Positions 1 through 64,000 of a DNA stretch of 64,000 nt are shown piece by piece. The notes beneath the pieces were generated by a model, which saw only the letters and a program-made list of their open reading frames with translations, searched no databases and was not told where the DNA came from. The translations under genes and the position numbers were made by a program. Each line of letters starts with the position of its first letter. Within the stretch, counting starts at the first letter, position 1. Source of the stretch: Chloroflexota bacterium (GTDB lineage: Bacteria; Chloroflexota; Dehalococcoidia; CAUJGQ01); contig CAUJGQ010000094.1 in the NCBI GenBank assembly GCA_963170165.1, positions 1 to 64,000 of the forward strand, read 5' to 3'.

Positions 1-525
1 CGCCAGCGCCTGACCGAGGGGCGCAACATCCGGTTCGTCGCCGTCGAGCCGGAGTCCTGCCCCAGCCTGACGCGCGGTGAGTTTGCCTATGACTTCGGCG
101 ATACCGCCGCCATGACACCGCTGATGAAGATGTACACCCTCGGCCACACCTTCGTGCCGGCGGGTATCCACGCCGGCGGCCTGCGCTACCATGCGATGTC
201 GCCCTCTATCTCGCATCTGTACAACCAAGGGCTGATTGAGGCACGGGCGGTACACCAGTTGCCGGTGTTCGAGGCGGCGGTGCAGTTCGCTCGCACAGAA
301 GGCATCATTCCGGCGCCCGAGTCCAGCCACGCCATCCGCGCCGCGATTGACGAGGCGCTGGCGGCAAAGGAAGCAGGGCAGAAGCGGGTGATCGTCTTCA
401 ACCTCAGCGGCCACGGCTACTTCGATATGGGCGCCTATGATCGCTACTTCGCGGGCGACCTGGAGGACTACGCCTACCCGGCGGAGAAGGTGCGCGAGGC
501 GATGCAGAGCGTGCCGCGGTTCTAA
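1..525 (+). CDS. TrpB2-like tryptophan synthase beta chain (C-terminal part)
   Basis: The reading frame is open from base 1, so the 5' part lies outside the window; 174 residues remain. Tryptophan synthase beta chains join indole to serine using pyridoxal phosphate. The visible part has the [14 protein letters not shown] stretch, then YDFGDTA and HAGGLRYH, then the C-terminal [12 protein letters not shown] and phosphate-region NLSGHGYFD. The HAGGLRYH and SCPSLTRG stretches are typical of the TrpB2 branch (about 450 residues) and not of the standard trpB at 7394, so the locus carries two beta-chain paralogues. TrpB2 proteins often act without a TrpA partner, for example as indole-salvage enzymes. 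That it belongs to the trp cluster is inferred from position, 127 bases before trpS. Confidence 0.9.
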
Positions 526-586
526 GGGGATCTCACTCCCACCCTCCTCTCCCATGGGCAGTGGGGGAGCCTATCGCTTGGGCGGG

Positions 587-623
587 CGCCGGTCCCCTCG
601 CCGTCTCGGAGTGGGGGCCGGCG
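587..623 (+). other. GC-rich hairpin before trpS
   Basis: An 11-bp stem (587-597 against 613-623, with one G-U pair) encloses a 15-base loop. It lies between the TrpB2-like gene and trpS. No U-run follows, so it is either a weak terminator or leader structure. No T-box sequence and no leader peptide with Trp codons was found here, so there is no sign of classical trp attenuation. Confidence 0.35.
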
Positions 624-652
624 GGTGAGGTCCGTCACACAGGGGATGAGAC

Positions 653-1678
653 ATGAACGACGGCACCGGGTTGGGGGAGCGCAAGCGGATTCTCACGGGC
701 ATCCGGCCCACCGGTGCGCTGCACCTGGGGCATTACGGAGGCGCGTTGGAAAACTGGGTACGGCTTCAGCACGAGTACGAGTGCTTCTTCTTGATCGCCG
801 ACTACCAGGTGTCTGACTACGCCGAGGACATCACGCGGGTGCGTGAGGCGGTCTGGGACGTGACGCTCGATTGGCTTGCGGTGGGGCTGGACCCACGCAA
901 TAGCCATTTCGTGATTGAGAGCCTGGTGCCGGAGCACGCCGAGCTGACCCTGTGGCTAGAGTGGGCAACGCCCATGGGCTGGCTCGAGCGCAACCCCACG
1001 CTCAAGGCCGAGCTTGCCGGCCTGGAGGCGCGCGGCTCGGTGCCCGTCGCCTTCTTCACTTATCCCGTGATGCAGGTGTGCAACATCCTCATGCCCAAGG
1101 CGCACCTCGTGCCGGTGGGTGAGGACCAGTTGCCGCACATCGAGATGACGCGCGAAGTGGCGCGCCGCTTCAACCGCCTGTACGGCGAGGTGTTTATCGA
1201 GCCACAGGGGCTGGTAGGACGCATCCCCCGGCTCGTCGGTACCGATGGCGATGCCAAGATGAGCAAGTCACGCAATAATGCCATCTTCCTCAAGGACGAT
1301 GCCGCAACGGTCACCGAGAAGGTACGGCGGATGTACACCGATCCGAACCGGCTGCGCGCCACCGATCCCGGCCGGGTAGAGGGCAACCCGGTGTTCATGT
1401 ACCACGACGCCTTCAACCCGGATGTGGAGGAGGTCAACGACCTGAAGGAGCGCTACCGCGCCGGCAAGGTCGGGGACGTGGAGGTCAAGCAGAAGCTGGC
1501 GCGGGCGCTCAACGTTATGCTCGACCCGATTCGTGAGCGGCGGGCGTACTATGAGAGCCGGCCGGATGAGGTGAGAGATGCGCTCGCCACAGGGGCAGGC
1601 GCGATGAAGCCGGTCGCGGCGCAGACGATGGCAGAGGTGCGCGAGGCGCTGAAGCTCAACTACCTGGAGCGGCCATGA
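653..1678 (+). CDS. trpS: Tryptophan--tRNA ligase
   Basis: Charges tRNA-Trp with tryptophan in the cytoplasm. The 341-residue product has normal TrpRS length. The class I signatures are intact: HLGH at residues 24-27 after GIRPTGAL, and KMSKS at 202-206 in [10 protein letters not shown]. The ATG at 653 follows a purine-rich stretch and places the signature at the usual distance from the N terminus. The stop overlaps the trpE start by four bases (ATGA), so translation of the two is probably coupled. Placing the synthetase at the head of the biosynthetic operon suggests shared control by tryptophan supply, which is an inference. Confidence 0.97.
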
Positions 1679-3156
1679 TTGTCTACTCGCCATCGCTGGA
1701 AGAAGTCCGGACGCTGGCCGCCACGGGCAAGGGAAACCTTGTCGCCATCTCGCGTGAGGTCATGGCCGACCTGGAGACGCCCGTTTCGGCCTACCTCAAG
1801 GTGGCGCGCGGCTCGCACTCTTTTCTGTTGGAGAGCGTCGAGGGTGGGGAGCGGCTGGCCCGCTTCTCCTTTATCGGCACCGAGCCGTATCGCGTGATCA
1901 AGACCGGCCCTGGTCACGAGCACGACAGCGACCCGCTACGCCTGGTGGAGGAGGAGCTGCGCCGCTTCCGGCTGGCACCGGTGGCGGGGTTGCCGCCGTT
2001 TCACGGTGGCGCGGTGGGATATCTGGCTTACGATGCCGTACGCCACTTTGAGAGGCTGCCCACGCCGGAGCGCGATCCGCTCGGGATACCGGAGTCGGTG
2101 TGGACCTTTACCGACACGCTCCTCGTATTCGACCACCTACGCCACGTGATCAAGGTCGTCTCGCACATGCGCATGGATGGGGATGTGGAAGCAGCCTACC
2201 GCCAAGCGGTGTGGCGAATCGAGGAGCTGGTAGACCGGCTCAGCCGGCCGCTGACCGCAATCCCGGAGAATGGACCGCCGGTGGGCCTGGCCGCCGGGCG
2301 GGTGGTGCACAACATCCCGCGTGAGGACTATCTGAACGCCGTAGAGCAGGCGCGAGAGTACATCGTCGCCGGCGACATCATCCAGGTGGTGCCATCGCAG
2401 CGCATGGCCCGCCGGACAGCTGCCCACCCGTTCAACGTCTACCGGGCCCTACGCCACGTAAACCCCTCGCCGTACATGTACTACCTGGAGATGGGTGACT
2501 TTCAGATTGTCGGCGCCTCACCGGAGCTGCTGGTGCGCGTAGAGAACGGCATGGTCGAGACCCACCCGATTGCCGGCACCCGCCGGCGCGGCAAGAGCGA
2601 GACGGAGGACGAGGCTCTGGCGGAGGAGTTGCGGCGCGACGAGAAGGAAATCGCCGAGCACATCATGTTGCTGGATCTGGGGCGCAACGACCTGGGGCGG
2701 GTCTGCCGGCCGGGGACCGTGCGCGTCACCCAACAGATGGAGATCGAGCGCTACTCACACGTCATGCATCTCGTCTCCCATGTCACCGGCGAGCTGCGCC
2801 CCGACCGCACGCCGTACGACGCCCTACGCTCCTGTTTTCCGGCAGGCACCGTTTCCGGCGCTCCCAAGATCCGGGCGATGGAGATCATCTCTGAGCTGGA
2901 GGGAGAACGGCGGGGAGCGTACGCCGGCGCCGTAGGATACGTTGGTTTCGAGGGCAACCTCGACACCTGCATCACCATCCGCACGGTGGTCATGAAGGAC
3001 GGCGTCGCCTATGCCCAGGCCGGTGGCGGTATCGTCTACGACAGCAATCCCGCCGCCGAATGGGACGAGACGATCAACAAGGCCGGAGCGCTCATGCGCG
3101 CTATCGACCTGGCCGAGCTACAGGGTGGCCACCAGCGCGGCAGCCTCGGCTACTAG
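1675..3156 (+). CDS. trpE: Anthranilate synthase component I
   Basis: Converts chorismate to anthranilate with ammonia supplied by TrpG; first committed step of tryptophan synthesis. The 493-residue length is typical. The N-terminal LLES motif (residues 51-54), which in this family forms the tryptophan feedback site, is present. The C-terminal chorismate-binding domain has [29 protein letters not shown] and the final [10 protein letters not shown]. The LLES motif favours trpE over the related pabB. The partner trpG does not follow directly; a Nudix/P-loop gene (3187-4167) sits between them. Confidence 0.97.
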
Positions 3157-3186
3157 CGCCCGACATCTCAGCAGGATGCCAGCGTC

Positions 3187-4167
3187 ATGCCCACCATCAC
3201 CGTTTCCGGCATCATCCTCAGCGGCAACAGCCTGCTTGCGGTTCAGGCCGGTGAGCATCTGTTGCTCCCTGGTGGACTGCTGATCGACGACGACGAGTCG
3301 GTCGATGACGCGCTGTGCCGCGTGTTAGGTGAGTTGCTTGCACTTGATGTGAGCGCGCCTGACTTCATTGACACGCTCTACGAGCGACGTGAGGATGAAA
3401 TCGTCGTTCACAACGTCTACTTTGCCGGTGAGCTGGCGGATGGCGCGGCGCTTGTGGCCTGCGCCGTCGAGCCGGTCTGGGTGGAGCGGGACGCCATCGC
3501 CACGGCAGGGTTTCCTCCCTGGCTGGCCGAGGCGCTGCCCGCGCTGCTCGCCGGTGAGACCGCGCCCGTTCCCGAAGTCGTCCTGGACGAGTTCGGTGGA
3601 GCGGTGGGCGCCGCACCGGTCGTGATCATCACCGGCCCGGCTGGGGCGGGCAAGAGCAGTGTCGCGCGGGAGCTATGTACCGCCTTCGAGCGCTCCGCTC
3701 ACATCGAGGTGGATGAGGTGCAGCACATGATCGTGAGCGGTCGCGCCTCGCCGGCCGGCCGCAGCCCCAGCGAGACCGAGTGGGCGCGGCAGCGGGAACT
3801 GGCAACGCGCAACACCGCCGCTCTTGCCCGCAATTTCTCCACCTCAGGCATTACCGCTGTGATCGACGACGTGCTGGAGAGCCGAGAGGAGCTGGATCAG
3901 TACCTAACCTACCTGGACGGCCTGCCTGTGTTCCTGTTCACTCTGTTACCGAACGTAGACACCCTGCGACAACGTGATGCCGGCCGCACGCCGGAGCAGC
4001 GGATGGGTGATCGCTGTTTGGAGCTCCACCAGATCATCTCGACGAATGGTGAAGACCGCGGTTTGCGGCTGGACACCAGCAGTATGACCGTCGACGACGT
4101 CGTGGACGCGATCATCGAGCGGCTGGAAAGCGCAATGCTGCCCAGCAATAGCGATGATGATCGGTGA
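3187..4167 (+). CDS. Degenerate Nudix domain fused to a P-loop kinase-like domain
   Basis: 326 residues in two parts. Residues 1-130 resemble a Nudix fold (LLLPGGLL start of the box, regularly spaced strands), but the box is eroded: where REUxEExGU is expected the protein has RVLGELLAL (45-53), so catalytic Glu residues are missing and hydrolysis is doubtful. Residues 145-320 hold a P-loop domain with Walker A GPAGAGKS (150-157), followed by HIEVDEVQHM, and look like small-molecule or nucleotide kinases of the AAA_33/zeta type. The gene lies between trpE (30 bases upstream) and trpG (9 bases downstream), same strand, so it is probably co-transcribed. Its role is unknown; binding of a nucleotide metabolite and phosphorylation of a small substrate is a guess. 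Confidence 0.75.
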   Translation: MPTITVSGIILSGNSLLAVQAGEHLLLPGGLLIDDDESVDDALCRVLGELLALDVSAPDFIDTLYERREDEIVVHNVYFAGELADGAALVACAVEPVWVERDAIATAGFPPWLAEALPALLAGETAPVPEVVLDEFGGAVGAAPVVIITGPAGAGKSSVARELCTAFERSAHIEVDEVQHMIVSGRASPAGRSPSETEWARQRELATRNTAALARNFSTSGITAVIDDVLESREELDQYLTYLDGLPVFLFTLLPNVDTLRQRDAGRTPEQRMGDRCLELHQIISTNGEDRGLRLDTSSMTVDDVVDAIIERLESAMLPSNSDDDR

Positions 4168-4176
4168 GGTGCGCCC

Positions 4177-4770
4177 GTGCTGCTGCTGATCGACAACTAC
4201 GATAGCTTCACCTACAACCTGTATCAGTACCTGTGTGAACTGGGCGCGGATGTCACCGTCGTGCGCAACGATGAGGTGACGCTCGAGGACATCGCGCGCA
4301 TGCAGCCGGAGCGGGTTGTCATCTCTCCAGGTCCGTGCACCCCGAACGAAGCCGGAATCAGCGTGCCGTTGATCCGGCGATTTGCCGGCGAGATTCCCAT
4401 CCTCGGCGTGTGTCTCGGCCACCAGTGCATTGGCGAAGCCTTTGGCGGGGAGGTCAAGGGCGCTGGGGAGATCAAACACGGAAAGACCTCCGTCATCGAG
4501 CACGATGGCGCTGGCGTCTTCTCCGGTCTGCCGTCACCGTTCCGGGCGATCCGCTACCACTCGCTGGCGGTGCAGCCGGAGAGCGTACCAGAGGAACTGG
4601 CCGTCACGGCTCGCAGCGAGAGCGGTGTGATTATGGGCATCCGCCATCGCACGTATGCGATTGAAGGGATTCAGTTCCACCCCGAGTCAATCATGACCGA
4701 GCACGGCAAAGACCTGCTGCGCAACTTCCTCCAGATGCATGAGCCAGCAGCGCCAGCGAGGCAGCGATGA
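4177..4770 (+). CDS. trpG: Anthranilate synthase glutamine amidotransferase component
   Basis: Releases ammonia from glutamine for TrpE (and often also for p-aminobenzoate synthase). Class I amidotransferase of 197 residues with [12 protein letters not shown] at the N terminus, nucleophile C79 in GVCLGHQ, HGKTS, and the H168/E170 pair in FHPES. GTG start at 4177 preceded by GGTGAGG; an upstream ATG would cut into the previous gene. The stop overlaps trpD by four bases (ATGA). No separate pabA is visible in the window, so double use in folate synthesis is possible. Confidence 0.96.
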
Positions 4771-5801
4771 TTCGCGACGCGATCGACATCATCGCTAACC
4801 ATGGCCGCGACCTGACCGAGGCCGAGGCTGCTGCCGCCGTGCGCGACATCATGGACGGCGAGGCCACCCCCGCGCAAACCGGCGCGCTACTCACCGCCCT
4901 ACGGATGAAGGGTGAGACCGTTGACGAGATCGCCGGGATGGCGCGTGTCATGCGCGAGAAGGCGCTGCGCGTGGAGGTCAACGGCCCGCTGCTAGACACC
5001 TGCGGCACCGGCGGCGACGGCTCTGGCTCCTTCAACGTCTCCACTGCAGCGGCATTCGTGGCGGCCGGCGCGGGGTTGCGTGTCGCCAAGCATGGTAACC
5101 GTGCGATGAGCTCGCATTCCGGCTCCGCTGACGTGCTGGAGGCGCTGGGGGCGAGCATCGACCAGACACCAGCGGGAGTCGCTGCCCTTATTGAGCAGGC
5201 GGGAATCGGCTTCATGTTTGCCCAGGTGTTTCACCCAGCCATGCGCCACGCTGCGGGCCCCCGGCGTGAGATCGGCATCCGCAACATCTTCAATGTGCTG
5301 GGACCGCTCACCAACCCGGCCGGTGCTGAACAGCGCGTGCTTGGTGTTGCCACGGGCGCACTGGGCGAGAAACTGGCGGAGGTACTCTTCCGCATCGGCG
5401 CCGTCCACGCCCTCGTCGTCCACGGCGAAGATGGGCTGGATGAGCTCAGCATCAGCGCGCCGAGCACCGTGTATGAGCTGGCCGGCGGCGAGGTGCGCCG
5501 CTATCGCGTGACCCCGGAGGATGCCGGACTGCTGACCGCGCCCCGGGCGGCGGTGCGTGGCGGCAGCGCCGCAGAGAACGCCGAGACGATGCGCCGGATC
5601 TTCCAGGGTGCGGAAGGCCCGTTACGCGACTTCGTGCTGCTCAATGCCGCCGCGGCGCTGGTGGCTGGCGGAGCGGCCGGATCGCTCAAGGAAGGCGCAG
5701 CACTGGCTGCACAGACCATCGACCGCGGCGCAGCGCTGGCAGTGTTGGATCGGTTCGTCGCCATCAGCCGCACCACCGCGTCGCCGAGCCCGCGGGAGTA
5801 A
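4767..5801 (+). CDS. trpD: Anthranilate phosphoribosyltransferase
   Basis: Transfers phosphoribose from PRPP to anthranilate. The 344-residue length fits the family. The PRPP loop GTGGD is at residues 80-84, followed by [15 protein letters not shown] and [20 protein letters not shown] (substrate site). Starts inside the trpG stop codon, a normal arrangement for stoichiometric translation. Seven bases separate its stop from trpC. Confidence 0.97.
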
Positions 5802-5808
5802 CGCGCTC

Positions 5809-6624
5809 ATGCCAGAGACGGCACACACCGGCACAATCCTCGACCGTATCGTGGCGGACACCCGTGAGCTGCTCTCCGTTCGGATGCAGGCAGAGCCGCT
5901 GATCGCCATGCGCAATCGGGCTGAACAGGCTCCCCAACCCGCGCCGTTTGCCGCGGTGCTTCGTGGTGATTCGCTGCGCTTGATCGCAGAAGTGAAGAAG
6001 GCATCACCGACGAAGGGGCTGTTTGACCCTGCCATGGACCCGGTGTCGCGCACGATTACGTATGCCAGCGGCGGCGCGGCGGCAATCTCTGTGCTGACAG
6101 AGCCGCAGCACTTCCTCGGCGATATCGCTTATCTGTCCACCATTCGCGCCGGTCTGGCGGCAGCCGGGGTGGAGTGCCCGCCGCTGCTGCGCAAGGACTT
6201 CCTCTTCGACCCGTACCAGGTCTACGAAGCGCGGGCTGCCGGCGCCGACGCGCTGCTGCTCATCGTCGCCATCCTCAGCGATGCGGCGCTCACGGACATG
6301 CTGGCGCTTGGGCGTTCGCTCGGCTTGGGTGTGCTGGTGGAGGCGCACGATGAGCGCGAGGTTCTGCGGGCACTGCAGGCGGGCGCCGAGGTGATCGGCA
6401 TCAACAACCGCGATCTCCGCACCTTCGTTACCGACCTGGCGACGACCCTCCGGCTGCGGCCGATGATTCCACCTGATCGGGTGTTGGTGAGCGAGAGCGG
6501 TATTTCCACGCGCGAAGATGCCCAGATGCTGCGGGGAGTTGGGGTGGATGCGGTGCTGGTTGGGGAGGCGCTCATGCTGTCAGAAGATGTGCCGGCGCGG
6601 ATGCGGGAGTTGATGGTCTCGTGA
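5809..6624 (+). CDS. trpC: Indole-3-glycerol phosphate synthase
   Basis: Closes the indole ring from carboxyphenylamino-deoxyribulose phosphate. 271 residues from the ATG at 5809, just after the trpD stop; a longer upstream frame exists but would run back into trpD. TIM-barrel active site residues are present: IAEVKKASP with E61 and K63, LLRKDF with K129, VEAH with E178, GINNRDL (198-203) and SESGI (228-232). The stop shares bases with the GTG start of trpF (GTGA). It is a monofunctional enzyme, not fused to TrpF. Confidence 0.97.
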   Translation: MPETAHTGTILDRIVADTRELLSVRMQAEPLIAMRNRAEQAPQPAPFAAVLRGDSLRLIAEVKKASPTKGLFDPAMDPVSRTITYASGGAAAISVLTEPQHFLGDIAYLSTIRAGLAAAGVECPPLLRKDFLFDPYQVYEARAAGADALLLIVAILSDAALTDMLALGRSLGLGVLVEAHDEREVLRALQAGAEVIGINNRDLRTFVTDLATTLRLRPMIPPDRVLVSESGISTREDAQMLRGVGVDAVLVGEALMLSEDVPARMRELMVS

Positions 6625-7397
6625 CGGTCATCAAGATCTGCGGCGTCACCGCCCCCGAGCACGTTGATGCGGCGCAACAGGCAGGGGCGGATATCATCGG
6701 ACTGATGTTCGTCGAGAGCAGCCGGCGGCGGGTAACCGTCGAGCGGGCCCGGCGGCTGGTGGAGCTGCTTCCCGTCCGCCATGCACCGCCGCTGCTGGCG
6801 CTGCCACTGCCCGCCGGGCATCTGGCGGCCCTGTGGTTTGAACGCTGTGCCGCGGCGCTGGAAGGTCTGCTGGCGGAGCGACGACCGCTGCTGGCGGGGG
6901 TGTTTGCCGATCAGCCCCCGGCGCTGGTCAACTCAATTGCGGACGCCGTCGGGCTGGATCTGGTGCAGCTCAGCGGACATGAGCGTTGGGAGGACAGCCT
7001 GCGGATCCGTCGCCCGGTGGTCAAGGCGGAGCGCGTTGGCGCCAACGACACGGCCACCACCGTGCTTGATCGTGTCGAGGCCGGCACTGCTAGCCTGCTC
7101 CTGCTGGATGCCGGTGTTCCCGGTCAACTCGGTGGCACCGGTGTCGCCTTTGACTGGGAGGCGGGCCGGGGCGTTGCGCAGGCGCTGCCGTGCATGCTCG
7201 CCGGCGGGCTCTCGCCGGAGAACGTTCGCCACGCCATCAGTCATGTTCGCCCGTGGGGGGTCGACGTAAGCAGCGGTGTGGAGTCCGGTGGCGCCAAGGA
7301 CCCAGCGAAGATCCGGGCCTTTGTGGCCGCCGTGCGTGCCACCGATGCGTCGCTGGCCGGGGCGCGCGTCAAACGGGGAAAGGAGGAACGGGCATGA
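6621..7397 (+). CDS. trpF: Phosphoribosylanthranilate isomerase, with an insert
   Basis: Amadori isomerisation of phosphoribosylanthranilate. Catalytic C7 in IKICG and D163 in LLLDAG are present, as are [20 protein letters not shown] and GVDVSSGVE. The protein is 258 residues, some 50 longer than usual (about 200-210). Most of the excess is an Ala/Leu-rich insert at about 54-88, between LVELLPV and LLAGVFAD, plus a short C-terminal tail. GTG start overlaps trpC; the stop overlaps trpB (ATGA). The insert replaces the short loop before the third barrel strand. Confidence 0.95.
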
Positions 7398-8593
7398 CGG
7401 TGCCGGTGTATCCCGACGCTGCGGGCCGCTTCGGCGAGTTTGGCGGCCGGTTTGTACCTGAGACGCTGATGGCGGCGCATGAGCAGCTAGAGCGCGCCTA
7501 TCGCGAGGCGCGCCATGATGAGCGGTTCGGGATGGAGCTGAACCGGCTGCTGCGTTCGTATGTCGGCCGGCCAACGCCGCTGTACTTCGCCGAGGCGCTG
7601 ACCCGCCACCTCGGCGGCGCCCGCATCTACCTGAAGCGCGAAGACCTCGCACATACCGGCGCCCACAAAATCAACAATGCGCTCGGGCAGGCGCTGCTCG
7701 CCAAGCGCATGGGCAAGCCCCGAATCATTGCGGAGACCGGCGCTGGTCAGCACGGTGTCGCCACCGCCACGGTGTGCGCCATGCTCGGATTTCAATGCGT
7801 GGTCTACATGGGCGAGGAGGATATCCGCCGGCAGGCGCTGAATGTCTTCCGTATGAAGCTGCTGGGTGCAGAGGTCCGGCCCGTGACCAGCGGCTCACGC
7901 ACGCTCAAAGACGCGATCAACGAAGCAATGCGCGACTGGGTCACCAACGTGGCCGATACGTTCTACATCATCGGCTCGGTCGTGGGCGCGCATCCGTATC
8001 CAATGATCGTCCGCGATTTCCAATCCGTGATCGGCGCGGAGGCGCGTGAGCAGATGCTGGCGGCGGAGGGCCGGTTGCCGGATGTGGCGGTCGCCTGTGT
8101 GGGCGGTGGCTCAAACGCCATCGGCTTGTTCTACCCGTTTACGCACGACGAGGGGGTGCGGCTAACCGGCGTCGAGGCCGGCGGAAGCGGTGTGGAGACG
8201 GGCAAACATGCCGCCACGCTAGTGGCGGGCCGCCCCGGTGTGCTGCACGGCGCTCGCAGTTACCTGCTTCAGGACGCCGCCGGGCAGGTGCTGGAGACGC
8301 ACAGCATCTCCGCCGGGTTGGACTATCCCGGCGTTGGCCCCGAGCACTCGTGGCTGCGGGAGACGGGCAGAGCCCAATACGTCAGCGTCACCGATGCGGA
8401 GGCGCTGGACGGGTTCCAGCTGCTGTGCCGCACCGAAGGCATCATCCCGGCACTGGAACCGGCTCATGCCATTGCCCACGTCGCCCGTATCGCACCATCC
8501 ATGCCCTCCAGTCAGACCATCCTCGTGGGACTGTCCGGCCGCGGTGACAAGGACATGGCCACCGTGGCAGACGCGTTGGGCGTCACGCTGTAG
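7394..8593 (+). CDS. trpB: Tryptophan synthase beta chain (TrpB1 type)
   Basis: Pyridoxal-phosphate enzyme joining indole (from TrpA) with serine. 399 residues from ATG 7394, which is preceded by AAAGGAGG and overlaps the trpF stop. The start gives the family-typical [20 protein letters not shown]. The PLP lysine is K92 in [18 protein letters not shown] and the phosphate-binding VGGGSNAIG follow. This is the canonical trpB, distinct from the TrpB2-like gene at the window start. Its partner trpA is separated from it by a CPBP protease gene. Confidence 0.97.
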
Positions 8594-8614
8594 CGACAGA
8601 AGGGAACAACCGGC

Positions 8615-9481
8615 GTGGCCGCTCTGCCGCCGTTCGGCCCTCCGCCCACCTCCGCAGCGCCCAGCGCGGCCGGTGGCCCGGCGCGTGCCCCCTGGGGCAT
8701 CGTGGAACTGCTGCTGGCGTTGCTGCTCACCGTCATCCTGCTGCTGGCGGTGACGCTCGCATTTGTGCTGGTGCTGGCGGCGGCGGGTATCGATGAAGAT
8801 CCGGAAGTCAGCGCCGCCGGCGCGGCCGGCGCACTGCTCGCGCAGCTCGTCATCGACGCCGGTGCGGTGGGTATCGCCGCGCTGTTTAGCCTGCGTAGAT
8901 ACAAGCTATCGCCCCGAGCCTGGGGCCTGCGCCCTGCGCGGGTGTTTCACCTCAAGTGGTCAGTGCTGACGCTGCTGGCATGTTTCGGCACGCTGGTGGC
9001 GTACCAGGCGGCCGTGTCCGCGCTCGGCATCCAGGAGTTTGAGGCACGCGAGAACGTGCCGGAGGGGCTGCTTGACCATCGCGCCGTGATCCCGCTCACG
9101 GTCTTCCTGGTGGTGATTGTGGCGCCGCTGGCTGAGGAGATGTTCTTCCGTGCCTTCATCTTCGGCGGTCTGCGCCGGCTGCTCGGTGTCTACGGCGGAG
9201 CAGCTGCGAGCGGGCTGCTGTTCTCGGTCATCCATGTCCAGGGCGCCGATTACATCGGCCTGGTGATCCCCTTTGGCATCATCGGCTTCATGCTGGCGGT
9301 GCTGGTGGCGCGCACCGGGTCGCTGTGGAATGCCATCCTGGTACACTTCGGCTTCAATGCCTTTGGCATCGGCGGCGCGCTGGCGGGCGGGCCGGGCGCT
9401 CTTCTGGCCGTGTTCGCCATCGCCGGGGTCTATGTGCTGGCCTCACTCCTCCCTGCAGCTCCGACAGGGGACAACCGATGA
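8615..9481 (+). CDS. CPBP-family intramembrane metalloprotease
   Basis: 288-residue membrane protein of the CPBP (Abi, Rce1-like) family. After a Pro/Ala-rich N terminus come about seven hydrophobic segments. The motifs expected of the glutamate-type protease are visible: EEMFFR with E174/E175 and R179, FSVIHVQ, and HFGFNAFG. Substrate unknown; family members process prenylated or transmembrane peptides, and some serve in bacteriocin immunity. GTG start 21 bases after trpB; its TGA overlaps the trpA ATG, so it is translationally tied to trpA. Nothing in tryptophan synthesis explains an intramembrane protease here. Confidence 0.9.
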   Translation: MAALPPFGPPPTSAAPSAAGGPARAPWGIVELLLALLLTVILLLAVTLAFVLVLAAAGIDEDPEVSAAGAAGALLAQLVIDAGAVGIAALFSLRRYKLSPRAWGLRPARVFHLKWSVLTLLACFGTLVAYQAAVSALGIQEFEARENVPEGLLDHRAVIPLTVFLVVIVAPLAEEMFFRAFIFGGLRRLLGVYGGAAASGLLFSVIHVQGADYIGLVIPFGIIGFMLAVLVARTGSLWNAILVHFGFNAFGIGGALAGGPGALLAVFAIAGVYVLASLLPAAPTGDNR

Positions 9482-10284
9482 GCCGTATTCCTGCAACCTT
9501 TGCCCGTCTCACAGCCGAGGGCCGTACCGGCCTGATCGCCTACGTCACCGCCGGTTTTCCTACCCCGTCTGAGACGCCTGACCTTGTCCGCGCCCTCGTC
9601 AACGGTGGCGCGGACATCATCGAGCTGGGCGTGCCGTTCTCAGACCCGCTAGCCGATGGCGCGACCGTGCAACGAGCGAACCAGGTTGCGCTGGAGCATG
9701 GCGTGTCCCTGGGTGATGTGCTGGCAATGGTGCGAGAGCTTCGCGCTGGCGGACTGCCTGCACCACTGATCGCCATGGGCTACTACAATCCCGTGCTGGC
9801 CTACGGCCTGGAACGGTTCGCCGAGGACGCCGCCGCTTCTGGACTCGATGGCATCATCCCCGTTGATGTTCCGCCGGAAGAGGGTGGCCCGCTGGCTGCG
9901 GCGCTGGCCGCACGCGGACTTGATGTCATCTTCCTGGTAGCCCCAACGAGCCCGGATGAACGCATCGCCAAGATTGCCGGTATGGCCAGTGGCTTCCTCT
10001 ACTGTGTCAGTCTCGCCGGCGTCACCGGCGCCCGTGGTGAACTGCCGGCAGGGCTGCCGGATTTCGTTGCGCGGGTGCGGCGGCACACGACGTTACCGCT
10101 GGCCGTCGGTTTCGGCGTCTCCCGGCGGGAGCACGTTGCGCGTATTGGGGAGCTATGCGAAGCTGCCGTCATCGGCAGTGCCATCATTGAGTCCATCGAA
10201 GCTGCTCCTGCCGGGCAGCGGGCAGCCCGCGTGCGCGCCTTTGTCGCAGACGTTACGGCGACGGCACCTGCCTCGCCGGCGTGA
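9478..10284 (+). CDS. trpA: Tryptophan synthase alpha chain
   Basis: Cleaves indole-3-glycerol phosphate to indole and glyceraldehyde 3-phosphate; indole passes through a tunnel to TrpB. 268 residues. Catalytic E49 ([10 protein letters not shown]) and D60 (LADG) sit at the same numbers as in Escherichia coli; [22 protein letters not shown] and VGFGVS follow. Starts inside the stop of the CPBP gene (ATGA); a longer upstream frame overlaps that gene and was rejected. Confidence 0.97.
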
Positions 10285-10333
10285 CTGGTGGCCCGCGGGC
10301 GACCCATCCGCCGGGCGGAAGAGTTCAGTGATC

Positions 10334-10720
10334 ATGCCAGATTCAGCGCCGCGGTCCGCTCGCGGCATCCGCGGCGCCACCACCGTTGATCGCAACGACC
10401 GCGAGGCGATTCTGGACGCCACCCGCGAGATGGTCCAGCAGATCATCGCCGCCAACGACCTGCGTGCCGAAGACGTGGCGATGGCCTGGTTCACCACCAC
10501 TCCCGACCTGACCGCGGACTTCCCCGCCATCGCGGCCCGTCAGTTGGGCTGGACGCACGTCGCGCTGATGTGTGGCCACGAGATGAACGTGCCTGGCGCG
10601 CTGCCGATGTGCATTCGGGTGGCGCTGATCGCCAACACGTTCCGCGCCCAGGAAGAGGTAACGCACGTCTACCTGCGCGGCGCGCGGGCGCTGCGCCCTG
10701 ATCTGCCGGCGATTGGCTGA
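10334..10720 (+). CDS. aroH: Chorismate mutase, AroH class
   Basis: Rearranges chorismate to prephenate, the entry to phenylalanine and tyrosine. 128 residues, the size of the trimeric pseudo-alpha/beta-barrel enzymes of the Bacillus AroH type, with RGIRGATTV near the N terminus (active-site Arg), [21 protein letters not shown] and [10 protein letters not shown] (active-site Tyr and Arg). ATG 10334 is used; GTG 10328 is in frame and gives two more residues. It closes the trp cluster, placing the enzyme that competes for chorismate beside those that use it for tryptophan. Confidence 0.94.
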
Positions 10721-10768
10721 CAGCCGTTGCTGCTCACCCATCGCTTCCCGACGTCCGTTCGTCCGTAG

Positions 10769-10783
10769 CCAGCGGGCCGCTGG
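10769..10783 (+). terminator. Small hairpin after the trp cluster
   Basis: Six-bp stem CCAGCG/CGCTGG with a three-base loop, followed within a few bases by CCCTTT. It lies about 50 bases after the chorismate mutase stop in the 173-base gap before the next gene. Weak as an intrinsic terminator because the U-tract is short. Confidence 0.35.
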
Positions 10784-10893
10784 GCCCTTTCCCCGAGCGT
10801 GCGCTACCCGCAACATGGTCAGGGTCGCAGGCGCGTGGTACGCTCCATAGCTGAGAGCGTCCCGCATAACCACCCTGATACCAGGGGAGCACG

Positions 10894-12438
10894 ATGCGCA
10901 GGTTCAGCGGCTATGGCATTGTCATAACCACCATGGCGGTTGTTGTCTTCTTGCTGTCATCCGGCCGCCCGGCTCACGCCCAGGTCACCCCGGATCAGTA
11001 CGTGCAGAGTGTCACCCTGGGCAGTGGTGAGGTGCCCGGTTACCGGCAGGGTGACGCGGGGCCGCTACCGGTGTTCGGGCAGATCGGCGCGCTGGCGGCG
11101 TACGGCTCGCACTTCACGGCTGAGTCACTCGCCGGGACACGCGTGCCCGGCTTCGTCGTCTGGACGGTGCTATTCCCCAGTCCGGGAGAAGCGTCGGCCG
11201 CAATACGCCGGCTGCGCACGAGCACGCGCGACACCATTGCCGGCTACACCTTGCTCCGCACGCCGGACGTCGGCACGCCGATTACCGGCGCAGATGAGGC
11301 GATTGAGTACCGGTGGATTGGATCATTTCCTGACGGTCGCAGCTATGCTGGGTTGGGCGTGGCATGGCGGTTTGGGCCGGTCTTCATCGAGTTGTTTGTC
11401 TACTCCACGTCTGAGCTTGGCCGCACCTCGGGTCTGGCTGCCAACGATGAGATGTACTTGCTGGCGCAGCGCCAATCAGCCAAGTACAACCGCACACCGA
11501 AGTATACGCCTGCGGGCCCGACGGCCGGCCAGCCGCCTCCACCACCGCCCGCCACCACCACGCCGCCGCCGGCTCAGCCCTCCAAAGATCCCCAGCCTGA
11601 CATGCTGCTGCTGGTGACCGCGCAAATCGGCGGTGCCATCGCGCGGGACGGCACCACCATCCGCGCCTATGTGGGTGAGCGCGAGTGCGGCGCCGAGTCG
11701 CTCATCTTTGGCTGGACCTTTCTTTCGGTCGCCAGCGCCGACACCAAGGCCGGCTGCGGCGGCGACGGCGCCATAATCACGTTCCGTGTCGGCGACCAGC
11801 CGGCGGCAGAAACCGTGACATGGGCGCTAGATAGCTTTGTGCGCGGCGTCCCGCTGACGGCACAGGGCGAACGGCCCACGCCTGGCCTGCTCGTGCGCCC
11901 CGTGGCCAGCATCTCCTGCCGGCCGGCGCTCGGTTCAACGACTTGTTCTGAGCTGGACCGCAGGCTGTGGGAGGGATCGCTGCGCGGCTGGCTGGCGATC
12001 TTCGAGGCACGAGGAGCGGAGCCGTCCGGTGAAGCACTGCTCACGGCTTGGGCACGTTTCCGCGCCGAACGCGATGAAGTGCTCGGCAATCTCGTGCTGG
12101 CGGTGCTGGAGCGTCGCTCGTACAGCTTCATCAGCGCGGTGCGCTATGCTCCCGGCCCAGAGGCGCCGCACCCATACCTTGAAGTCTCCACCGTGGGCGC
12201 CGGGCGGGTGGCCGAAGGCTGGCGTGTGCTGACAGCCGATGGCGGCGAGTATGTCTTCCCGCCGGGGGCTCAACTGGCCCAGGGCGCCTGCCGGATATAC
12301 CTGAGCGCCGAGGGAGCCGCGGCAGACACCGACAATGCCTGTCCGGGAGCAGTCATCGCAGGCACCACACTGGCGCGGCCGGGAGCGGCCTATCTGATGG
12401 ATGAGCGCGGCGAGATCATCGACTCGGTCGGCTTCTAG
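10894..12438 (+). CDS. Secreted two-domain protein with Pro-rich linker
   Basis: 514 residues. A clear signal peptide (two Arg, hydrophobic core, cleavage after AHA at residue 29) shows export. Residues 30-205 form a first domain that includes an expected-hydrophobic pattern but no known motif. Residues about 205-235 are a Pro/Thr linker. The next domain starts with GTTIRAYVGERECG and ends in FRVGDQPAAETVTW; this pattern recurs in extracellular beta-sandwich modules of Chloroflexota surface proteins (recollection, not a search). Preceded by AGGGGAG. It is followed after 24 bases by a membrane Ser/Thr kinase, so it may be a surface partner or ligand protein of the kinase; this is inference. 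Confidence 0.75.
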   Translation: MRRFSGYGIVITTMAVVVFLLSSGRPAHAQVTPDQYVQSVTLGSGEVPGYRQGDAGPLPVFGQIGALAAYGSHFTAESLAGTRVPGFVVWTVLFPSPGEASAAIRRLRTSTRDTIAGYTLLRTPDVGTPITGADEAIEYRWIGSFPDGRSYAGLGVAWRFGPVFIELFVYSTSELGRTSGLAANDEMYLLAQRQSAKYNRTPKYTPAGPTAGQPPPPPPATTTPPPAQPSKDPQPDMLLLVTAQIGGAIARDGTTIRAYVGERECGAESLIFGWTFLSVASADTKAGCGGDGAIITFRVGDQPAAETVTWALDSFVRGVPLTAQGERPTPGLLVRPVASISCRPALGSTTCSELDRRLWEGSLRGWLAIFEARGAEPSGEALLTAWARFRAERDEVLGNLVLAVLERRSYSFISAVRYAPGPEAPHPYLEVSTVGAGRVAEGWRVLTADGGEYVFPPGAQLAQGACRIYLSAEGAAADTDNACPGAVIAGTTLARPGAAYLMDERGEIIDSVGF

Positions 12439-12462
12439 CGGACCCGTTGGGCTGTGTGAGCT

Positions 12463-14334
12463 ATGAACGGCCAGATCCTCGCCGGGCGCTATCTGATCGG
12501 CCGTGAGCTGGGTACCGGCGGCATGGGCGCGGTATACCAGGCTACCGACCTGCGCACCGGAGGCCAGGTCGCCGTCAAGATTCCGCATCCGTGGCTGGCC
12601 ATCGACGCTGAGTACACCGCCCGCATGAATCGAGAGGCGCAGATCGCCGCGTCGCTGACGTCGCCGCGCGTCGTCAAGGTGATGGACTTCGACTGGCATG
12701 AAGGCCGGCCGTTCCTGGTGATGGAGTATGTGCCCGGCCCGACCCTGGCGGACGTCATCAGCGAGCAAGGGTCACTGGACTGGAAGGCTGCCGCCCGCAT
12801 CAGCCTGGAGGTCGCCCGCGGGCTCGACACGGCACACCGCGGCGGCATCGTTCACCGCGACCTCAAACCGCAGAACATCAAGATCGATGAAGACGGTGAC
12901 GTCAAGGTACTCGACTTTGGCATCGCCCGCGCCGAGAACCTGCCCTCCGTCACCGCTGCCAGCGTCGTCGTTGGCACACCCCAGTACCTCGCGCCCGAGC
13001 GGCTCGGTGGACCCTTTGGCGATGAGCTGGAGGCATCGCTATCGTCAGGCGATGGCCGGTCGGACATTTACGCGCTGGGCGTGATCATGTACGAGATGGT
13101 CATGGGACGGCCGCCCTTCAGCGGCGTTACCCATTGGGCGGTGATCCGCGGGCATCTCAACGAGCCGCCGCCGCCCATGCCGGACAGCGTACCGCTCGAG
13201 TTCCAAGCGATTGTGCTGCGCTGCTTGGAGAAGCGGCCTGACCAGCGCTTCCAAACGGCGGGGCAGGTCATCGGCGCGCTGCGTGCCCTCAGCATCACTG
13301 GTCCCGTCGAACTGCCGGCCGGCGCCGGCGCCGCGGCCGGGGCAGCCGTTCCCAGCATCGCTGGATTCGGCGGCGCGCTCGCGGCCTATCCACCTAGCTC
13401 ACCAACCTCCGGGCAACTGACCAAGGAGACTCGGATTGATGGAATTCCGGAGGCCGGCGCGGGCGCAGCCGGTGCGGTGCCACCCATTCAACCTCGTGAC
13501 CCCCGGCCGTCGCCGGCGCGCCCGGCCACGGAAACTGGCTCGCAGGCCGGTCCCAGGCGTCCACCTGCCGCGCTGCTCGTCGTGGCCGGCGCCGTGGCCC
13601 TGGCGGCGGCCATCGGCGTCGCCGTCGCGCTCGCGGGCCGCGGCGATGACGAGGTGCCCGTCACTCCGACACCAGTGACAGCTATCGCAGTCGCTACGGT
13701 CACTGCCGCCGCGACCGTCTCGCCCTCGCCCGCGCCGTCACCCACAGCCGCGGCCACGGCTGCTCCGGTATCAGTGATGGACCTGCGCATTTACCGAAGT
13801 GGCGGGGACTTCCTGGCCGGCGCCCCGGCGGTGAGCGAACTCGAGCGGGGGAGCTCGGTCGTTGCCTGTTACGCCTTTGGCGGCGCCGGGGCCGGCACGT
13901 CCTTGACCGCAGTGCTGGCCGGCGGGTCCGGACAACGGATCGTCTCGCAGGCCCTTCTCCCGTCCAAAGACGCCGATATCACCTGCCAGGCGATTCCGGG
14001 CGCCCAGGATCTCGGCGCAGGTGACTATTCGGTCACTATCCGTGACCGGGACCAGGAGCGCGCCCGCGCTACGCTGCGCCTGACCGAACCACCACCGCCA
14101 CCGACGCCGGAACCACCTACGCCCGCGCCCCCCATCACCACTCCGGCACCCGTCCCGCCCACGGCCGCGCCAACGCGCCCACCCGCAACGCCAGCGCCCG
14201 TGTCCACCCGAACACCAGCGCCGGCGACCGCAGCGCCGGCACGCACACCAATCCCGCCAACTCAGGCGCCGACCGCAGCACCCACGCGCACCCCACTGCC
14301 GACGCCACGCAGCTCGGTGGTGCCCGGCCAGTAG
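12463..14334 (+). CDS. Membrane Ser/Thr protein kinase (PknB-like)
   Basis: 623 residues. The cytoplasmic kinase domain (about 10-275) has the Gly-rich loop GTGGMGAV (17-24), ATP lysine K39, HRDLKPQN with catalytic D133, DFG at 151-153, and GTPQYLAPE. A Gly/Pro/Ala linker leads to one membrane helix at about 367-392. Outside are a small beta-rich domain (about 430-545) and a Pro/Thr/Ala tail. The architecture resembles PknB-type sensor kinases, but no PASTA repeats are seen, so the signal is not obviously peptidoglycan. Starts 24 bases after the secreted protein gene; no clear ribosome-binding site, suggesting coupling. Confidence 0.93.
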   Translation: MNGQILAGRYLIGRELGTGGMGAVYQATDLRTGGQVAVKIPHPWLAIDAEYTARMNREAQIAASLTSPRVVKVMDFDWHEGRPFLVMEYVPGPTLADVISEQGSLDWKAAARISLEVARGLDTAHRGGIVHRDLKPQNIKIDEDGDVKVLDFGIARAENLPSVTAASVVVGTPQYLAPERLGGPFGDELEASLSSGDGRSDIYALGVIMYEMVMGRPPFSGVTHWAVIRGHLNEPPPPMPDSVPLEFQAIVLRCLEKRPDQRFQTAGQVIGALRALSITGPVELPAGAGAAAGAAVPSIAGFGGALAAYPPSSPTSGQLTKETRIDGIPEAGAGAAGAVPPIQPRDPRPSPARPATETGSQAGPRRPPAALLVVAGAVALAAAIGVAVALAGRGDDEVPVTPTPVTAIAVATVTAAATVSPSPAPSPTAAATAAPVSVMDLRIYRSGGDFLAGAPAVSELERGSSVVACYAFGGAGAGTSLTAVLAGGSGQRIVSQALLPSKDADITCQAIPGAQDLGAGDYSVTIRDRDQERARATLRLTEPPPPPTPEPPTPAPPITTPAPVPPTAAPTRPPATPAPVSTRTPAPATAAPARTPIPPTQAPTAAPTRTPLPTPRSSVVPGQ

Positions 14335-14462
14335 CCAGCAGCGCCTTCGCGCTAGCTTGTGAGCGGCCTGAACGTCGCACTCGTCAGGTGATCACGCGTG
14401 ACAGACGCCGCCCATGATCCGGCGTACAATACAGCGCGATCCTGGCCGGAGCCGCTGGAGCG

Positions 14463-15137
14463 ATGGAAACCGTCTTCCTTGGTCTGTTCTTGTTCGGCAC
14501 CCTGTTCACCGTCGTGTCGGTGGTGCTCGGATTCGCGGGCCTGGAATTGGGCCACTCCCAGGGCGGGGGGGCGCATGGGGCAGACGCTATTCATGCCGGC
14601 ACGGCCCACCAGCACCCGCCGGTCATGCACCACCCGGGGCACGGCGCGGATGCTGCACAGCCCAGCGCACATCAGGCCGGCGACCACGGCGGGCCGCTGC
14701 CGCTGCTCAATGGCTCGACACTGCTGGCATTCGTCACGTGGTTTGGCGCGGCCGGATTCGTCGTGCTGCGCTTCACCGGGCTGCCGTTGCTCGCGGCGCT
14801 GGCCATCGCACTGCCGGCCGGTCTGGCCGGGGCCCTGCTCATCGCTCGATTTCTGAAGTTGGTGCTGGCGGGTGAAAAGGTGATGAATCCTGCCGAGTAT
14901 CAACTAGAGGGCACCATTGCCCGAGTGTCGTCCGGGATCCCCGCCGGCGGCGCCGGTGAGATCGTATTCAGCATGGGTGGACGCCGGCGAAGCGAAGCGG
15001 CGCGGACCGTGAATGGCGCGCCGGCGCCGCGCAACACGGAGGTCGTGATCATCGAGTACCAGCACGGCACGGCGACGGTCCAGCCGTGGAGCGAGTTCGT
15101 GCGCCGGACGCCGCCGGCAGCGCCGAGCGCGGAGTAG
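14463..15137 (+). CDS. NfeD-like membrane protein, flotillin partner
   Basis: 224 residues: one N-terminal hydrophobic helix (about 3-26), a His/Gly-rich loop (about 33-80), two further helices (about 86-130), and a C-terminal region (from about 145) with LEGTIARVSSG and a small beta pattern like the OB fold of NfeD/YuaF proteins. These proteins are usually encoded beside flotillins and help organise membrane microdomains; here the flotillin follows after 12 bases. The His-rich loop (about a dozen His) might bind metal. A TACAAT -10-like hexamer is at 14425-14430. Family assignment leans on context. Confidence 0.75.
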   Translation: METVFLGLFLFGTLFTVVSVVLGFAGLELGHSQGGGAHGADAIHAGTAHQHPPVMHHPGHGADAAQPSAHQAGDHGGPLPLLNGSTLLAFVTWFGAAGFVVLRFTGLPLLAALAIALPAGLAGALLIARFLKLVLAGEKVMNPAEYQLEGTIARVSSGIPAGGAGEIVFSMGGRRRSEAARTVNGAPAPRNTEVVIIEYQHGTATVQPWSEFVRRTPPAAPSAE

Positions 15138-15149
15138 AAAGGGCGAGCC

Positions 15150-16634
15150 GTGGACATCCTGATCATCGTGGTGGTGGCGGTTGGCGTCATCATCGCTCTG
15201 ATGTGGCTGATCGGCATGCTGTTCCGTCGGGTGGGTCCCAATCAGGCCTTGATCGTGTATGGCTGGGGTGGCACACACATTGTTACCGGCGGCGGCAAGG
15301 TGGTGTGGCCGCTGTTCCAGAGCTTCCAGGAACTCAGCCTAGAACTGATGTCGTTTGACGTGGCCCCGGAGCAGGACCTGTACACGGCCCAGGGCGTGGC
15401 TGTGACCGTGGAGGCCGTGGCCCAGATCAAGGTCAAGAGTGATCCCGAGAGCATCCGCACCGCCGCTGAGCAATTCCTGACCAAGGAACAGACAGAGCGC
15501 GAACGGCTGATTCAGCTGGTGATGGAGGGCCATCTGCGCGGCATCGTCGGCCTGCTCACCGTCGAACAGATCGTCAAGGAGCCGGAGATGGTAGCGGGGC
15601 GTGTGCGCCAAACCGTCGCCGACGACCTGAGCAAGATGGGCCTCGAGGTGGTCTCGTTCACGATCAAGAAGGTAATTGACGACAAGGACTACATCAGCAA
15701 TATGGGCCGGCCGGATGTGGCGCGCATCCGCCGCGAGGCCGACATCGCTCAGGCCGAAGCCGAGCGCGACACCGCCATCAAGCGGGCAATGGCCTCGCGC
15801 GAGTCGGCCATCGCCCAGGCCGCCGCAGACCAGGAACGGGTCATCGCGCAGACCGCGTCCGAGACCAAACAGGCAGAGGCGGTGCGCGATCTCGAGGTGA
15901 AGAGGGCCGAGTACGAGGCTGCCGTGCGCCAGCAGCGGGCGCTGGCGGAGAAGGCATATGACATCGCCGCAAACCAGGCGCAACAGAAAGTCATCGCCGA
16001 AGAGGTGCGCATCGAGCAGGTCAAGCGCCAGGAGCTGATCCGCGTCCAGGAGCTGGAAGTCTCCCGGCGCGAACGTGAGCTGGAGGCGACCGTCACCAAG
16101 CAGGCCGAGGCTGAGCAGCGCCGCATCGAGATCATGGCGGAGGCGCAGCGGCAAAAGCTGGCGCGGGAAGCGGCGGGCCAGGCCGAAGCCGTTCGCCAGC
16201 AAGGGACAGCCGAGGCCGAGGTCATTCGCATCCGTGGCCAGGCCGAGGCGGAAATCGTCCGTGCCAAGGGCCAGGCCGAAGCCGATGCTATGCACCTGCG
16301 CGCAGATGCCTTCCTGCAATACAACCAGGCGGCCGTGCTGGACAAGCTGCTATCTGGGATGCCCGATGTCGCCCGCGCCTTCGCGAGTTCGCTGGCAGGC
16401 GTGGACAAGATCACCATCGTGTCAACCGGCGACGGCCGCAGCAGCGGCGCCAGCGCTCTCACCGGGGAAGTAGCGAAGATGGTCGCCCAGGTGCCAGAGT
16501 TGTTTGAGACACTGACCGGCATGAAGGTCCGCGAGCTGATGGACCGCCTGCAAGGCATCCAGGCCGGCGCCATCCCGGTGAAATCATCCAGCAATGGCGC
16601 GGGCGCATCGGAGATCAAGGTTGAGAGCGCCTAG
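15150..16634 (+). CDS. floT: Flotillin-like SPFH protein
   Basis: 494-residue membrane-microdomain scaffold. One N-terminal membrane helix (about 3-25), then RVGPNQALIVYGWGG opening the SPFH/band-7 domain (to about 185), then a long Glu/Ala/Arg coiled coil (about 185-390) with repeated QAEAE units, and the C-terminal oligomerisation region (MPDVARAFASSLAGVDKITIV). GTG start at 15150 after GAAAGGGCGAG. Forms a two-gene unit with the NfeD-like gene. The stop is only six bases from the convergent pyk stop. Confidence 0.95.
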   Translation: MDILIIVVVAVGVIIALMWLIGMLFRRVGPNQALIVYGWGGTHIVTGGGKVVWPLFQSFQELSLELMSFDVAPEQDLYTAQGVAVTVEAVAQIKVKSDPESIRTAAEQFLTKEQTERERLIQLVMEGHLRGIVGLLTVEQIVKEPEMVAGRVRQTVADDLSKMGLEVVSFTIKKVIDDKDYISNMGRPDVARIRREADIAQAEAERDTAIKRAMASRESAIAQAAADQERVIAQTASETKQAEAVRDLEVKRAEYEAAVRQQRALAEKAYDIAANQAQQKVIAEEVRIEQVKRQELIRVQELEVSRRERELEATVTKQAEAEQRRIEIMAEAQRQKLAREAAGQAEAVRQQGTAEAEVIRIRGQAEAEIVRAKGQAEADAMHLRADAFLQYNQAAVLDKLLSGMPDVARAFASSLAGVDKITIVSTGDGRSSGASALTGEVAKMVAQVPELFETLTGMKVRELMDRLQGIQAGAIPVKSSSNGAGASEIKVESA

Positions 16635-16640
16635 CGCTGC

Positions 16641-18065
16641 TCACGTCAGGTGATGAAGGGTCAGGAAGTTGGTGGAGCCCGGCGCCTCTGGCGGTAGGTG
16701 ACCCAGTATCAACACCGTGTCACCCAACCCGGCGGCGCCGGTGGCAAGGCAGGCGCGCTGGGCCTCTGCCAGTAGCCCCGGCAGATCGAGCACCGGCGCC
16801 CCGATCACCGGCATCACCCCCCAAGAGAGAGCCAGCCGCCGGTAGACGGCTTCGTCATCGGTCAGTGCCACCACCGGCACCGCCGGACGGTCACGAGACA
16901 CCAGCCGGGCGGTGCGGCCGTCGCGGGTGAACGCCACGACTGCCGCCTCGTCCGGCAGTGTGTCACCTGCCTCCCGCGCGGCGGCGGCCATAGCCCGAGC
17001 GATATCGCTGTCCTGGATGCGCGCCGGGATGTGTAGATAGGCGCGCTCCTGTTCGGCCGCGCGGGCGATGCGGTCCATCATCATCACCGCCTGCACGGGG
17101 AACTCCCCTGCCGCGGTCTCCGCGCTGAGCATGACCGCATCCGTCCCATCCCAGATCGCGTTGGCGACGTCGGTCACCTCGGCGCGGGTGGGGCGCGGGT
17201 TACGCACCATCGAGTCCAGCATCTGGGTGGCGGTGATCACCGGTTTACCCGCCGTGATCGCGGCAGCGATGATGCGCTTCTGCCACACCGGAACATCTTC
17301 GGCGGGAAGTTCAACACCCATGTCACCACGCGCCACCATCACCCCGTCGGCTGCGGCCAGGATGTCTGCCAGCCGGTCCAGTGCCTGCGGCTTCTCCAGC
17401 TTTGCGATGATGGGAATGCCGGCGCCGGCATCCTGCAGCCGTACCCGCGCCGCCTCAAGATCCTCCGGCCGCCGCACGAACGACACGGCGATGTAATCCA
17501 CCCCCGCAGCGATGCCCCACGCCAGATCGGCGAAGTCCTTCTCGGTGAGCGATGGGGCGGAGACACCCGCGCCCGGCAGGTTGATGCCCTGACGCTCGAA
17601 CAGCATGCCGCCGTTCACAACCACGCACTGCACAGCGTCTGCCGAGGTCGACAGGACACGCAGCTCGATCAGGCCATCAGACAGCAGCATCCGGTCTCCG
17701 GTGCGGACGTCCCCGGTCAGCCCGGCGTACGGTGTGGTCAGCAGCCGGGCCGTGCCCGCTCTCGCCCCAATCTGGATCGCGACGCGGTCGCCGGTAACCA
17801 GTTGTGCCGGGCCACCGCCTTCCAGTTCGCCGATGCGGATCTTAGGCCCCTGCAGGTCCATCAGCACGGCAACAGGCCGGTTGCGGGCCGCCGCCAGCCG
17901 CCGGATCCGGCCGAGCACGGCAGCGTGGCCAGCATGGTCGCCATGCGACATGTTCAGCCGCGCCACATCCATGCCGGCGCCGATGAGCCGGTCAATCGTA
18001 GCCTCGTCAGCGCTGGCAGGGCCGATGGTGCACACGATCTTGGTCTGGCGGGCGGCTCGCGTCAT
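16641..18065 (-). CDS. pyk: Pyruvate kinase
   Basis: Makes ATP and pyruvate from phosphoenolpyruvate. 474 residues, the short bacterial form without the extra C-terminal domain. N terminus TKIVCTIGPAS, then RLNMSHG, DLQGPKIRIG, the signature IIAKLEKPQALD, ARGDMGVE and TQMLDSM with the AETAAGEFP stretch. ATG preceded by GGAG. Together with glk and glgA just upstream on the same strand it forms a carbohydrate block, probably read from glgA to pyk. Confidence 0.97.
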   Translation of the reverse strand: MTRAARQTKIVCTIGPASADEATIDRLIGAGMDVARLNMSHGDHAGHAAVLGRIRRLAAARNRPVAVLMDLQGPKIRIGELEGGGPAQLVTGDRVAIQIGARAGTARLLTTPYAGLTGDVRTGDRMLLSDGLIELRVLSTSADAVQCVVVNGGMLFERQGINLPGAGVSAPSLTEKDFADLAWGIAAGVDYIAVSFVRRPEDLEAARVRLQDAGAGIPIIAKLEKPQALDRLADILAAADGVMVARGDMGVELPAEDVPVWQKRIIAAAITAGKPVITATQMLDSMVRNPRPTRAEVTDVANAIWDGTDAVMLSAETAAGEFPVQAVMMMDRIARAAEQERAYLHIPARIQDSDIARAMAAAAREAGDTLPDEAAVVAFTRDGRTARLVSRDRPAVPVVALTDDEAVYRRLALSWGVMPVIGAPVLDLPGLLAEAQRACLATGAAGLGDTVLILGHLPPEAPGSTNFLTLHHLT

Positions 18066-18132
18066 AGCGCTGCTCCATGGGGGGACTGGGCGATTGCCTC
18101 ACGTAGCCACGTCACCCGTCCGCAGCGGCTGG

Positions 18133-19122
18133 TTACCGCCGTGGCCGGTCCGGTGTCAGCGCAGTCTGCGCCAGCATGGCAGCACCAAGGGCCCCAGCCC
18201 GATCGCCTAGCTGCGCCGGGACGACGCGCACGTGCTCCCGCGCGATGCGAAAAGCCCGCGTGTTCAGCTCGGCCAGTGCCGGCTCCAGCAGCATGGCGCC
18301 GATCTTGGCGGTGCCCCCGCCGATCACAATCACATCCGGATTGAAGATGTTCACAAATGCAACCAGTCCGGATCCCAGGTAGCGGCCTGCCCGATCGATG
18401 ATCTCCCGGGCGTCCAGATCGCCCTGCTCGGCAGCCTGGTGCACCAGCTCTGCCGTGATCTCGCGATCACCCGCGGCAAGACGGGCGAGGACCGGCGCGC
18501 CGTTACGGCCCAGCATTTCCCGCGCCCGACGGGCGACCGCGGTGCCGGATGCAAGCTGCTCCAGGCATCCCCGCGCGCCGCACCCGCACAGCGGGCCATC
18601 CTCGACCAGGGGCAGATGTCCTAGCTCACCGGCCGCGCCGTTCGCGCCCCGATAGAGCTGCCCGCCCAGCACCAGTCCGCCGCCAATACCGGTGCTAACC
18701 GTCAGGTAGACGACGTGCCGGGCCCCCTGACCGGCGCCGAGGCGCCATTCGCCGAAAGCGGCGGCGTTGGCGTCGTTCTCCAGCACAACAGGACAACCCA
18801 GCATGTCGCTGAGGAGCCTGGCAACGGGGACATCGTGCCACCCCGGCAGGTTGGGGGCATCGGCCACGACTCCCCGCTCGAAGTCAATCGGACCGGGTAC
18901 AGCGAGCCCGACTGCGGCAAGCGTTCGCCCAGGGCCGGCGTGCCGCACCGCTGCCAGGACAGATTCGGCGATGCGCTGGAGCACGGCCTGCGGCCCCTCG
19001 TGGGCCTCGGTGGGCCGGCGATCTGCACCAAGAACGTCACCATCCGCGGCAACAGCCAGCGACAGAATCTTGGTTCCGCCTAGATCCACCGCGCCAAACA
19101 GCGCTGCCTGTGGGGGAGTCAT
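18133..19122 (-). CDS. glk: ROK-family sugar kinase, probable glucokinase
   Basis: 329 residues. ROK kinases phosphorylate glucose or related sugars with ATP. Seen: phosphate loop DLGGTK at 13-18, VLENDANAAAFGEW, sugar-binding GELGHLP, and the zinc motif CGCGARGCLEQLASG (CxCGxxGCxE). No DNA-binding domain is present, so it is an enzyme and not a ROK repressor. Glucose is inferred from neighbours glgA and pyk; N-acetyl sugars cannot be excluded. AAGGTG precedes the ATG. Confidence 0.92.
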   Translation of the reverse strand: MTPPQAALFGAVDLGGTKILSLAVAADGDVLGADRRPTEAHEGPQAVLQRIAESVLAAVRHAGPGRTLAAVGLAVPGPIDFERGVVADAPNLPGWHDVPVARLLSDMLGCPVVLENDANAAAFGEWRLGAGQGARHVVYLTVSTGIGGGLVLGGQLYRGANGAAGELGHLPLVEDGPLCGCGARGCLEQLASGTAVARRAREMLGRNGAPVLARLAAGDREITAELVHQAAEQGDLDAREIIDRAGRYLGSGLVAFVNIFNPDVIVIGGGTAKIGAMLLEPALAELNTRAFRIAREHVRVVPAQLGDRAGALGAAMLAQTALTPDRPRR

Positions 19123-19155
19123 ATATGCACCTTGCAGGACGGGGTTGGCCGCCGG

Positions 19156-20595
19156 TCAGGCCCGCCTGGCGGCGCGATCCTGCGCAGCGAGATAGAGATT
19201 GACATAATGTCCTGCGGTTTCAGTCCAGGAGAGGTCGGCCCGCATCCCGCGCTGCTGGATTGCCAGCCAGCGCTCCTTCTGCCGGTAAGCGGCGAGCGCC
19301 CGGCGTAACGCACCGGCGAGCGCCGTGCCTTCTGGGGCCTCGAAGCAGAATCCGCGGCCCTCAGAGGTTGCGTCGGCATCTGGCACCGTGTCGGACAGGC
19401 CACCCGTCCGCCGCACGACGGGAACGGCGCCGTAGCGCATGGCGATCATCTGACCAAGTCCGCAGGGCTCGTAGCGTGACGGCATGAGGAACAGGTCGCT
19501 GCCGCCGTAGATCACCTGGGCGAGATCGGGATCAAAGCGCAGGAAGAGGGCCACCCGCTGGGGATAGCGGTTCGCCAGCGATTCGAGTTGCTCGTGGTAC
19601 GGTACATCGCCGGTGCCGAGCAGGATGAAGCGTAGATCTGCACCTTCGGCCAGCAACTCCTGCACGGCATCGACGGCGATGTCAGCCCCCTTCTGCCAGA
19701 ACAGACGGTTGACGACCCCGAGGATCGGGGCCTCGGTCGGGTCCATCCCGGCCGAGGCCAGCAGCGCCGCGCGGACAGTCTTCCTGCCGGACAAGTCGCC
19801 GGCATGGAACGTCGCAGGTAGCCGGGTGTCGGTTGCGGGGTTGTACTCTTCGTAGTCGATACCGTTGAGGACGCCGTACAAATCGTGTTGCCGGCGCTGG
19901 AGCAGCGGCTCCAATCCGGCGCCGAATTCAGGTGTGAGGATCTCGCGCGCGTACGTCGGGCTGACAGTGTTGAGCACGTCACTGTGCAGGATGCCCAGCG
20001 CCATGCCGCTGCGTAGCAGCTCAGCGCTCACACCCGCGGCGGCGTGGTCGCCGGCCGGAAGATCGTTCACCACAGCGAATGGCTCATCGAACTCACCCTT
20101 CAGCGCGAGGTTGTGGATGGTGTAGACGACGGGTGTGCGGGCCAGTGGATGGCCGGCGTCGGTGTGTAGCCGAGCTGCCACGAACGCGGCGTGCCAGTCG
20201 TTGAGGTGCAGGATGTCTGGCTGCCAACCGAGGCGCGGCGCTGCGGCCAGTACGGCATCACAGAAGAACAACCAGCGTTGGTGATCGTCGGGCTCGCCGT
20301 ACACCTGGGGACGCTCGAACATGTCCGACTGCTGGATCAGGTAGACAGGGATGCCACCAGGCTGACCTTCCCACACCGCTGCCTGCTCCGGCCCGCGCGG
20401 AGTGCCAACGGTGACCTCGGGCACGGTGGCGCGAAAGCCATACCGCGCCGTGTCGATGTCCTCATGCATCGGCATGATCACGCGTACATCATGTCCGAGG
20501 GCGATCAATGCTCGTGGCAGCGAGCCGGCTACGTCGGCTAGGCCGCCGACTTTGACCAGCGGGGCCATCTCGACGGTGACAAACAGTATCTTCAC
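19156..20595 (-). CDS. glgA: Glycogen synthase (ADP-glucose type)
   Basis: Elongates alpha-1,4-glucan from ADP-glucose; 479 residues, GT5 family. The N-terminal KVGGLADV motif (K15) binds the nucleotide sugar; LHLNDWHAA, VYTIHNL, FWQKGADI and the C-terminal MPSRYEPCGLGQMIAMRYG with the catalytic Glu are all present. GTG start preceded by GGGAGC. The C-terminal part ends in an Arg/Ala-rich tail. The neighbours glk and pyk suggest storage and use of glucose. Confidence 0.96.
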   Translation of the reverse strand: MKILFVTVEMAPLVKVGGLADVAGSLPRALIALGHDVRVIMPMHEDIDTARYGFRATVPEVTVGTPRGPEQAAVWEGQPGGIPVYLIQQSDMFERPQVYGEPDDHQRWLFFCDAVLAAAPRLGWQPDILHLNDWHAAFVAARLHTDAGHPLARTPVVYTIHNLALKGEFDEPFAVVNDLPAGDHAAAGVSAELLRSGMALGILHSDVLNTVSPTYAREILTPEFGAGLEPLLQRRQHDLYGVLNGIDYEEYNPATDTRLPATFHAGDLSGRKTVRAALLASAGMDPTEAPILGVVNRLFWQKGADIAVDAVQELLAEGADLRFILLGTGDVPYHEQLESLANRYPQRVALFLRFDPDLAQVIYGGSDLFLMPSRYEPCGLGQMIAMRYGAVPVVRRTGGLSDTVPDADATSEGRGFCFEAPEGTALAGALRRALAAYRQKERWLAIQQRGMRADLSWTETAGHYVNLYLAAQDRAARRA

Positions 20596-20617
20596 AGATT
20601 GCTCCCGGTGGAGGCGG

Positions 20618-21229
20618 TCAGGGCGCCTGCGGGATGATCAGCTCCTGACCAGTCACGATCGCGCCGCTGGCCGGCAAGGAGTTGACGCGAATCACGTCCT
20701 CGACCCGCGCGCCGAAGAATGCGGCCACCTCGGTCAGATTGTCACCGGCGCGTACACGGTAGCGTACCGGTGGGCGGGTGGCCACGGCGGCGGGCATGAC
20801 GGCCGCAGGTGCCGGCGTGGTAATGGCCGCAGGTGTGGCGGTAACGTTCACTGGCGCGGTTGCCGCCTGGACGGGCTCGGGGGCGGAAGTCGCCACCGCC
20901 TCAACCTGCAGCCGCACCACTGCGGCAACCGCGCCCCCAACCAACGCCGAGGCGGCCACAATCGCCAGCGCTCGCAACGGCCACCGCCTCCGTGCATGCG
21001 GCACCGACGGCCGGGCTCCGGACCAGACAGGACACTGGTCATACCGGCTGGACAAGCACAGCGATACCTGCCGTTCCAGTGGCACCGTGCGCGGATGTTT
21101 GTCCCGGTAACAGCGGTGAGACTGGCTGGCAAAGACGCAGCGGGTGGCAGTATCCTCTCGCAGCCCCAGGTACGGGCAGGCGACGGAGGGCTGAGCTTCG
21201 GCCGCTGGTCGGTAGGCTTGCACGGGCAT
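20618..21229 (-). CDS. Membrane LysM protein with Cys-rich N-terminal motif
   Basis: 203 residues. N terminus (18-69) has a spaced set C18, C31, H38, C40, C58, C66 in the pattern CPYLG...SHRCY...CLS...CP. A Trp/Arg-flanked membrane helix lies at about 84-106, then an Ala/Thr/Pro spacer, then one LysM domain (about 155-202, YRVRAGDNLTEVAAFFG) that binds peptidoglycan or other amino sugars outside. The Cys/His set would be cytoplasmic and could hold zinc or an iron-sulfur cluster. I recall the CPYLG...HRCY pattern in other Chloroflexota membrane proteins, but it has no function known to me. No strong ribosome-binding site before the ATG. Confidence 0.8.
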   Translation of the reverse strand: MPVQAYRPAAEAQPSVACPYLGLREDTATRCVFASQSHRCYRDKHPRTVPLERQVSLCLSSRYDQCPVWSGARPSVPHARRRWPLRALAIVAASALVGGAVAAVVRLQVEAVATSAPEPVQAATAPVNVTATPAAITTPAPAAVMPAAVATRPPVRYRVRAGDNLTEVAAFFGARVEDVIRVNSLPASGAIVTGQELIIPQAP

Positions 21230-21311
21230 CGCGAGCGCGCGATAACTGCCGGTGGCTCCCGGCGCGGGCTCGCTTCACCTTAGCACGGGCCGGGAGCTAC
21301 CGGCCAGCCGG

Positions 21312-22769
21312 TCAGCGCCCCTCCGCAACAGCCGTAGGCCGCAGCCGCAGCGCGGCATGCAACTTGAGCACCTGCTCTGGGGTCAGTCCGCGGTCCATTA
21401 CGGCGTCGAACAGCCGGAGGGTGTCTTGGTCGAGCCGCAGCTTCCCCTGAGTGGCGGCCGTGCCCGCAATGCGCCCGTAGTAGGACTCGAGAATCTCGCT
21501 GCCGGTAGCGCCCGACTTGGGGATGTCGCCATAGAAGTCAGGTTTGAACAGCAGATCTCTGAAGCTGCGCGCCGTCTCATCGAGCGCGCCATGTACGGCA
21601 TCGTCAACTCCGGGCCGGGGGAGAATACCCGCCGCGGGAAAGCCAAACCGGCCGGAGTTGCGCAGCGCCAGCACCAAAGCATTTGACTGGCGCGTGAAGG
21701 TGCTAGGTGTCAGTACAATCGCCGGATCAAACAGGATCAGCTCCTCGTAGACCCGGGTATTCACTGCCATGGCCAAGGTCTCTTCGGTCGCTGAGCCACT
21801 GCCCAGGCCACTGTGAAGCGCCTCGTGCGCCAGCACCACGGCAATGTTGTCCAGCGTCTCCGCCGCCATCTTGTCGTCGATCACCATTTGCAGCTTCCCG
21901 GTGAACGGCTGGTAGAATACCGCGGCAAAGGCGCCCTGACTGGAGAGATCCTTGACCTCAAGGGGCTGGAACGGCACGTTGCGCCGGTTGGTACTGGCCA
22001 GGATGAAGTCGATAGCCGGCTCGCCGCTCGTGCCGGTCAAGAGCAATAAACCGGCTCGGACGCGGTGCTCCGGCACCTTCAGCTTGACATCGCCGGCATC
22101 GTAGCGGGCCAGCACGGCGGTCACCGCGGCGTCGCTGCTGCCGGGCCGGATTCGCAGCCGGCCTTCGAGCTCGACGCGTACCTTCGCCTCATCACGCGAC
22201 CCGCCCGGCTTGACGGTGCCCTCGAAGCGGAAGAGTGAGGTATCAGATGGGGTCCACATGACGCCGGCGAGCGACACAGCCAGCGGCGTGACCGGCGACT
22301 CAACCTTGACGGTGAAGCCGGGTTGCGGCTTACCAGACTCAGAGCGAATCACTGCCTCAGGCAGGTCGATCGCGGCACCCCCGGCTAGCATGCCGGCCAG
22401 GTCGATGTAGACCTGGCGGCGGTCCTGGGGATCAGCACGGAGCGCGCGCACCGGCACCAGCTTGAGCGCCGGCGCGCCGGTCTCGAGGTCAATCGCAGCG
22501 GTGACCGCCGCCAAGTTCGCCGGCTTGGGGCCGAGCGACGCCGGCGCGGTGAGCGTCAACAGCAACGATGAGCGGTCCAGCGGCGCACCGTCGCTGTCGA
22601 TGCCGGGCAGGTAGCGAACGCAGGGCCTGCCGGCGCCATCGCAGCCGGTGGCGAGGCCGATCGGCGGTGCGGCCCGCCCGCACCCAGCCGCAAGCGCGAC
22701 CACGATGACCACCAGCACGACGTTGACCGGGCGCACGGCTGCCCCCCACGTTGTCGTCGGAGAGATCAT
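21312..22769 (-). CDS. Putative lipoprotein with HExxH motif
   Basis: 485 residues from the ATG, or 474 from a GTG at 22736 that has a better G-rich ribosome-binding stretch. The N terminus is a lipoprotein signal (hydrophobic run ending LAAGC), so the mature protein is anchored outside. Residues 60-290 look beta-rich without known motif. HEALH at 315-319 matches the zinc-protease HExxH signature and is followed by SATEE, whose Glu could be the third ligand. A metallopeptidase role is possible but the rest of the protein matches nothing I know. Confidence 0.6.
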   Translation of the reverse strand: MISPTTTWGAAVRPVNVVLVVIVVALAAGCGRAAPPIGLATGCDGAGRPCVRYLPGIDSDGAPLDRSSLLLTLTAPASLGPKPANLAAVTAAIDLETGAPALKLVPVRALRADPQDRRQVYIDLAGMLAGGAAIDLPEAVIRSESGKPQPGFTVKVESPVTPLAVSLAGVMWTPSDTSLFRFEGTVKPGGSRDEAKVRVELEGRLRIRPGSSDAAVTAVLARYDAGDVKLKVPEHRVRAGLLLLTGTSGEPAIDFILASTNRRNVPFQPLEVKDLSSQGAFAAVFYQPFTGKLQMVIDDKMAAETLDNIAVVLAHEALHSGLGSGSATEETLAMAVNTRVYEELILFDPAIVLTPSTFTRQSNALVLALRNSGRFGFPAAGILPRPGVDDAVHGALDETARSFRDLLFKPDFYGDIPKSGATGSEILESYYGRIAGTAATQGKLRLDQDTLRLFDAVMDRGLTPEQVLKLHAALRLRPTAVAEGR

Positions 22770-22835
22770 CGGCAGCCGCGGGCGGCGACATGAGGACGGC
22801 GGAGGAATCGACTAATCGCGCGGGCACAGGGCGGA

Positions 22836-23285
22836 TCACGAGGCGTTGTCACGCTCCCACAGCGCGCGATAGCCCTCGCCGGTCAACGCGTCATGCAATG
22901 CCTGACGCTCAAGCAGCCGCAGCTCAGCGATAGCCTGATCGGCGCTGGCTGCGGAGCTCGGGAAACGGTCGTTCAGCACCAGCCGGCGGACCTGGGACCA
23001 GACACCGGTCTCTTCGAGATATCGGACGCTGTTCGGCCAGAAGAAAAAGGCGAATCGTTGCGGCGGGCGAAAGCGCGGGCGGTGCTGGCCCAACCAGTAC
23101 ATCCGCTCCTGCAGCGAGCCCAGAGGTTCGACGACACCGATGAACGGACCGTCCTGCTGATTCGTGCGCGGGTCGATGACCAGGCGCTCACTCAGTCCGC
23201 GGAAGCCGATGCCGAGCACGTCAGCCTGCTCGATAACCTTGCGTACCTCGTCGACGTCGGCGATCAGGCCGTTCTCGGTGTACAT
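22836..23285 (-). CDS. Hypothetical protein
   Basis: 149 residues, soluble, no signal or membrane helix. The middle holds aromatic and Arg-rich QRFAFFFWPNSVRYLEETGVW. No family recognised. The ATG follows GAGGTAGAG at a good distance, so it is probably expressed. It lies between groL (132 bases upstream on the same strand) and the HExxH lipoprotein (66 bases downstream). Confidence 0.7.
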   Translation of the reverse strand: MYTENGLIADVDEVRKVIEQADVLGIGFRGLSERLVIDPRTNQQDGPFIGVVEPLGSLQERMYWLGQHRPRFRPPQRFAFFFWPNSVRYLEETGVWSQVRRLVLNDRFPSSAASADQAIAELRLLERQALHDALTGEGYRALWERDNAS

Positions 23286-23388
23286 CGCAGGTTCTCTACC
23301 TCAGCAACAGGGAAGAGGGCCGGTGGCGAAACGGACCAGTGTGGTCACTTCCGCCCCGTGCCCCCTGCCGAGTTCGCGGATTGCAGCG

Positions 23389-23416
23389 GTGTTGCCCGGC
23401 GGCTGCCGGGCAGCAC
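23389..23416 (-). terminator. Hairpin after groL
   Basis: A 12-bp GC-rich stem with a four-base loop starts immediately after the groL stop codon. No U-run follows. Placement fits an intrinsic terminator or RNA-stabilising 3' hairpin. Confidence 0.5.
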
Positions 23417-23417
23417 G

Positions 23418-26277
<2,860 letters not shown>

Positions 26278-26288
26278 CATGGTGATGC

Positions 26289-26324
26289 GGCGGGGGCGTG
26301 TGGCAGGTCGTCGACGCCCCCGCT
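26289..26324. terminator. Hairpin between convergent ilvE and DUF3467 gene
   Basis: 11-bp stem GGCGGGGGCGT/ACGCCCCCGCT (one G-U) with a 14-base loop in the 54-base gap between two convergent stops. It could end transcription from both sides. Confidence 0.55.
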
Positions 26325-26331
26325 GTGCTGG

Positions 26332-26613
26332 TCACCATTCAGCGGGCAACCCCAGGCTGCGATAGACCGTGTCCGGCAGGTCAATCACACCGAACTCCGC
26401 CTCGTACCGCTTGACGTTCATCACGAACAGCCGCGCCAGCACTTTGGCGTGCTGCGGGCTCATGTGTGCCCTGGCGAACGGCTGGATGCCCGGCGCTCCG
26501 CCATCGGGGTTTGCCACCGATTTGCCCAGCGTCAGACTGAAGCCATAGGCGTTGATCTCGAACCCTGCGCTGTCGCAGTAGAAGTCCGGGGTCGCACCGA
26601 TTTGCATGTTCAC
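26332..26613 (-). CDS. DUF3467-like small protein
   Basis: 93 residues. The pattern YCDSAGFEINAYGFSLTLGK followed by a middle stretch with MSPQHAKVLARLFVMNVKRYE resembles DUF3467 proteins, which have no assigned function. Start GTG 26613 lies eight bases after AGGAAGGA; an ATG two codons on is also possible. A longer frame to 26742 reads into the next gene and was dropped. It follows the amidohydrolase gene (37 bases) on the same strand and may share its transcript. Confidence 0.7.
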   Translation of the reverse strand: MNMQIGATPDFYCDSAGFEINAYGFSLTLGKSVANPDGGAPGIQPFARAHMSPQHAKVLARLFVMNVKRYEAEFGVIDLPDTVYRSLGLPAEW

Positions 26614-26650
26614 TTGCGGAGTCCTTCCTGTGACCGCCCGGCCGCCGGTG

Positions 26651-28090
26651 TTACCTCCAGGCAGGGTACGTCTGCGGTGAAAGTTCATCCGCGCCGCGGT
26701 GCGCCCAATCGAACTCTCCCATCCGTGGCCACATACGCTCACCGCCCGCCTGCAAGGCGCTGAAGATGGCGCTTTCGTCAGCGGCCAGCACCTTACCCCC
26801 TTCGACTACGACACGTCCATCGACGTAGACCCGGTCGACGTCTTCGGCGTTCGCGTTGTAGACGATGTTCTTCACCGGGTCTCGCATCGGTGTCATTCCC
26901 CATGAGCGTGTCTTCCATAGCACCAGGTCTGCCTTGGCGCCGGGGGCGATCCGGCCAAGGTCGTCGCGTCCCAACGCGCGCGCCCCGCCCAGTGTGGCGG
27001 CATTGAACGCATCTGCGGCGGTAGCGGTTTCCGTCTGCCGGTCGACCACTTTGGAGATTACCGCTGCCCAGCGCATCGCCTCTATTACGCTCTGAGGATT
27101 CGTGTCGGTACCCAGCGACATGTTGACGCCGTCGGCGAGATAGCGGGCGAACGACTCCATGGCGATGCCTCGGCGCGCGAATACCCAAACGGCATGCGCC
27201 ACCGAGCAGCCACTGTCAGCCATCCGCTGGATATCGCCTGCCGGGTAATTCGTCCACGAGGACCCGCCAATGATGATGGCGTGACCGAGGATAGTATTCG
27301 GCGACAGGATGCCAAGCTCATCCATCCAGGCCACCGGCGTCTTGCCGTGGCGGCCTAGCATCTCGAAAAACTCGACGGTCGATTGCGATGTGTGCACTTG
27401 ATACGGACACTTGAACTCGTCGGCGTAGCGCTTGGCGTCCTGCAGCAGATCGGCCGTACAGGTGTCGATTTGCATCGGGGTCATGAAACAGCGCACGAGG
27501 CCCCCATGGGCGCCGTCGTGCCGCTTGAAAAACTCCACCGCCCGCTGCAGCCCGGCGCGACCTTGCTCCTCGTTCCACTCCCACTGCACCCGCCGCCCGT
27601 CATACGTCACCCAGCGGCCCGAGCGAAAGCCAAGGCCCATATACGTGCGAATGCCGTAGTGTGCGGCGCGGTCGACGACGTACTCGCCCTGACCGCCGAT
27701 CTCCATGACTGTGGTCACCCCACCGCGCAGCAACTCCGCCATCGAGAAGTCGACGCAGGCGCGGCCAGCTTCCTCATCCTGCGATGCTCCGCGCACCGGC
27801 AGCATCTCGAACAGGCCGGAGTACCAGAATTGCGGATTGCCTCGGTCCTCGATGAAGGAGCGGTCCAGCGGCGACCCAGCGATATGGGCATGCGTGGTGA
27901 TCAGACCAGGCGTCACCACGCGATCGCGAGCATCCACGACCTCATCGACCCGGCCGTCAAATCGCGGACCAACGTGGAGAATGCTGTTTCCCTCAACCAC
28001 CACTACGCCGTCGCGGAGCAGCCGGTGCCCGCGCCCGTCGTGGGCGATGATGTACCCGGCGTTGATAGCGGTGCGACGTGCGTTGGTCAT
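26651..28090 (-). CDS. Amidohydrolase (cytosine deaminase / chlorohydrolase type)
   Basis: 479-residue metal-dependent hydrolase. TPGLITTHAHIAGSP gives the first-strand HxH metal ligands, QVHTSQS the later His, TILGHAI the next, and MSLGTDTNPQ the final Asp; the beta-sandwich closes with APGAKADLVLW. It belongs with the TrzN/AtzA/MTA-deaminase group acting on ring C-N or C-Cl bonds; the substrate cannot be told. ATG 28090 follows AAAGGAG. Divergent from the alpha/beta hydrolase operon across an 82-base gap with a short palindrome. Confidence 0.88.
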   Translation of the reverse strand: MTNARRTAINAGYIIAHDGRGHRLLRDGVVVVEGNSILHVGPRFDGRVDEVVDARDRVVTPGLITTHAHIAGSPLDRSFIEDRGNPQFWYSGLFEMLPVRGASQDEEAGRACVDFSMAELLRGGVTTVMEIGGQGEYVVDRAAHYGIRTYMGLGFRSGRWVTYDGRRVQWEWNEEQGRAGLQRAVEFFKRHDGAHGGLVRCFMTPMQIDTCTADLLQDAKRYADEFKCPYQVHTSQSTVEFFEMLGRHGKTPVAWMDELGILSPNTILGHAIIIGGSSWTNYPAGDIQRMADSGCSVAHAVWVFARRGIAMESFARYLADGVNMSLGTDTNPQSVIEAMRWAAVISKVVDRQTETATAADAFNAATLGGARALGRDDLGRIAPGAKADLVLWKTRSWGMTPMRDPVKNIVYNANAEDVDRVYVDGRVVVEGGKVLAADESAIFSALQAGGERMWPRMGEFDWAHRGADELSPQTYPAWR

Positions 28091-28123
28091 GGCTGCGGCT
28101 CCTTTGGCTGACGTGCAGATCTC

Positions 28124-28138
28124 GGGGTATGCTACCCC
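28124..28138. promoter_or_regulatory. Palindrome between divergent amidohydrolase and hydrolase operons
   Basis: GGGGTA-TGC-TACCCC, perfect 6-bp arms. It sits in the middle of an 82-base divergent gap and covers a possible -10 (TATGCT) for the + strand operon, the position expected of a repressor operator. Confidence 0.4.
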
Positions 28139-28172
28139 AACGGAGGAAACGGTCAACGAGGAGGAGCGAACG

Positions 28173-28898
28173 ATGCCGGCGGCTGATCTGGGTGATGTGC
28201 TGATCCACTATGAGGAGGCGGGCAGCGGACCGGCCTTCATTCACTGTCACGGCCTTGGCAGCAGCGGGGCGCCGTTCGCCGAATCGGACCTGCCGTATTA
28301 CGGCCAATTCTTCCGAACCGTCACCTGGGACAACCGTGGTCTTGGGCAGTCATCGGCCGCATCCAAGTACAACGTGCCGCTGTACGCGGGCGACCTGGCG
28401 CGGCTGATGGACCAGCTGGGAATTGACCGGGCGCTGATCCACGGGGTGTCGTGGGGCGGCGTCTTGCTGCAGCAGTTCGTGCTCGACTATCCGGAGCGCT
28501 GTGCCGGTATCATCCTCGATTCCACCTCGAGCGAGGTCAACGTCGCATCATCCGAGGGCTGGTATGCGCGCGGTGAGTCGGCCAAACGTGGTGATGGCGC
28601 ACGACCGGTGCCAGAGCAGCATCGCGAGTCGACCACCGCGCAGTCACGCGCCGTGGCCTCTCTGCGTGAGCACCCGTATACCCCACGGCTGGCGGCAGTC
28701 TCCGTGCCGGCGCTGGTGCTCGGCGGCGGCCAGGACGGCACGGCCGGCGCCGGTGGCTCCGTGATCCTGGCGCGGACGCTGCCAGATGCCCGGCTCCATA
28801 TCTGGCAGGACGGCCAGCACGGGCTGTACCGGCACAAGCGCGACGAGTTTCGGAAGATGGTGCTGGGCTTCGCCCGCGAGATTGGGTGGCTGGCATGA
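28173..28898 (+). CDS. Alpha/beta hydrolase
   Basis: 241 residues. HCHGLGSSG (oxyanion region), WDNRGLGQS, nucleophile S93 in GVSWGG, the strand LVLGGGQD carrying the acid, and the late His in DGQHGLYR. The lid region is short. ATG 28173 after GAGGAG. Substrate unknown. First gene of a tight run with a small protein, an agmatinase-like enzyme and an LLM oxidoreductase; the start of the next gene overlaps its stop (ATGA). The set looks like a catabolic unit. Confidence 0.87.
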   Translation: MPAADLGDVLIHYEEAGSGPAFIHCHGLGSSGAPFAESDLPYYGQFFRTVTWDNRGLGQSSAASKYNVPLYAGDLARLMDQLGIDRALIHGVSWGGVLLQQFVLDYPERCAGIILDSTSSEVNVASSEGWYARGESAKRGDGARPVPEQHRESTTAQSRAVASLREHPYTPRLAAVSVPALVLGGGQDGTAGAGGSVILARTLPDARLHIWQDGQHGLYRHKRDEFRKMVLGFAREIGWLA

Positions 28899-29152
28899 CG
28901 CCGGCGCCGGACGCGCGCGAACGGGTGTTGGATGCTGTCTACCGTGCTGCCCGCGAAGCTGCCGAAGCACCGCTGACGGCGGAAGAGGACGGCAGCCTCT
29001 ACGTCGGCTTCGTCACCGCCACCGCGCTGGAGCTGTTAGCGCGGGAAGGCGTATTCCCAGCAGCTAGGGAGATCCACGCGCTAATCGCCGAGATCACCGG
29101 CTACGAGCCGCAGGCCCCGTCTGGAGGGGTGGCAGAACATGACCAGCGATAA
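28895..29152 (+). CDS. Small hypothetical protein
   Basis: 85 residues, Ala/Glu-rich and predicted mostly helical, no signal peptide. Overlaps the hydrolase before it by four bases and the ureohydrolase after it by 14 bases, so it is part of the same operon. No family recognised. Confidence 0.65.
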   Translation: MTPAPDARERVLDAVYRAAREAAEAPLTAEEDGSLYVGFVTATALELLAREGVFPAAREIHALIAEITGYEPQAPSGGVAEHDQR

Positions 29153-30095
29153 CCGGCTGTTCCCGGCGGATTGGCAGCAGGCACCGCGCTTCCAGGGGAT
29201 GTTCTCGTTCATGCGCCTGCCCATCTCCCGGGATCTCAGCAAGGCAGACGTGGCCATCGTCGGCGCGCCGTTTGATCTGGGCGTCATGCACCGGCCAGGG
29301 GCGCGCTTTGGCCCCCGCCAGATCCGCATCGCCAGTGCCCAGATACGTCAGTATCCGGCAACGGCGGCCGATCTCTGGGGCCCGTTCCAAACGCTGCGTG
29401 TGCTGGACTACGGTGATGTCGACATCGTAGCGGCGTACATCGATGAGAACCTGGAGCGTATCCGCGCCCTGCTGGCGCCGGTCTATGCCGCGGGCGTCAC
29501 CCCAATCGTGCTCGGCGGCGACCACACGATCACACTGCCCGCCCTGCGAGCGGCGGCTGCCACCCACGGCCCGCTGTCGCTGCTGCACTTCGACGCCCAC
29601 CCTGACTACTGGCCGCCACCGTCGCCCGATCGTCCGTACCACCACGGCACGGTATACCGCGCGGCCGAACAGGAGGGTTTGATTGATCTCCAGCGCTCCG
29701 TCCAGGTTGGCATCCGTGGCACGATCTCGATGGCGATCGTCGAAGAGTGCCGCGCCGCCGGGTTCCATCTGATCACCGCCGACGAGTTCGCGGCGCAGGG
29801 AATCGCAGCGACGCTCGAGCAGATCCGCGGGCGGGTGCGTGGTCCCATCTATCTGTCGCTAGATATCGACAGCGCTGATCCGGCCTTTGCCCCCGGCACC
29901 GGCACACCAGAAGTCGCCGGACTCACCAGCCGCGAGCTGGTACACCTGGTGCGCGGGCTTCGGGGTTTGCCCATCGCCGGCTTCGACGTGGTGGAAGTCG
30001 CCCCGCCGTATGACCATGCGGAGATCACCGCACTGCTGGCAGCTAATCTCGTCTACGAGTTCCTGGAGATTTGCGCCGCGAGACCGGCATCGTGA
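29139..30095 (+). CDS. Ureohydrolase, agmatinase-like
   Basis: 318 residues of the arginase/agmatinase family, which split guanidino compounds to urea and an amine with two Mn ions. Metal ligands are complete: GGDH (H129), DAHPD (D152, H154, D156) and SLDIDSADP (D242, D244), then APGTGTPE. The substrate loop is HHGTVYR where agmatinases often have SHGT. Agmatinase is the first guess; guanidinobutyrase or formiminoglutamase-type use is possible. It lies between a small protein and an LLM oxidoreductase, with no arginine decarboxylase nearby. Confidence 0.88.
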   Translation: MTSDNRLFPADWQQAPRFQGMFSFMRLPISRDLSKADVAIVGAPFDLGVMHRPGARFGPRQIRIASAQIRQYPATAADLWGPFQTLRVLDYGDVDIVAAYIDENLERIRALLAPVYAAGVTPIVLGGDHTITLPALRAAAATHGPLSLLHFDAHPDYWPPPSPDRPYHHGTVYRAAEQEGLIDLQRSVQVGIRGTISMAIVEECRAAGFHLITADEFAAQGIAATLEQIRGRVRGPIYLSLDIDSADPAFAPGTGTPEVAGLTSRELVHLVRGLRGLPIAGFDVVEVAPPYDHAEITALLAANLVYEFLEICAARPAS

Positions 30096-30120
30096 CCATG
30101 CCGGCAACTGGGGGAAACGT

Positions 30121-31092
30121 ATGCAGCTCGGTGTGATGATAGAGGGGCAGGAAGGTCTCACCTGGGAGCGCTGGCGCGGCATTATGCGCAGGACGGAGGA
30201 CCTCGGCTTTGACTCGCTGTGGCGCTCCGATCACTTCTTCTCGCTCATGGGACGGCCAGAACGTGACGCGCTGGAGACATTCACCTCGCTGACGCTCACG
30301 GCAGCGGAGACGAGCCGGCTGCGATTCGGACCGCTGGTGGCGCCGATGACGTTTCGCCATCCGTCGCTGCTGGCGCGGATGGCGGCGGCAATCGACCAGC
30401 TGTCCGGCGGTCGTTTCGTGTTGGGGGTTGGCGCCGGCTGGAACGTCCCGGAGCACCAGGCTTTTGGCCTGCCGTTTCCGCGGTTGCGGCAGCGTATGGA
30501 CATGCTGGAGGAAGGCATCCGCCTCATTCGTGCCCTGGAGCAACCGGGAAAGTCCACCATCAGCGGCCGGTACTTCTCGCTGGATGCAGCTGAGATGCAT
30601 CCCAAGCCGGTGCAGCAGCCATTGCCACTGCTGATCGGCGGCAGCGGTGAGCGGCGGACCCTGCGCCTGGTGGCGGAGCACGCCCAGGAGTGGAACATGC
30701 CACGGGCTAGCGCCGCGCTGCTAACGGAGAAATCCGCGGTGCTCGAGCAGCACTGCGAGCGAGCCGGCCGCGATCCTACCTCCATTCGCCGGTCGGTGAT
30801 GGCGGCATTTGTCATTGGCGCCAGCGAACGTGAGCTGTCGGCGCGGCTGACACGGATACGGGCGGTGCTTCCCGCCTTGCCGGCCGAGGCGGACGGTACG
30901 CTCTTGGCCACGTTGCGCGAGCGCGGCTGGCTGGTAGGGCGGCCGGCAGAAGTCATCGACCAGTTGGGCGATCTGGCGCGGGCAGGCGCTGCTGGAGTCA
31001 TGCTTCAGCATCACGACCAGACCGACCTGGAGGTGCTCGATCTGATCGCCCGCGAGGTTCTGCCAGCCGCCAGTTCGATGACATCCGGCTGA
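30121..31092 (+). CDS. LLM-class F420/FMN-dependent oxidoreductase
   Basis: 323-residue luciferase-like TIM barrel. N terminus LGVMIEGQEGLTWERW, then GFDSLWRSDHF, GPLVAPMTFRHP, SGGRFVLGVGAGWN, HPKPVQQPLPLLIGGSG and GRPAEVIDQL. The GAGWN and IGGSG stretches are typical of the group that uses coenzyme F420; FMN use is possible. ATG 30121 follows GGGGGAAACGT. Last gene of the hydrolase operon. Substrate unknown. Confidence 0.87.
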   Translation: MQLGVMIEGQEGLTWERWRGIMRRTEDLGFDSLWRSDHFFSLMGRPERDALETFTSLTLTAAETSRLRFGPLVAPMTFRHPSLLARMAAAIDQLSGGRFVLGVGAGWNVPEHQAFGLPFPRLRQRMDMLEEGIRLIRALEQPGKSTISGRYFSLDAAEMHPKPVQQPLPLLIGGSGERRTLRLVAEHAQEWNMPRASAALLTEKSAVLEQHCERAGRDPTSIRRSVMAAFVIGASERELSARLTRIRAVLPALPAEADGTLLATLRERGWLVGRPAEVIDQLGDLARAGAAGVMLQHHDQTDLEVLDLIAREVLPAASSMTSG

Positions 31093-31138
31093 CGGCCAGC
31101 CACGGTGCCGCGCCCAGGTTGACCGCAGCGGGTGACCG

Positions 31139-31414
31139 TCACAGCGCCATGGGGGCAAACGAGGCGTGATGCGCCGGCGGCACGGTGCTGGCTAGCGTCC
31201 ACCGGGCGCCGCTGGCCGTCTCGACCAGCCCCTTGGCGCCGGCGCGCTCCAACGTGTCATGGCAGCGGGTGCACAGTGGCGCGTTCCGGCGCTGGGCAGG
31301 AGCCTTCTCGTGGCCGAAGACATCGGGCGAGCGGAGGATCTGGAAGCGCGCCGGCGCCATCCGATCGCACATCAGACAGGTTTCCATAATCAACGAGGGG
31401 CGAAGGCGTGACAT
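31139..31414 (-). CDS. Small CxxC zinc-ribbon protein
   Basis: 91 residues with CLMC near the N terminus and CTRC in the middle, spaced as in a zinc ribbon. The ATG at 31414 has GGAG ten bases upstream; a second ATG at 31387 lacks one. A longer frame to 31672 crosses the promoter region and was dropped. No known family. Divergent from the FKBP lipoprotein. Confidence 0.6.
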   Translation of the reverse strand: MSRLRPSLIMETCLMCDRMAPARFQILRSPDVFGHEKAPAQRRNAPLCTRCHDTLERAGAKGLVETASGARWTLASTVPPAHHASFAPMAL

Positions 31415-31451
31415 CGTGCCGGACTCCGTTTGCCCCCCACCACCGCTACTA

Positions 31452-31480
31452 CGAATACGGCGGCGCACGACGCCCGTCAA
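31452..31480 (-). promoter_or_regulatory. Putative promoter of the zinc-ribbon gene
   Basis: On the minus strand TTGACG (31475-31480) is separated by 17 bases from TATTCG (31452-31457). Expected start near 31445, about 30 bases before the gene. The -35 is strong, the -10 moderate. Confidence 0.4.
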
Positions 31481-31596
31481 TGATAACCGGTCGACCGTGC
31501 CGAAAATCGCTGCTGGCCCAGCACGCCGCATGTGCGACACTGGACAGGAGGCGGCAGGATAGCGGTCGCCAATACGACGGAGTGGGAGATGGCTAC

Positions 31597-32094
31597 GTGC
31601 GGTGGATCCTGACGCTGCTCTGTGCCGCCATGCTGGTCCTTGGTGGGTGCGAGGACGGCGGCGATGCGGCACAGTCCGGCAGTAGTGCTGAGCCGGCAGC
31701 GACCGGCGCTAAGGGGGGCAGTGGCGTGCAGAACAATCCGGCACCGGTGACCACGGCGTCCGGTCTGAAATACGTTGATGAGCAGCTGGGGACCGGCGAG
31801 CCGATCAAGGCCGGCCAGACCGCCCGCGTGCACTACACGGGCTGGCTCGACGAGGGCGGCAAGCCTGGCAAGCAGTTCGATTCATCGCGCACGCAGAACC
31901 GGCCGTTCGAGTTCCGCCTCGGCGCGGGCCAGGTGATCGCCGGCTGGGATGAGGGCGTGGCCGGCATGCAGCCGGGAGGTAAGCGCCGGTTGTACATCCC
32001 GGCCAGTCTCGGCTACGGCGCTCGTGGCGCAGGCAATGTCATACCGCCCAACGCTGCGCTGATCTTCGATGTGGAGCTGCTGGAAGCACGGTAG
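31597..32094 (+). CDS. FKBP-type peptidyl-prolyl isomerase lipoprotein
   Basis: 165 residues from GTG 31597. The N terminus is a lipoprotein signal with lipidation at C18 (LVLGGC), followed by a Gly/Ser/Ala spacer. The FKBP domain (about 55-165) has VHYTGWLDEG, FDSSR, GQVIAGWDEGV, GYGARG and IPPNAALIFDVELL; the aromatic pocket residues are kept. It acts outside the membrane on exported proteins. A longer upstream frame would hide the signal sequence. Single gene, followed by a terminator-like hairpin. Confidence 0.9.
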   Translation: MRWILTLLCAAMLVLGGCEDGGDAAQSGSSAEPAATGAKGGSGVQNNPAPVTTASGLKYVDEQLGTGEPIKAGQTARVHYTGWLDEGGKPGKQFDSSRTQNRPFEFRLGAGQVIAGWDEGVAGMQPGGKRRLYIPASLGYGARGAGNVIPPNAALIFDVELLEAR

Positions 32095-32120
32095 TCCAGT
32101 CTAACCGGCGACCAGCGTGG

Positions 32121-32146
32121 TGCGGGTTGGGAGAGCCCGGCCCGCA
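32121..32146. terminator. Hairpin between convergent FKBP and TlpA-like genes
   Basis: Stem GCGGGTTGGG/CCCGGCCCGC (two G-U on the + strand), extended by one T-A pair, with an AGAG loop, in the 64-base gap between convergent stops. Works best for the + strand FKBP gene. Confidence 0.5.
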
Positions 32147-32158
32147 TCATGCTGCAGC

Positions 32159-32785
32159 TCATTCGCCGATCAGCTGCTCCAGGCGGCCCAGCAGCATTGA
32201 CTTCGTGTACGCGCCGGTACGGATGCCATCGATAACGCCATCGGCCCGGATCAGGTACGTGGTGGGCATACCGCTGACACGATACCGGCGGCTGATGCGG
32301 CCGGTGCTGTCCAGCAATATCGGAAAAGTCAGCCCCAGCTTCTGCACAAACGGCGCAATGGTGCCGCGGTCTTCCTGGACGTTGACCGCCAGGATCACGA
32401 GCCCGTCACCGGCCAGCCGGCGCGACGCCTCCTCCATCGCCGGCATCTCCGCCTTGCAGGGGCCGCACCAAGTCGCCCAGAAGTTGATCATCACCGGCCT
32501 GCCACGCAGCTCACTCAGCCGGTACACGGTTCCATCCAGGGCGGTCAGCTCGAAGTCCGGCGCCACCTGACCGATCTCCGGGGCGGCGCCAGTGCTACTC
32601 TCCGCCTGGATCTGTGCACCGTCCAGCGGCACGACGTCTGCACCGGCGCCTCGATTCCGCAGCAGCACCACGGCGGTCCCGATTAGCAGGAGCGTCACCG
32701 CCGGCAGCCCCACCAGCCGAAACCAGCGCCAGACGGCCACCTGGCCTGGTGTAAGGACCTCGTCCGCGTTTGCCCTATCACTCAT
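32159..32785 (-). CDS. Membrane-anchored TlpA/ResA-like thiol-disulfide oxidoreductase
   Basis: 208 residues. One membrane helix (about 22-43), then a redoxin domain: APDFELTALDG, INFWATWCGPCKAEMP with the redox pair C107/C110, the insert of the TlpA group, and the cis-proline SGMPTTYLI. Faces outward and probably reduces disulfides of exported proteins or apocytochromes. ATG 32785 has AGGGC upstream; GTG 32812 is an alternative overlapping the Nudix gene. Follows that gene on the same strand. Confidence 0.92.
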   Translation of the reverse strand: MSDRANADEVLTPGQVAVWRWFRLVGLPAVTLLLIGTAVVLLRNRGAGADVVPLDGAQIQAESSTGAAPEIGQVAPDFELTALDGTVYRLSELRGRPVMINFWATWCGPCKAEMPAMEEASRRLAGDGLVILAVNVQEDRGTIAPFVQKLGLTFPILLDSTGRISRRYRVSGMPTTYLIRADGVIDGIRTGAYTKSMLLGRLEQLIGE

Positions 32786-32802
32786 GGCATGCCCTAGCCG
32801 TG

Positions 32803-33294
32803 CTACTCCCACGCCGGATTGACGAGGAGCTGCTGAACCAACCAGAAGGACGTACTCCCTTGACGCAGGCGGGAGACATCCGGAGGGCCCAATTCAACCT
32901 CATCGACATCGTCTCCGGCCCGCAGGGTACCGCCGGTGGCACGGGCGTGGAAGGCGATCACGATCTGATCCGGCCGCTGCTCGTAGACGTGGGTACCCAT
33001 GAACCGCACGATCTCCGCATCGAGGCCTGTCTCCTCCCGCACTTCCCGCAGCGCGGTGACCTCGGCAGGTTCACCGCGCGGGATGAATCCGGAGACAACC
33101 GACCAGCGCCCAGGCGCGAAGCTGTGCTTGCGGCAGTAGACCACCTGCCGTTCCGGTGTAGTGACCAGCACGAGCGTCACAGGTGTCGGCGGGTCATACC
33201 AGGTCCACTGGCAGGAAGGGCAGCGGCGGTGCGGGTGCCCGGTCGCGTCGGGCCGCTGCTCGAGTGCGGTGCCGCATTGTCCGCAAAACGTCAT
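32803..33294 (-). CDS. Nudix hydrolase with zinc ribbon
   Basis: 163 residues. Zinc ribbon C4-x2-C7 and C25-x2-C28, then a complete Nudix box at 69-91 (G69, E75, REVREE at 83-88, G90). The layout is that of the NADH pyrophosphatase (NudC) group, but the NudC N-terminal domain and its SQPWPFPxS stretch are missing, so the substrate is open. It is upstream of the TlpA-like gene on the same strand, 17 bases apart. Confidence 0.9.
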   Translation of the reverse strand: MTFCGQCGTALEQRPDATGHPHRRCPSCQWTWYDPPTPVTLVLVTTPERQVVYCRKHSFAPGRWSVVSGFIPRGEPAEVTALREVREETGLDAEIVRFMGTHVYEQRPDQIVIAFHARATGGTLRAGDDVDEVELGPPDVSRLRQGSTSFWLVQQLLVNPAWE

Positions 33295-33430
33295 CGCCGG
33301 TCACCTCCCTGGGGATGATACGCGCATTACGCGGGGCAGGTGCGGCCCTTCTCGATGCATCACCTTGCTGTCATACTGAAGGCAAGAAGCATGATAATGC
33401 GGTAGCAGAGTGCGGCCGGAGGTTGATGCA

Positions 33431-34279
33431 ATGGCGGCTGGTTCGGCGCATGTGCGCGATGTAGATGAGCGGACATTTGAGACCGAAGTGATCGCACGGT
33501 CGTTTGATACGCCCGTCGTGGTGGACTTCTGGGCGGCGTGGTGCGGGCCGTGCCGGATGCTCGGACCGGTGCTGGAGCGCCTGGCGTCTGAGTCTGGTGG
33601 GGCCTGGCAACTGGTCAAGGTTGATACGGACCGCAACCAGCAACTAGCGACACGCTACGGCATCCAGGGCATCCCCGCGGTCAAGGCTTTCCGAAACGGT
33701 CAGGTGGTGAACGAATTCACCGGCGCGTTGCCGGAACCGTCGGTACGCGCCTGGCTTACGAGCGTCATCCCCAGCCGGGCGGACCAGTTCGCCGATGAGG
33801 GCCGCAGGATGCTGGAGCGCGGCGACCAAGCTGCGGCCGAGCAGGCATTCCGCCAGGCATTGCGCGAGCAGCCCGGGCATGTGGCCGCCGCTATCGGGCT
33901 GGCAAGCACCATCGCTGCCCAGCATCCGGACGAGGCAGAGCAACTACTTCGGCCGCACGCCACCACACTAGAAGCGCAGGCAGTGCTGACTCTGCTCCGG
34001 CTCCGCGCTGCCGCCCGGGGCGCCGACCTGACTGCTCTACGCCGGCAAGTGGAGGTGGAGCCGCGCAGCGCCGAGGCGCATTTTCGCCTGGGGATGGCGT
34101 TCGCGGGCGATGAAGCGGTGACCGCCGGGCTTGACCACCTGCTGGAATCGGTGCGGCTGGACCGGCGCTGGAATGGAGACGCGGCGCGTAAGGCGATGCT
34201 TGACATCTTCGCGATGCTCGGCGATGACGACCCGCGCACCCGCGATTACCGTGGCCGCTTGTCAGCGATTCTGTTCTAA
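33431..34279 (+). CDS. Thioredoxin-TPR protein (CnoX/YbbN-like)
   Basis: 282 residues. Thioredoxin domain (about 8-110) with WCGPC at 37-41 and the cis-Pro region GIQGIPAVKAF, then a C-terminal set of helical TPR-like repeats (about 115-280). The architecture is that of YbbN/CnoX, a holdase co-chaperone working with GroEL and DnaK; the Cys pair is intact here. ATG 33431 is eight bases after GGAGG; GTG 33410 lies before that site. GATAAT at 33393-33398 may be its -10. A strong hairpin follows the stop. Confidence 0.9.
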   Translation: MAAGSAHVRDVDERTFETEVIARSFDTPVVVDFWAAWCGPCRMLGPVLERLASESGGAWQLVKVDTDRNQQLATRYGIQGIPAVKAFRNGQVVNEFTGALPEPSVRAWLTSVIPSRADQFADEGRRMLERGDQAAAEQAFRQALREQPGHVAAAIGLASTIAAQHPDEAEQLLRPHATTLEAQAVLTLLRLRAAARGADLTALRRQVEVEPRSAEAHFRLGMAFAGDEAVTAGLDHLLESVRLDRRWNGDAARKAMLDIFAMLGDDDPRTRDYRGRLSAILF

Positions 34280-34291
34280 GCGGTGCGGGCA

Positions 34292-34324
34292 GGCAGGGCG
34301 CCCACCCAGAGAGAGCGCCCTGCC
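34292..34324. terminator. Strong hairpin between convergent genes
   Basis: Perfect 10-bp stem GGCAGGGCGC/GCGCCCTGCC with a 13-base loop, between the stops of the thioredoxin-TPR gene and the solute-binding protein gene. On the + strand it is followed by GTTGCACTATTTGTT, moderately U-rich. Likely serves both genes. Confidence 0.7.
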
Positions 34325-34331
34325 CGTTGCA

Positions 34332-36098
34332 CTATTTGTTAATCCACATATCGACAAACGACTCGGCGCCGGCGCCGTAGCCGCGGCGGTGGTAGTAGTT
34401 GCGCACCCACGGCTGGAGATAGGTGTAGTCCGGGCCGATGAACATCGGCGCGTAGTACATCTTGTCCATCACCAGCTTCTGGATGTCCTTGACCAGCTTG
34501 ATCCGCTCGTTCTGATCGACGGTTGCCTGCTCCTTGTCGATCAGCGCATCCAGCTGGGGGTCATTCGTGCCGGTGTGGTTGCGTGTGCTCTGCGAGTGCA
34601 GCGGGTTGAACAAGTAGTCGTGCGGATCGTTGAACCCAGACTGCAGGCCGAAGAACATCCCCTCGTAGGCGCCGAAGAAGACGCCGCCGGACTTGATGTA
34701 CTCGCCCTGGTAGTCAACGGTTACGGTGGTGGGATTGAACCCCTTGACCTCCTTGAGCATCGCCACCACGGAGTCGGCCCACTGGTTGAACCGTTGTGTG
34801 TAGCCATTGGGCGTGTACAGGTACTTGAACGACAGTTTGTTGGACTCGTCGTACCCGGCCGCCTTCAGCAGCGCCGCCGCTTCCTTGAGGTCGTACTTGA
34901 AGTAGGCGCCGCCGGGGCCGGCCTCCGCGCTCTTGGGATCAACCGTCCACTTCTTGAAGTGGCGGGGGACCATGTTCTGCCAGACACCATCGCCGCCCCA
35001 GCCAAGCTTCAGCATCGCGTCACGGTCGACGGCCATCGACACCGCCCGCCGCACACGCTCATCCTTGAATGGGCTGGCGCCGCGCTGCTGTGGGGCGAGG
35101 AACGGTAGCGTCCCGGACAGGAACGTGAACGAGACCGCATCCGGGTTGGACTTCTTTACATCTGGGATCGACTCGAACGGAATGGCGGCCACATCCAGCC
35201 GCCGCGCCTGGAACTGCACGATCTCCTGCACCGAATCGACCATGACGATGTGGGTGAATTCATCGATGTACGGCCGCTCAGCGGTGAAGTACGTGGGATT
35301 CTTCTTGTACTTGATCTCCCGATCCGGCTGGAACGAGTCGAACATATACGGCCCGGTACCGATCTGATCCTTGGCCGGGTCGAAGCCACCCGCCGCAGCC
35401 TCCTTCGGCATGATCCACAGGTACTGAGCCGTCGCCATCAACTGCAAAAACGGCCCGAACGGCTTCGCCAGCTTGAACACAACGGTCTGCGCGTCTGGCG
35501 TCTCTACCTTGTCCAGAATGGGATTCTGGGCTGTGCCGAACGTGTTACGGTTCGTGTTCTTCGGATCGGTGCGGAACCGCTCGAGCGTCGCCTTGACATC
35601 CTCGCTGTCGACCTGGCGGCCATTGACCGGCGCCTTGCCGTGAAACTTGGCCGGGCGCAACTTGAACGTGTACGTGAGGCCGTCGGCCGAGGCCTCGTAG
35701 CCCGAGGCCAGGTCGGGCACGATCTCGAAATTGTCCGCCGTGTCCGCCGAGTTGTCAGTCTTGAACTTGATCAGGCGGCTGTAGGCGAAACTGGCGATCG
35801 TCTGCGCCGTATATGTGGTGTTGGCGATCGGGTCCAGCGGGGCGTTCGTGGCAACACGAATCGCCGTGCTACCGCCGGGCTTGGGCTTCTCACCGGCGGC
35901 GACCGTTGCCACCTGTGCGCTGCTGGGGGCGCTCGTTGCCACCGCGCCCGAGGCGCCTTCCTGCTTCGCACCACCACTATCCCCACCGCCGCAGGCCAGC
36001 GCGAACAAGCCTGCCGCGCCGGATGCGCCGTAGCCCAGCGCCCGCCTGCGGCTCACCCGCGATGCGGCACGCCGGCCCCAGTAGCTGTCCTTCTGCAC
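34332..36098 (-). CDS. ABC transporter solute-binding lipoprotein, family 5
   Basis: 588 residues. The N terminus has SRRRALG (twin-arginine-like) and a hydrophobic run ending FALAC, lipidated at C36, then a Gly/Ala/Ser spacer. The rest is a peptide/nickel-type (SBP_bac_5) binding protein: YEASADGLTYTFKLRP, GTGPYMFDSF, DERVRRAVSMAVDRDAM and a C-terminal DPQLDALIDKEQATVD. Ligand unknown; oligopeptides or opine-like compounds are usual. Start GTG 36098 lies five bases after GAGGAGG. No permease or ATPase gene is near, so it is an orphan. A promoter and a CRP-type palindrome lie upstream. Confidence 0.93.
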   Translation of the reverse strand: MQKDSYWGRRAASRVSRRRALGYGASGAAGLFALACGGGDSGGAKQEGASGAVATSAPSSAQVATVAAGEKPKPGGSTAIRVATNAPLDPIANTTYTAQTIASFAYSRLIKFKTDNSADTADNFEIVPDLASGYEASADGLTYTFKLRPAKFHGKAPVNGRQVDSEDVKATLERFRTDPKNTNRNTFGTAQNPILDKVETPDAQTVVFKLAKPFGPFLQLMATAQYLWIMPKEAAAGGFDPAKDQIGTGPYMFDSFQPDREIKYKKNPTYFTAERPYIDEFTHIVMVDSVQEIVQFQARRLDVAAIPFESIPDVKKSNPDAVSFTFLSGTLPFLAPQQRGASPFKDERVRRAVSMAVDRDAMLKLGWGGDGVWQNMVPRHFKKWTVDPKSAEAGPGGAYFKYDLKEAAALLKAAGYDESNKLSFKYLYTPNGYTQRFNQWADSVVAMLKEVKGFNPTTVTVDYQGEYIKSGGVFFGAYEGMFFGLQSGFNDPHDYLFNPLHSQSTRNHTGTNDPQLDALIDKEQATVDQNERIKLVKDIQKLVMDKMYYAPMFIGPDYTYLQPWVRNYYHRRGYGAGAESFVDMWINK

Positions 36099-36146
36099 AC
36101 AATCCTCCTCAAAAGTCACGGCGTCCTCCCCCCGACGTCGCAAGCG

Positions 36147-36177
36147 AGTCTAGGCGCATTTGCCCCGGGATTGTCAA
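36147..36177 (-). promoter_or_regulatory. Putative promoter of the solute-binding protein gene
   Basis: Minus-strand TTGACA (36172-36177, consensus) and TAGACT (36147-36152), 19 bases apart, slightly long. Start expected near 36140, giving a leader of about 40 bases. Confidence 0.5.
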
Positions 36178-36190
36178 CTCTCGGACATCC

Positions 36191-36206
36191 TGTGAATGCG
36201 TTCACA
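36191..36206. promoter_or_regulatory. CRP/FNR-type palindrome
   Basis: TGTGAATGCGTTCACA: perfect TGTGA-N6-TCACA, the half-sites of CRP-family regulators, with an extra inner A-T pair. The centre is about 58-60 bases upstream of the predicted start of the solute-binding protein gene, near the -61.5 position of class I CRP activation. It is also 170 bases upstream of the small ORF at 36377. Confidence 0.6.
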
Positions 36207-36376
36207 AGCGCAATGATCATCGGGATGCCGGAGAAGGCGCCGCCCTCACACGCAGCAGCCGGCGACCAGCGGCTTTCCATCCAGTGGACAGCCGCTGTCC
36301 ATGTCCGGCCGGCTGCGCCCGCCGTAGTGTGCACACATCACACCGGCCGTCACCGCCGGTCGCCAGGAGAGTCACC

Positions 36377-36472
36377 ATGAAGTACTACGTGCAGGTTGCC
36401 GCCGTCATCGTCTTGCGCATCGTCATCGCCCTGGTCGTGCTGGGCGTGGTGTTTCATCTGCGCTACGCGTAG
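36377..36472 (+). CDS. 31-residue single-helix membrane peptide
   Basis: ATG with AGGAGA six bases upstream encodes 31 residues: a MKYY start, about 20 hydrophobic residues with one Arg inside, and an HLRYA end. Looks like a small membrane protein. It ends ten bases inside the 3' end of the convergent S9 peptidase gene. Function unknown; it could be spurious, but start, ribosome site and hydrophobic composition agree. Confidence 0.45.
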   Translation: MKYYVQVAAVIVLRIVIALVVLGVVFHLRYA

Positions 36473-38361
36473 ACGACGTACTGCTTCAGAAAGCGTTCGA
36501 CGCTGGTGTAGAACTTCTCCACCGTGTCGGTCCGCCGCCAGCCATGCCCCTCACCTTCGTAGATGTGGTACTCATGCGGGACGCCGCGCGCCCGCAGCGA
36601 TGCGACGATCTCGTCTGACTGCGCCCGCGGGACAACCTTGTCGTCCGTCCCCTGGAAGACAGCCAGCGGGTCGCGGATGGCGGCGGCATGGAAGATCGGC
36701 GAACGCTCACGGTAGACTGCGGCGGCCTCAGGCAACGGGCCGAGCATCGAGTCAAGGTAGCGAGCCTCGAACTTGTGCGTATCCGATGCCAGCGTGAACT
36801 GGTTGGAGACGCCGAACAGGCTAACGCCGGCGGTGTAAAAGCCCGGATGCGCCACCAAAGATTGCAGCACGGTAAAACCGCCGGCGCTACCACCCATGAT
36901 CACGCGCCGCCGTGGGTCCACCCAGCCTTGATCAGCCAGGTATTGGGCGCCGCTACGGCTGTCTTCAACGTCGTGAAGACCCCAATTGCCGCGCAGCTTG
37001 AGCATGTATGCCCGGCCGTAACCAGTACTACCACGGTAGTTGACTTGCAGGACGGCGAATCCGCGTGAGGTGAAGAACTGCGTCTGTGCCTGAAACCCCG
37101 CCGTGACCTGACTGGTAGGCCCGCCGTGGACCAGCACGATCAGCGGCGCCTTGCCCGCCGGCTCGAACCGCTCCGAGACGGGTGGGTAGAACAGCCCATG
37201 TGCCTCGTCCGCGTCACCCGTTCGCCAGGACACCGGCTGCGCGACACTGAACGCCGCCCGCGGCACCGTCTCCCCCAGCATCCGTGCCCGTACCCGCGCC
37301 CCGCCGGTGCCCGGCTCGACGATCAGCAGCCGCGCCGGCTGGTCGGATGCCGAGGCGACCACCGAGACTCCGGCTGGCCCAGCCGCCGGAGCGCTGAACT
37401 GGGTGTAGGCGGAAGTATCACCTCCTACGTCACGCGCTCCACCGCCATGCGCGTCGATGTACTGGAGGCGCTGGTAGCCGCCTTCGGAGCGAATCGCGAC
37501 CAGCCCATGGCCGTCCGGTAATGGTGCGTAGCTGTGCTGGCCCTGTGACCAGGCCGGTTCGCCGTATTCGCCGGTACCGTCGGTGAGCCGCAGCCGCTCA
37601 CCGGTGGCGATATCATGCCGGTATAGCTGGGTGTGGCCGCTCTCGTCGGAGACATACAGCAGCGCTCCGCCGCCCGCGGTGAACTCCGGCTGGAACACCG
37701 CCACTGCCGGACCGCCCGCCAGCATCCGTGCGCCGCTGAGACGGGGCATCCCGTTGCTCAGCTCGCACTCGGCGACCCACAGCTCCGTGCCGTCCCAGGG
37801 CATGTTCGGGTGGTCCCATGCCACCCAGGCGACGCGGCTGCCATCCGGCGACCAGCGCGGCTGCATATAGAAGTCGCGCCCGCTGCTGAGCTTCACAGGC
37901 CAGCAGGAACCATTGAGGTCGACGGCGCCGATGACATCCTGGTCTTCGTACGAGTGCACGAAGAGCACCCTCCGGCCATCGGGTGAGATCTGAGGCGAGG
38001 CGACGGCGCCAAACGCGGGCGTGATCGGCGACGCCTTGCCGCCGTTGAGCGGCTGACGCCACAGCCGCCCGCCGGAGGAGAACACCACGGTTCCGTGACC
38101 GGTCGTGAAATCGCCGCCACCATAGCCCACCAGCGCCCGCACAGACAGGTCACTGGTCAGGTCTCGAGGCGCCGGATCAGCGCCGGACGCCATCACCAGC
38201 ACGCCGCGATCCGACCTGCCCTCCAGCCACACCAGCGCGTGGCCGTCCCCATCCCAGTAGCTATCACCTAGGCGCAACCCCTGCGCCAGCATGGCCGGGC
38301 TGATCGGGCTCTCCCACAGGCCACCAGCCCGCAGCTCGCGCCGGTTCTCCGTCAGCGTCAT
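36463..38361 (-). CDS. S9-family peptidase (acylaminoacyl-peptidase-like)
   Basis: 632 residues, no signal peptide. The N-terminal two thirds is a beta-propeller with repeats such as SPDGRRVLFV and SPDGSRVAWV. The C-terminal alpha/beta hydrolase domain has VLVHGGPTSQ, NYRGSTGYGRAY, nucleophile S492 in GGSAGGF, the acid in QGTDDKVVP and the His in EGEGHGW. Cleaves short or N-blocked peptides in the cytoplasm. Next to an orphan peptide-type binding protein, which hints at peptide use. Confidence 0.93.
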   Translation of the reverse strand: MTLTENRRELRAGGLWESPISPAMLAQGLRLGDSYWDGDGHALVWLEGRSDRGVLVMASGADPAPRDLTSDLSVRALVGYGGGDFTTGHGTVVFSSGGRLWRQPLNGGKASPITPAFGAVASPQISPDGRRVLFVHSYEDQDVIGAVDLNGSCWPVKLSSGRDFYMQPRWSPDGSRVAWVAWDHPNMPWDGTELWVAECELSNGMPRLSGARMLAGGPAVAVFQPEFTAGGGALLYVSDESGHTQLYRHDIATGERLRLTDGTGEYGEPAWSQGQHSYAPLPDGHGLVAIRSEGGYQRLQYIDAHGGGARDVGGDTSAYTQFSAPAAGPAGVSVVASASDQPARLLIVEPGTGGARVRARMLGETVPRAAFSVAQPVSWRTGDADEAHGLFYPPVSERFEPAGKAPLIVLVHGGPTSQVTAGFQAQTQFFTSRGFAVLQVNYRGSTGYGRAYMLKLRGNWGLHDVEDSRSGAQYLADQGWVDPRRRVIMGGSAGGFTVLQSLVAHPGFYTAGVSLFGVSNQFTLASDTHKFEARYLDSMLGPLPEAAAVYRERSPIFHAAAIRDPLAVFQGTDDKVVPRAQSDEIVASLRARGVPHEYHIYEGEGHGWRRTDTVEKFYTSVERFLKQYVVYA

Positions 38362-38412
38362 CGTGCCCCTCCGTCTCTACTGGTAACGAGCATATCGCAC
38401 CGGGAGCCGCCG

Positions 38413-38442
38413 CTTGACGCGGCGCCTGTCTGCGGTCGATGA
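38413..38442 (+). promoter_or_regulatory. Putative promoter of the nitrile hydratase operon
   Basis: TTGACG (38413-38418) and GATGAT (38437-38442), 18 bases apart, about 25 bases before the beta-subunit start. Confidence 0.45.
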
Positions 38443-38467
38443 TCCCAAGACGGCGGGAGGTTGGGGG

Positions 38468-39139
38468 ATGAACGGCTCGCACGATGTGGGCGGGATGCAT
38501 GGTTTTGGGCCGGTGACCATCGACCCGGACGAGCCACTGTTCCGGGAACCGTGGGAGCGCACCGTCTTCGGCATGATCCGGGCAACCCTGCCGCGCTTCT
38601 ACAACATTGACGAGTTTCGCCACGCAATCGAGCGGATGGGCAACATTGACTATCTCGACTCGACCTACTACGAGCATTGGCTAGCATGCCTGGAGATCTT
38701 GCTGGTCGAAAAGGGAGTCGTGGCGGCTGGGGAGCTCGACCGGCGTGCGCGCCTCAGCGCCGCCGGCGTCTTGACGGTTACGGCGCTGGCAGCGCAGGCC
38801 GCGGTCACGGTCAGCCATCCCGGCGGTATCTCGTACTGGCGTGAGGGGACGGAGCCCCGTTTTGCCGTCGGTGACGCCGTGCGAGCGCGCAACCTGCATC
38901 CGCCCGGCCACACCCGTCTGCCCAGGTACGCCCGCGGCAAGCGTGGCACCATCGCCGCCGTACATGGTGTCATGGTCTTCCCAGACAGCAATGCCCACGG
39001 CCAGGGCGAGCAGTCACAGGCCGTCTACAGCGTGCGCTTCGAGTCCGCGGAGCTGTGGGGTGAGTCTGCTGATGGACGCGGCGCCGTGTACCTCGATGTG
39101 TGGGACAGCTATCTGAACCCGGCCGGGGAGCAACCGTGA
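38468..39139 (+). CDS. nthB: Nitrile hydratase beta subunit
   Basis: 223 residues. Hydrates nitriles to amides together with the alpha subunit. N terminus MNGSHDVGGMHGFGPV is the family hallmark, followed by EPLFREPWERTVFGM, YYEHWLACLE and the C-terminal beta domain FAVGDAVRARN...GHTRLPRYARGKRGTI. ATG 38468 after GGGAGG. Gene order beta-alpha-activator is that of the Rhodococcus cobalt enzymes. The stop and the alpha start share one base (TGATG). Confidence 0.95.
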   Translation: MNGSHDVGGMHGFGPVTIDPDEPLFREPWERTVFGMIRATLPRFYNIDEFRHAIERMGNIDYLDSTYYEHWLACLEILLVEKGVVAAGELDRRARLSAAGVLTVTALAAQAAVTVSHPGGISYWREGTEPRFAVGDAVRARNLHPPGHTRLPRYARGKRGTIAAVHGVMVFPDSNAHGQGEQSQAVYSVRFESAELWGESADGRGAVYLDVWDSYLNPAGEQP

Positions 39140-39738
39140 TGGGCAAGAATCACCCCAACGTTGACCCATATGTCGTCTCCCGCGTACGCGCGCTCGAGTC
39201 GCTGCTATTGGAGCAGGGCATCCTCGCGCCGGACACCGTCGACCGCGTGGTTGCCCGCTATGAGGCAGACACTGGACCGCTGGCGGGAGCACGCGCGGTA
39301 GCCAGGGCTTGGCTCAACCCGGACTATAAAGCGCTGCTGCTATCGGACTCTCATCAAGCACTCAAGGCGGTGGGAGTCGAAAGCTATGACGTGCTGCGCG
39401 TCAAGGAGAACACCCCGACGGTGCACAACCTGGTGGTGTGCACGCTGTGCTCCTGCTACCCGTGGCCGGTGCTGGGCCTGCCACCTACCTGGTACAAGAT
39501 GCCCGCCTATCGCTCTCGGGCCGTGATCGAGCCACGGGCGGTGCTCGCGGAATTTGGTCTCGAGATCGGGCCGGAGCGCGAGGTGCGCGTGTGGGATAGT
39601 TCGGCAGAGCTGCGCTACATGGTGATGCCACAGCAGCCGGCCGGGACCGAGGGGATGACCGAAGAGCAGTTGACGGCGCTGATTCCGCGGGACGCACTGA
39701 TCGGCGTGGCCGAGGTTCGTGCGCCGGCGCTGGTCTAG
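39139..39738 (+). CDS. nthA: Nitrile hydratase alpha subunit, cobalt type
   Basis: 199 residues carrying the metal site VCTLCSCY with C101, C104, S105 and C106. Thr between the first two Cys marks the non-corrin cobalt enzymes (iron enzymes have Ser). The two later Cys are normally oxidised to sulfinate and sulfenate after metal insertion. Flanking KENTPTVHNLVV and YPWPVLGLPPTWYK, and the later YRSRAVIEPRAVL, are typical. Thiocyanate hydrolase gamma is a related option, but that enzyme has split beta parts. The next gene is the activator fusion; no amidase gene is near. Confidence 0.95.
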   Translation: MGKNHPNVDPYVVSRVRALESLLLEQGILAPDTVDRVVARYEADTGPLAGARAVARAWLNPDYKALLLSDSHQALKAVGVESYDVLRVKENTPTVHNLVVCTLCSCYPWPVLGLPPTWYKMPAYRSRAVIEPRAVLAEFGLEIGPEREVRVWDSSAELRYMVMPQQPAGTEGMTEEQLTALIPRDALIGVAEVRAPALV

Positions 39739-39747
39739 CGAACCGCG

Positions 39748-40593
39748 ATGAACGAGCGCCGCCGCAACATCGTCGTTCGGCCCGATGGCCGCCTCGTCAA
39801 CGTCGCGCGGTTTCGCGGCCAGTTATTTGTCTGCGCCGACGGTTGCTGCTGTGGCCGCACTGAAGACGGCTTCCCGCCGGTGCCGCGCGACCTCTTCCAT
39901 AGCGAGTGGGAGCGGCGACGGCTGCGCAACCAGGTGCACCTGACCATTGGTGGCTGCCTCGGTCCGTGCGCCCTCGCCAATGTTGTGCTGCTGCTGCTCG
40001 ATGGCCGGTCGCTATGGTTCCACACCATGCACGCACCCGAACGCATCACCGCGCTGTATGACTTCATCGAGGCGTCGCTGGACGTTGCTGAGCCGCTGGC
40101 TCTTCCTCGGTCCCTCGAGCCGTTCCTGTTCACCGCTGCACGCTGGCAGCCGCGGCCGGACGGCCAGCAGGTTGACGACCATCGTCCTCGCCAGCGGCAC
40201 GGACAGCAATCGCAGCCTGAGGACGATCAGCCGCACACCTGCGATCCGACGGATGACCGCGGCGCCGTCGATGCGGCCGTCTCCATGATGACTGGCGCAG
40301 TGGCCATGCCCCGGCGCAATGGTGAACTGGTGTTTGCAGCGCCCTGGCAGGGCCGCGCCTTTGGTATGGCAGTCGCCCTGCATGAGCAGGGGCTGTACGA
40401 GTGGGAGACGTTCCGCGATGCGCTGATCCGCCGCATTGCCCAGGCGGAGCAGTTGCCAGCGATGTTCGACTATTACGACTGCTGGGTCGCGGCATTTGAG
40501 GATGTGTTGGCCGTAGCCGGCCTGCTCAGCACCGCCGCCATCGAAGAACGCGCGTTCGAATTCGAGTTCGGCGAGCGGGAAGACATCTTCTAA
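39748..40593 (+). CDS. Ferredoxin-like cysteine domain fused to nitrile hydratase activator
   Basis: 281 residues in three parts. Residues 1-125: thioredoxin-like [2Fe-2S]-type domain with C29, C33-C35 (CADGCCCGRTEDG) and C70/C74 (GGCLGPCALANVVL). I recall the same CCCGRT...GCLGPC pattern in small ferredoxin-like proteins encoded beside cobalt chelatase genes. Residues about 125-190: Gln/His/Asp-rich linker. Residues about 195-281: nitrile hydratase accessory domain, related to the beta subunit N terminus (APWQGRAFGMAVALHEQGLYEW, YYDCWVAAFEDVL). Nine bases after the alpha gene. Likely delivers or inserts cobalt, perhaps with a redox step, during subunit exchange; this is inference. Confidence 0.85.
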   Translation: MNERRRNIVVRPDGRLVNVARFRGQLFVCADGCCCGRTEDGFPPVPRDLFHSEWERRRLRNQVHLTIGGCLGPCALANVVLLLLDGRSLWFHTMHAPERITALYDFIEASLDVAEPLALPRSLEPFLFTAARWQPRPDGQQVDDHRPRQRHGQQSQPEDDQPHTCDPTDDRGAVDAAVSMMTGAVAMPRRNGELVFAAPWQGRAFGMAVALHEQGLYEWETFRDALIRRIAQAEQLPAMFDYYDCWVAAFEDVLAVAGLLSTAAIEERAFEFEFGEREDIF

Positions 40594-40603
40594 GCGGTAA
40601 CGG

Positions 40604-41350
40604 TCAGGCGTGTTGCTCAGCCTCACGCTGTTGCTCGCCAGGCGCACGCAGGGCCAGCCGGCCGGTCCATGCGATCAACCCGGCAGCGAGCGTCGCGCTT
40701 CCGGCCCCAACGCTCCAGCCCAGGAACGGCGCCGACGGTGCGATCTCCGGTGCAAACAGGATGGAAGGCTCGGTGAGCTTGACCAGGGGGAACACGCCGA
40801 CGTTCAACAGCAGCTGCACGACGATCGCTGAGATGCTGATGGCAGGCAGCTCGCGCGCCGGATGGCCGTGGCGGCGAATCACTACCTCAAAGACGTCGCG
40901 GTCAGGATGGGCAACGCCGGCGCGCGCCGCCAGCAGCGACAGCCCCACCACCAGAGCGAGCATGCCGAACGCCACCAGCAACACCCCTCCGCTGGCCGGT
41001 CCGACCCCCACGCGTGCAGCCGCTGCCACCAGCAGCACACCCCCCATCAGCGCCTTGGCGCCCGCGGCCCAGTGCGGGATGAGCAACGTTGAGGCTGCCA
41101 GCCGGACCGGAACGCGCGAACGGGCCTGTGCGACCGGCAGCCGCCAGATATTCGGCCCGATGATGAAGCCGGTTCCGGTTGCCAGCTCGGCCAGCGCAAA
41201 CACACCCACGAACTGCCAGCCCGCCCAGTTGCCCAACCCACCCAGCGCCATCAGCGTGACGAACGCCCCGGCCAGGTTGAGCAGCGACAGCAGCCCGCCG
41301 AGCAGCAGCCCGCTCAGTGGTCGTGGGGTGGCGTTCTTGTGGATGCGCAT
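40604..41350 (-). CDS. Multi-pass membrane protein of unknown function
   Basis: 248 residues with about six hydrophobic helices (roughly 12-39, 42-64, 88-115, 121-145, 170-192, 210-229) and a charged loop HPDRDVFEVVIRRHGHPARE between the fourth and fifth. Begins MRIHKNATPRPL, inside-positive. No family recognised. Its stop is ten bases from the stop of the nitrile hydratase fusion gene on the other strand. Confidence 0.7.
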   Translation of the reverse strand: MRIHKNATPRPLSGLLLGGLLSLLNLAGAFVTLMALGGLGNWAGWQFVGVFALAELATGTGFIIGPNIWRLPVAQARSRVPVRLAASTLLIPHWAAGAKALMGGVLLVAAAARVGVGPASGGVLLVAFGMLALVVGLSLLAARAGVAHPDRDVFEVVIRRHGHPARELPAISISAIVVQLLLNVGVFPLVKLTEPSILFAPEIAPSAPFLGWSVGAGSATLAAGLIAWTGRLALRAPGEQQREAEQHA

Positions 41351-41748
41351 AACCCGGCAGCCTGGGCCGGACCTCCATTGCGATCGCGGCTCTGCCCTCG
41401 AGTGCGGCGCGCCGCTCGTCCCATCAATCGTGCCGGATCAGGGTGCGGATCTGGCACCGCTGCAGGGTGTATTCCGGTGAACCTCGCGGGGCATCGCGTC
41501 TTGCAGCGGCGGCAGGCGACGCTACAGGCCGGCGACCGGGGGAAGGGGATACATGCAGTCGAAGGGCATGGATCGGACGGCAGAATCATTGAGGACGATC
41601 GGGCGGGCGCGGGCGAGCAGGTGCTTCCTGCAAGGGGGCGGCCCGCTCGGCGGTGTCGATGGGATTTCCGCGCCAGCGCTTTGCTGAGCGAATTCAATGC
41701 CCGGTCTGCCTCCGAGCGGGCCTGAAGCCGGGGCCGGCACTGGCACGC
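41351..41748. other. Intergenic stretch without a supported gene
   Basis: Between the membrane protein start and the clpB hairpin. Open frames exist on both strands (for example 41339-41725 +, 41314-41784 -) but their products are Arg/Pro/Ala/Cys-rich without pattern and lack ribosome-binding sites. No clear promoter, repeat or RNA was seen. Confidence 0.5.
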
Positions 41749-41776
41749 GGGGGCAGACACCGGCAACTCTGCCCCC
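41749..41776 (-). terminator. Hairpin after clpB
   Basis: 9-bp stem GGGGGCAGA/TCTGCCCCC with a 10-base loop, about 20 bases past the clpB stop. No U-run. Confidence 0.5.
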
Positions 41777-41796
41777 ACCGTCACTCAGGCACCGGG

Positions 41797-44397
41797 CTAC
41801 GGCGTGGCGGCGGCCGGCTGGGCCGCGCTGAACGCCAGCGCGTCGCCCTGGACGTCGATAGCGATGTGATCACCGTCCTTGAAGCGGCCCTCCAGCAGCG
41901 CCAGCGCCAGCGGATCCAGCACCCGTCGCTGAATCGTCCGCCGCAACGGCCGGGCGCCATACACCGGGTCGAATCCCTCCTCAATCAGCAGATCGCGCGC
42001 GGCATCCGTGAACGACACTGTGATCTTGCGATCGCTCAGACGCTTGCCCAGGGTCTGTAGCTGTATCTCAATCACTTCGCGCAACTGCTCCTTGGTCAGG
42101 GCGTGAAAGACGATGATCTCGTCGACGCGATTGATGAACTCGGGCGGGAAGTGCTGTCGCAGTGCACCGAGCGCCATCTCACGCGTCGCAGCGTCATCAC
42201 CCGGACCTTGCTGCTGGAGGTACTGGCCGCCGATATTGGACGTCATGATCACGACGGTGTTCTTGAAGTCCACCCGCCGTCCCTGGGCGTCGGTCAGCCG
42301 GCCGTCATCGAGCACCTGGAGCAGCGTCTTGAAGACGTCCGGGTGCGCCTTCTCGATTTCATCGAACAGCACCACCGAGTACGGCCGCCGGCGCACGGCC
42401 TCGGTCAGCTGACCGCCCTCGTCGTAGCCGATGTAGCCGGGAGGGGCGCCCACCAGCCGCGAAACGGTGTGCCGCTCTTGGTACTCGCTCATGTCGAGCC
42501 TGACGATGGCCTGCTCGTCGTCAAACAGGAACTCGGCCAGCGCCTTCGCCAGCTCGGTCTTGCCCACGCCGGTGGGCCCCAGAAAGATGAAGCTGCCTAA
42601 GGGCCGGTTCGGGTCCTGCAGGCCGGCGCGGGCGCGGCGAATGGCATTCGCGACCGCGGCGATCGCCTCGTTCTGGCCGATGACGCGCGCATGGAGCCGA
42701 TCCTCCATCCGCACCAGCTTCTGAATCTCGCCCTCCATCAGTCGCGACACCGGCACACCGGTCCAACGGCTGACAACTTCGGCGATGTCCTCCTCGTCCA
42801 CCTCCTCCTTGACAAGCTGCCGGTCTTTGCCTTCATTGAGCGTGGCTTCCGCTTGGAGCTGCTGTCCTTCGAGATCCCGCAGCGTGCCATAGCGTAGCCG
42901 GGCGGCGCGCTCCCAATCGGCGGCCCGCTCTGCCTGTTCGATGGCCAGCCGCACCTGCTCTTCCTGCGCCTTTAGATCGCGCACCTGCTGGATCGAACCC
43001 TTCTCACGCTCCCACTGCGCTTTGAGCGCCGCGGACTGCTCCTTGAGATCCGCTAGTTCTCTTTCCAGCCCCTCCAGCCGCGCCCGCGAGCCAGGATCGG
43101 TCTCGCGCTTGAGCGCCTCCCGCTCAATCTCCAGTTGCATGACGCGTCGCTCGACCTCGTCCAGCTCGGCCGGCATCGAGTCAATTTCCATTCGCAGCCG
43201 TGCCGCGGCCTCATCGACCAGGTCGATGGCCTTGTCGGGCAGGAATCGATCCGCGATGTAGCGGTGAGATAGCACCGCGGCGGCGACAATCGCCGAGTCC
43301 TTGATGCGGACTCCGTGATGCACTTCGTACCGCTCGCGCAGCCCGCGCAAGATGCTGATCGTGTCCTCTACCGCCGGTTCATTGACAAGTACCGGCTGGA
43401 ATCGGCGCTCCAGGGCCGGGTCCTTCTCGATGTGCTTGCGATACTCATCCAGCGTCGTGGCGCCAATGGCGTGCAGTTCTCCGCGCGCCAGCATCGGCTT
43501 GAGCATGTTGGCGGCATCCATCGACCCCTCCGCCGCACCGGCGCCGACGACCGTGTGCAGCTCATCGATGAACAGGATGATGCGGCCCTCGGCTTCGGTC
43601 ACCTCTTTGAGCACGGCCTTCAGCCGCTCCTCAAACTCGCCGCGGAACTTGGCGCCGGCCACCAATGCACCCATGTCCAGCGCGAAAATGCGCTTGTCTT
43701 TCAGACCCTCGGGCACATCGCGCCGGATGATGCGACCGGCCAGCCCCTCCACTATCGCCGTCTTGCCTACACCTGGCTCACCGATTAGGACCGGGTTGTT
43801 CTTTGTCCGGCGGGAGAGCACCTGGATCACGCGCCGGATCTCCTCGTCACGGCCGATGACGGGGTCCAGTTTGCCGGCGCGGGCAGCATCGGTGAGGTCC
43901 CGCCCGTACTTCTCCAGCGCCTGGTACTTCCCTTCCGGGTTCTGGTCGGTCACGCGCTGGGCGCCGCGCACCTGGGCCAGGGCGCCGAGCACGCGCTCAC
44001 GGCTCAGCCCGGCTTGGCCGGCGACACGGGCAACGCCGCCATCTTTCACCGCGCATAGCGCCAGCAGCAGATGCTCGGTGGAGATGTACTCGTCCTGCAT
44101 AGCGCGCGCCTCGGCGTCCGCTCCGCGCACTACCTCGGACAGCCGCGGCGAGACATATGCCTGGGCCGCGCTCTGGAGGCGGGGCAATGCTGCCACCGCT
44201 GCACGCGCCTCGTGAGCCAGTCTCTCCGGGCTGCCGCCCAGCCGGCGAAGCACCTCCGGCACAATACCGCCGGCCTGCTCGACCAGCGCCACCAGCAGGT
44301 GCTCTGGTTCGACCTGACTCTGCTGCGCTGACTCAGCAAGCTCCTGCGCGGTAACGACAGCTTCTCTTGCCTTCTCCGTCAACCGGTTTGCGTTCAT
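41797..44397 (-). CDS. clpB: Disaggregase ClpB
   Basis: 866-residue AAA+ chaperone that pulls proteins out of aggregates with DnaK. N-terminal Clp repeats, first ATPase with Walker A GEPGVGKT (206-213), the coiled-coil middle domain (about 400-520) that separates ClpB from ClpA/ClpC, second ATPase with GPTGVGKT (607-614), and the C-terminal [11 protein letters not shown]. Start [10 protein letters not shown] at ATG 44397 after GAGGAG; a 15-residue longer frame was dropped. A promoter lies upstream. No CIRCE is seen, so control differs from groL. Confidence 0.97.
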
Positions 44398-44463
44398 GCG
44401 CCAGCACTCCTCTGGGCTTCGGTACGGGGAATTGCGGCACATCGGCCATCAATATCTCTTAGT

Positions 44464-44492
44464 ATCGTATACGCAGACTCAAGGCTTGACAA
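44464..44492 (-). promoter_or_regulatory. Putative clpB promoter
   Basis: Minus-strand TTGTCA (44487-44492), 17-base spacer, TACGAT (44464-44469); start expected near 44457, about 60 bases before clpB. The spacer holds an odd palindrome TCAAG-G-CTTGA (44479-44489), which overlaps the -35 and could be an operator. Confidence 0.55.
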
Positions 44493-44672
44493 TGGGATTG
44501 TGTGGGTATCGAGCGATAACTCTGATGGCGCGACAGCGGCTGCAGGCAGGGGTGACCTGCGCGCAGTGACCGGCTCGGCTACACTGGGCCGGTAGCGCCG
44601 CCACGTACGGCGGGGACAGGACGTGGCGAACGTCTCGGCGCTCAGGGGAGAGGTACAGGAAAGGTTCAGGCT

Positions 44673-45611
44673 GTGACCCGATTTGCTCGCTTTGCCGGAT
44701 GCACCGTCCTCTTCAATCTGCTCGTCATCGTGTGGGGGGCATATGTCCGCGCCAGCCGGGCGGGCGATGGCTGTGGCGACCATTGGCCGCTGTGCGAAGG
44801 GCAGGTCATCCCCGGCGGCGCCGTAAAGACGCTGATCGAGTTTGCGCACCGGCTCACGAGTGGAATGGCCTTGATCCTGGTCGTAGTGCTGGTGGTATGG
44901 GCGTTTCGGGCCTATCCACGCGGGCACCTGGTGCGGACGGCGGCAAGCCTTGCCGGAATCTTCATCGTGATTGAAGCGCTGGTTGGCGCCGGTCTGGTAC
45001 TGCTCAAGATGGTGGCTGATAACGGCTCGGTGGCGCGCGCCTGGTGGATGGCGGCACACCTGGCCAACACCTTCATGCTGCTGGCGGTGTTGACGCTCAC
45101 CTGGTGGTTCGCCACAGGCACCGGCGGCCGGGCGGTGCGCTTCCGAGAAGGGCGGCTAGGTTGGTGGATGCTGGGAACCGCGGTCCTGCTCACGGCGCTG
45201 GGCGCCACCGGCGCGATCACCGCCCTGGTAGACACGCTGTACCAGCACACGCCAAACGGGGCCGCGCGAGTGGCAGCGCCGCTCAAGACTCTGCGCAGCC
45301 TGCACCCTTGGTTTGCGGTGGGAACCGGCGTGTACATTGGCGCGCTGGCGCTGATGTTACCCAGGCTGCGCCCTGCCGCCACCACCCGGTTGTGGGCACA
45401 GGTCCTCGGCCTGCTGTTCCTGCTGCAGGTAGGCATCGGCGTCATCAACATCGGATTGGGCGTGCCGATTCCGGTGCAGCTGGTACACCTGGTGGTTGCA
45501 GACACGCTCTGGCTGGCATTCGTGTTGCTGGCGGTGTCGGCGCTGCAAACAGATGCGGCCGGGAGTGCAGCCGTCGCCCAGTCACGCGCCGCCGCACGGG
45601 CCGCGCAGTAG
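44673..45611 (+). CDS. ctaA: Heme A synthase, CtaA/COX15 family
   Basis: 312-residue membrane enzyme oxidising heme O to heme A for cytochrome oxidase. About eight helices. The first extracellular loop has GAYVRASRAGDGCGDHWPLC with the Cys pair C34/C41 of the Bacillus type; EFAHR (H59) and HLANT in the first half and LHPWFA and LVHLVVAD in the second half supply heme-ligand His. GTG start 44673. No cytochrome oxidase genes are in the window. Implies aerobic respiration with an a-type oxidase. Confidence 0.93.
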   Translation: MTRFARFAGCTVLFNLLVIVWGAYVRASRAGDGCGDHWPLCEGQVIPGGAVKTLIEFAHRLTSGMALILVVVLVVWAFRAYPRGHLVRTAASLAGIFIVIEALVGAGLVLLKMVADNGSVARAWWMAAHLANTFMLLAVLTLTWWFATGTGGRAVRFREGRLGWWMLGTAVLLTALGATGAITALVDTLYQHTPNGAARVAAPLKTLRSLHPWFAVGTGVYIGALALMLPRLRPAATTRLWAQVLGLLFLLQVGIGVINIGLGVPIPVQLVHLVVADTLWLAFVLLAVSALQTDAAGSAAVAQSRAAARAAQ

Positions 45612-45639
45612 ATCCGTCGAGAGCAGGCTACAGCAAAGG

Positions 45640-45675
45640 GCCACGACGGTGCCCTGATGGGCACGCAGTCGTGGC
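45640..45675 (-). terminator. Terminator hairpin of tRNA-Glu
   Basis: Two-part stem: outer GCCACGAC/GTCGTGGC and inner GTGCCC/GGGCAC with a TGAT loop. On the minus strand it begins six bases after the CCA end of the tRNA and is followed by CCTTTG. Also lies after ctaA on the other strand. Confidence 0.6.
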
Positions 45676-45680
45676 GCGTT

Positions 45681-45756
45681 TGGTGCCCCCAAGGGGATTC
45701 GAACCCCTGTACCGGCCTTGAAAGGGCCGTGTCCTGGGCCTCTAGACGATGGGGGC
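45681..45756 (-). tRNA. tRNA-Glu (anticodon UUC)
   Basis: 76 bases with the CCA encoded. Acceptor stem GCCCCCA/TGGGGGC, anticodon stem CGGCC/GGCCG with loop CTTTCAA (anticodon TTC), and T arm AGGGG-TTCGAAT-CCCCT. Read on the minus strand, between ctaA and a small protein gene. Confidence 0.97.
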
Positions 45757-45784
45757 AGCATTGGAAGTATAGCGCATGCCTGCG

Positions 45785-46177
45785 CTAGACGTTCATGAAT
45801 GACTTGAGCTCCTCAACCATCAGCTTTGGCGCGAACGGCATTCGCACCAACTCCACGGCCGGCGTCCACTCCCAGCCGACATGGGGCAGCTTGACCCGCG
45901 GTGACCCGTTGATCACCCGTGCCAGCAAGATCCGGCTACCCTCGGGCGCCAGATCCGCCCCGGGTGGCGCCGTCAGGTAGCCCGAGGGTTCGACCTCAAT
46001 CCCCGTCGCCTCACGGACATGGGCCACAAGCGCATCGCTGTCGTCGAGATCGCCCGGCGCCACGGCCAGGCGCGGGAACTCCACCACGCCTGGCTCGGTT
46101 TCGAGCAGGAAGACTACGGTCGATCCGCCAAGCACGTGCGTGAGGAACAGGTGCAACACCAGCGCATCTGTATCCAT
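45785..46177 (-). CDS. Hypothetical protein, possibly Nudix-like without a catalytic box
   Basis: 130 residues. The stretch DALVAHVREATGIEVE recalls the helix of a Nudix box (RExxEExGU) but the Gly and Glu needed for metal binding are missing, and the later strand pattern (RILLARVI, VGWEWTPAVEL) is only suggestive. Not recognised otherwise. It begins 130 bases before the ECF sigma factor, divergent from it. Confidence 0.6.
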   Translation of the reverse strand: MDTDALVLHLFLTHVLGGSTVVFLLETEPGVVEFPRLAVAPGDLDDSDALVAHVREATGIEVEPSGYLTAPPGADLAPEGSRILLARVINGSPRVKLPHVGWEWTPAVELVRMPFAPKLMVEELKSFMNV

Positions 46178-46306
46178 GCTTCACTCCCCTCGCCGCCATA
46201 CCGCCTGGTTCTTACTGTATCGCGCACCGCGGTTTACGATCCCCTAACATCTGACAGCCTGCCCGCGCGCAGGATGGGAGCGCATACTACTTGGGCAGGT
46301 GATTCG

Positions 46307-46885
46307 ATGCCTATTGCTGCTGCGCTCTCCTGGTCGCGCCACACCGATGAAGAACTGGCGGCGGCGTTCTGCCACGGGCAGAGGCCCTGCTTTGATGAGA
46401 TCGTGCGCCGCTATCATTCACCCGTCTATGCGTTTTGCCGGCGGATGGTGAGCCGCGCCGAGGATGCCGAGGACCTGACCCAGGAGGTATTTGTGCAGCT
46501 GCTGCGGTCGCTACCCGGCGCCCGCACAGACTTGCCGTTGCGCCCGTGGATCTTCGTCATCGCCCGCAACAAGTGCCTAGACCACCTCAAGCGCCGCCGC
46601 GCCCTCAGCTTTGCCGACGTGGCGGCGGAAGACAGCGAGGTGCCCGTACTGGACACCGCGCCGCTCCCGGACGAACTCGCTGAGCGCGCAGACTTGCAGG
46701 AGCTGCTGCTCGGTGCCATTGGGGCACTGCCGGAGCGGTACCGTGCCGTGGTGGCGCTGCGATACTCTACCGATTTGACGTTCGCGGAGATTGGCGGCGT
46801 GCTTGGGCTGCCGGAGAACACCACGAAGACGCACTTCCAGCGGGCTAAGGCGCTGCTTCGCCGCCAGCTCCACGGCAGGCTGTAG
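46307..46885 (+). CDS. ECF-type RNA polymerase sigma factor
   Basis: 192 residues from ATG 46307. Region 2 (FDEIVRRYHSPVYAFCRRMV, then EDAEDLTQEVFVQLL and LRPWIFVIARNKCLDHLKR) and region 4 (LPERYRAVVALRYSTDLTFAEI, then LPENTTKTHFQRAKALLRR) are both complete. Directs polymerase to a stress or envelope regulon. Two small membrane proteins follow on the same strand and may form its control and output. A longer upstream frame crosses the divergent promoter region. Confidence 0.94.
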   Translation: MPIAAALSWSRHTDEELAAAFCHGQRPCFDEIVRRYHSPVYAFCRRMVSRAEDAEDLTQEVFVQLLRSLPGARTDLPLRPWIFVIARNKCLDHLKRRRALSFADVAAEDSEVPVLDTAPLPDELAERADLQELLLGAIGALPERYRAVVALRYSTDLTFAEIGGVLGLPENTTKTHFQRAKALLRRQLHGRL

Positions 46886-46970
46886 GCAAGCTCGCTGTCC
46901 CCCGCGGCCCACCGGCGTGAAACCAAACGTCACGTGTGCGCGTGTGTTCCTTACACGAGGCGCACGCGCA

Positions 46971-47387
46971 ATGACCGGCCCGCCAGACGATGATCTCGAC
47001 CGCTTGTTTGCGGCGCTGCCGGCGGAGGGGCCATCCGGTAGCGATCTGCGGCTACGCCGGCGGCTGCACGTCGAGCGCCGGCGATGGTGGTTGGCTTTGG
47101 CAGCGGCCGGCCACATCACCACATTGACGCTCGCCGTCCTGCTCTCGGCACAGGTCTTTGCCGCTCTGACGGCGAATGGCACCCTGGACATTCTCGCTCT
47201 GGCCATCGCTGAGCCGGATCTTGCCCGAGGCAACCTGCGGAGCTTTTCGACCGCGGTAGGTGCGGGCATGCCATACCGATACAGTGCACTACTCGCCGCC
47301 GACCTCGCTGTACTCATCCTAACGGCCCGCATGCTGCTGCACGCGACGGTGCTACCGGCGCCGCAGAACGGCGAGGGGAGCGGATGA
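46971..47387 (+). CDS. Small membrane protein, candidate anti-sigma factor
   Basis: 138 residues from ATG 46971 (a GTG at 46941 would add ten). The N terminus is acidic and short (DDDLDRLFAALP), then an Arg-rich stretch before two hydrophobic helices (about 40-62 and 102-120). No zinc-binding HxxxCxxC anti-sigma motif is present. Position after the ECF gene and membrane location suggest an anti-sigma role; this is inference. The stop overlaps the next gene by four bases. Confidence 0.6.
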   Translation: MTGPPDDDLDRLFAALPAEGPSGSDLRLRRRLHVERRRWWLALAAAGHITTLTLAVLLSAQVFAALTANGTLDILALAIAEPDLARGNLRSFSTAVGAGMPYRYSALLAADLAVLILTARMLLHATVLPAPQNGEGSG

Positions 47388-47848
47388 GCGACCGTGCCTT
47401 TCGGCTGTTCGAGTTCATCGGCCGGCGGCGGGCGGCGACGAGCTGGCTGCTCGGCGTGGCAGCGATTGTAGCCATCGCCGGCGGAGCATGGTTCGGCACC
47501 GCATCCAGCAACCCCGCCGAAGCGCGGACAGCGCAGGGCGATGACAGCACGCGGCAGCTGCCCGCCACCGTGGCCGCCGGTCGCCGCTCGCTTCAGGGGG
47601 TGATCGTTCAGGTCCGCCCACGGGTGATCTTGGTGAGGGCCGAAGATGGCAGTGTCATGCGGGTGGCCGTCGATGAGCGCACCACCATTCGCCGCTCCGG
47701 TGTCACCGTCCCGCGTGACAGCCTGGCCGGAGGTATGCGCGTGCTGGTGCTTGGCCGCACGCGTGACGATGGCAGCATGCGCGCTGCGGTGGTTGCCGTT
47801 CGAGGGAGCAGCCCGGCGACGGCGCCGGCAGCTAACCGGCCGCCATAG
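47384..47848 (+). CDS. Membrane-anchored protein with DUF5666-like domain
   Basis: 154 residues. One N-terminal helix (about 20-40), then a basic/Ser spacer, then a compact beta domain (about 68-142: LQGVIVQVRPRVILVRAEDG, RVAVDERTTIRR, GGMRVLVLG) of the kind seen in DUF5666 proteins, located outside the membrane. Ends in an Ala/Pro tail. Third gene of the ECF sigma set (ATGA overlap). Confidence 0.7.
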   Translation: MSDRAFRLFEFIGRRRAATSWLLGVAAIVAIAGGAWFGTASSNPAEARTAQGDDSTRQLPATVAAGRRSLQGVIVQVRPRVILVRAEDGSVMRVAVDERTTIRRSGVTVPRDSLAGGMRVLVLGRTRDDGSMRAAVVAVRGSSPATAPAANRPP

Positions 47849-47878
47849 CACGCGAGTGCCTGCAACGGGCGGTGCCGG

Positions 47879-47884
47879 TACGAT
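47879..47884 (+). promoter_or_regulatory. -10 element placing the EamA mRNA start at its ATG
   Basis: TACGAT ends six bases before the ATG at 47891. Transcription starting seven bases after the -10 would begin at the start codon, and there is no ribosome-binding site, as in leaderless genes. The -35 is weak. Confidence 0.4.
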
Positions 47885-47890
47885 GCACAC

Positions 47891-48805
47891 ATGGAACCAG
47901 GTGCCCCGCGCCTCTATGGCGGGCTCCTCCTCGGGGTGGTGGCCGTCTCGTGGGCGGCGATCTTCATCCGGCTCGCTGAGGCGCCAGCCCTCTCACAGTC
48001 CGCCTACCGGCTCCTGTTTGGTGCGGCCCCGGTGGCCGTCTTTGCGCTGGCGCGACGTCGCCGAGAGATCGCCGGCCTGAATCGGCGGGAGTGGCTGCTG
48101 CTGCTAGTTGCCGGTGGCGCGCTCGCACTGCACTTTGCTACCTGGATTGCCTCACTCAGCCGCACGACCGTCGCCAGTTCGGTCGCCCTGGTCACCACGC
48201 AGCCGGTCTGGGTGGCGCTGATGGCCGCGGGAGTGCTCCGTGAGCCGCTCGGCCGTCGCGGCTGGCTGGCCATGTCCGTCGCCATGGCCGGGGGAGTAAC
48301 GATCGCCGGCGCCGATGTGCAGCTGGACCGCAGCGCGCTGGTTGGGGATGGCCTGGCGCTAGTGGGCGCGGTGTGCGCGGCTGTCTACTTCGTCGCCGGC
48401 CGCAGCGTACGGCCAACGATGACGCTGGCCACGTACATAGCAGTGGTATACAGCGTCGCAGCCGTGCTGCTGCTGCCGCTCGCGCTCATTGCGGGACAGC
48501 CCCTCACCGGATTCTCGCGCCAGACCTGGGTCATGCTGCTGTTGATGGCCCTGATCCCGCAACTGCTGGGGCACTCGGCGCTCAACTGGGCGTTGCGCTA
48601 TCTATCCGCACCGTTCGTGTCGATCAGCATCCTGGGCGAGCCGGTGATTTCCACGCTGCTGGCCATCCCAATCCTGAGCGAGACGCCGGGCCCGGTTCGG
48701 GCGGCCGGCGGTGCCCTGACGCTGGCCGGCGTGTACCTCGCGGTGCGTGAGGAGGCAGCACAGACCCGGCAACGGGCCGGCCGCGACAGCACAGCCCTGG
48801 TCTGA
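47891..48805 (+). CDS. EamA-family (DMT) transporter
   Basis: 304 residues with ten hydrophobic helices in two halves, each an EamA domain. Starts LYGGLLLGVVAVSWAAIFIR and has APALSQSAYRLLFGA, the family's first loop, and ISILGEPVISTLLAIPILSE in the second half. Exports small metabolites or amino acids; substrate unknown. Probably leaderless. Convergent with the sirtuin gene. Confidence 0.92.
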   Translation: MEPGAPRLYGGLLLGVVAVSWAAIFIRLAEAPALSQSAYRLLFGAAPVAVFALARRRREIAGLNRREWLLLLVAGGALALHFATWIASLSRTTVASSVALVTTQPVWVALMAAGVLREPLGRRGWLAMSVAMAGGVTIAGADVQLDRSALVGDGLALVGAVCAAVYFVAGRSVRPTMTLATYIAVVYSVAAVLLLPLALIAGQPLTGFSRQTWVMLLLMALIPQLLGHSALNWALRYLSAPFVSISILGEPVISTLLAIPILSETPGPVRAAGGALTLAGVYLAVREEAAQTRQRAGRDSTALV

Positions 48806-48816
48806 CGTCGCGACGC

Positions 48817-49599
48817 TTAGGCAAGCGCGGCGCGCACGCGTTCAACGACCTTTGGCAGCAGCTCGCCGGACGGGCCGTGCAACACCGCCGCAGCGTACGG
48901 CGTAAACGGTGTCTCCTCGACATTGACTTCGATCAGGGCGCCACCTGCGCGGAGCACCTGCAGCGGATAGCCCGCGGCGGGATATACGGTGCCCGAGGTT
49001 CCCACCACAATCATCACGTCGCACCACTGCGCCTGCTGCTCGCAGGTCCGCAATGCCTGGACGGGGATCGGCTCGCCAAACATAACGGTGTCGCTCTTGA
49101 CGATGTCGCCGCACACGGCGCACAGCGGCGGGACTTCCTCCTCGGTCAGCTCACGGGCCGGCTCGCGGCGGCCGCAGCCGATGCAGCGCAGCAGAGTACG
49201 GTTGCCGTGGATTTCGGTCACGGCCACGCTGCCCGCCTGTTGATGCAGGTTGTCAACGTTCTGGGTGATGATGTGCTTCAGCACCCCGAGTTGCTCCAGG
49301 GCGGCAAGCGCGAGGTGACCGGGATTTGGCCGTGCGGCGGAGATAGCCTCCGTAAACTCAGACGGGCGCGCGCGCTCCTGGAGGCGCTGGAGCCACCAGC
49401 CGCGCGGATCAGCGGAGAAGCGTTCGTATTGGTTCATCGGTGGCTCACCGAACCGCGTCCACAGACCGCCCTCGCCGCGAAAGGTTGGGATACCGCTCTC
49501 GCGGGACAGCCCCGCGCCGGCCAACGCGAGAGCATGGCGGGCGCCGGCCAGCAGCTCGGCCGCGCGCAAAACCTCGGCTTCAACCGATCTGGCCGTCAT
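48817..49599 (-). CDS. cobB: NAD-dependent protein deacylase (sirtuin)
   Basis: 260 residues. Removes acyl groups from lysines using NAD. ALAGAGLSRESGIPTFRG (NAD loop), TQNVDNLHQQAG, catalytic H131 in EIHGN, zinc Cys 139/142 and 160/163, and VVGTSGTVYPAA. ATG after AGGGGG, three bases from the stop of the small CxxC gene, so the two form an operon. Confidence 0.95.
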   Translation of the reverse strand: MTARSVEAEVLRAAELLAGARHALALAGAGLSRESGIPTFRGEGGLWTRFGEPPMNQYERFSADPRGWWLQRLQERARPSEFTEAISAARPNPGHLALAALEQLGVLKHIITQNVDNLHQQAGSVAVTEIHGNRTLLRCIGCGRREPARELTEEEVPPLCAVCGDIVKSDTVMFGEPIPVQALRTCEQQAQWCDVMIVVGTSGTVYPAAGYPLQVLRAGGALIEVNVEETPFTPYAAAVLHGPSGELLPKVVERVRAALA

Positions 49600-49602
49600 T
49601 GG

Positions 49603-49941
49603 CTAGCCCCCTGGGGCGTAGTATGCACAAGCAAACCGCAGCCAAGCCGCGTACTCCTGATCGGACAGCGTTGGGCCGGACAGCCGTAATGCAGCAAAGG
49701 CATCCACGGCGCCAGCCAGCCGCTCGCGCGTGTGCGGGTCGAGCCCGCTTTTGCTGGCGCCGATCTTGTTCAGCTCATGCTCGACATGCTCGTACCACTC
49801 TGGCGCCATGCCGCGAAAGAGGTCGAGCCATTCCTGCTCCCGGCGCGGAAACTGCTGCGCGCAGATACCGCAGTACAGCTCGCGGTCGAACGGGTACTCG
49901 CGATCATCTGATCCGTAGTGAAAGCAATGAGGGCACAACAT
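49603..49941 (-). CDS. Small CxxC protein upstream of the sirtuin
   Basis: 112 residues. N-terminal zinc-ribbon-like CPHC (C3/C6) and CGIC (C24/C27), then a helical region with EWLDLFRGMAPEWYEHVEHELNK cut by charged turns. No family recognised. Three bases before the sirtuin gene on the same strand, so a functional link to deacylation or its substrate is possible. Confidence 0.7.
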   Translation of the reverse strand: MLCPHCFHYGSDDREYPFDRELYCGICAQQFPRREQEWLDLFRGMAPEWYEHVEHELNKIGASKSGLDPHTRERLAGAVDAFAALRLSGPTLSDQEYAAWLRFACAYYAPGG

Positions 49942-49988
49942 CGCGAGCCATTACCAAGCGGGGCACGGGACCCCGCCTGCAGCACTCT

Positions 49989-51227
49989 CTAGCGGGCCTT
50001 CTCGAGCGCCCGTGCCAGCCGGCGAATCGCCTCGGCCTGCACATTCTCGGATAGGTAGCTGAAGCACAGGCGCAGGCTATGCTGTCCGCCCCCCTTGGCG
50101 AAGAACGAGGCACCCGGAATGAACTGCACACCCTCGTCGCTAGCCGCCGCCGCCAGCGCTTTGGGATCGGTAGAGGCTGGGTAGCTCAGCCAGATGAAGA
50201 AGCCGCCCTCGGGATGGGTCCAGGTGGCCAGCCCGCTGCAGCTCTCCTCCAGCGCGCTCAGCATGCCATCGCACTTCGCCTTGTAGATCGCGCGCATCTT
50301 GGCAAGGTGCGGTTGGTGATTGCCAGCCTCCAGGTATGCCGCGATGATGCGCGAGGTGAAGGGACTGGTGCCGTTGTCGAAGCGCATCCTCGTGACCGCG
50401 TCCACATACTCGCGCGAGGCCTGGATCCAGCCGACCCGGAGACCGGTGGCGATGATCTTGCTGAATGAGCCACAGCGAATCACGCCGTCACCACCGGCCA
50501 GCGACAGGATTGAGGGCACAGGTGCACCGGAGAAACGCAGTTCGCCATAGGGGTCGTCTTCCAGGATCAGTACCCGGTGGCGGGCGGCAACCTCGATCAA
50601 GGCCTTGCGCCGCTCGTGTGTGGAAGTGATGCCCATCGGATTCTGGAAGGTGGGAATGGTGTAGATCAGCTTCGGCCGCCGGCCCTCGGCTGCCAGCCGC
50701 GTCAACAGCTCGTCCAGTTCGGGGATGAGGATACCGTGCTCATCCATGCCCACCTCTTCGATGACGGCGCCCGCGCCACGGAGATGGCGGATGATACCGC
50801 CCCAGGCAGGCGTCTCGATCACGACCGTGTCACCGGGGTTCAAGAAGGTGTCAAGGATGTTGTGCAGCGCGTGGGCTGAGCCGCTAGTAAGCGCGACATT
50901 GTCGACGCCGTAGCCCAGCCCAGGCTGAGGGTCTACCTCGGCTGCCACCAACTCGCGCAGCCCTGGGAAACCGTAGTTGCCACCGTACTCCAGGGCGGGA
51001 GCTGCTTCCCGGGCGAGCACGGTGCGGGTCGCCTCCAGCAGCGCGGCAGTCGGCAAAGCATCGGGATCGGGGACACCGCCGGTCAGCGGAATGGTACCCT
51101 CCCGCGCCGGCGAAGCCCAACTGCCGGCGCCCATCGCCGCAGCCCGATGGTTGAGGAATTCGTGGATGGCGCTGCCGGCCCAGGGTGTACCCGGATCGGC
51201 CTGGGGGGGCGTGGGTGTGTGTGTCAC
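49989..51227 (-). CDS. PLP aminotransferase of the 2-aminoadipate (LysN/MocR-like) type
   Basis: 412 residues, class I fold. GGVPDPDALPT, EYGGNYGFPGLRELVA, SGSAHALHNI, IPTFQNPMGITST, LEDDPYGELRF and the PLP lysine K257 in GSFSKIIATGLRVGW. Resembles 2-aminoadipate and valine-pyruvate type aminotransferases; substrate uncertain. No helix-turn-helix domain. Start GTG 51227 follows AAAGGAG at eight bases; a 54-residue longer frame has no support. Confidence 0.92.
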   Translation of the reverse strand: MTHTPTPPQADPGTPWAGSAIHEFLNHRAAAMGAGSWASPAREGTIPLTGGVPDPDALPTAALLEATRTVLAREAAPALEYGGNYGFPGLRELVAAEVDPQPGLGYGVDNVALTSGSAHALHNILDTFLNPGDTVVIETPAWGGIIRHLRGAGAVIEEVGMDEHGILIPELDELLTRLAAEGRRPKLIYTIPTFQNPMGITSTHERRKALIEVAARHRVLILEDDPYGELRFSGAPVPSILSLAGGDGVIRCGSFSKIIATGLRVGWIQASREYVDAVTRMRFDNGTSPFTSRIIAAYLEAGNHQPHLAKMRAIYKAKCDGMLSALEESCSGLATWTHPEGGFFIWLSYPASTDPKALAAAASDEGVQFIPGASFFAKGGGQHSLRLCFSYLSENVQAEAIRRLARALEKAR

Positions 51228-51426
51228 CGCATAGTCTCCTTTGGCTGCCGCGGGCGCGACGAATGCGCCTCCGCGCGTAAACGTGCCGTCATCGTAGCGA
51301 GCAGGGCAGGCGAGCGTAAGCAGCCGGGCCAATCTCCCAGGAAGTTGGCCGGGCCACGTTAACCTTTCCCGAAACGCGACGTTGAACAAGGTGTACGGAC
51401 GATGGCGGTAGCCCGCCGCGACGCAC

Positions 51427-51472
51427 TGTAGTGGCCCCGGCGTTCAAGGGGGCTGACGCCGGGGCCGCTGCA
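51427..51472. other. 17-bp inverted repeat in the divergent aminotransferase gap
   Basis: Arms at 51427-51443 and 51456-51472 pair over 17 bp (two G-U) around a 12-base loop, core GGCCCCGGCGT/ACGCCGGGGCC. It is the only marked structure in the 382-base gap between two divergent aminotransferases (51228-51609); a TACGAT -10-like hexamer is at 51546-51551, downstream of it. Could be an operator, an upstream RNA structure or a stray terminator. Confidence 0.55.
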
Positions 51473-51609
51473 TTCTCCCCCAGCACTCGATGCTGCCCGC
51501 GGCCTCCGGCGCCGCTGCGGTTCGTGACGGCCAGTGTGACGGGTGTACGATGGGGACACAACACCCCGTCCCGTCACGGCGGGCCACCGCGCACGCCGAG
51601 GAGGCAGGT

Positions 51610-52809
51610 TTGAATCATCCGACATCCCGCGTGCACGGCGGCAGTCGCGCCATCGCCCGCCGCATCGACGCGATTCCTGCATCCGGCATTCGCCGGTTCT
51701 TCGACATCGCCGCGACAATGCCCAACGTCATCTCGCTTGGCATCGGTGAGCCGGACTTCACCACCCCGGAACACATTCGCGCGGCAGGGCAGCGCTCCAT
51801 CCAAGATGGTGAAACCCACTACACCTCGAACTTCGGATTGCTCGAACTGCGCGAGGCCATCGCCGCCAAGCTGGCCAAGCGCTACCAGGTACGCTACGAC
51901 CCGCATACCGAGATCCTGATCACTACCGGCGTCTCTGAGGGGCTCAACATCGCCTGCCAGGCGCTGCTCGATCCTGGTGACGAGGTGCTGCTGCCCGAGC
52001 CCCACTACGTCGCCTATCCCCCCAACATCATCCTGGCCGGTGGGGAAGTTCGCGCGATCCCGACCTGCTCCGCCGATGGATTTCGCCCGCGAATCAACGT
52101 GCTGGAAGCGGCTGTTAGCGACCGAACCAAGCTGTTGATGATCGGCTACCCCGCCAATCCAACCGGAGCGGTTCTGAGCCGGGGCGAGCTGGAGGAGCTG
52201 GCGGCGTTCGTTCAGCGCCACGACCTGTACGTCATCTCGGATGAGATCTACGACCGCCTCACCTACGACGGCGATCACGTCAGCTTCGCCTCGTTGCCAG
52301 GGATGCAGGCGCGCACGGTGCTGCTTGGCGGCTTCTCCAAGTCCTATGCGATGACCGGTTGGCGGCTGGGCTGGCTGGCGGCGCCGCGTGAGGTGCTGGA
52401 AGCAATCATGAAGGTGCACCAGTACGTGATGATGTCGGCGCCGACCGCCTCCCAGTGCGCGGGTTTGGAGGCGCTGCGCGCCGGCGAAGAGGATGTCCAC
52501 TTGATGGTGGCCGAGTACGAGCGGCGCCGGCGGGTGATGGTCGATGGCTTCAACGCTGCCGGGCTCGCATGCCAGGACCCGCTGGGCGCCTTCTACTGCT
52601 TCCCAGACATCACCTCCACGGGTCTCGATGACGAAACGTTTTGCGAACGGCTGCTGTACGAGGAGCAAGTAGCAGTAATCCCCGGCTCCGCCTTCGGCCG
52701 CTCTGGCAGCGGTCACGTGCGCGCCTGCTACGCCACTGCCATCGAGCAGATTGAGGAAGCGATGGTGCGCATTCGCCGGTTCACCGAACGGATTCGCGGC
52801 GGAGCATAG
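51610..52809 (+). CDS. Class I/II aminotransferase (aspartate aminotransferase-like)
   Basis: 399 residues. SLGIGEPDFTTPEHI, HYTSNFGLLELREAIA, GVSEGLNIACQAL, GYPANPTGAV, ISDEIYDRLTYDG, PLP lysine K244 in LLGGFSKSYAMTGWRLGW. The subgroup includes aspartate and aromatic aminotransferases and alanine-type enzymes of thermophiles. TTG start 51610 is five bases after GAGGAGG; upstream frame has no such site. Confidence 0.92.
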   Translation: MNHPTSRVHGGSRAIARRIDAIPASGIRRFFDIAATMPNVISLGIGEPDFTTPEHIRAAGQRSIQDGETHYTSNFGLLELREAIAAKLAKRYQVRYDPHTEILITTGVSEGLNIACQALLDPGDEVLLPEPHYVAYPPNIILAGGEVRAIPTCSADGFRPRINVLEAAVSDRTKLLMIGYPANPTGAVLSRGELEELAAFVQRHDLYVISDEIYDRLTYDGDHVSFASLPGMQARTVLLGGFSKSYAMTGWRLGWLAAPREVLEAIMKVHQYVMMSAPTASQCAGLEALRAGEEDVHLMVAEYERRRRVMVDGFNAAGLACQDPLGAFYCFPDITSTGLDDETFCERLLYEEQVAVIPGSAFGRSGSGHVRACYATAIEQIEEAMVRIRRFTERIRGGA

Positions 52810-52870
52810 CATTGCCCCGACGCGGCTGCCCGCGTATCGTCACCACATCCGGTGCCAGAGAGCGAACGCC

Positions 52871-53572
52871 ATGATGCCATGGGACAACGAGCCGGAGGCG
52901 CCGGCCGATCTCGAGCTCAGCATTCGTCGCGCCGCGGTGGCGCCGGAGCCTGGTGGTTCGTACCGGCTGATGCTGGATACCACCCGTGGCATGCTAACGG
53001 GGGTGCTGCACGTCGCCGAGGGCGAAACCGGGGCCGCAGTGATGGTGTCGGGCGCGCTGGGCGGCGTCGATGGACCGGCTGGCAGCATCTACGCGCGGCT
53101 GGGTACAGCCCTGGTGGATAGGGGCGTCACCACGCTGCGGCTGGAGTATCGCCAGCCGGGGGAGTTCGACGAGTCGCTGCTTGATGTCATGGCCGCGCTG
53201 TCATTCCTCAAAGGCGTCGGCGCTGAGCGTGTAGTGCTGATCGGGCACAGCTTTGGTGGCGGCGTGGCCGTCCGCGCCGGTAGCCTGGCGCCCATCGTCT
53301 GCGCGGTTGCAGCCATGTCGAGCCAGTTGTTCGGAACGGAAGAGGCCGGCTCATTGGCTCCCCGTCCGCTGCTGCTGGTGCACGGTATGGATGACCAGGT
53401 GCTCGAAGCCACGGCCAGCGACATCATCTACAACCGGGCCCACGAGCCCAAGCGGCTGGTGCTGTACGCTGGGGCCGGTCACGCGCTCGACCAGTGCAAA
53501 GCGGAACTCTACGATCTGCTGCTGGACTGGATTCCAGAGCAGGCGCGGCCGTCTCAGGGGCGTGACGGGTAA
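52871..53572 (+). CDS. Alpha/beta hydrolase
   Basis: 233 residues. An N-terminal beta section, MVSGALGGVDGP, RLEYRQPGEFDES, nucleophile S127 in GHSFGGGVA, the acid in HGMDDQVLEA and the His in GAGHALDQ. Close to the dienelactone hydrolase/short lipase groups; substrate unknown. It follows the aminotransferase by 61 bases, and two more genes follow closely. Confidence 0.85.
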   Translation: MMPWDNEPEAPADLELSIRRAAVAPEPGGSYRLMLDTTRGMLTGVLHVAEGETGAAVMVSGALGGVDGPAGSIYARLGTALVDRGVTTLRLEYRQPGEFDESLLDVMAALSFLKGVGAERVVLIGHSFGGGVAVRAGSLAPIVCAVAAMSSQLFGTEEAGSLAPRPLLLVHGMDDQVLEATASDIIYNRAHEPKRLVLYAGAGHALDQCKAELYDLLLDWIPEQARPSQGRDG

Positions 53573-53578
53573 CACCGG

Positions 53579-53926
53579 ATGGCTGATCGAACACCGACGA
53601 GGGCGCGGGCATTGTGGGATTGGCTGTTCGGCCCTCCGCGCGTCAAGCAACTGGAGGACGGCTCACTACGGGTGAAGCTGCTCGGACGCGCGCACCACGG
53701 CAACTCGCTGGACGAGCTGTTCACCAGCGTGGCGCGCGAGCGCGACCGCCTGATCACGGCACATGGCCGGTTGCGCGAAGGCACGCCGCTGCGGCCCTAC
53801 CACACCCTCGGTCGCGCGGGGGCTGGTGACATGTACCACCGCGATCTGCAACGGCTGGAGGACCGTCTCAGCGTCTATAACGAGTTCCTTGGCCATCTCG
53901 TACACCGGCTCCAGCAGAGCGCCTGA
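53579..53926 (+). CDS. Hypothetical protein
   Basis: 115 residues, Arg-rich, soluble. Contains LWDWLFGPPRVKQLEDGSL and a helical C terminus (YHRDLQRLEDRLSVYNEFLG). No family recognised. Six bases after the hydrolase and overlapping the glycosidase-like gene by one base, so part of the operon. Confidence 0.65.
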   Translation: MADRTPTRARALWDWLFGPPRVKQLEDGSLRVKLLGRAHHGNSLDELFTSVARERDRLITAHGRLREGTPLRPYHTLGRAGAGDMYHRDLQRLEDRLSVYNEFLGHLVHRLQQSA

Positions 53927-54903
53927 TGGCCGCGCCACTCCTTGGGATCTCCTTCAGTCACCGCCACGCCGCCTGGCTCGGCCTCAATCCCCAGGAGGCG
54001 CTGGAGGCGCTGCTGCGCGACACCGGCATCAAGCACGTGCGGCTGTCACTGTACTGGGATGAAATCGCCCCCGCGCCGGATCGACTGGACTTCACCCCGC
54101 TGCGTCCCTGGCTGGAGATCGCCGCGCGATACGGCTGCGCGGTATTGATGACGGCCGGTATCAAGGCGCAGCGGCATCCGGAGTTCTATCCACCTCCTTG
54201 GCTCACCCATGACCATCCCATGCCTCACGGCGCCAAGCTTGAGCAGTATCCCCGCGTGGTGACGTTGCTGTTGCTGATGCTGGAACGCGCCATCGCGTTT
54301 CTGGCCGACTACGATGTCATCGATGCCTGGCAGGTGGAGAACGAGCCGTTCTTGCCCGCCGCCGGGCGGACGGCCGGTTGGCGCATCTCCCCCGACCTAC
54401 TCGCTCGGGAAGTGGCAGTGGTGTGCGATGCCGACCCGCGACACCGCCCTGTCGTAATCAATCACAGTAGCCGCACCGTGTTCGATCGCGGCTGGCTGCG
54501 CGCCTTGCAGGCGGGAGACGTCCTGGCCCAGAACGTGTACACCCGCCGCCCGATGCGTCCCGGTCTGCCATTGCGCTACCGCAACGATTACGCGCTCTGG
54601 CCGGTCGCCCCGCGGCTGGCGGCCCAGGCAGCGGTGGCGCGACGACTGGGCAAGTCGCTGTGGATCACCGAGCTGCAGGCCGAGCCCTGGGAGCGATTTG
54701 ATCTACTCACAAGACCTCCTGGGCAGACCGGCAGCATATCCCCGCAGCAGCTACGTGCGAACCTGCGCCTCGCCGCGGCCACGCGGGCGGAGCGCATCTA
54801 CCTGTGGGGCGCCGAGTGGTGGCTGTGGATGGCGCGCCGCCACAACGACGGCCGCTACCTGGCGCTGGCGCACAGTATCATCGCCGGTAACACGGCGCTG
54901 TGA
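53926..54903 (+). CDS. TIM-barrel protein resembling retaining glycosidases
   Basis: 325 residues, no signal peptide. The pattern LGISFSHRHAAWLG, HVRLSLYWDEIAP, VLMTAGIKAQRHPE, the acid/base motif WQVENEP (E140) and the late WITELQAEPW (E249 as nucleophile candidate) fits clan GH-A glycosidases. No exact family given; the missing signal peptide suggests an intracellular substrate. Stop two bases from the convergent argS stop. Confidence 0.75.
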   Translation: MAAPLLGISFSHRHAAWLGLNPQEALEALLRDTGIKHVRLSLYWDEIAPAPDRLDFTPLRPWLEIAARYGCAVLMTAGIKAQRHPEFYPPPWLTHDHPMPHGAKLEQYPRVVTLLLLMLERAIAFLADYDVIDAWQVENEPFLPAAGRTAGWRISPDLLAREVAVVCDADPRHRPVVINHSSRTVFDRGWLRALQAGDVLAQNVYTRRPMRPGLPLRYRNDYALWPVAPRLAAQAAVARRLGKSLWITELQAEPWERFDLLTRPPGQTGSISPQQLRANLRLAAATRAERIYLWGAEWWLWMARRHNDGRYLALAHSIIAGNTAL

Positions 54904-54904
54904 C

Positions 54905-56623
54905 CTACTCATCGTCCTCGTCGCCGTCCTCGCGGCGCGCCATTTGCTCAGGCGCGCTCACGCCCATCAGATGGAGGGTACGGGCCAAGGCGACACGCGT
55001 GGCGGCCACCAGCTTCAGGCGCGCGCGTGACAGGCTTGCCGGCACATCCACCGTGACCTTCTTGCCGGAGCGGCTGAGCACGGGCACGTCATGGTAGAAG
55101 GCGTGGAACGCCGTCGCCAGATCGGCGGCGTAGTAGGGCAGGTGGTGTGGCTCGAGCGTGCGTGACACCTGGTCGAGCAGCTCGGGCAGCACCAGCATTT
55201 TGCGGATTAGGGCCAGTTCAGCGGGGTGGGTCAGCAACGCCACGTCGCCGCCGTCCTGGGTCAACCCGCGCTCGGCCGCGCGGCTCAGAATGGCGCAGAT
55301 ACGGGCGTGGGCGTACTGCACATAAAAGACGGGATTCTTATCGCTCTGGGTCTTCGCCAGATCAATATCGAAGTCGAGCGTGGAGTCAGCTGAGCGCTGC
55401 AGGAAGAAGAACCGGCAGGCATCGGCGCCAACTTCGTCGATCAGGTCACGCAGCAGGATAATCTCGCCGGCCCGCTTGGACAAGCGCACGACCTCGCCAC
55501 CGCGGCGTACGGTGACGAGCTGGTACAGAAGCACGGTGAGCATCTCCGGGTCGCCGCCCAGCGCCTGCACCGCCGCCTTAAGGCGGGAGACGTGGCCGTG
55601 ATGGTCGGCGCCCCAAACATCGATGACGCGGTCAAAGCCGCGCTCGATGAACTTGTCATAGTGGTAGGCGATGTCGGAGGCAAAGTAGGTAGGTGCGCCG
55701 GTGGAGCGGACGAGCACGTTATCTTTGTCTTCCCCGACATCGGTCGAGGTGAACCACACGGCGCCTTCCTTCTCGGCGACATAGCCCCGCTCCCGCAGTC
55801 GCGCCATCGCCTGCTCGTAGCGGCCCTCGCCGGCATACAGGCTGCGCTCGCGGAACCAGACGTCGTACGTCACACCCAGCGCCACAAGATCCCGCCGGAT
55901 GCCCTCGACCATGATATCGATGCCAAGTTCACCAAAGCCCTCGGGCGCCGGTTCGCCCGGGGGCCGTAGCCAGCGCTCGCCTTCAGCCGCGCGCATCGTC
56001 TGGGCGACATCGACCATGTACTCGCCCGGGTAGCCATCGGCGGGGATCTCCACCTCTCTCCCGAAGAGCTGCTGATAGCGCGCGTAAAGCGTGCGGGTGA
56101 ACACCTCGATCTGCGTGCCGGCGTCGTTGACGTAATACTCGCGCTGCACTGTGCGCCCGCACGCCTCCATCACCGCCGCGAGGGTCGAGCCAATAACGGC
56201 ACCCCGGCCATTGCCGACCGTGAGCGGGCCGGTGGGGTTGGCGCTCACGAACTCGATCTGAACCCGCTCATTCGCCGGAGGCTGGCCGGCGAAGGCCGTG
56301 CCCTGGGCAAGGATGTCATCCACCTGCCCAGCGAGCCACGACTCGCTCAAGCGCAGATTGAGAAAGCCGGGCGGCGCTACCGTCGCCTCGCCCAGCACTG
56401 GCGACGGCGGAAGGTGCGCGCGCAGCTTCTGGGCGATCTCAACCGGTTTCCCACCCGTGGCTCGCACCAGCCGCATCGCCAGGTTGCTGGCGTAATCGCC
56501 ATGCTCCGGCTGACGCGGCCGCTCAAGGGTAACGTCCGGGAGGGGCACGTCCGGCAATACACCGGCAGCCATGGCATCGATCGCTGCCTGCCGCACCAAC
56601 TGAGCGAGGGTATCTCGTATCAT
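54905..56623 (-). CDS. argS: Arginine--tRNA ligase
   Basis: 572 residues. Charges tRNA-Arg. N-terminal Add1 domain, FVSANPTGPL leading into the HIGH position, DVWGADHHGHVSRLKAAVQ, VRLSKRAGEIILLRDL (KMSKS position), and the C-terminal anticodon-binding domain ending near ARTLHLMG. The class I HIGH motif reads TVGN at 135-138, so both His positions are replaced. ATG 56623 gives the usual MIRDTLAQLV start; a 27-residue longer frame is unlikely. Confidence 0.95.
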   Translation of the reverse strand: MIRDTLAQLVRQAAIDAMAAGVLPDVPLPDVTLERPRQPEHGDYASNLAMRLVRATGGKPVEIAQKLRAHLPPSPVLGEATVAPPGFLNLRLSESWLAGQVDDILAQGTAFAGQPPANERVQIEFVSANPTGPLTVGNGRGAVIGSTLAAVMEACGRTVQREYYVNDAGTQIEVFTRTLYARYQQLFGREVEIPADGYPGEYMVDVAQTMRAAEGERWLRPPGEPAPEGFGELGIDIMVEGIRRDLVALGVTYDVWFRERSLYAGEGRYEQAMARLRERGYVAEKEGAVWFTSTDVGEDKDNVLVRSTGAPTYFASDIAYHYDKFIERGFDRVIDVWGADHHGHVSRLKAAVQALGGDPEMLTVLLYQLVTVRRGGEVVRLSKRAGEIILLRDLIDEVGADACRFFFLQRSADSTLDFDIDLAKTQSDKNPVFYVQYAHARICAILSRAAERGLTQDGGDVALLTHPAELALIRKMLVLPELLDQVSRTLEPHHLPYYAADLATAFHAFYHDVPVLSRSGKKVTVDVPASLSRARLKLVAATRVALARTLHLMGVSAPEQMARREDGDEDDE

Positions 56624-56830
56624 CACGCGCCGGTCCTGGGTTGCATCGGGCAGCCCGAGAAACTGAACAGCCCGCGCGGGTAGCACGCGGGCCGGTCGGG
56701 CCAACTTCCACCATTATACCAGGGGCGGCGTTACGGTCGTGCGCCACCCGCTGATCCCGGCCCACCGCCAGGGGTTGCGCCGGCCGAAGGCGCTGCGCCC
56801 ATGGCGCGGTCGTTCGGCCGGCCCGCATCA

Positions 56831-59329
56831 TCAGCTCAGGTCGCCACCGGTGCCCCTCAAGATGCGCTCAACATCCTCGGCATAGCCGTGGAAGTCGCCG
56901 AGGAGCAGGAGCATGTCCCCTTCCAGCGCTTCCGCTGCGGTATCGCGCGCCTTCACAAGCAGCGGCATATCCGCCAGACTGGCCACCTTCAGTTCCGGCA
57001 TCCCAGACTGGCGGGTACCGAAGTACTCACCCGGACCGCGCAGGCGCAGGTCCTCCTCGGCAAGCTGAAACCCGTCAGCGATCTCCTCCATCAATCGTAG
57101 CCGCTCGCGAGCCTCATCAGACGCTCCGTCTGCCATCAGAAAGCAAAACGACTGGTGGCGGCCACGCCCCACCCTCCCCCGGAACTGGTGCATCTGCGCA
57201 AGCCCAAAGCGGTCGGCCCCTTCGATCATCATTACCGTGGCGTTGGGCACGTCAATGCCAACCTCGACCACTGCCGTTGACACCAGCACGTCGTGCAGGT
57301 GGTCACGGAACTCTCGCATCACCTCATCCTTGCGGGCAGGGGGCATCTTGCCGTGCAGCAACGCCAGCGACGCGCTGGTGAAGACGCCTCGGAGCCGCTC
57401 GTGTTCGGCAGTGGCGGCCCGGACCTCTGACATTCCTTCCTTTTCCGACTCGTCCACCAACGGACAGATGACGAACGCCTGCCGGCCGGCGCGCAGTTGC
57501 TCAATGATGAAGCTGTAAGCGGCGTCGCGCTCGTGGGATTGCACGACCAGGGTCTTTACCGGCATCCGCCCCGGTGGCATCTCATCAATAACGGAGACGT
57601 CGAGGTCGCCGTACAGGGTGAGGGCGAGGGTACGGGGAATTGGCGTTGCCGTCATCACGAGCAGGTGTGCCTGTCCCTCGTCGCCCCGTAGCGCAGCCCG
57701 TTGCGCGACCCCAAAGCGATGCTGCTCATCGACCACGGCCAGTGCCAGCCGCGGCAGGCGAACACCCGCCTGAATCAGCGCCTGCGTGCCGACCGCGATA
57801 TCGACCTCACCCGTGGAGATCGCCTTTTGGGCAGCAGTCTTTGCCCGTGCGCCCAGTCCCCCTCGCAGCAGCGCCAGCCGCACCGGGCGATCCAGGTATG
57901 GCGGAGTGCAGGTCACCACAGGGCCGGCCCCGGCATCCCCGCCAAATACCTGGCACAGGGTCCGAAAGTGCTGCTCGGCCAGGATCTCCGTTGGGGCCAT
58001 CAGTGCGGCTTGATAGCCATTGACCACTGCCGCCAGCAACGCCTCGGCGGCGACGACTGTCTTGCCGCTGCCGACGTCGCCCTGAATCAGCCGGGCCATC
58101 GGCTGGGTGCCGGCGATATCAGCGTGGATGGCGGCAGCGACTCGCTGCTGTGCGCCGGTCAGCGGAAAGGGAAGCGCAGCGCGGAAGCTGTCGGTGACCA
58201 GCGGCGCAATGGGCAGCGGCGGCGCGCCGTCGCCCGTACGGCGCTCTGCTCGCCGGCGCAGCACCGCCAGTTGCAGCGTGAGCAACTCGTCGAATCCCAG
58301 GCGGGTGCGCGCAGCGGCAGCCGCATCGGTGCTCTCCGGATAGTGCATCTGGAAGATCGCCTCGGGCAGCGGCAACAGGCCGTGCTGCTCACGCACGTGC
58401 TCGGGAAGGGGATCTTCAACCAGAGGCAGATATGCATCGAGCGCATGGCGAATCAGCCTGCGGAGGGTACGTGCCGACAGGCCGGCAGTGAGCGGGTATA
58501 CCGGCAGCAGACGGCCGGTATGCACCGCCTCCGAGATGTCCCCTTCGAGCACCTCCCACTCGGGTGAGTCAATCTGGCGCATCCCGTTGAAGATGGTCAC
58601 CTTGCCACTCAGCGCCACCCGGTTGTTCACCCGAAGCTGTTTGACCACCCACGGCTGGTTGAACCAGGTCACGCGCACGTTGCCGGTATGATCACCGATG
58701 ATCGCCTCGGCGATGCGCCGGAAGTTGCCGGTGCGCTTCTCCGCAGCAGACCATACCGTGCCAATCACCGTCTGCTCTTCGCCGGCCCGCAGCTCCGCCA
58801 CCGGCCGGATGCTGGAGAAGTCTTGGTATCGGTGAGGAAGGTGGCGGATGACATCTCCCACGCATTCCATACCCAGCTTGTGCAGCTTGGCAGCGGTGGC
58901 GGTCGACACACCCGGCAGTGCCGAGACTGGCGCTTGGAGTCCGTCGCGGTGGGGCGGCGCCACCTGGCGAGGCCGGCCGGCCGGTCGCGCTGCTGCGGCC
59001 GCTGGCCGTGGCGGCGGAGCGACCGGCGTGGTGGGCGGCGGCGGCGGTGAGGTCGGGCGCATCCTTGGGGCGGGCGGGGATGCAGGGCGGTCCAGCTCAT
59101 TCAGCAGGCGCTCGGCCCACCGCCGGCGTTCTTCGCCAGAGAGCGCGGCGTAGCCGTAGGCGGGCAGATTGACGACGGCATCATGGAGGGGAGAGCCGGG
59201 CTGAACTGCCCCCCCGTCTTGAAGGTGGCGCAGCAGCCGGTCGAGCCCGCCAATCACGGCTCGGTCAGGGTACCCTTTCGCCCGCTCCAGTTCCAGCACG
59301 CGTCGCAGGCCGGTAGCGGGATCGCTCAT
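56831..59329 (-). CDS. recG: ATP-dependent DNA helicase RecG
   Basis: 832 residues; remodels stalled forks and recombination junctions. After an N-terminal extension of about 130 residues (helical part, then a Pro/Ala-rich stretch) come the HhH-like ALPGVSTATAAKLHKLG, the wedge OB domain (to about 290), and helicase motifs: Walker A GDVGSGKT (417-424), DEQH, TATPIPRTL and the GRVGRGRHQSFC motif with the TRG tail. The extension resembles those of cyanobacterial and Chloroflexota RecG. Its ATG overlaps the degV stop (ATGA). Confidence 0.96.
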   Translation of the reverse strand: MSDPATGLRRVLELERAKGYPDRAVIGGLDRLLRHLQDGGAVQPGSPLHDAVVNLPAYGYAALSGEERRRWAERLLNELDRPASPPAPRMRPTSPPPPPTTPVAPPPRPAAAAARPAGRPRQVAPPHRDGLQAPVSALPGVSTATAAKLHKLGMECVGDVIRHLPHRYQDFSSIRPVAELRAGEEQTVIGTVWSAAEKRTGNFRRIAEAIIGDHTGNVRVTWFNQPWVVKQLRVNNRVALSGKVTIFNGMRQIDSPEWEVLEGDISEAVHTGRLLPVYPLTAGLSARTLRRLIRHALDAYLPLVEDPLPEHVREQHGLLPLPEAIFQMHYPESTDAAAAARTRLGFDELLTLQLAVLRRRAERRTGDGAPPLPIAPLVTDSFRAALPFPLTGAQQRVAAAIHADIAGTQPMARLIQGDVGSGKTVVAAEALLAAVVNGYQAALMAPTEILAEQHFRTLCQVFGGDAGAGPVVTCTPPYLDRPVRLALLRGGLGARAKTAAQKAISTGEVDIAVGTQALIQAGVRLPRLALAVVDEQHRFGVAQRAALRGDEGQAHLLVMTATPIPRTLALTLYGDLDVSVIDEMPPGRMPVKTLVVQSHERDAAYSFIIEQLRAGRQAFVICPLVDESEKEGMSEVRAATAEHERLRGVFTSASLALLHGKMPPARKDEVMREFRDHLHDVLVSTAVVEVGIDVPNATVMMIEGADRFGLAQMHQFRGRVGRGRHQSFCFLMADGASDEARERLRLMEEIADGFQLAEEDLRLRGPGEYFGTRQSGMPELKVASLADMPLLVKARDTAAEALEGDMLLLLGDFHGYAEDVERILRGTGGDLS

Positions 59330-60180
59330 GCACTTGCCTCAACGCTACCGTGGGTGACGATGCCGATGGCGTTGGGACCGGCATACACACCCACCACCGC
59401 GCCCAGCCAGCCTACCCTGAGGCGTGCCTGCGGCATCGCTTCGGCCAGACGGGTGCGCACGGCTTCGACGTCCGCATCGGGGGCGGAGTGCAGCAATGTC
59501 ACATCAGAGACGTGCGACTGCGCGGCCGCCAGTTCGATCACCCGGCTGATGGCACGGCTGTGCGTCCGCACGCGCTCAAGCGGGACGATTTCGCCATCAA
59601 CGATGGCGAGCACCGGCTTGATGCTGAGCACACCGCCAAACCATGCACGCGCCCGGCCGATGCGGCCGCCCTTTTGCAGGTACTCGAGTGTTTCCAGCGT
59701 GACGAACAGGTGCGTACGCGCCATTGCGTCCTGCGCTGCCTGGGCAACCTGTTCGAGCCGGCCACCCGCGGCGGCGGCGGCAGCCGCGGCACGCGCGCCG
59801 TATGCCAGCGCCGCCGAGACGCTACCTGAGTCCACCACCACCACGCGGGAAGGATCGTCCAGGCTATCACGAGCGGTGCGGGCCGAGTTGATTGTCCCCG
59901 AGAGCTTGCCCGAGATATGTACCGACACGATGCCGCTGGCGCCCTCCGCCAGCAGCCGCTGGTAGGTCTCAAGGAAGGAGCCGGCCGCGGGCTGCGAGGT
60001 CTTGGGCAAGGTCTTCTCACCGGGCAAGCGCTGAAAGAACTCCTGCGGGCTGATCTCGATACCGTCCAACAGGCTGGTTGAGCCGAACAGCACATTCAGC
60101 GGCACGACCGTGATGCCACTCGCTGCCGCTTCATCTCGAGGTAGGTCCGCCGTGCTGTCAGTGACCACGCAAACGGACAT
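59326..60180 (-). CDS. DegV-family fatty-acid-binding protein
   Basis: 284 residues. VTDSTADLP at the start, SQPAAGSFLETYQRLL, SVHISGKLSGT, VDSGSVSAALA and LEYLQKGGRIGR, all typical of DegV/FakB, which hold fatty acids for phosphorylation by FakA. No FakA gene is near. ATG after GAGGAGG; overlaps recG. Confidence 0.92.
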   Translation of the reverse strand: MSVCVVTDSTADLPRDEAAASGITVVPLNVLFGSTSLLDGIEISPQEFFQRLPGEKTLPKTSQPAAGSFLETYQRLLAEGASGIVSVHISGKLSGTINSARTARDSLDDPSRVVVVDSGSVSAALAYGARAAAAAAAAGGRLEQVAQAAQDAMARTHLFVTLETLEYLQKGGRIGRARAWFGGVLSIKPVLAIVDGEIVPLERVRTHSRAISRVIELAAAQSHVSDVTLLHSAPDADVEAVRTRLAEAMPQARLRVGWLGAVVGVYAGPNAIGIVTHGSVEASA

Positions 60181-60250
60181 AGCGGGCGCCTCCTCGTTTC
60201 ACGGCCATCAGTATACCTATGTGTCTAACCCTGACCAAAGCGAAGCGATG

Positions 60251-61015
60251 TCACCGCTGGCGCGGAGTGAACAGCCGGCGGGTGGCCGCCATCACCGGCC
60301 GGCCGGCAACCTGGCGCGGTGTCGCCCACAATGCCCGCCACGTTTGCAGCGCGATTGCCCGTGGTCCGATCTCCACCAAGCTGGGATGGCGGCCGGCCAG
60401 GGCTGTGGTGGCGGCGCTCTCTATCGATGCGCGCAACTCAGCGGTAGACGTTCCTTCGAAATGGGTGGTGGCACAGCCGATGGCGGGGAGATAGTGCGCA
60501 TCGCTGCCACCCACCTCAGCAAGGCGGTATCGCTCGCGGTTGAGCCGTTGGGCACGGTGGTTCGTGAACCGTCCCGCCGGCGTCGGGTTGGTAAGTTCGA
60601 TACCATCGAACCACAATCCCTGGGCACGCCGCTGGTGGATGCGCTCGAGCGCACGCGCGCCGATACTGCGGGTGAGCGGGCTGAGCGGGTGCGGGATCAC
60701 CGCCAGGCCACCCTGGCGATGGATCCGGTCCAGCGTCGCTGCCAATGTGCGCATGCTCGGCACCGGCTCCTCGATGAACAGCGCTAGCAGGTGACCGGCC
60801 AGGGTCGTGACTTCCATCCCCATGACCACCTGAAACCGGTAACCGCCGCACCGGGCGTGCAGATCTCGGACCTGCAGGGCAGCCGCGAGGGTGTCGTGCT
60901 CGGTGATGGCGATCACGTCCAGTGCGGTGCAGTTCTCGACATAATCGAGCAGCTGCTGCGGCGTTGCCAGCCCGTCTCCGAGCGTGGTGTGCAGGTGGAG
61001 GTCGGCCGTCCCCAT
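60251..61015 (-). CDS. PHP-domain phosphoesterase
   Basis: 254 residues. MGTADLHLHTTLGDG (H7, H9), ITEHDT, GMEVTT, IPHPLSPL and GGSDAHY supply the metal ligands of the PHP fold; related to the TrpH/YciV group acting on nucleotides (3',5'-bisphosphates or short RNA). The last 60 residues are basic (Arg/Gln). Start ATG 61015; a 52-residue longer frame starts inside the acyltransferase gene. Follows two acyltransferase genes on the same strand. Confidence 0.88.
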   Translation of the reverse strand: MGTADLHLHTTLGDGLATPQQLLDYVENCTALDVIAITEHDTLAAALQVRDLHARCGGYRFQVVMGMEVTTLAGHLLALFIEEPVPSMRTLAATLDRIHRQGGLAVIPHPLSPLTRSIGARALERIHQRRAQGLWFDGIELTNPTPAGRFTNHRAQRLNRERYRLAEVGGSDAHYLPAIGCATTHFEGTSTAELRASIESAATTALAGRHPSLVEIGPRAIALQTWRALWATPRQVAGRPVMAATRRLFTPRQR

Positions 61016-61046
61016 GCAGTGAGCGTCCCGGACAGCTAGGCGGACG

Positions 61047-61964
61047 TCAAGTAGACGGCGCTGATCTGGGGATTCGGGCCGGACGGCCGGCGCGATCGGC
61101 GATCCACACGGGCTCCTGCAGTACAAACCACTGCGATGGATCGCGGCGCAGGTACGGCTCAAACCAGGCAATCAGTCGGGCCGTGTTGCAGGACCGATCC
61201 TGCTGGGCGTTGCCGCTTCGACCCAGGCTGATAGGCGCGCCAATGATCGCCGAGTAGCGATCTGGGCCGAGGCGGCGCGTCACAAAGGGGAGCACGGTTG
61301 CGCCCGTGTGCCGTGCCAGGTCAGCCGCACCGACCGGCAGGCGGGCAGGCTTGCCCAGAAACGGAACCTCGATGCCGGTGCCCTGAATATCGCGGTCTAT
61401 CAACATTGACAGGGTGCCACCGGTGCGCAGATGCCGGACCACCCGCTTCATGCCGGCGAGGGTTGCCTCCTCGAACTGCTGCCCCTGGCTGGCACGATAG
61501 CGATGAAATAGCGCCGCCATTTCTGGTGGATCCAATGGCTCCACCAACGCCATGAAGCGGATACCCGCAGCGCCGAGGCATTGAGCCGTATACTCCGGGC
61601 TGCCGTAGTGGATACTGACGCAGATCACACCCTTCCCCGCCTGCTGCGCCTCAAGCAGATGCTCCAGCCCGCGGATCTTGATCCGTTCCTTGATGAAGCG
61701 CTCGGGCCGCATCAGTGGCGTGCGCGCAAGGTCGGTGTAATACCAGGTCGCAGTTCGGAAACAGCGGCGGGCCGCCGTGCGCACCGCCGCGTTGCCGGCT
61801 GCCGGGCCCAGCACCTGCCGCATGTTGGCCTGGACGGTGTGCCGCGCCCGGCGGTTAAGTGCGTACGCCAGCGACCCGACCAGCGCACCAAGCAGGTAGG
61901 CCAGCGAGAGTGGTAGCCGCTCGCTCAGCCAGCCGCCGATGGTGAAGGCGCGATAGCGTAGCAT
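61047..61964 (-). CDS. LpxL/HtrB-like lipid acyltransferase (copy 1)
   Basis: 305 residues. One N-terminal hydrophobic segment and the LPLAT domain with the HX4E motif in IHYGSPEYTA, then LIDRDIQG, EVPFLGKPARLP and GATVLPFV. Family members add acyl chains to lipid A precursors, or to phosphatidylinositol mannosides in actinobacteria. Chloroflexota generally lack lipid A, so another glycolipid or phosphoinositol lipid is more likely. ATG 61964 after GAGGGGAG. Follows copy 2 by 22 bases. Confidence 0.85.
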   Translation of the reverse strand: MLRYRAFTIGGWLSERLPLSLAYLLGALVGSLAYALNRRARHTVQANMRQVLGPAAGNAAVRTAARRCFRTATWYYTDLARTPLMRPERFIKERIKIRGLEHLLEAQQAGKGVICVSIHYGSPEYTAQCLGAAGIRFMALVEPLDPPEMAALFHRYRASQGQQFEEATLAGMKRVVRHLRTGGTLSMLIDRDIQGTGIEVPFLGKPARLPVGAADLARHTGATVLPFVTRRLGPDRYSAIIGAPISLGRSGNAQQDRSCNTARLIAWFEPYLRRDPSQWFVLQEPVWIADRAGRPARIPRSAPST

Positions 61965-61986
61965 CCTGCTCCCCTCGGGACGGCGG

Positions 61987-62886
61987 TTACGGCTCGGGCG
62001 CGAGCGCGGGCTCCGTCGCCGGCGCCGGGTGACGGGCCGGCCACATGCGCCGGAAGATGTACCACTGATCCGGATAAGCACGGATGAATCGCTCATGCGC
62101 GGCGACGATACGCTGGGTGAGGACCTGGACATCCCGCTCAACGTCACCGGTCTGCGGCAGGCGCACGTCGAAATCCGCCATCGCGATGATCTGATCGCTG
62201 GTGCCGTTGGCGCGTGGAAGGGCGACCGGAATCACCCGCGCGCCTGTGCGCAGGGCGATGCGTGCCGGACCGGCCGGCGCCATCATCCGCTCGCCGAAGA
62301 ACAGCACTTCTACGCCGCCGTCCGAGACGGGCGTGTCGATCAGCATCGCCAACGCTTCGTTGCGACGCATTGCCCGCACGATGCCGGCGGCGGCGCGAGT
62401 GGACGGGATGACCTTCATGCCGCGCACCTGGCGTGCTTGCACGATGAGCTGGTTGGTGCGGTCGTTGCCTACCAGATCGGCAATCGCGTTTGGTGGATAC
62501 CCGCGCGCCGCCAGCACGGCGCCGCCCATATCCCAGTTACCGAAGTGCATCAGCACGAAGATCACCCCGGCACCATCATCGAAGGCGGCGTCGATCGCGT
62601 CCCAGTGATCAAAACGGACCTTGTCAATCACGGCCTCGGGCCGAAGCGCAGGCCCTCGCACGAAGTCGATCAGGTAACGGCCGTAGTTGAGAAAGGAGTA
62701 GCGGGCGGCCCGCCGGGCGGCCACGGCATCGCCCGTCACGCGCAGCATGTTTTCGATGGCGATGGCGCGCGGGCCTCGCCAGCACCACCACAACAGTGTG
62801 GCGCCCGCATCACCAAGGAAGTAGGCCATCCTCAGTGGCAGCCACCGTGCGACGCCAGCAAGCCGGACAATCCAATACAGGATCAC
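61987..62886 (-). CDS. LpxL/HtrB-like lipid acyltransferase (copy 2)
   Basis: 299 residues from GTG 62886. Hydrophobic N terminus (VRLAGVARWLPLRMAYFLG), the catalytic HX4D motif in MHFGNWDMGG, NDRTNQLIVQARQVRGMKVI, LIDTPVSDGGVEVLFFG and a C-terminal PDQWYIFRRMWP, the same order as copy 1. A longer frame to 62997 enters the divergent promoter region. The GTG has only a weak ribosome site. Two paralogues in tandem suggest acylation of two positions of one lipid. Confidence 0.85.
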   Translation of the reverse strand: MILYWIVRLAGVARWLPLRMAYFLGDAGATLLWWCWRGPRAIAIENMLRVTGDAVAARRAARYSFLNYGRYLIDFVRGPALRPEAVIDKVRFDHWDAIDAAFDDGAGVIFVLMHFGNWDMGGAVLAARGYPPNAIADLVGNDRTNQLIVQARQVRGMKVIPSTRAAAGIVRAMRRNEALAMLIDTPVSDGGVEVLFFGERMMAPAGPARIALRTGARVIPVALPRANGTSDQIIAMADFDVRLPQTGDVERDVQVLTQRIVAAHERFIRAYPDQWYIFRRMWPARHPAPATEPALAPEP

Positions 62887-62999
62887 GGAGCCAACTCGAT
62901 CACAGGGCGCGGGCTGGGGTACCGTGCGACAGTGTATCGAACCGCTGGATGCCAGAGAAGTCGTGACCAATCCGGTACCGGCTGCTACGCTCAACAAGC

Positions 63000-63719
63000 A
63001 TGACGACCGGCCGCTTGACTCGATCCCGCGCCGCTGTCACCGAGGCCGCCATCGTAGGCGGTACGCTGCTCGCGTACTTTCTGACCCGCGGCCGCATCGC
63101 CGACCGGCACCACGCTGCCCAACGGAACGCCCAGCGCATCATTCGGCTGGAGCGCCGGCTAGGTCTGTACTGCGAGCCGGCGCTGAACCGCTGGACGGCC
63201 GCCGGCGTCATCCGCCGTCGTTTTTGGAACGCGGTTTACTTCTGGGCGCACGCGCCGTTGATCGCTGTGTACGGCCTGTGGTTGTACCGGCGCCGTCCCG
63301 AGGTGTACCGGCTGACCCGCAATGCTGTGCTGGGCTCCGCGGTGATCGGCCTGATCACGTACCGATTCTTCCCGGTAGCGCCGCCGCGGTTAACCGATGG
63401 TGAAACGTTCGTTGACACAATGCAGGAGAGCAGTCCGGTGTCGTACCAGGCGCAGACGCTTGGCCCCTTTGTCAACCCCTACGCCGCTGTGCCCAGCCTT
63501 CACTTCGGCTGGTCGTTTCTGTTGAGCCTGGCGATGGTGCTGGCCAGCCCGCAGTCACGCTGGTGGCAGGCGGGGGCCGTCGCGCAGCCCGTGCTGATGT
63601 TTGGCGCCATTGTGGCAACGGCGAATCACTGGGTGATCGATGCAGTGGCGGGGTTGGCTGCCTGCTTGGGTGGACTGGGGTGCGCGTTAATCCACCGTCA
63701 CGCCCGGCGCCGCGCCTAG
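63000..63719 (+). CDS. PAP2-family membrane protein (AUR1/inositolphosphotransferase-like)
   Basis: 239 residues with about six helices. Seen: YRFFPVAPPRLT (first PAP2 motif region), NPYAAVPSLHFGWS (second, catalytic His) and ATANHWVIDAVAG (third, His and Asp). Spacing and the FFPVAPPR start resemble the PAP2_3 group with inositol phosphorylceramide synthases. Could hydrolyse or transfer a lipid phosphate. Divergent from the acyltransferases, 113 bases away. Confidence 0.85.
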   Translation: MTTGRLTRSRAAVTEAAIVGGTLLAYFLTRGRIADRHHAAQRNAQRIIRLERRLGLYCEPALNRWTAAGVIRRRFWNAVYFWAHAPLIAVYGLWLYRRRPEVYRLTRNAVLGSAVIGLITYRFFPVAPPRLTDGETFVDTMQESSPVSYQAQTLGPFVNPYAAVPSLHFGWSFLLSLAMVLASPQSRWWQAGAVAQPVLMFGAIVATANHWVIDAVAGLAACLGGLGCALIHRHARRRA

Positions 63720-63735
63720 CACCGGTAGCGCATCC

Positions 63736-63879
63736 TCACTTGCCGGAGCCGATCTTGAACATCCGGGTCGAGCACACGGGGCACTTGCCTTCGGTAGCGG
63801 GCTTACCGTTCTTCATGGTGATCTTCTTCTCATCCTGCATCTCCCGCTTCTGGCGGCACTTCAGGCAATACGCCTCCAC
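63736..63879 (-). CDS. DUF5679-like small zinc-ribbon protein
   Basis: 47 residues with CLKC and CPVC, basic, and the family-like stretch TMKNGKPATEGKC. GTG 63879 follows GGAGG at six bases and gives MEAYCLKC, the usual start; ATG 63885 directly abuts that GGAGG. No function known. The 115-base remainder to the window end shows no gene; TATAGT on the minus strand (63932-63937) may be its -10. Confidence 0.8.
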   Translation of the reverse strand: MEAYCLKCRQKREMQDEKKITMKNGKPATEGKCPVCSTRMFKIGSGK

Positions 63880-64000
63880 ACTCATCCTCCGATTGACGAT
63901 GGTTCGTGCGCTGGGCGGCGCACTCCTGTCCACTATACGCGGATAGCAGCCCCGCCGCGAGTCTGGCAAGCGAGGGCATACGTTCACCCACTTCAGCACA

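Follow-up and report, generated by a model that had tools for sequence, protein, structure and literature searches.

A CobN-type ferredoxin domain fused to the activator of a cobalt-type nitrile hydratase

The window, the whole stretch of 64,000 nucleotides of Chloroflexota DNA that was analysed, contains a nitrile hydratase operon that is of the cobalt type by its gene order (beta, alpha, activator) and by the motif VCTLCSC in its alpha subunit. The operon and its third gene comprise the following features.

38468 to 39139, plus strand: nitrile hydratase beta subunit gene (223 aa; PF21006 and PF02211; TIGR03888 233.9 bits, cut-off 152.2)
39139 to 39738, plus strand: nitrile hydratase alpha subunit gene (199 aa; PF02979, E 2.7e-78; TIGR01323 262.1 bits, cut-off 249.85)
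39439 to 39456, plus strand: alpha metal-site motif CTLCSC (VCTLCSC, cobalt type), from the sequence
39748 to 40593, plus strand: fused ferredoxin-activator gene (281 aa, 31.9 kDa)
39748 to 40152, plus strand: predicted thioredoxin-like ferredoxin domain of the CobN N-terminal type, residues 1-135, from profile, fold and tree
39832 to 39852, plus strand: cysteines C29, C33, C34 and C35, invariant in relatives
39955 to 39969, plus strand: cysteines C70 and C74 (CLGPC), invariant in relatives
40165 to 40308, plus strand: linker, residues 140-187, predicted to be disordered from about residue 155
40240 to 40242, plus strand: linker cysteine C165, the single linker cysteine in 10 of 11 fused proteins
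40303 to 40590, plus strand: activator domain resembling the beta N-terminus, residues 186-281, with the TIGR03889 match at 196-265

The start of the beta gene (ATG at 38468, MNGSHDVGG) was picked from homologues. The fused gene is one intact reading frame from an ATG at 39748 to a stop codon at 40591-40593, and begins after a gap of 9 bases from the alpha gene, on the same strand as beta and alpha. This confirmed its placement, in the initial annotation, as the third gene of a cobalt nitrile hydratase operon directly 3' of the two subunit genes. The cysteines at 29, 33-35, 70 and 74 are also where that annotation put them; two more are present, C165 in the linker and C245.

The C-terminal half of the protein matched the nitrile hydratase activator model nitrile_acc (TIGR03889; E 4e-20, 71.6 bits, curated cut-off 46) and also NHase_beta_N (PF21006), in keeping with the weak similarity of the activator half to the N-terminus of the nitrile hydratase beta subunit. 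The C-terminus is thus a standard activator domain, as had been claimed, with a mass by itself of about 11.5 kDa. A Pfam search of the fused protein gave no match to the G3E GTPase family PF02492. Activators of Fe-type hydratases (Nha3, COG0523 GTPases) are likewise larger proteins and contain the cysteine motif CXCC, for which metal binding has been proposed (PMC7193024, PMC2770081), but they possess a GTPase domain and the fused protein has none, which ruled out this identity.

Activators have been assigned roles as metallochaperones and in cysteine oxidation (PMC3511329; PMC7193024). Those published for cobalt enzymes are described as smaller than 17 kDa and as lacking any known motif for metal binding (PMC3511329), in agreement with the earlier remark that such activators are usually small. 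Like NhlE, NhhG and P14K (TIGR03889), the fused protein passes the TIGR03889 cut-off, is encoded directly 3' of beta-alpha and shows similarity to the beta N-terminus; gene position and weak beta similarity are also two of the traits given for self-subunit swapping chaperones (PMC3511329). In contrast to these proteins, it is 31.9 kDa and carries a Cys-rich domain with ferredoxin-type cysteines. Judged from its sequence, the fused form therefore breaks both published statements on cobalt activators, that on size and that on the lack of a metal-binding motif.

No Pfam family was found to cover the N-terminal domain, and a Vts1-like Pfam match on the N-terminus fell below the cut-off. As a single sequence, residues 1-135 gave weak matches to thioredoxin-like ferredoxins (5abr, E 0.01), and a profile of 30 relatives matched 5abr with an E value of 1.6e-5. 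AlphaFold2 modelled these residues with a mean pLDDT of 90.9 and a pTM of 0.83, and the best Foldseek matches of the model were Aquifex thioredoxin-like [2Fe-2S] ferredoxins, with the thioredoxin-like ferredoxin of Rhodobacter capsulatus, FeSI and NuoE/HydB-type domains just below. Profile match, predicted structure and Foldseek together back the ferredoxin-like N-terminus of the initial annotation, and on the modelled structure residues 1-135 have a thioredoxin-like [2Fe-2S]-type ferredoxin fold.

The likeness to the known members of this fold (Aquifex Fd, FeSI, NuoE/HydB) extends to a TM-score of 0.5-0.55 by query length and to four aligned cysteines, C29, C34, C70 and C74, which fall on the ferredoxin cysteines of HydB in the profile alignment. 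The window domain differs from them in its low identity (about 20%), its metal-traffic contexts and two further cysteines, C33 and C35, which are extra relative to the HydB pattern; all six cysteines are invariant in the relatives of alignments A3 and A4. It also lies far under the cut-offs of the NCBIfam ferredoxin models, which gave 20.6 bits against a cut-off of 195 and a weak match in 30/30 members. This ferredoxin-type domain deserves a family of its own.

The initial annotation had described the linker between the two halves as Gln/His-rich. This is true of the window copy, with 3 His and 7 Gln in 48 residues, but is peculiar to it: the other fused copies have 0-2 His and 1-4 Gln, and the composition is not conserved among them. 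The idea of a Gln/His-rich metal-buffering tail was dropped for this reason. Matches of residues 118-167 to capsid proteins in the PDB were attributed to the low-complexity linker. The cysteine noted in ten of the fused proteins is the only one in an otherwise unconserved linker, and stands in a His-x-Cys arrangement in 4; by comparison, the activator parts contain 3 cysteines over 1033 residues, and the corresponding stretch of CobN a single one over 1400. The full-length model (pTM 0.54) has low confidence in the linker, so that the relative placement of the two domains in it is unusable.

We sampled 400 genomes of the window's phylum, 393 of its class and 95 of the Rokubacterial phylum; other phyla were covered only thinly, by one pattern scan of genome contigs. 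Eleven intact fused genes were found, the one in the window and ten in other genomes, four of the same class (G671, G590, G511, G734) and six of the Rokubacterial phylum (G464, G469, G459, G460, G400, G401). At a twelfth locus, in G623, the two parts are on separate contigs: one contig ends in the ferredoxin, which follows beta-alpha, and another begins with the activator. No fusion was found in the plasmid collection. The ten other intact copies are about 53-61% identical to the window copy in the genome searches (51% for G734), and all six cysteines are kept in the eleven intact copies. Since the fusion recurs intact in ten other genomes and split in one, it is neither chance nor the sequencing error joining two genes that had been raised as a possible refutation. 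In all 12 loci it directly follows beta-alpha and the alpha motif is VCTLCSC; this is the consistent fused class beside cobalt-type alpha genes that the initial annotation had sought. Apart from beta-alpha, no neighbour is conserved across the 12 loci, and they share no transporter, regulator, reductase or partner gene.

Single-domain activators are likewise present in both groups, and the fusion is found in a minority of activators; in the loci examined around single-domain activators there was no separate ferredoxin gene nearby. Disrupted ferredoxin domains of the same family were also seen, one interrupted by a frame change (L141, in G630) and one split by about 1.5 kb (G110:C1:2578431-2580425).

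Within the window's phylum, most close relatives of the ferredoxin domain are the N-termini of reading frames of about 1400-1575 aa. Two such frames were checked and are CobN (PF02514, >1300 bits), with the N-terminal domain outside the PF02514 model. Plasmid copies in Deinococcus, Granulicella and Spirosoma also sit in genes annotated as CobN, and on the Granulicella plasmid CbtB and CbtA genes precede the ferredoxin-CobN gene. The CobN N-terminal domain belongs to the same family as the window copy, with the same six cysteines and 44-60% identity over the rows aligned; it differs in being attached to a chelatase, whereas the window copy is attached to a hydratase activator and the fused protein lacks the PF02514 chelatase domain. 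The initial annotation had linked the cysteine pattern to small proteins beside cobalt chelatase genes. The link to the cobalt chelatase holds, and more strongly than proposed, but the relatives found here are mostly fused to CobN rather than beside it. The N-terminal part does match cobalt-linked ferredoxins, namely the CobN N-terminal domains and a short homologue beside CbtA and cobalamin genes.

Phylogenetic trees were built for both halves, each from a short alignment. In the ferredoxin tree the fused halves and four stand-alone Rokubacterial copies form a clade (support 99/97) nested among the CobN domains. A fused-only clade without the stand-alone Rokubacterial copies is absent from the best tree and is not rejected (p-AU 0.113). 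The activator halves of the fused proteins form one clade (support 90/87). The stand-alone Rokubacterial ferredoxins within the fused clade (L064-L067, L096) lie away from hydratase genes, and that of L096 is frame-broken. The simplest reading is that a CobN-type domain became joined to an activator once, and that the fused gene then moved between phyla and sometimes lost its activator half; this sequence of events is unproved.

A PF02514 search did not detect CobN in the window's draft genome, nor did searches of the draft genomes detect it in 11 of the 12 genomes with the fusion; G511 is a genome with both ferredoxin-CobN and the fusion. Service of the domain to CobN in trans is therefore unlikely, and where CobN is undetected the ferredoxin domain would serve the hydratase.

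Other relatives of the domain occur in several contexts. The window's own genome contains, next to a heavy-metal-type P-type ATPase, a paralogue in which the ferredoxin is fused to YHS (L006:7801-8430, contig C46). Stand-alone copies at L042:4866-5432 and L043:5108-5545 are clustered with two CobW-type GTPases, together in L042 with a Fur-family regulator. At L100:5133-5573 a shorter homologue, which shares the CCC and CLGPC motifs, is placed between CbtA and genes for precorrin-8X methylmutase (CbiC), a tetrapyrrole methylase and a CobB-type protein. Most of the readable contexts thus concern metal traffic, the Rokubacterial stand-alone copies being an exception.

We favour, at about even confidence and from sequence comparison, the reading that the fused protein is a two-domain cobalt hydratase activator whose metal-handling ferredoxin module would supply Co(II), and perhaps electrons, to the complex of activator and alpha subunit. 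By homology, the C-terminal half, a relative of the beta N-terminus, should act as a self-subunit swapping chaperone and hold the free alpha subunit. The six invariant cysteines may bind a [2Fe-2S] cluster, Co(II) or both, and the ferredoxin domain on its flexible tether would deliver Co(II), and possibly reducing power as well, to the alpha subunit while the activator holds it, ahead of the swap into the enzyme. Several observations favour this reading: the mostly metal-traffic contexts of the relatives (CbtA/CbtB, CobW-type GTPases with Fur, P-type ATPase); the presence of the same domain at the front of CobN, which is the other large protein that inserts cobalt, and the nesting of the fused ferredoxins among the CobN domains; the failure to detect CobN in 11 of the 12 fusion genomes; the position of all 12 fusion loci directly after cobalt-type beta-alpha genes with nothing else conserved; the six invariant cysteines; and the metallochaperone function credited to activators (PMC3511329).

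The distribution of CobW-family proteins bears on metal supply in both directions. A strong COG0523 (CobW) match is missing in 6 of 16 ferredoxin-CobN genomes (G193, G302, G088, G511, G550, G526), which is what a domain able to assume the supply of cobalt would predict; these six have no COG0523-type match or only matches with E about 1e-6 to 1e-7, which are taken to be MeaB-like. The ten ferredoxin-CobN loci checked showed no G3E motif. Against metal handling, the other ten of the 16 genomes do have strong CobW-family matches. Most cobalt hydratase activators, including relatives in the same two groups, work without a ferredoxin domain, and the Rokubacteria keep stand-alone descendants away from hydratase genes.

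The spacing C29-x4-C34-x35-C70-x3-C74 also counts against metal handling, as it aligns with ordinary [2Fe-2S] ligands and alone would indicate electron transfer. This is the ground of the main rival, possible though on balance doubtful, in which the domain is a purely redox [2Fe-2S] module that handles electrons or thiols during maturation and never cobalt itself. Such a module might keep the CTLCSC cysteines of the alpha subunit reduced for the entry of Co(II), or steer cysteine oxidation and the conversion of Co(II) to Co(III). The canonical placement of the four cysteines and the closest solved folds, which are electron-transfer ferredoxins, are consistent with it, as are reports that activators are necessary for oxidation of the metal-site cysteines and that a reductant is required to insert cobalt in vitro (PMC3511329; PMC7193024). 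However, a redox role leaves the extra invariant cysteines C33 and C35 unexplained, the relatives adjoin metal transporters, GTPases and the chelatase rather than oxidoreductases, and the surroundings of the fusion contain no conserved reductase gene.

We regard as quite improbable a docking or sensing domain that passes neither metal nor electrons, and that would position the activator on a transporter or GTPase or sense iron or oxygen through a labile cluster. The flexible tether, independent folding and occurrence of the domain in several unrelated architectures would fit such a role, but none of the six cysteines varies in any architecture, and the fusion has no conserved partner gene next to it. 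Least credible is a misjoined, decaying or functionless N-terminal extension: the fusion occurs in a minority of activators and in some Rokubacteria the ferredoxin lies away from the hydratase genes, in one case with a broken frame, but this reading is largely refuted by the recurrence of eleven intact copies with six cysteines kept and beta-alpha linkage in 12/12 loci.

In the literature searched, outside which most subscription papers lie, we found a ferredoxin domain described neither for CobN nor for hydratase activators; automatic annotations of the fused form may exist unremarked. The metal-handling reading can be extended to a general, hitherto undescribed cobalt-transfer module, a built-in metallochaperone for both CobN (also in lineages that lack a clear CobW) and hydratase activators, with a ferredoxin fold in which the CCC motif would carry Co(II) and not only a cluster. 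We consider this broader proposal unlikely; if true, the insertion of cobalt into corrin and non-corrin targets would share a single chemistry of delivery.

The handover of cobalt to non-corrin enzymes is poorly understood. Here the same Cys-rich domain is found on two types of cobalt-inserting protein, the B12 chelatase and a hydratase activator, which opens its function to experiment. The finding gives context to the CobN N-terminal domain, which lacks a Pfam family, and may shed light on how cobalt is supplied where a genome encodes CobN without a clear CobW.
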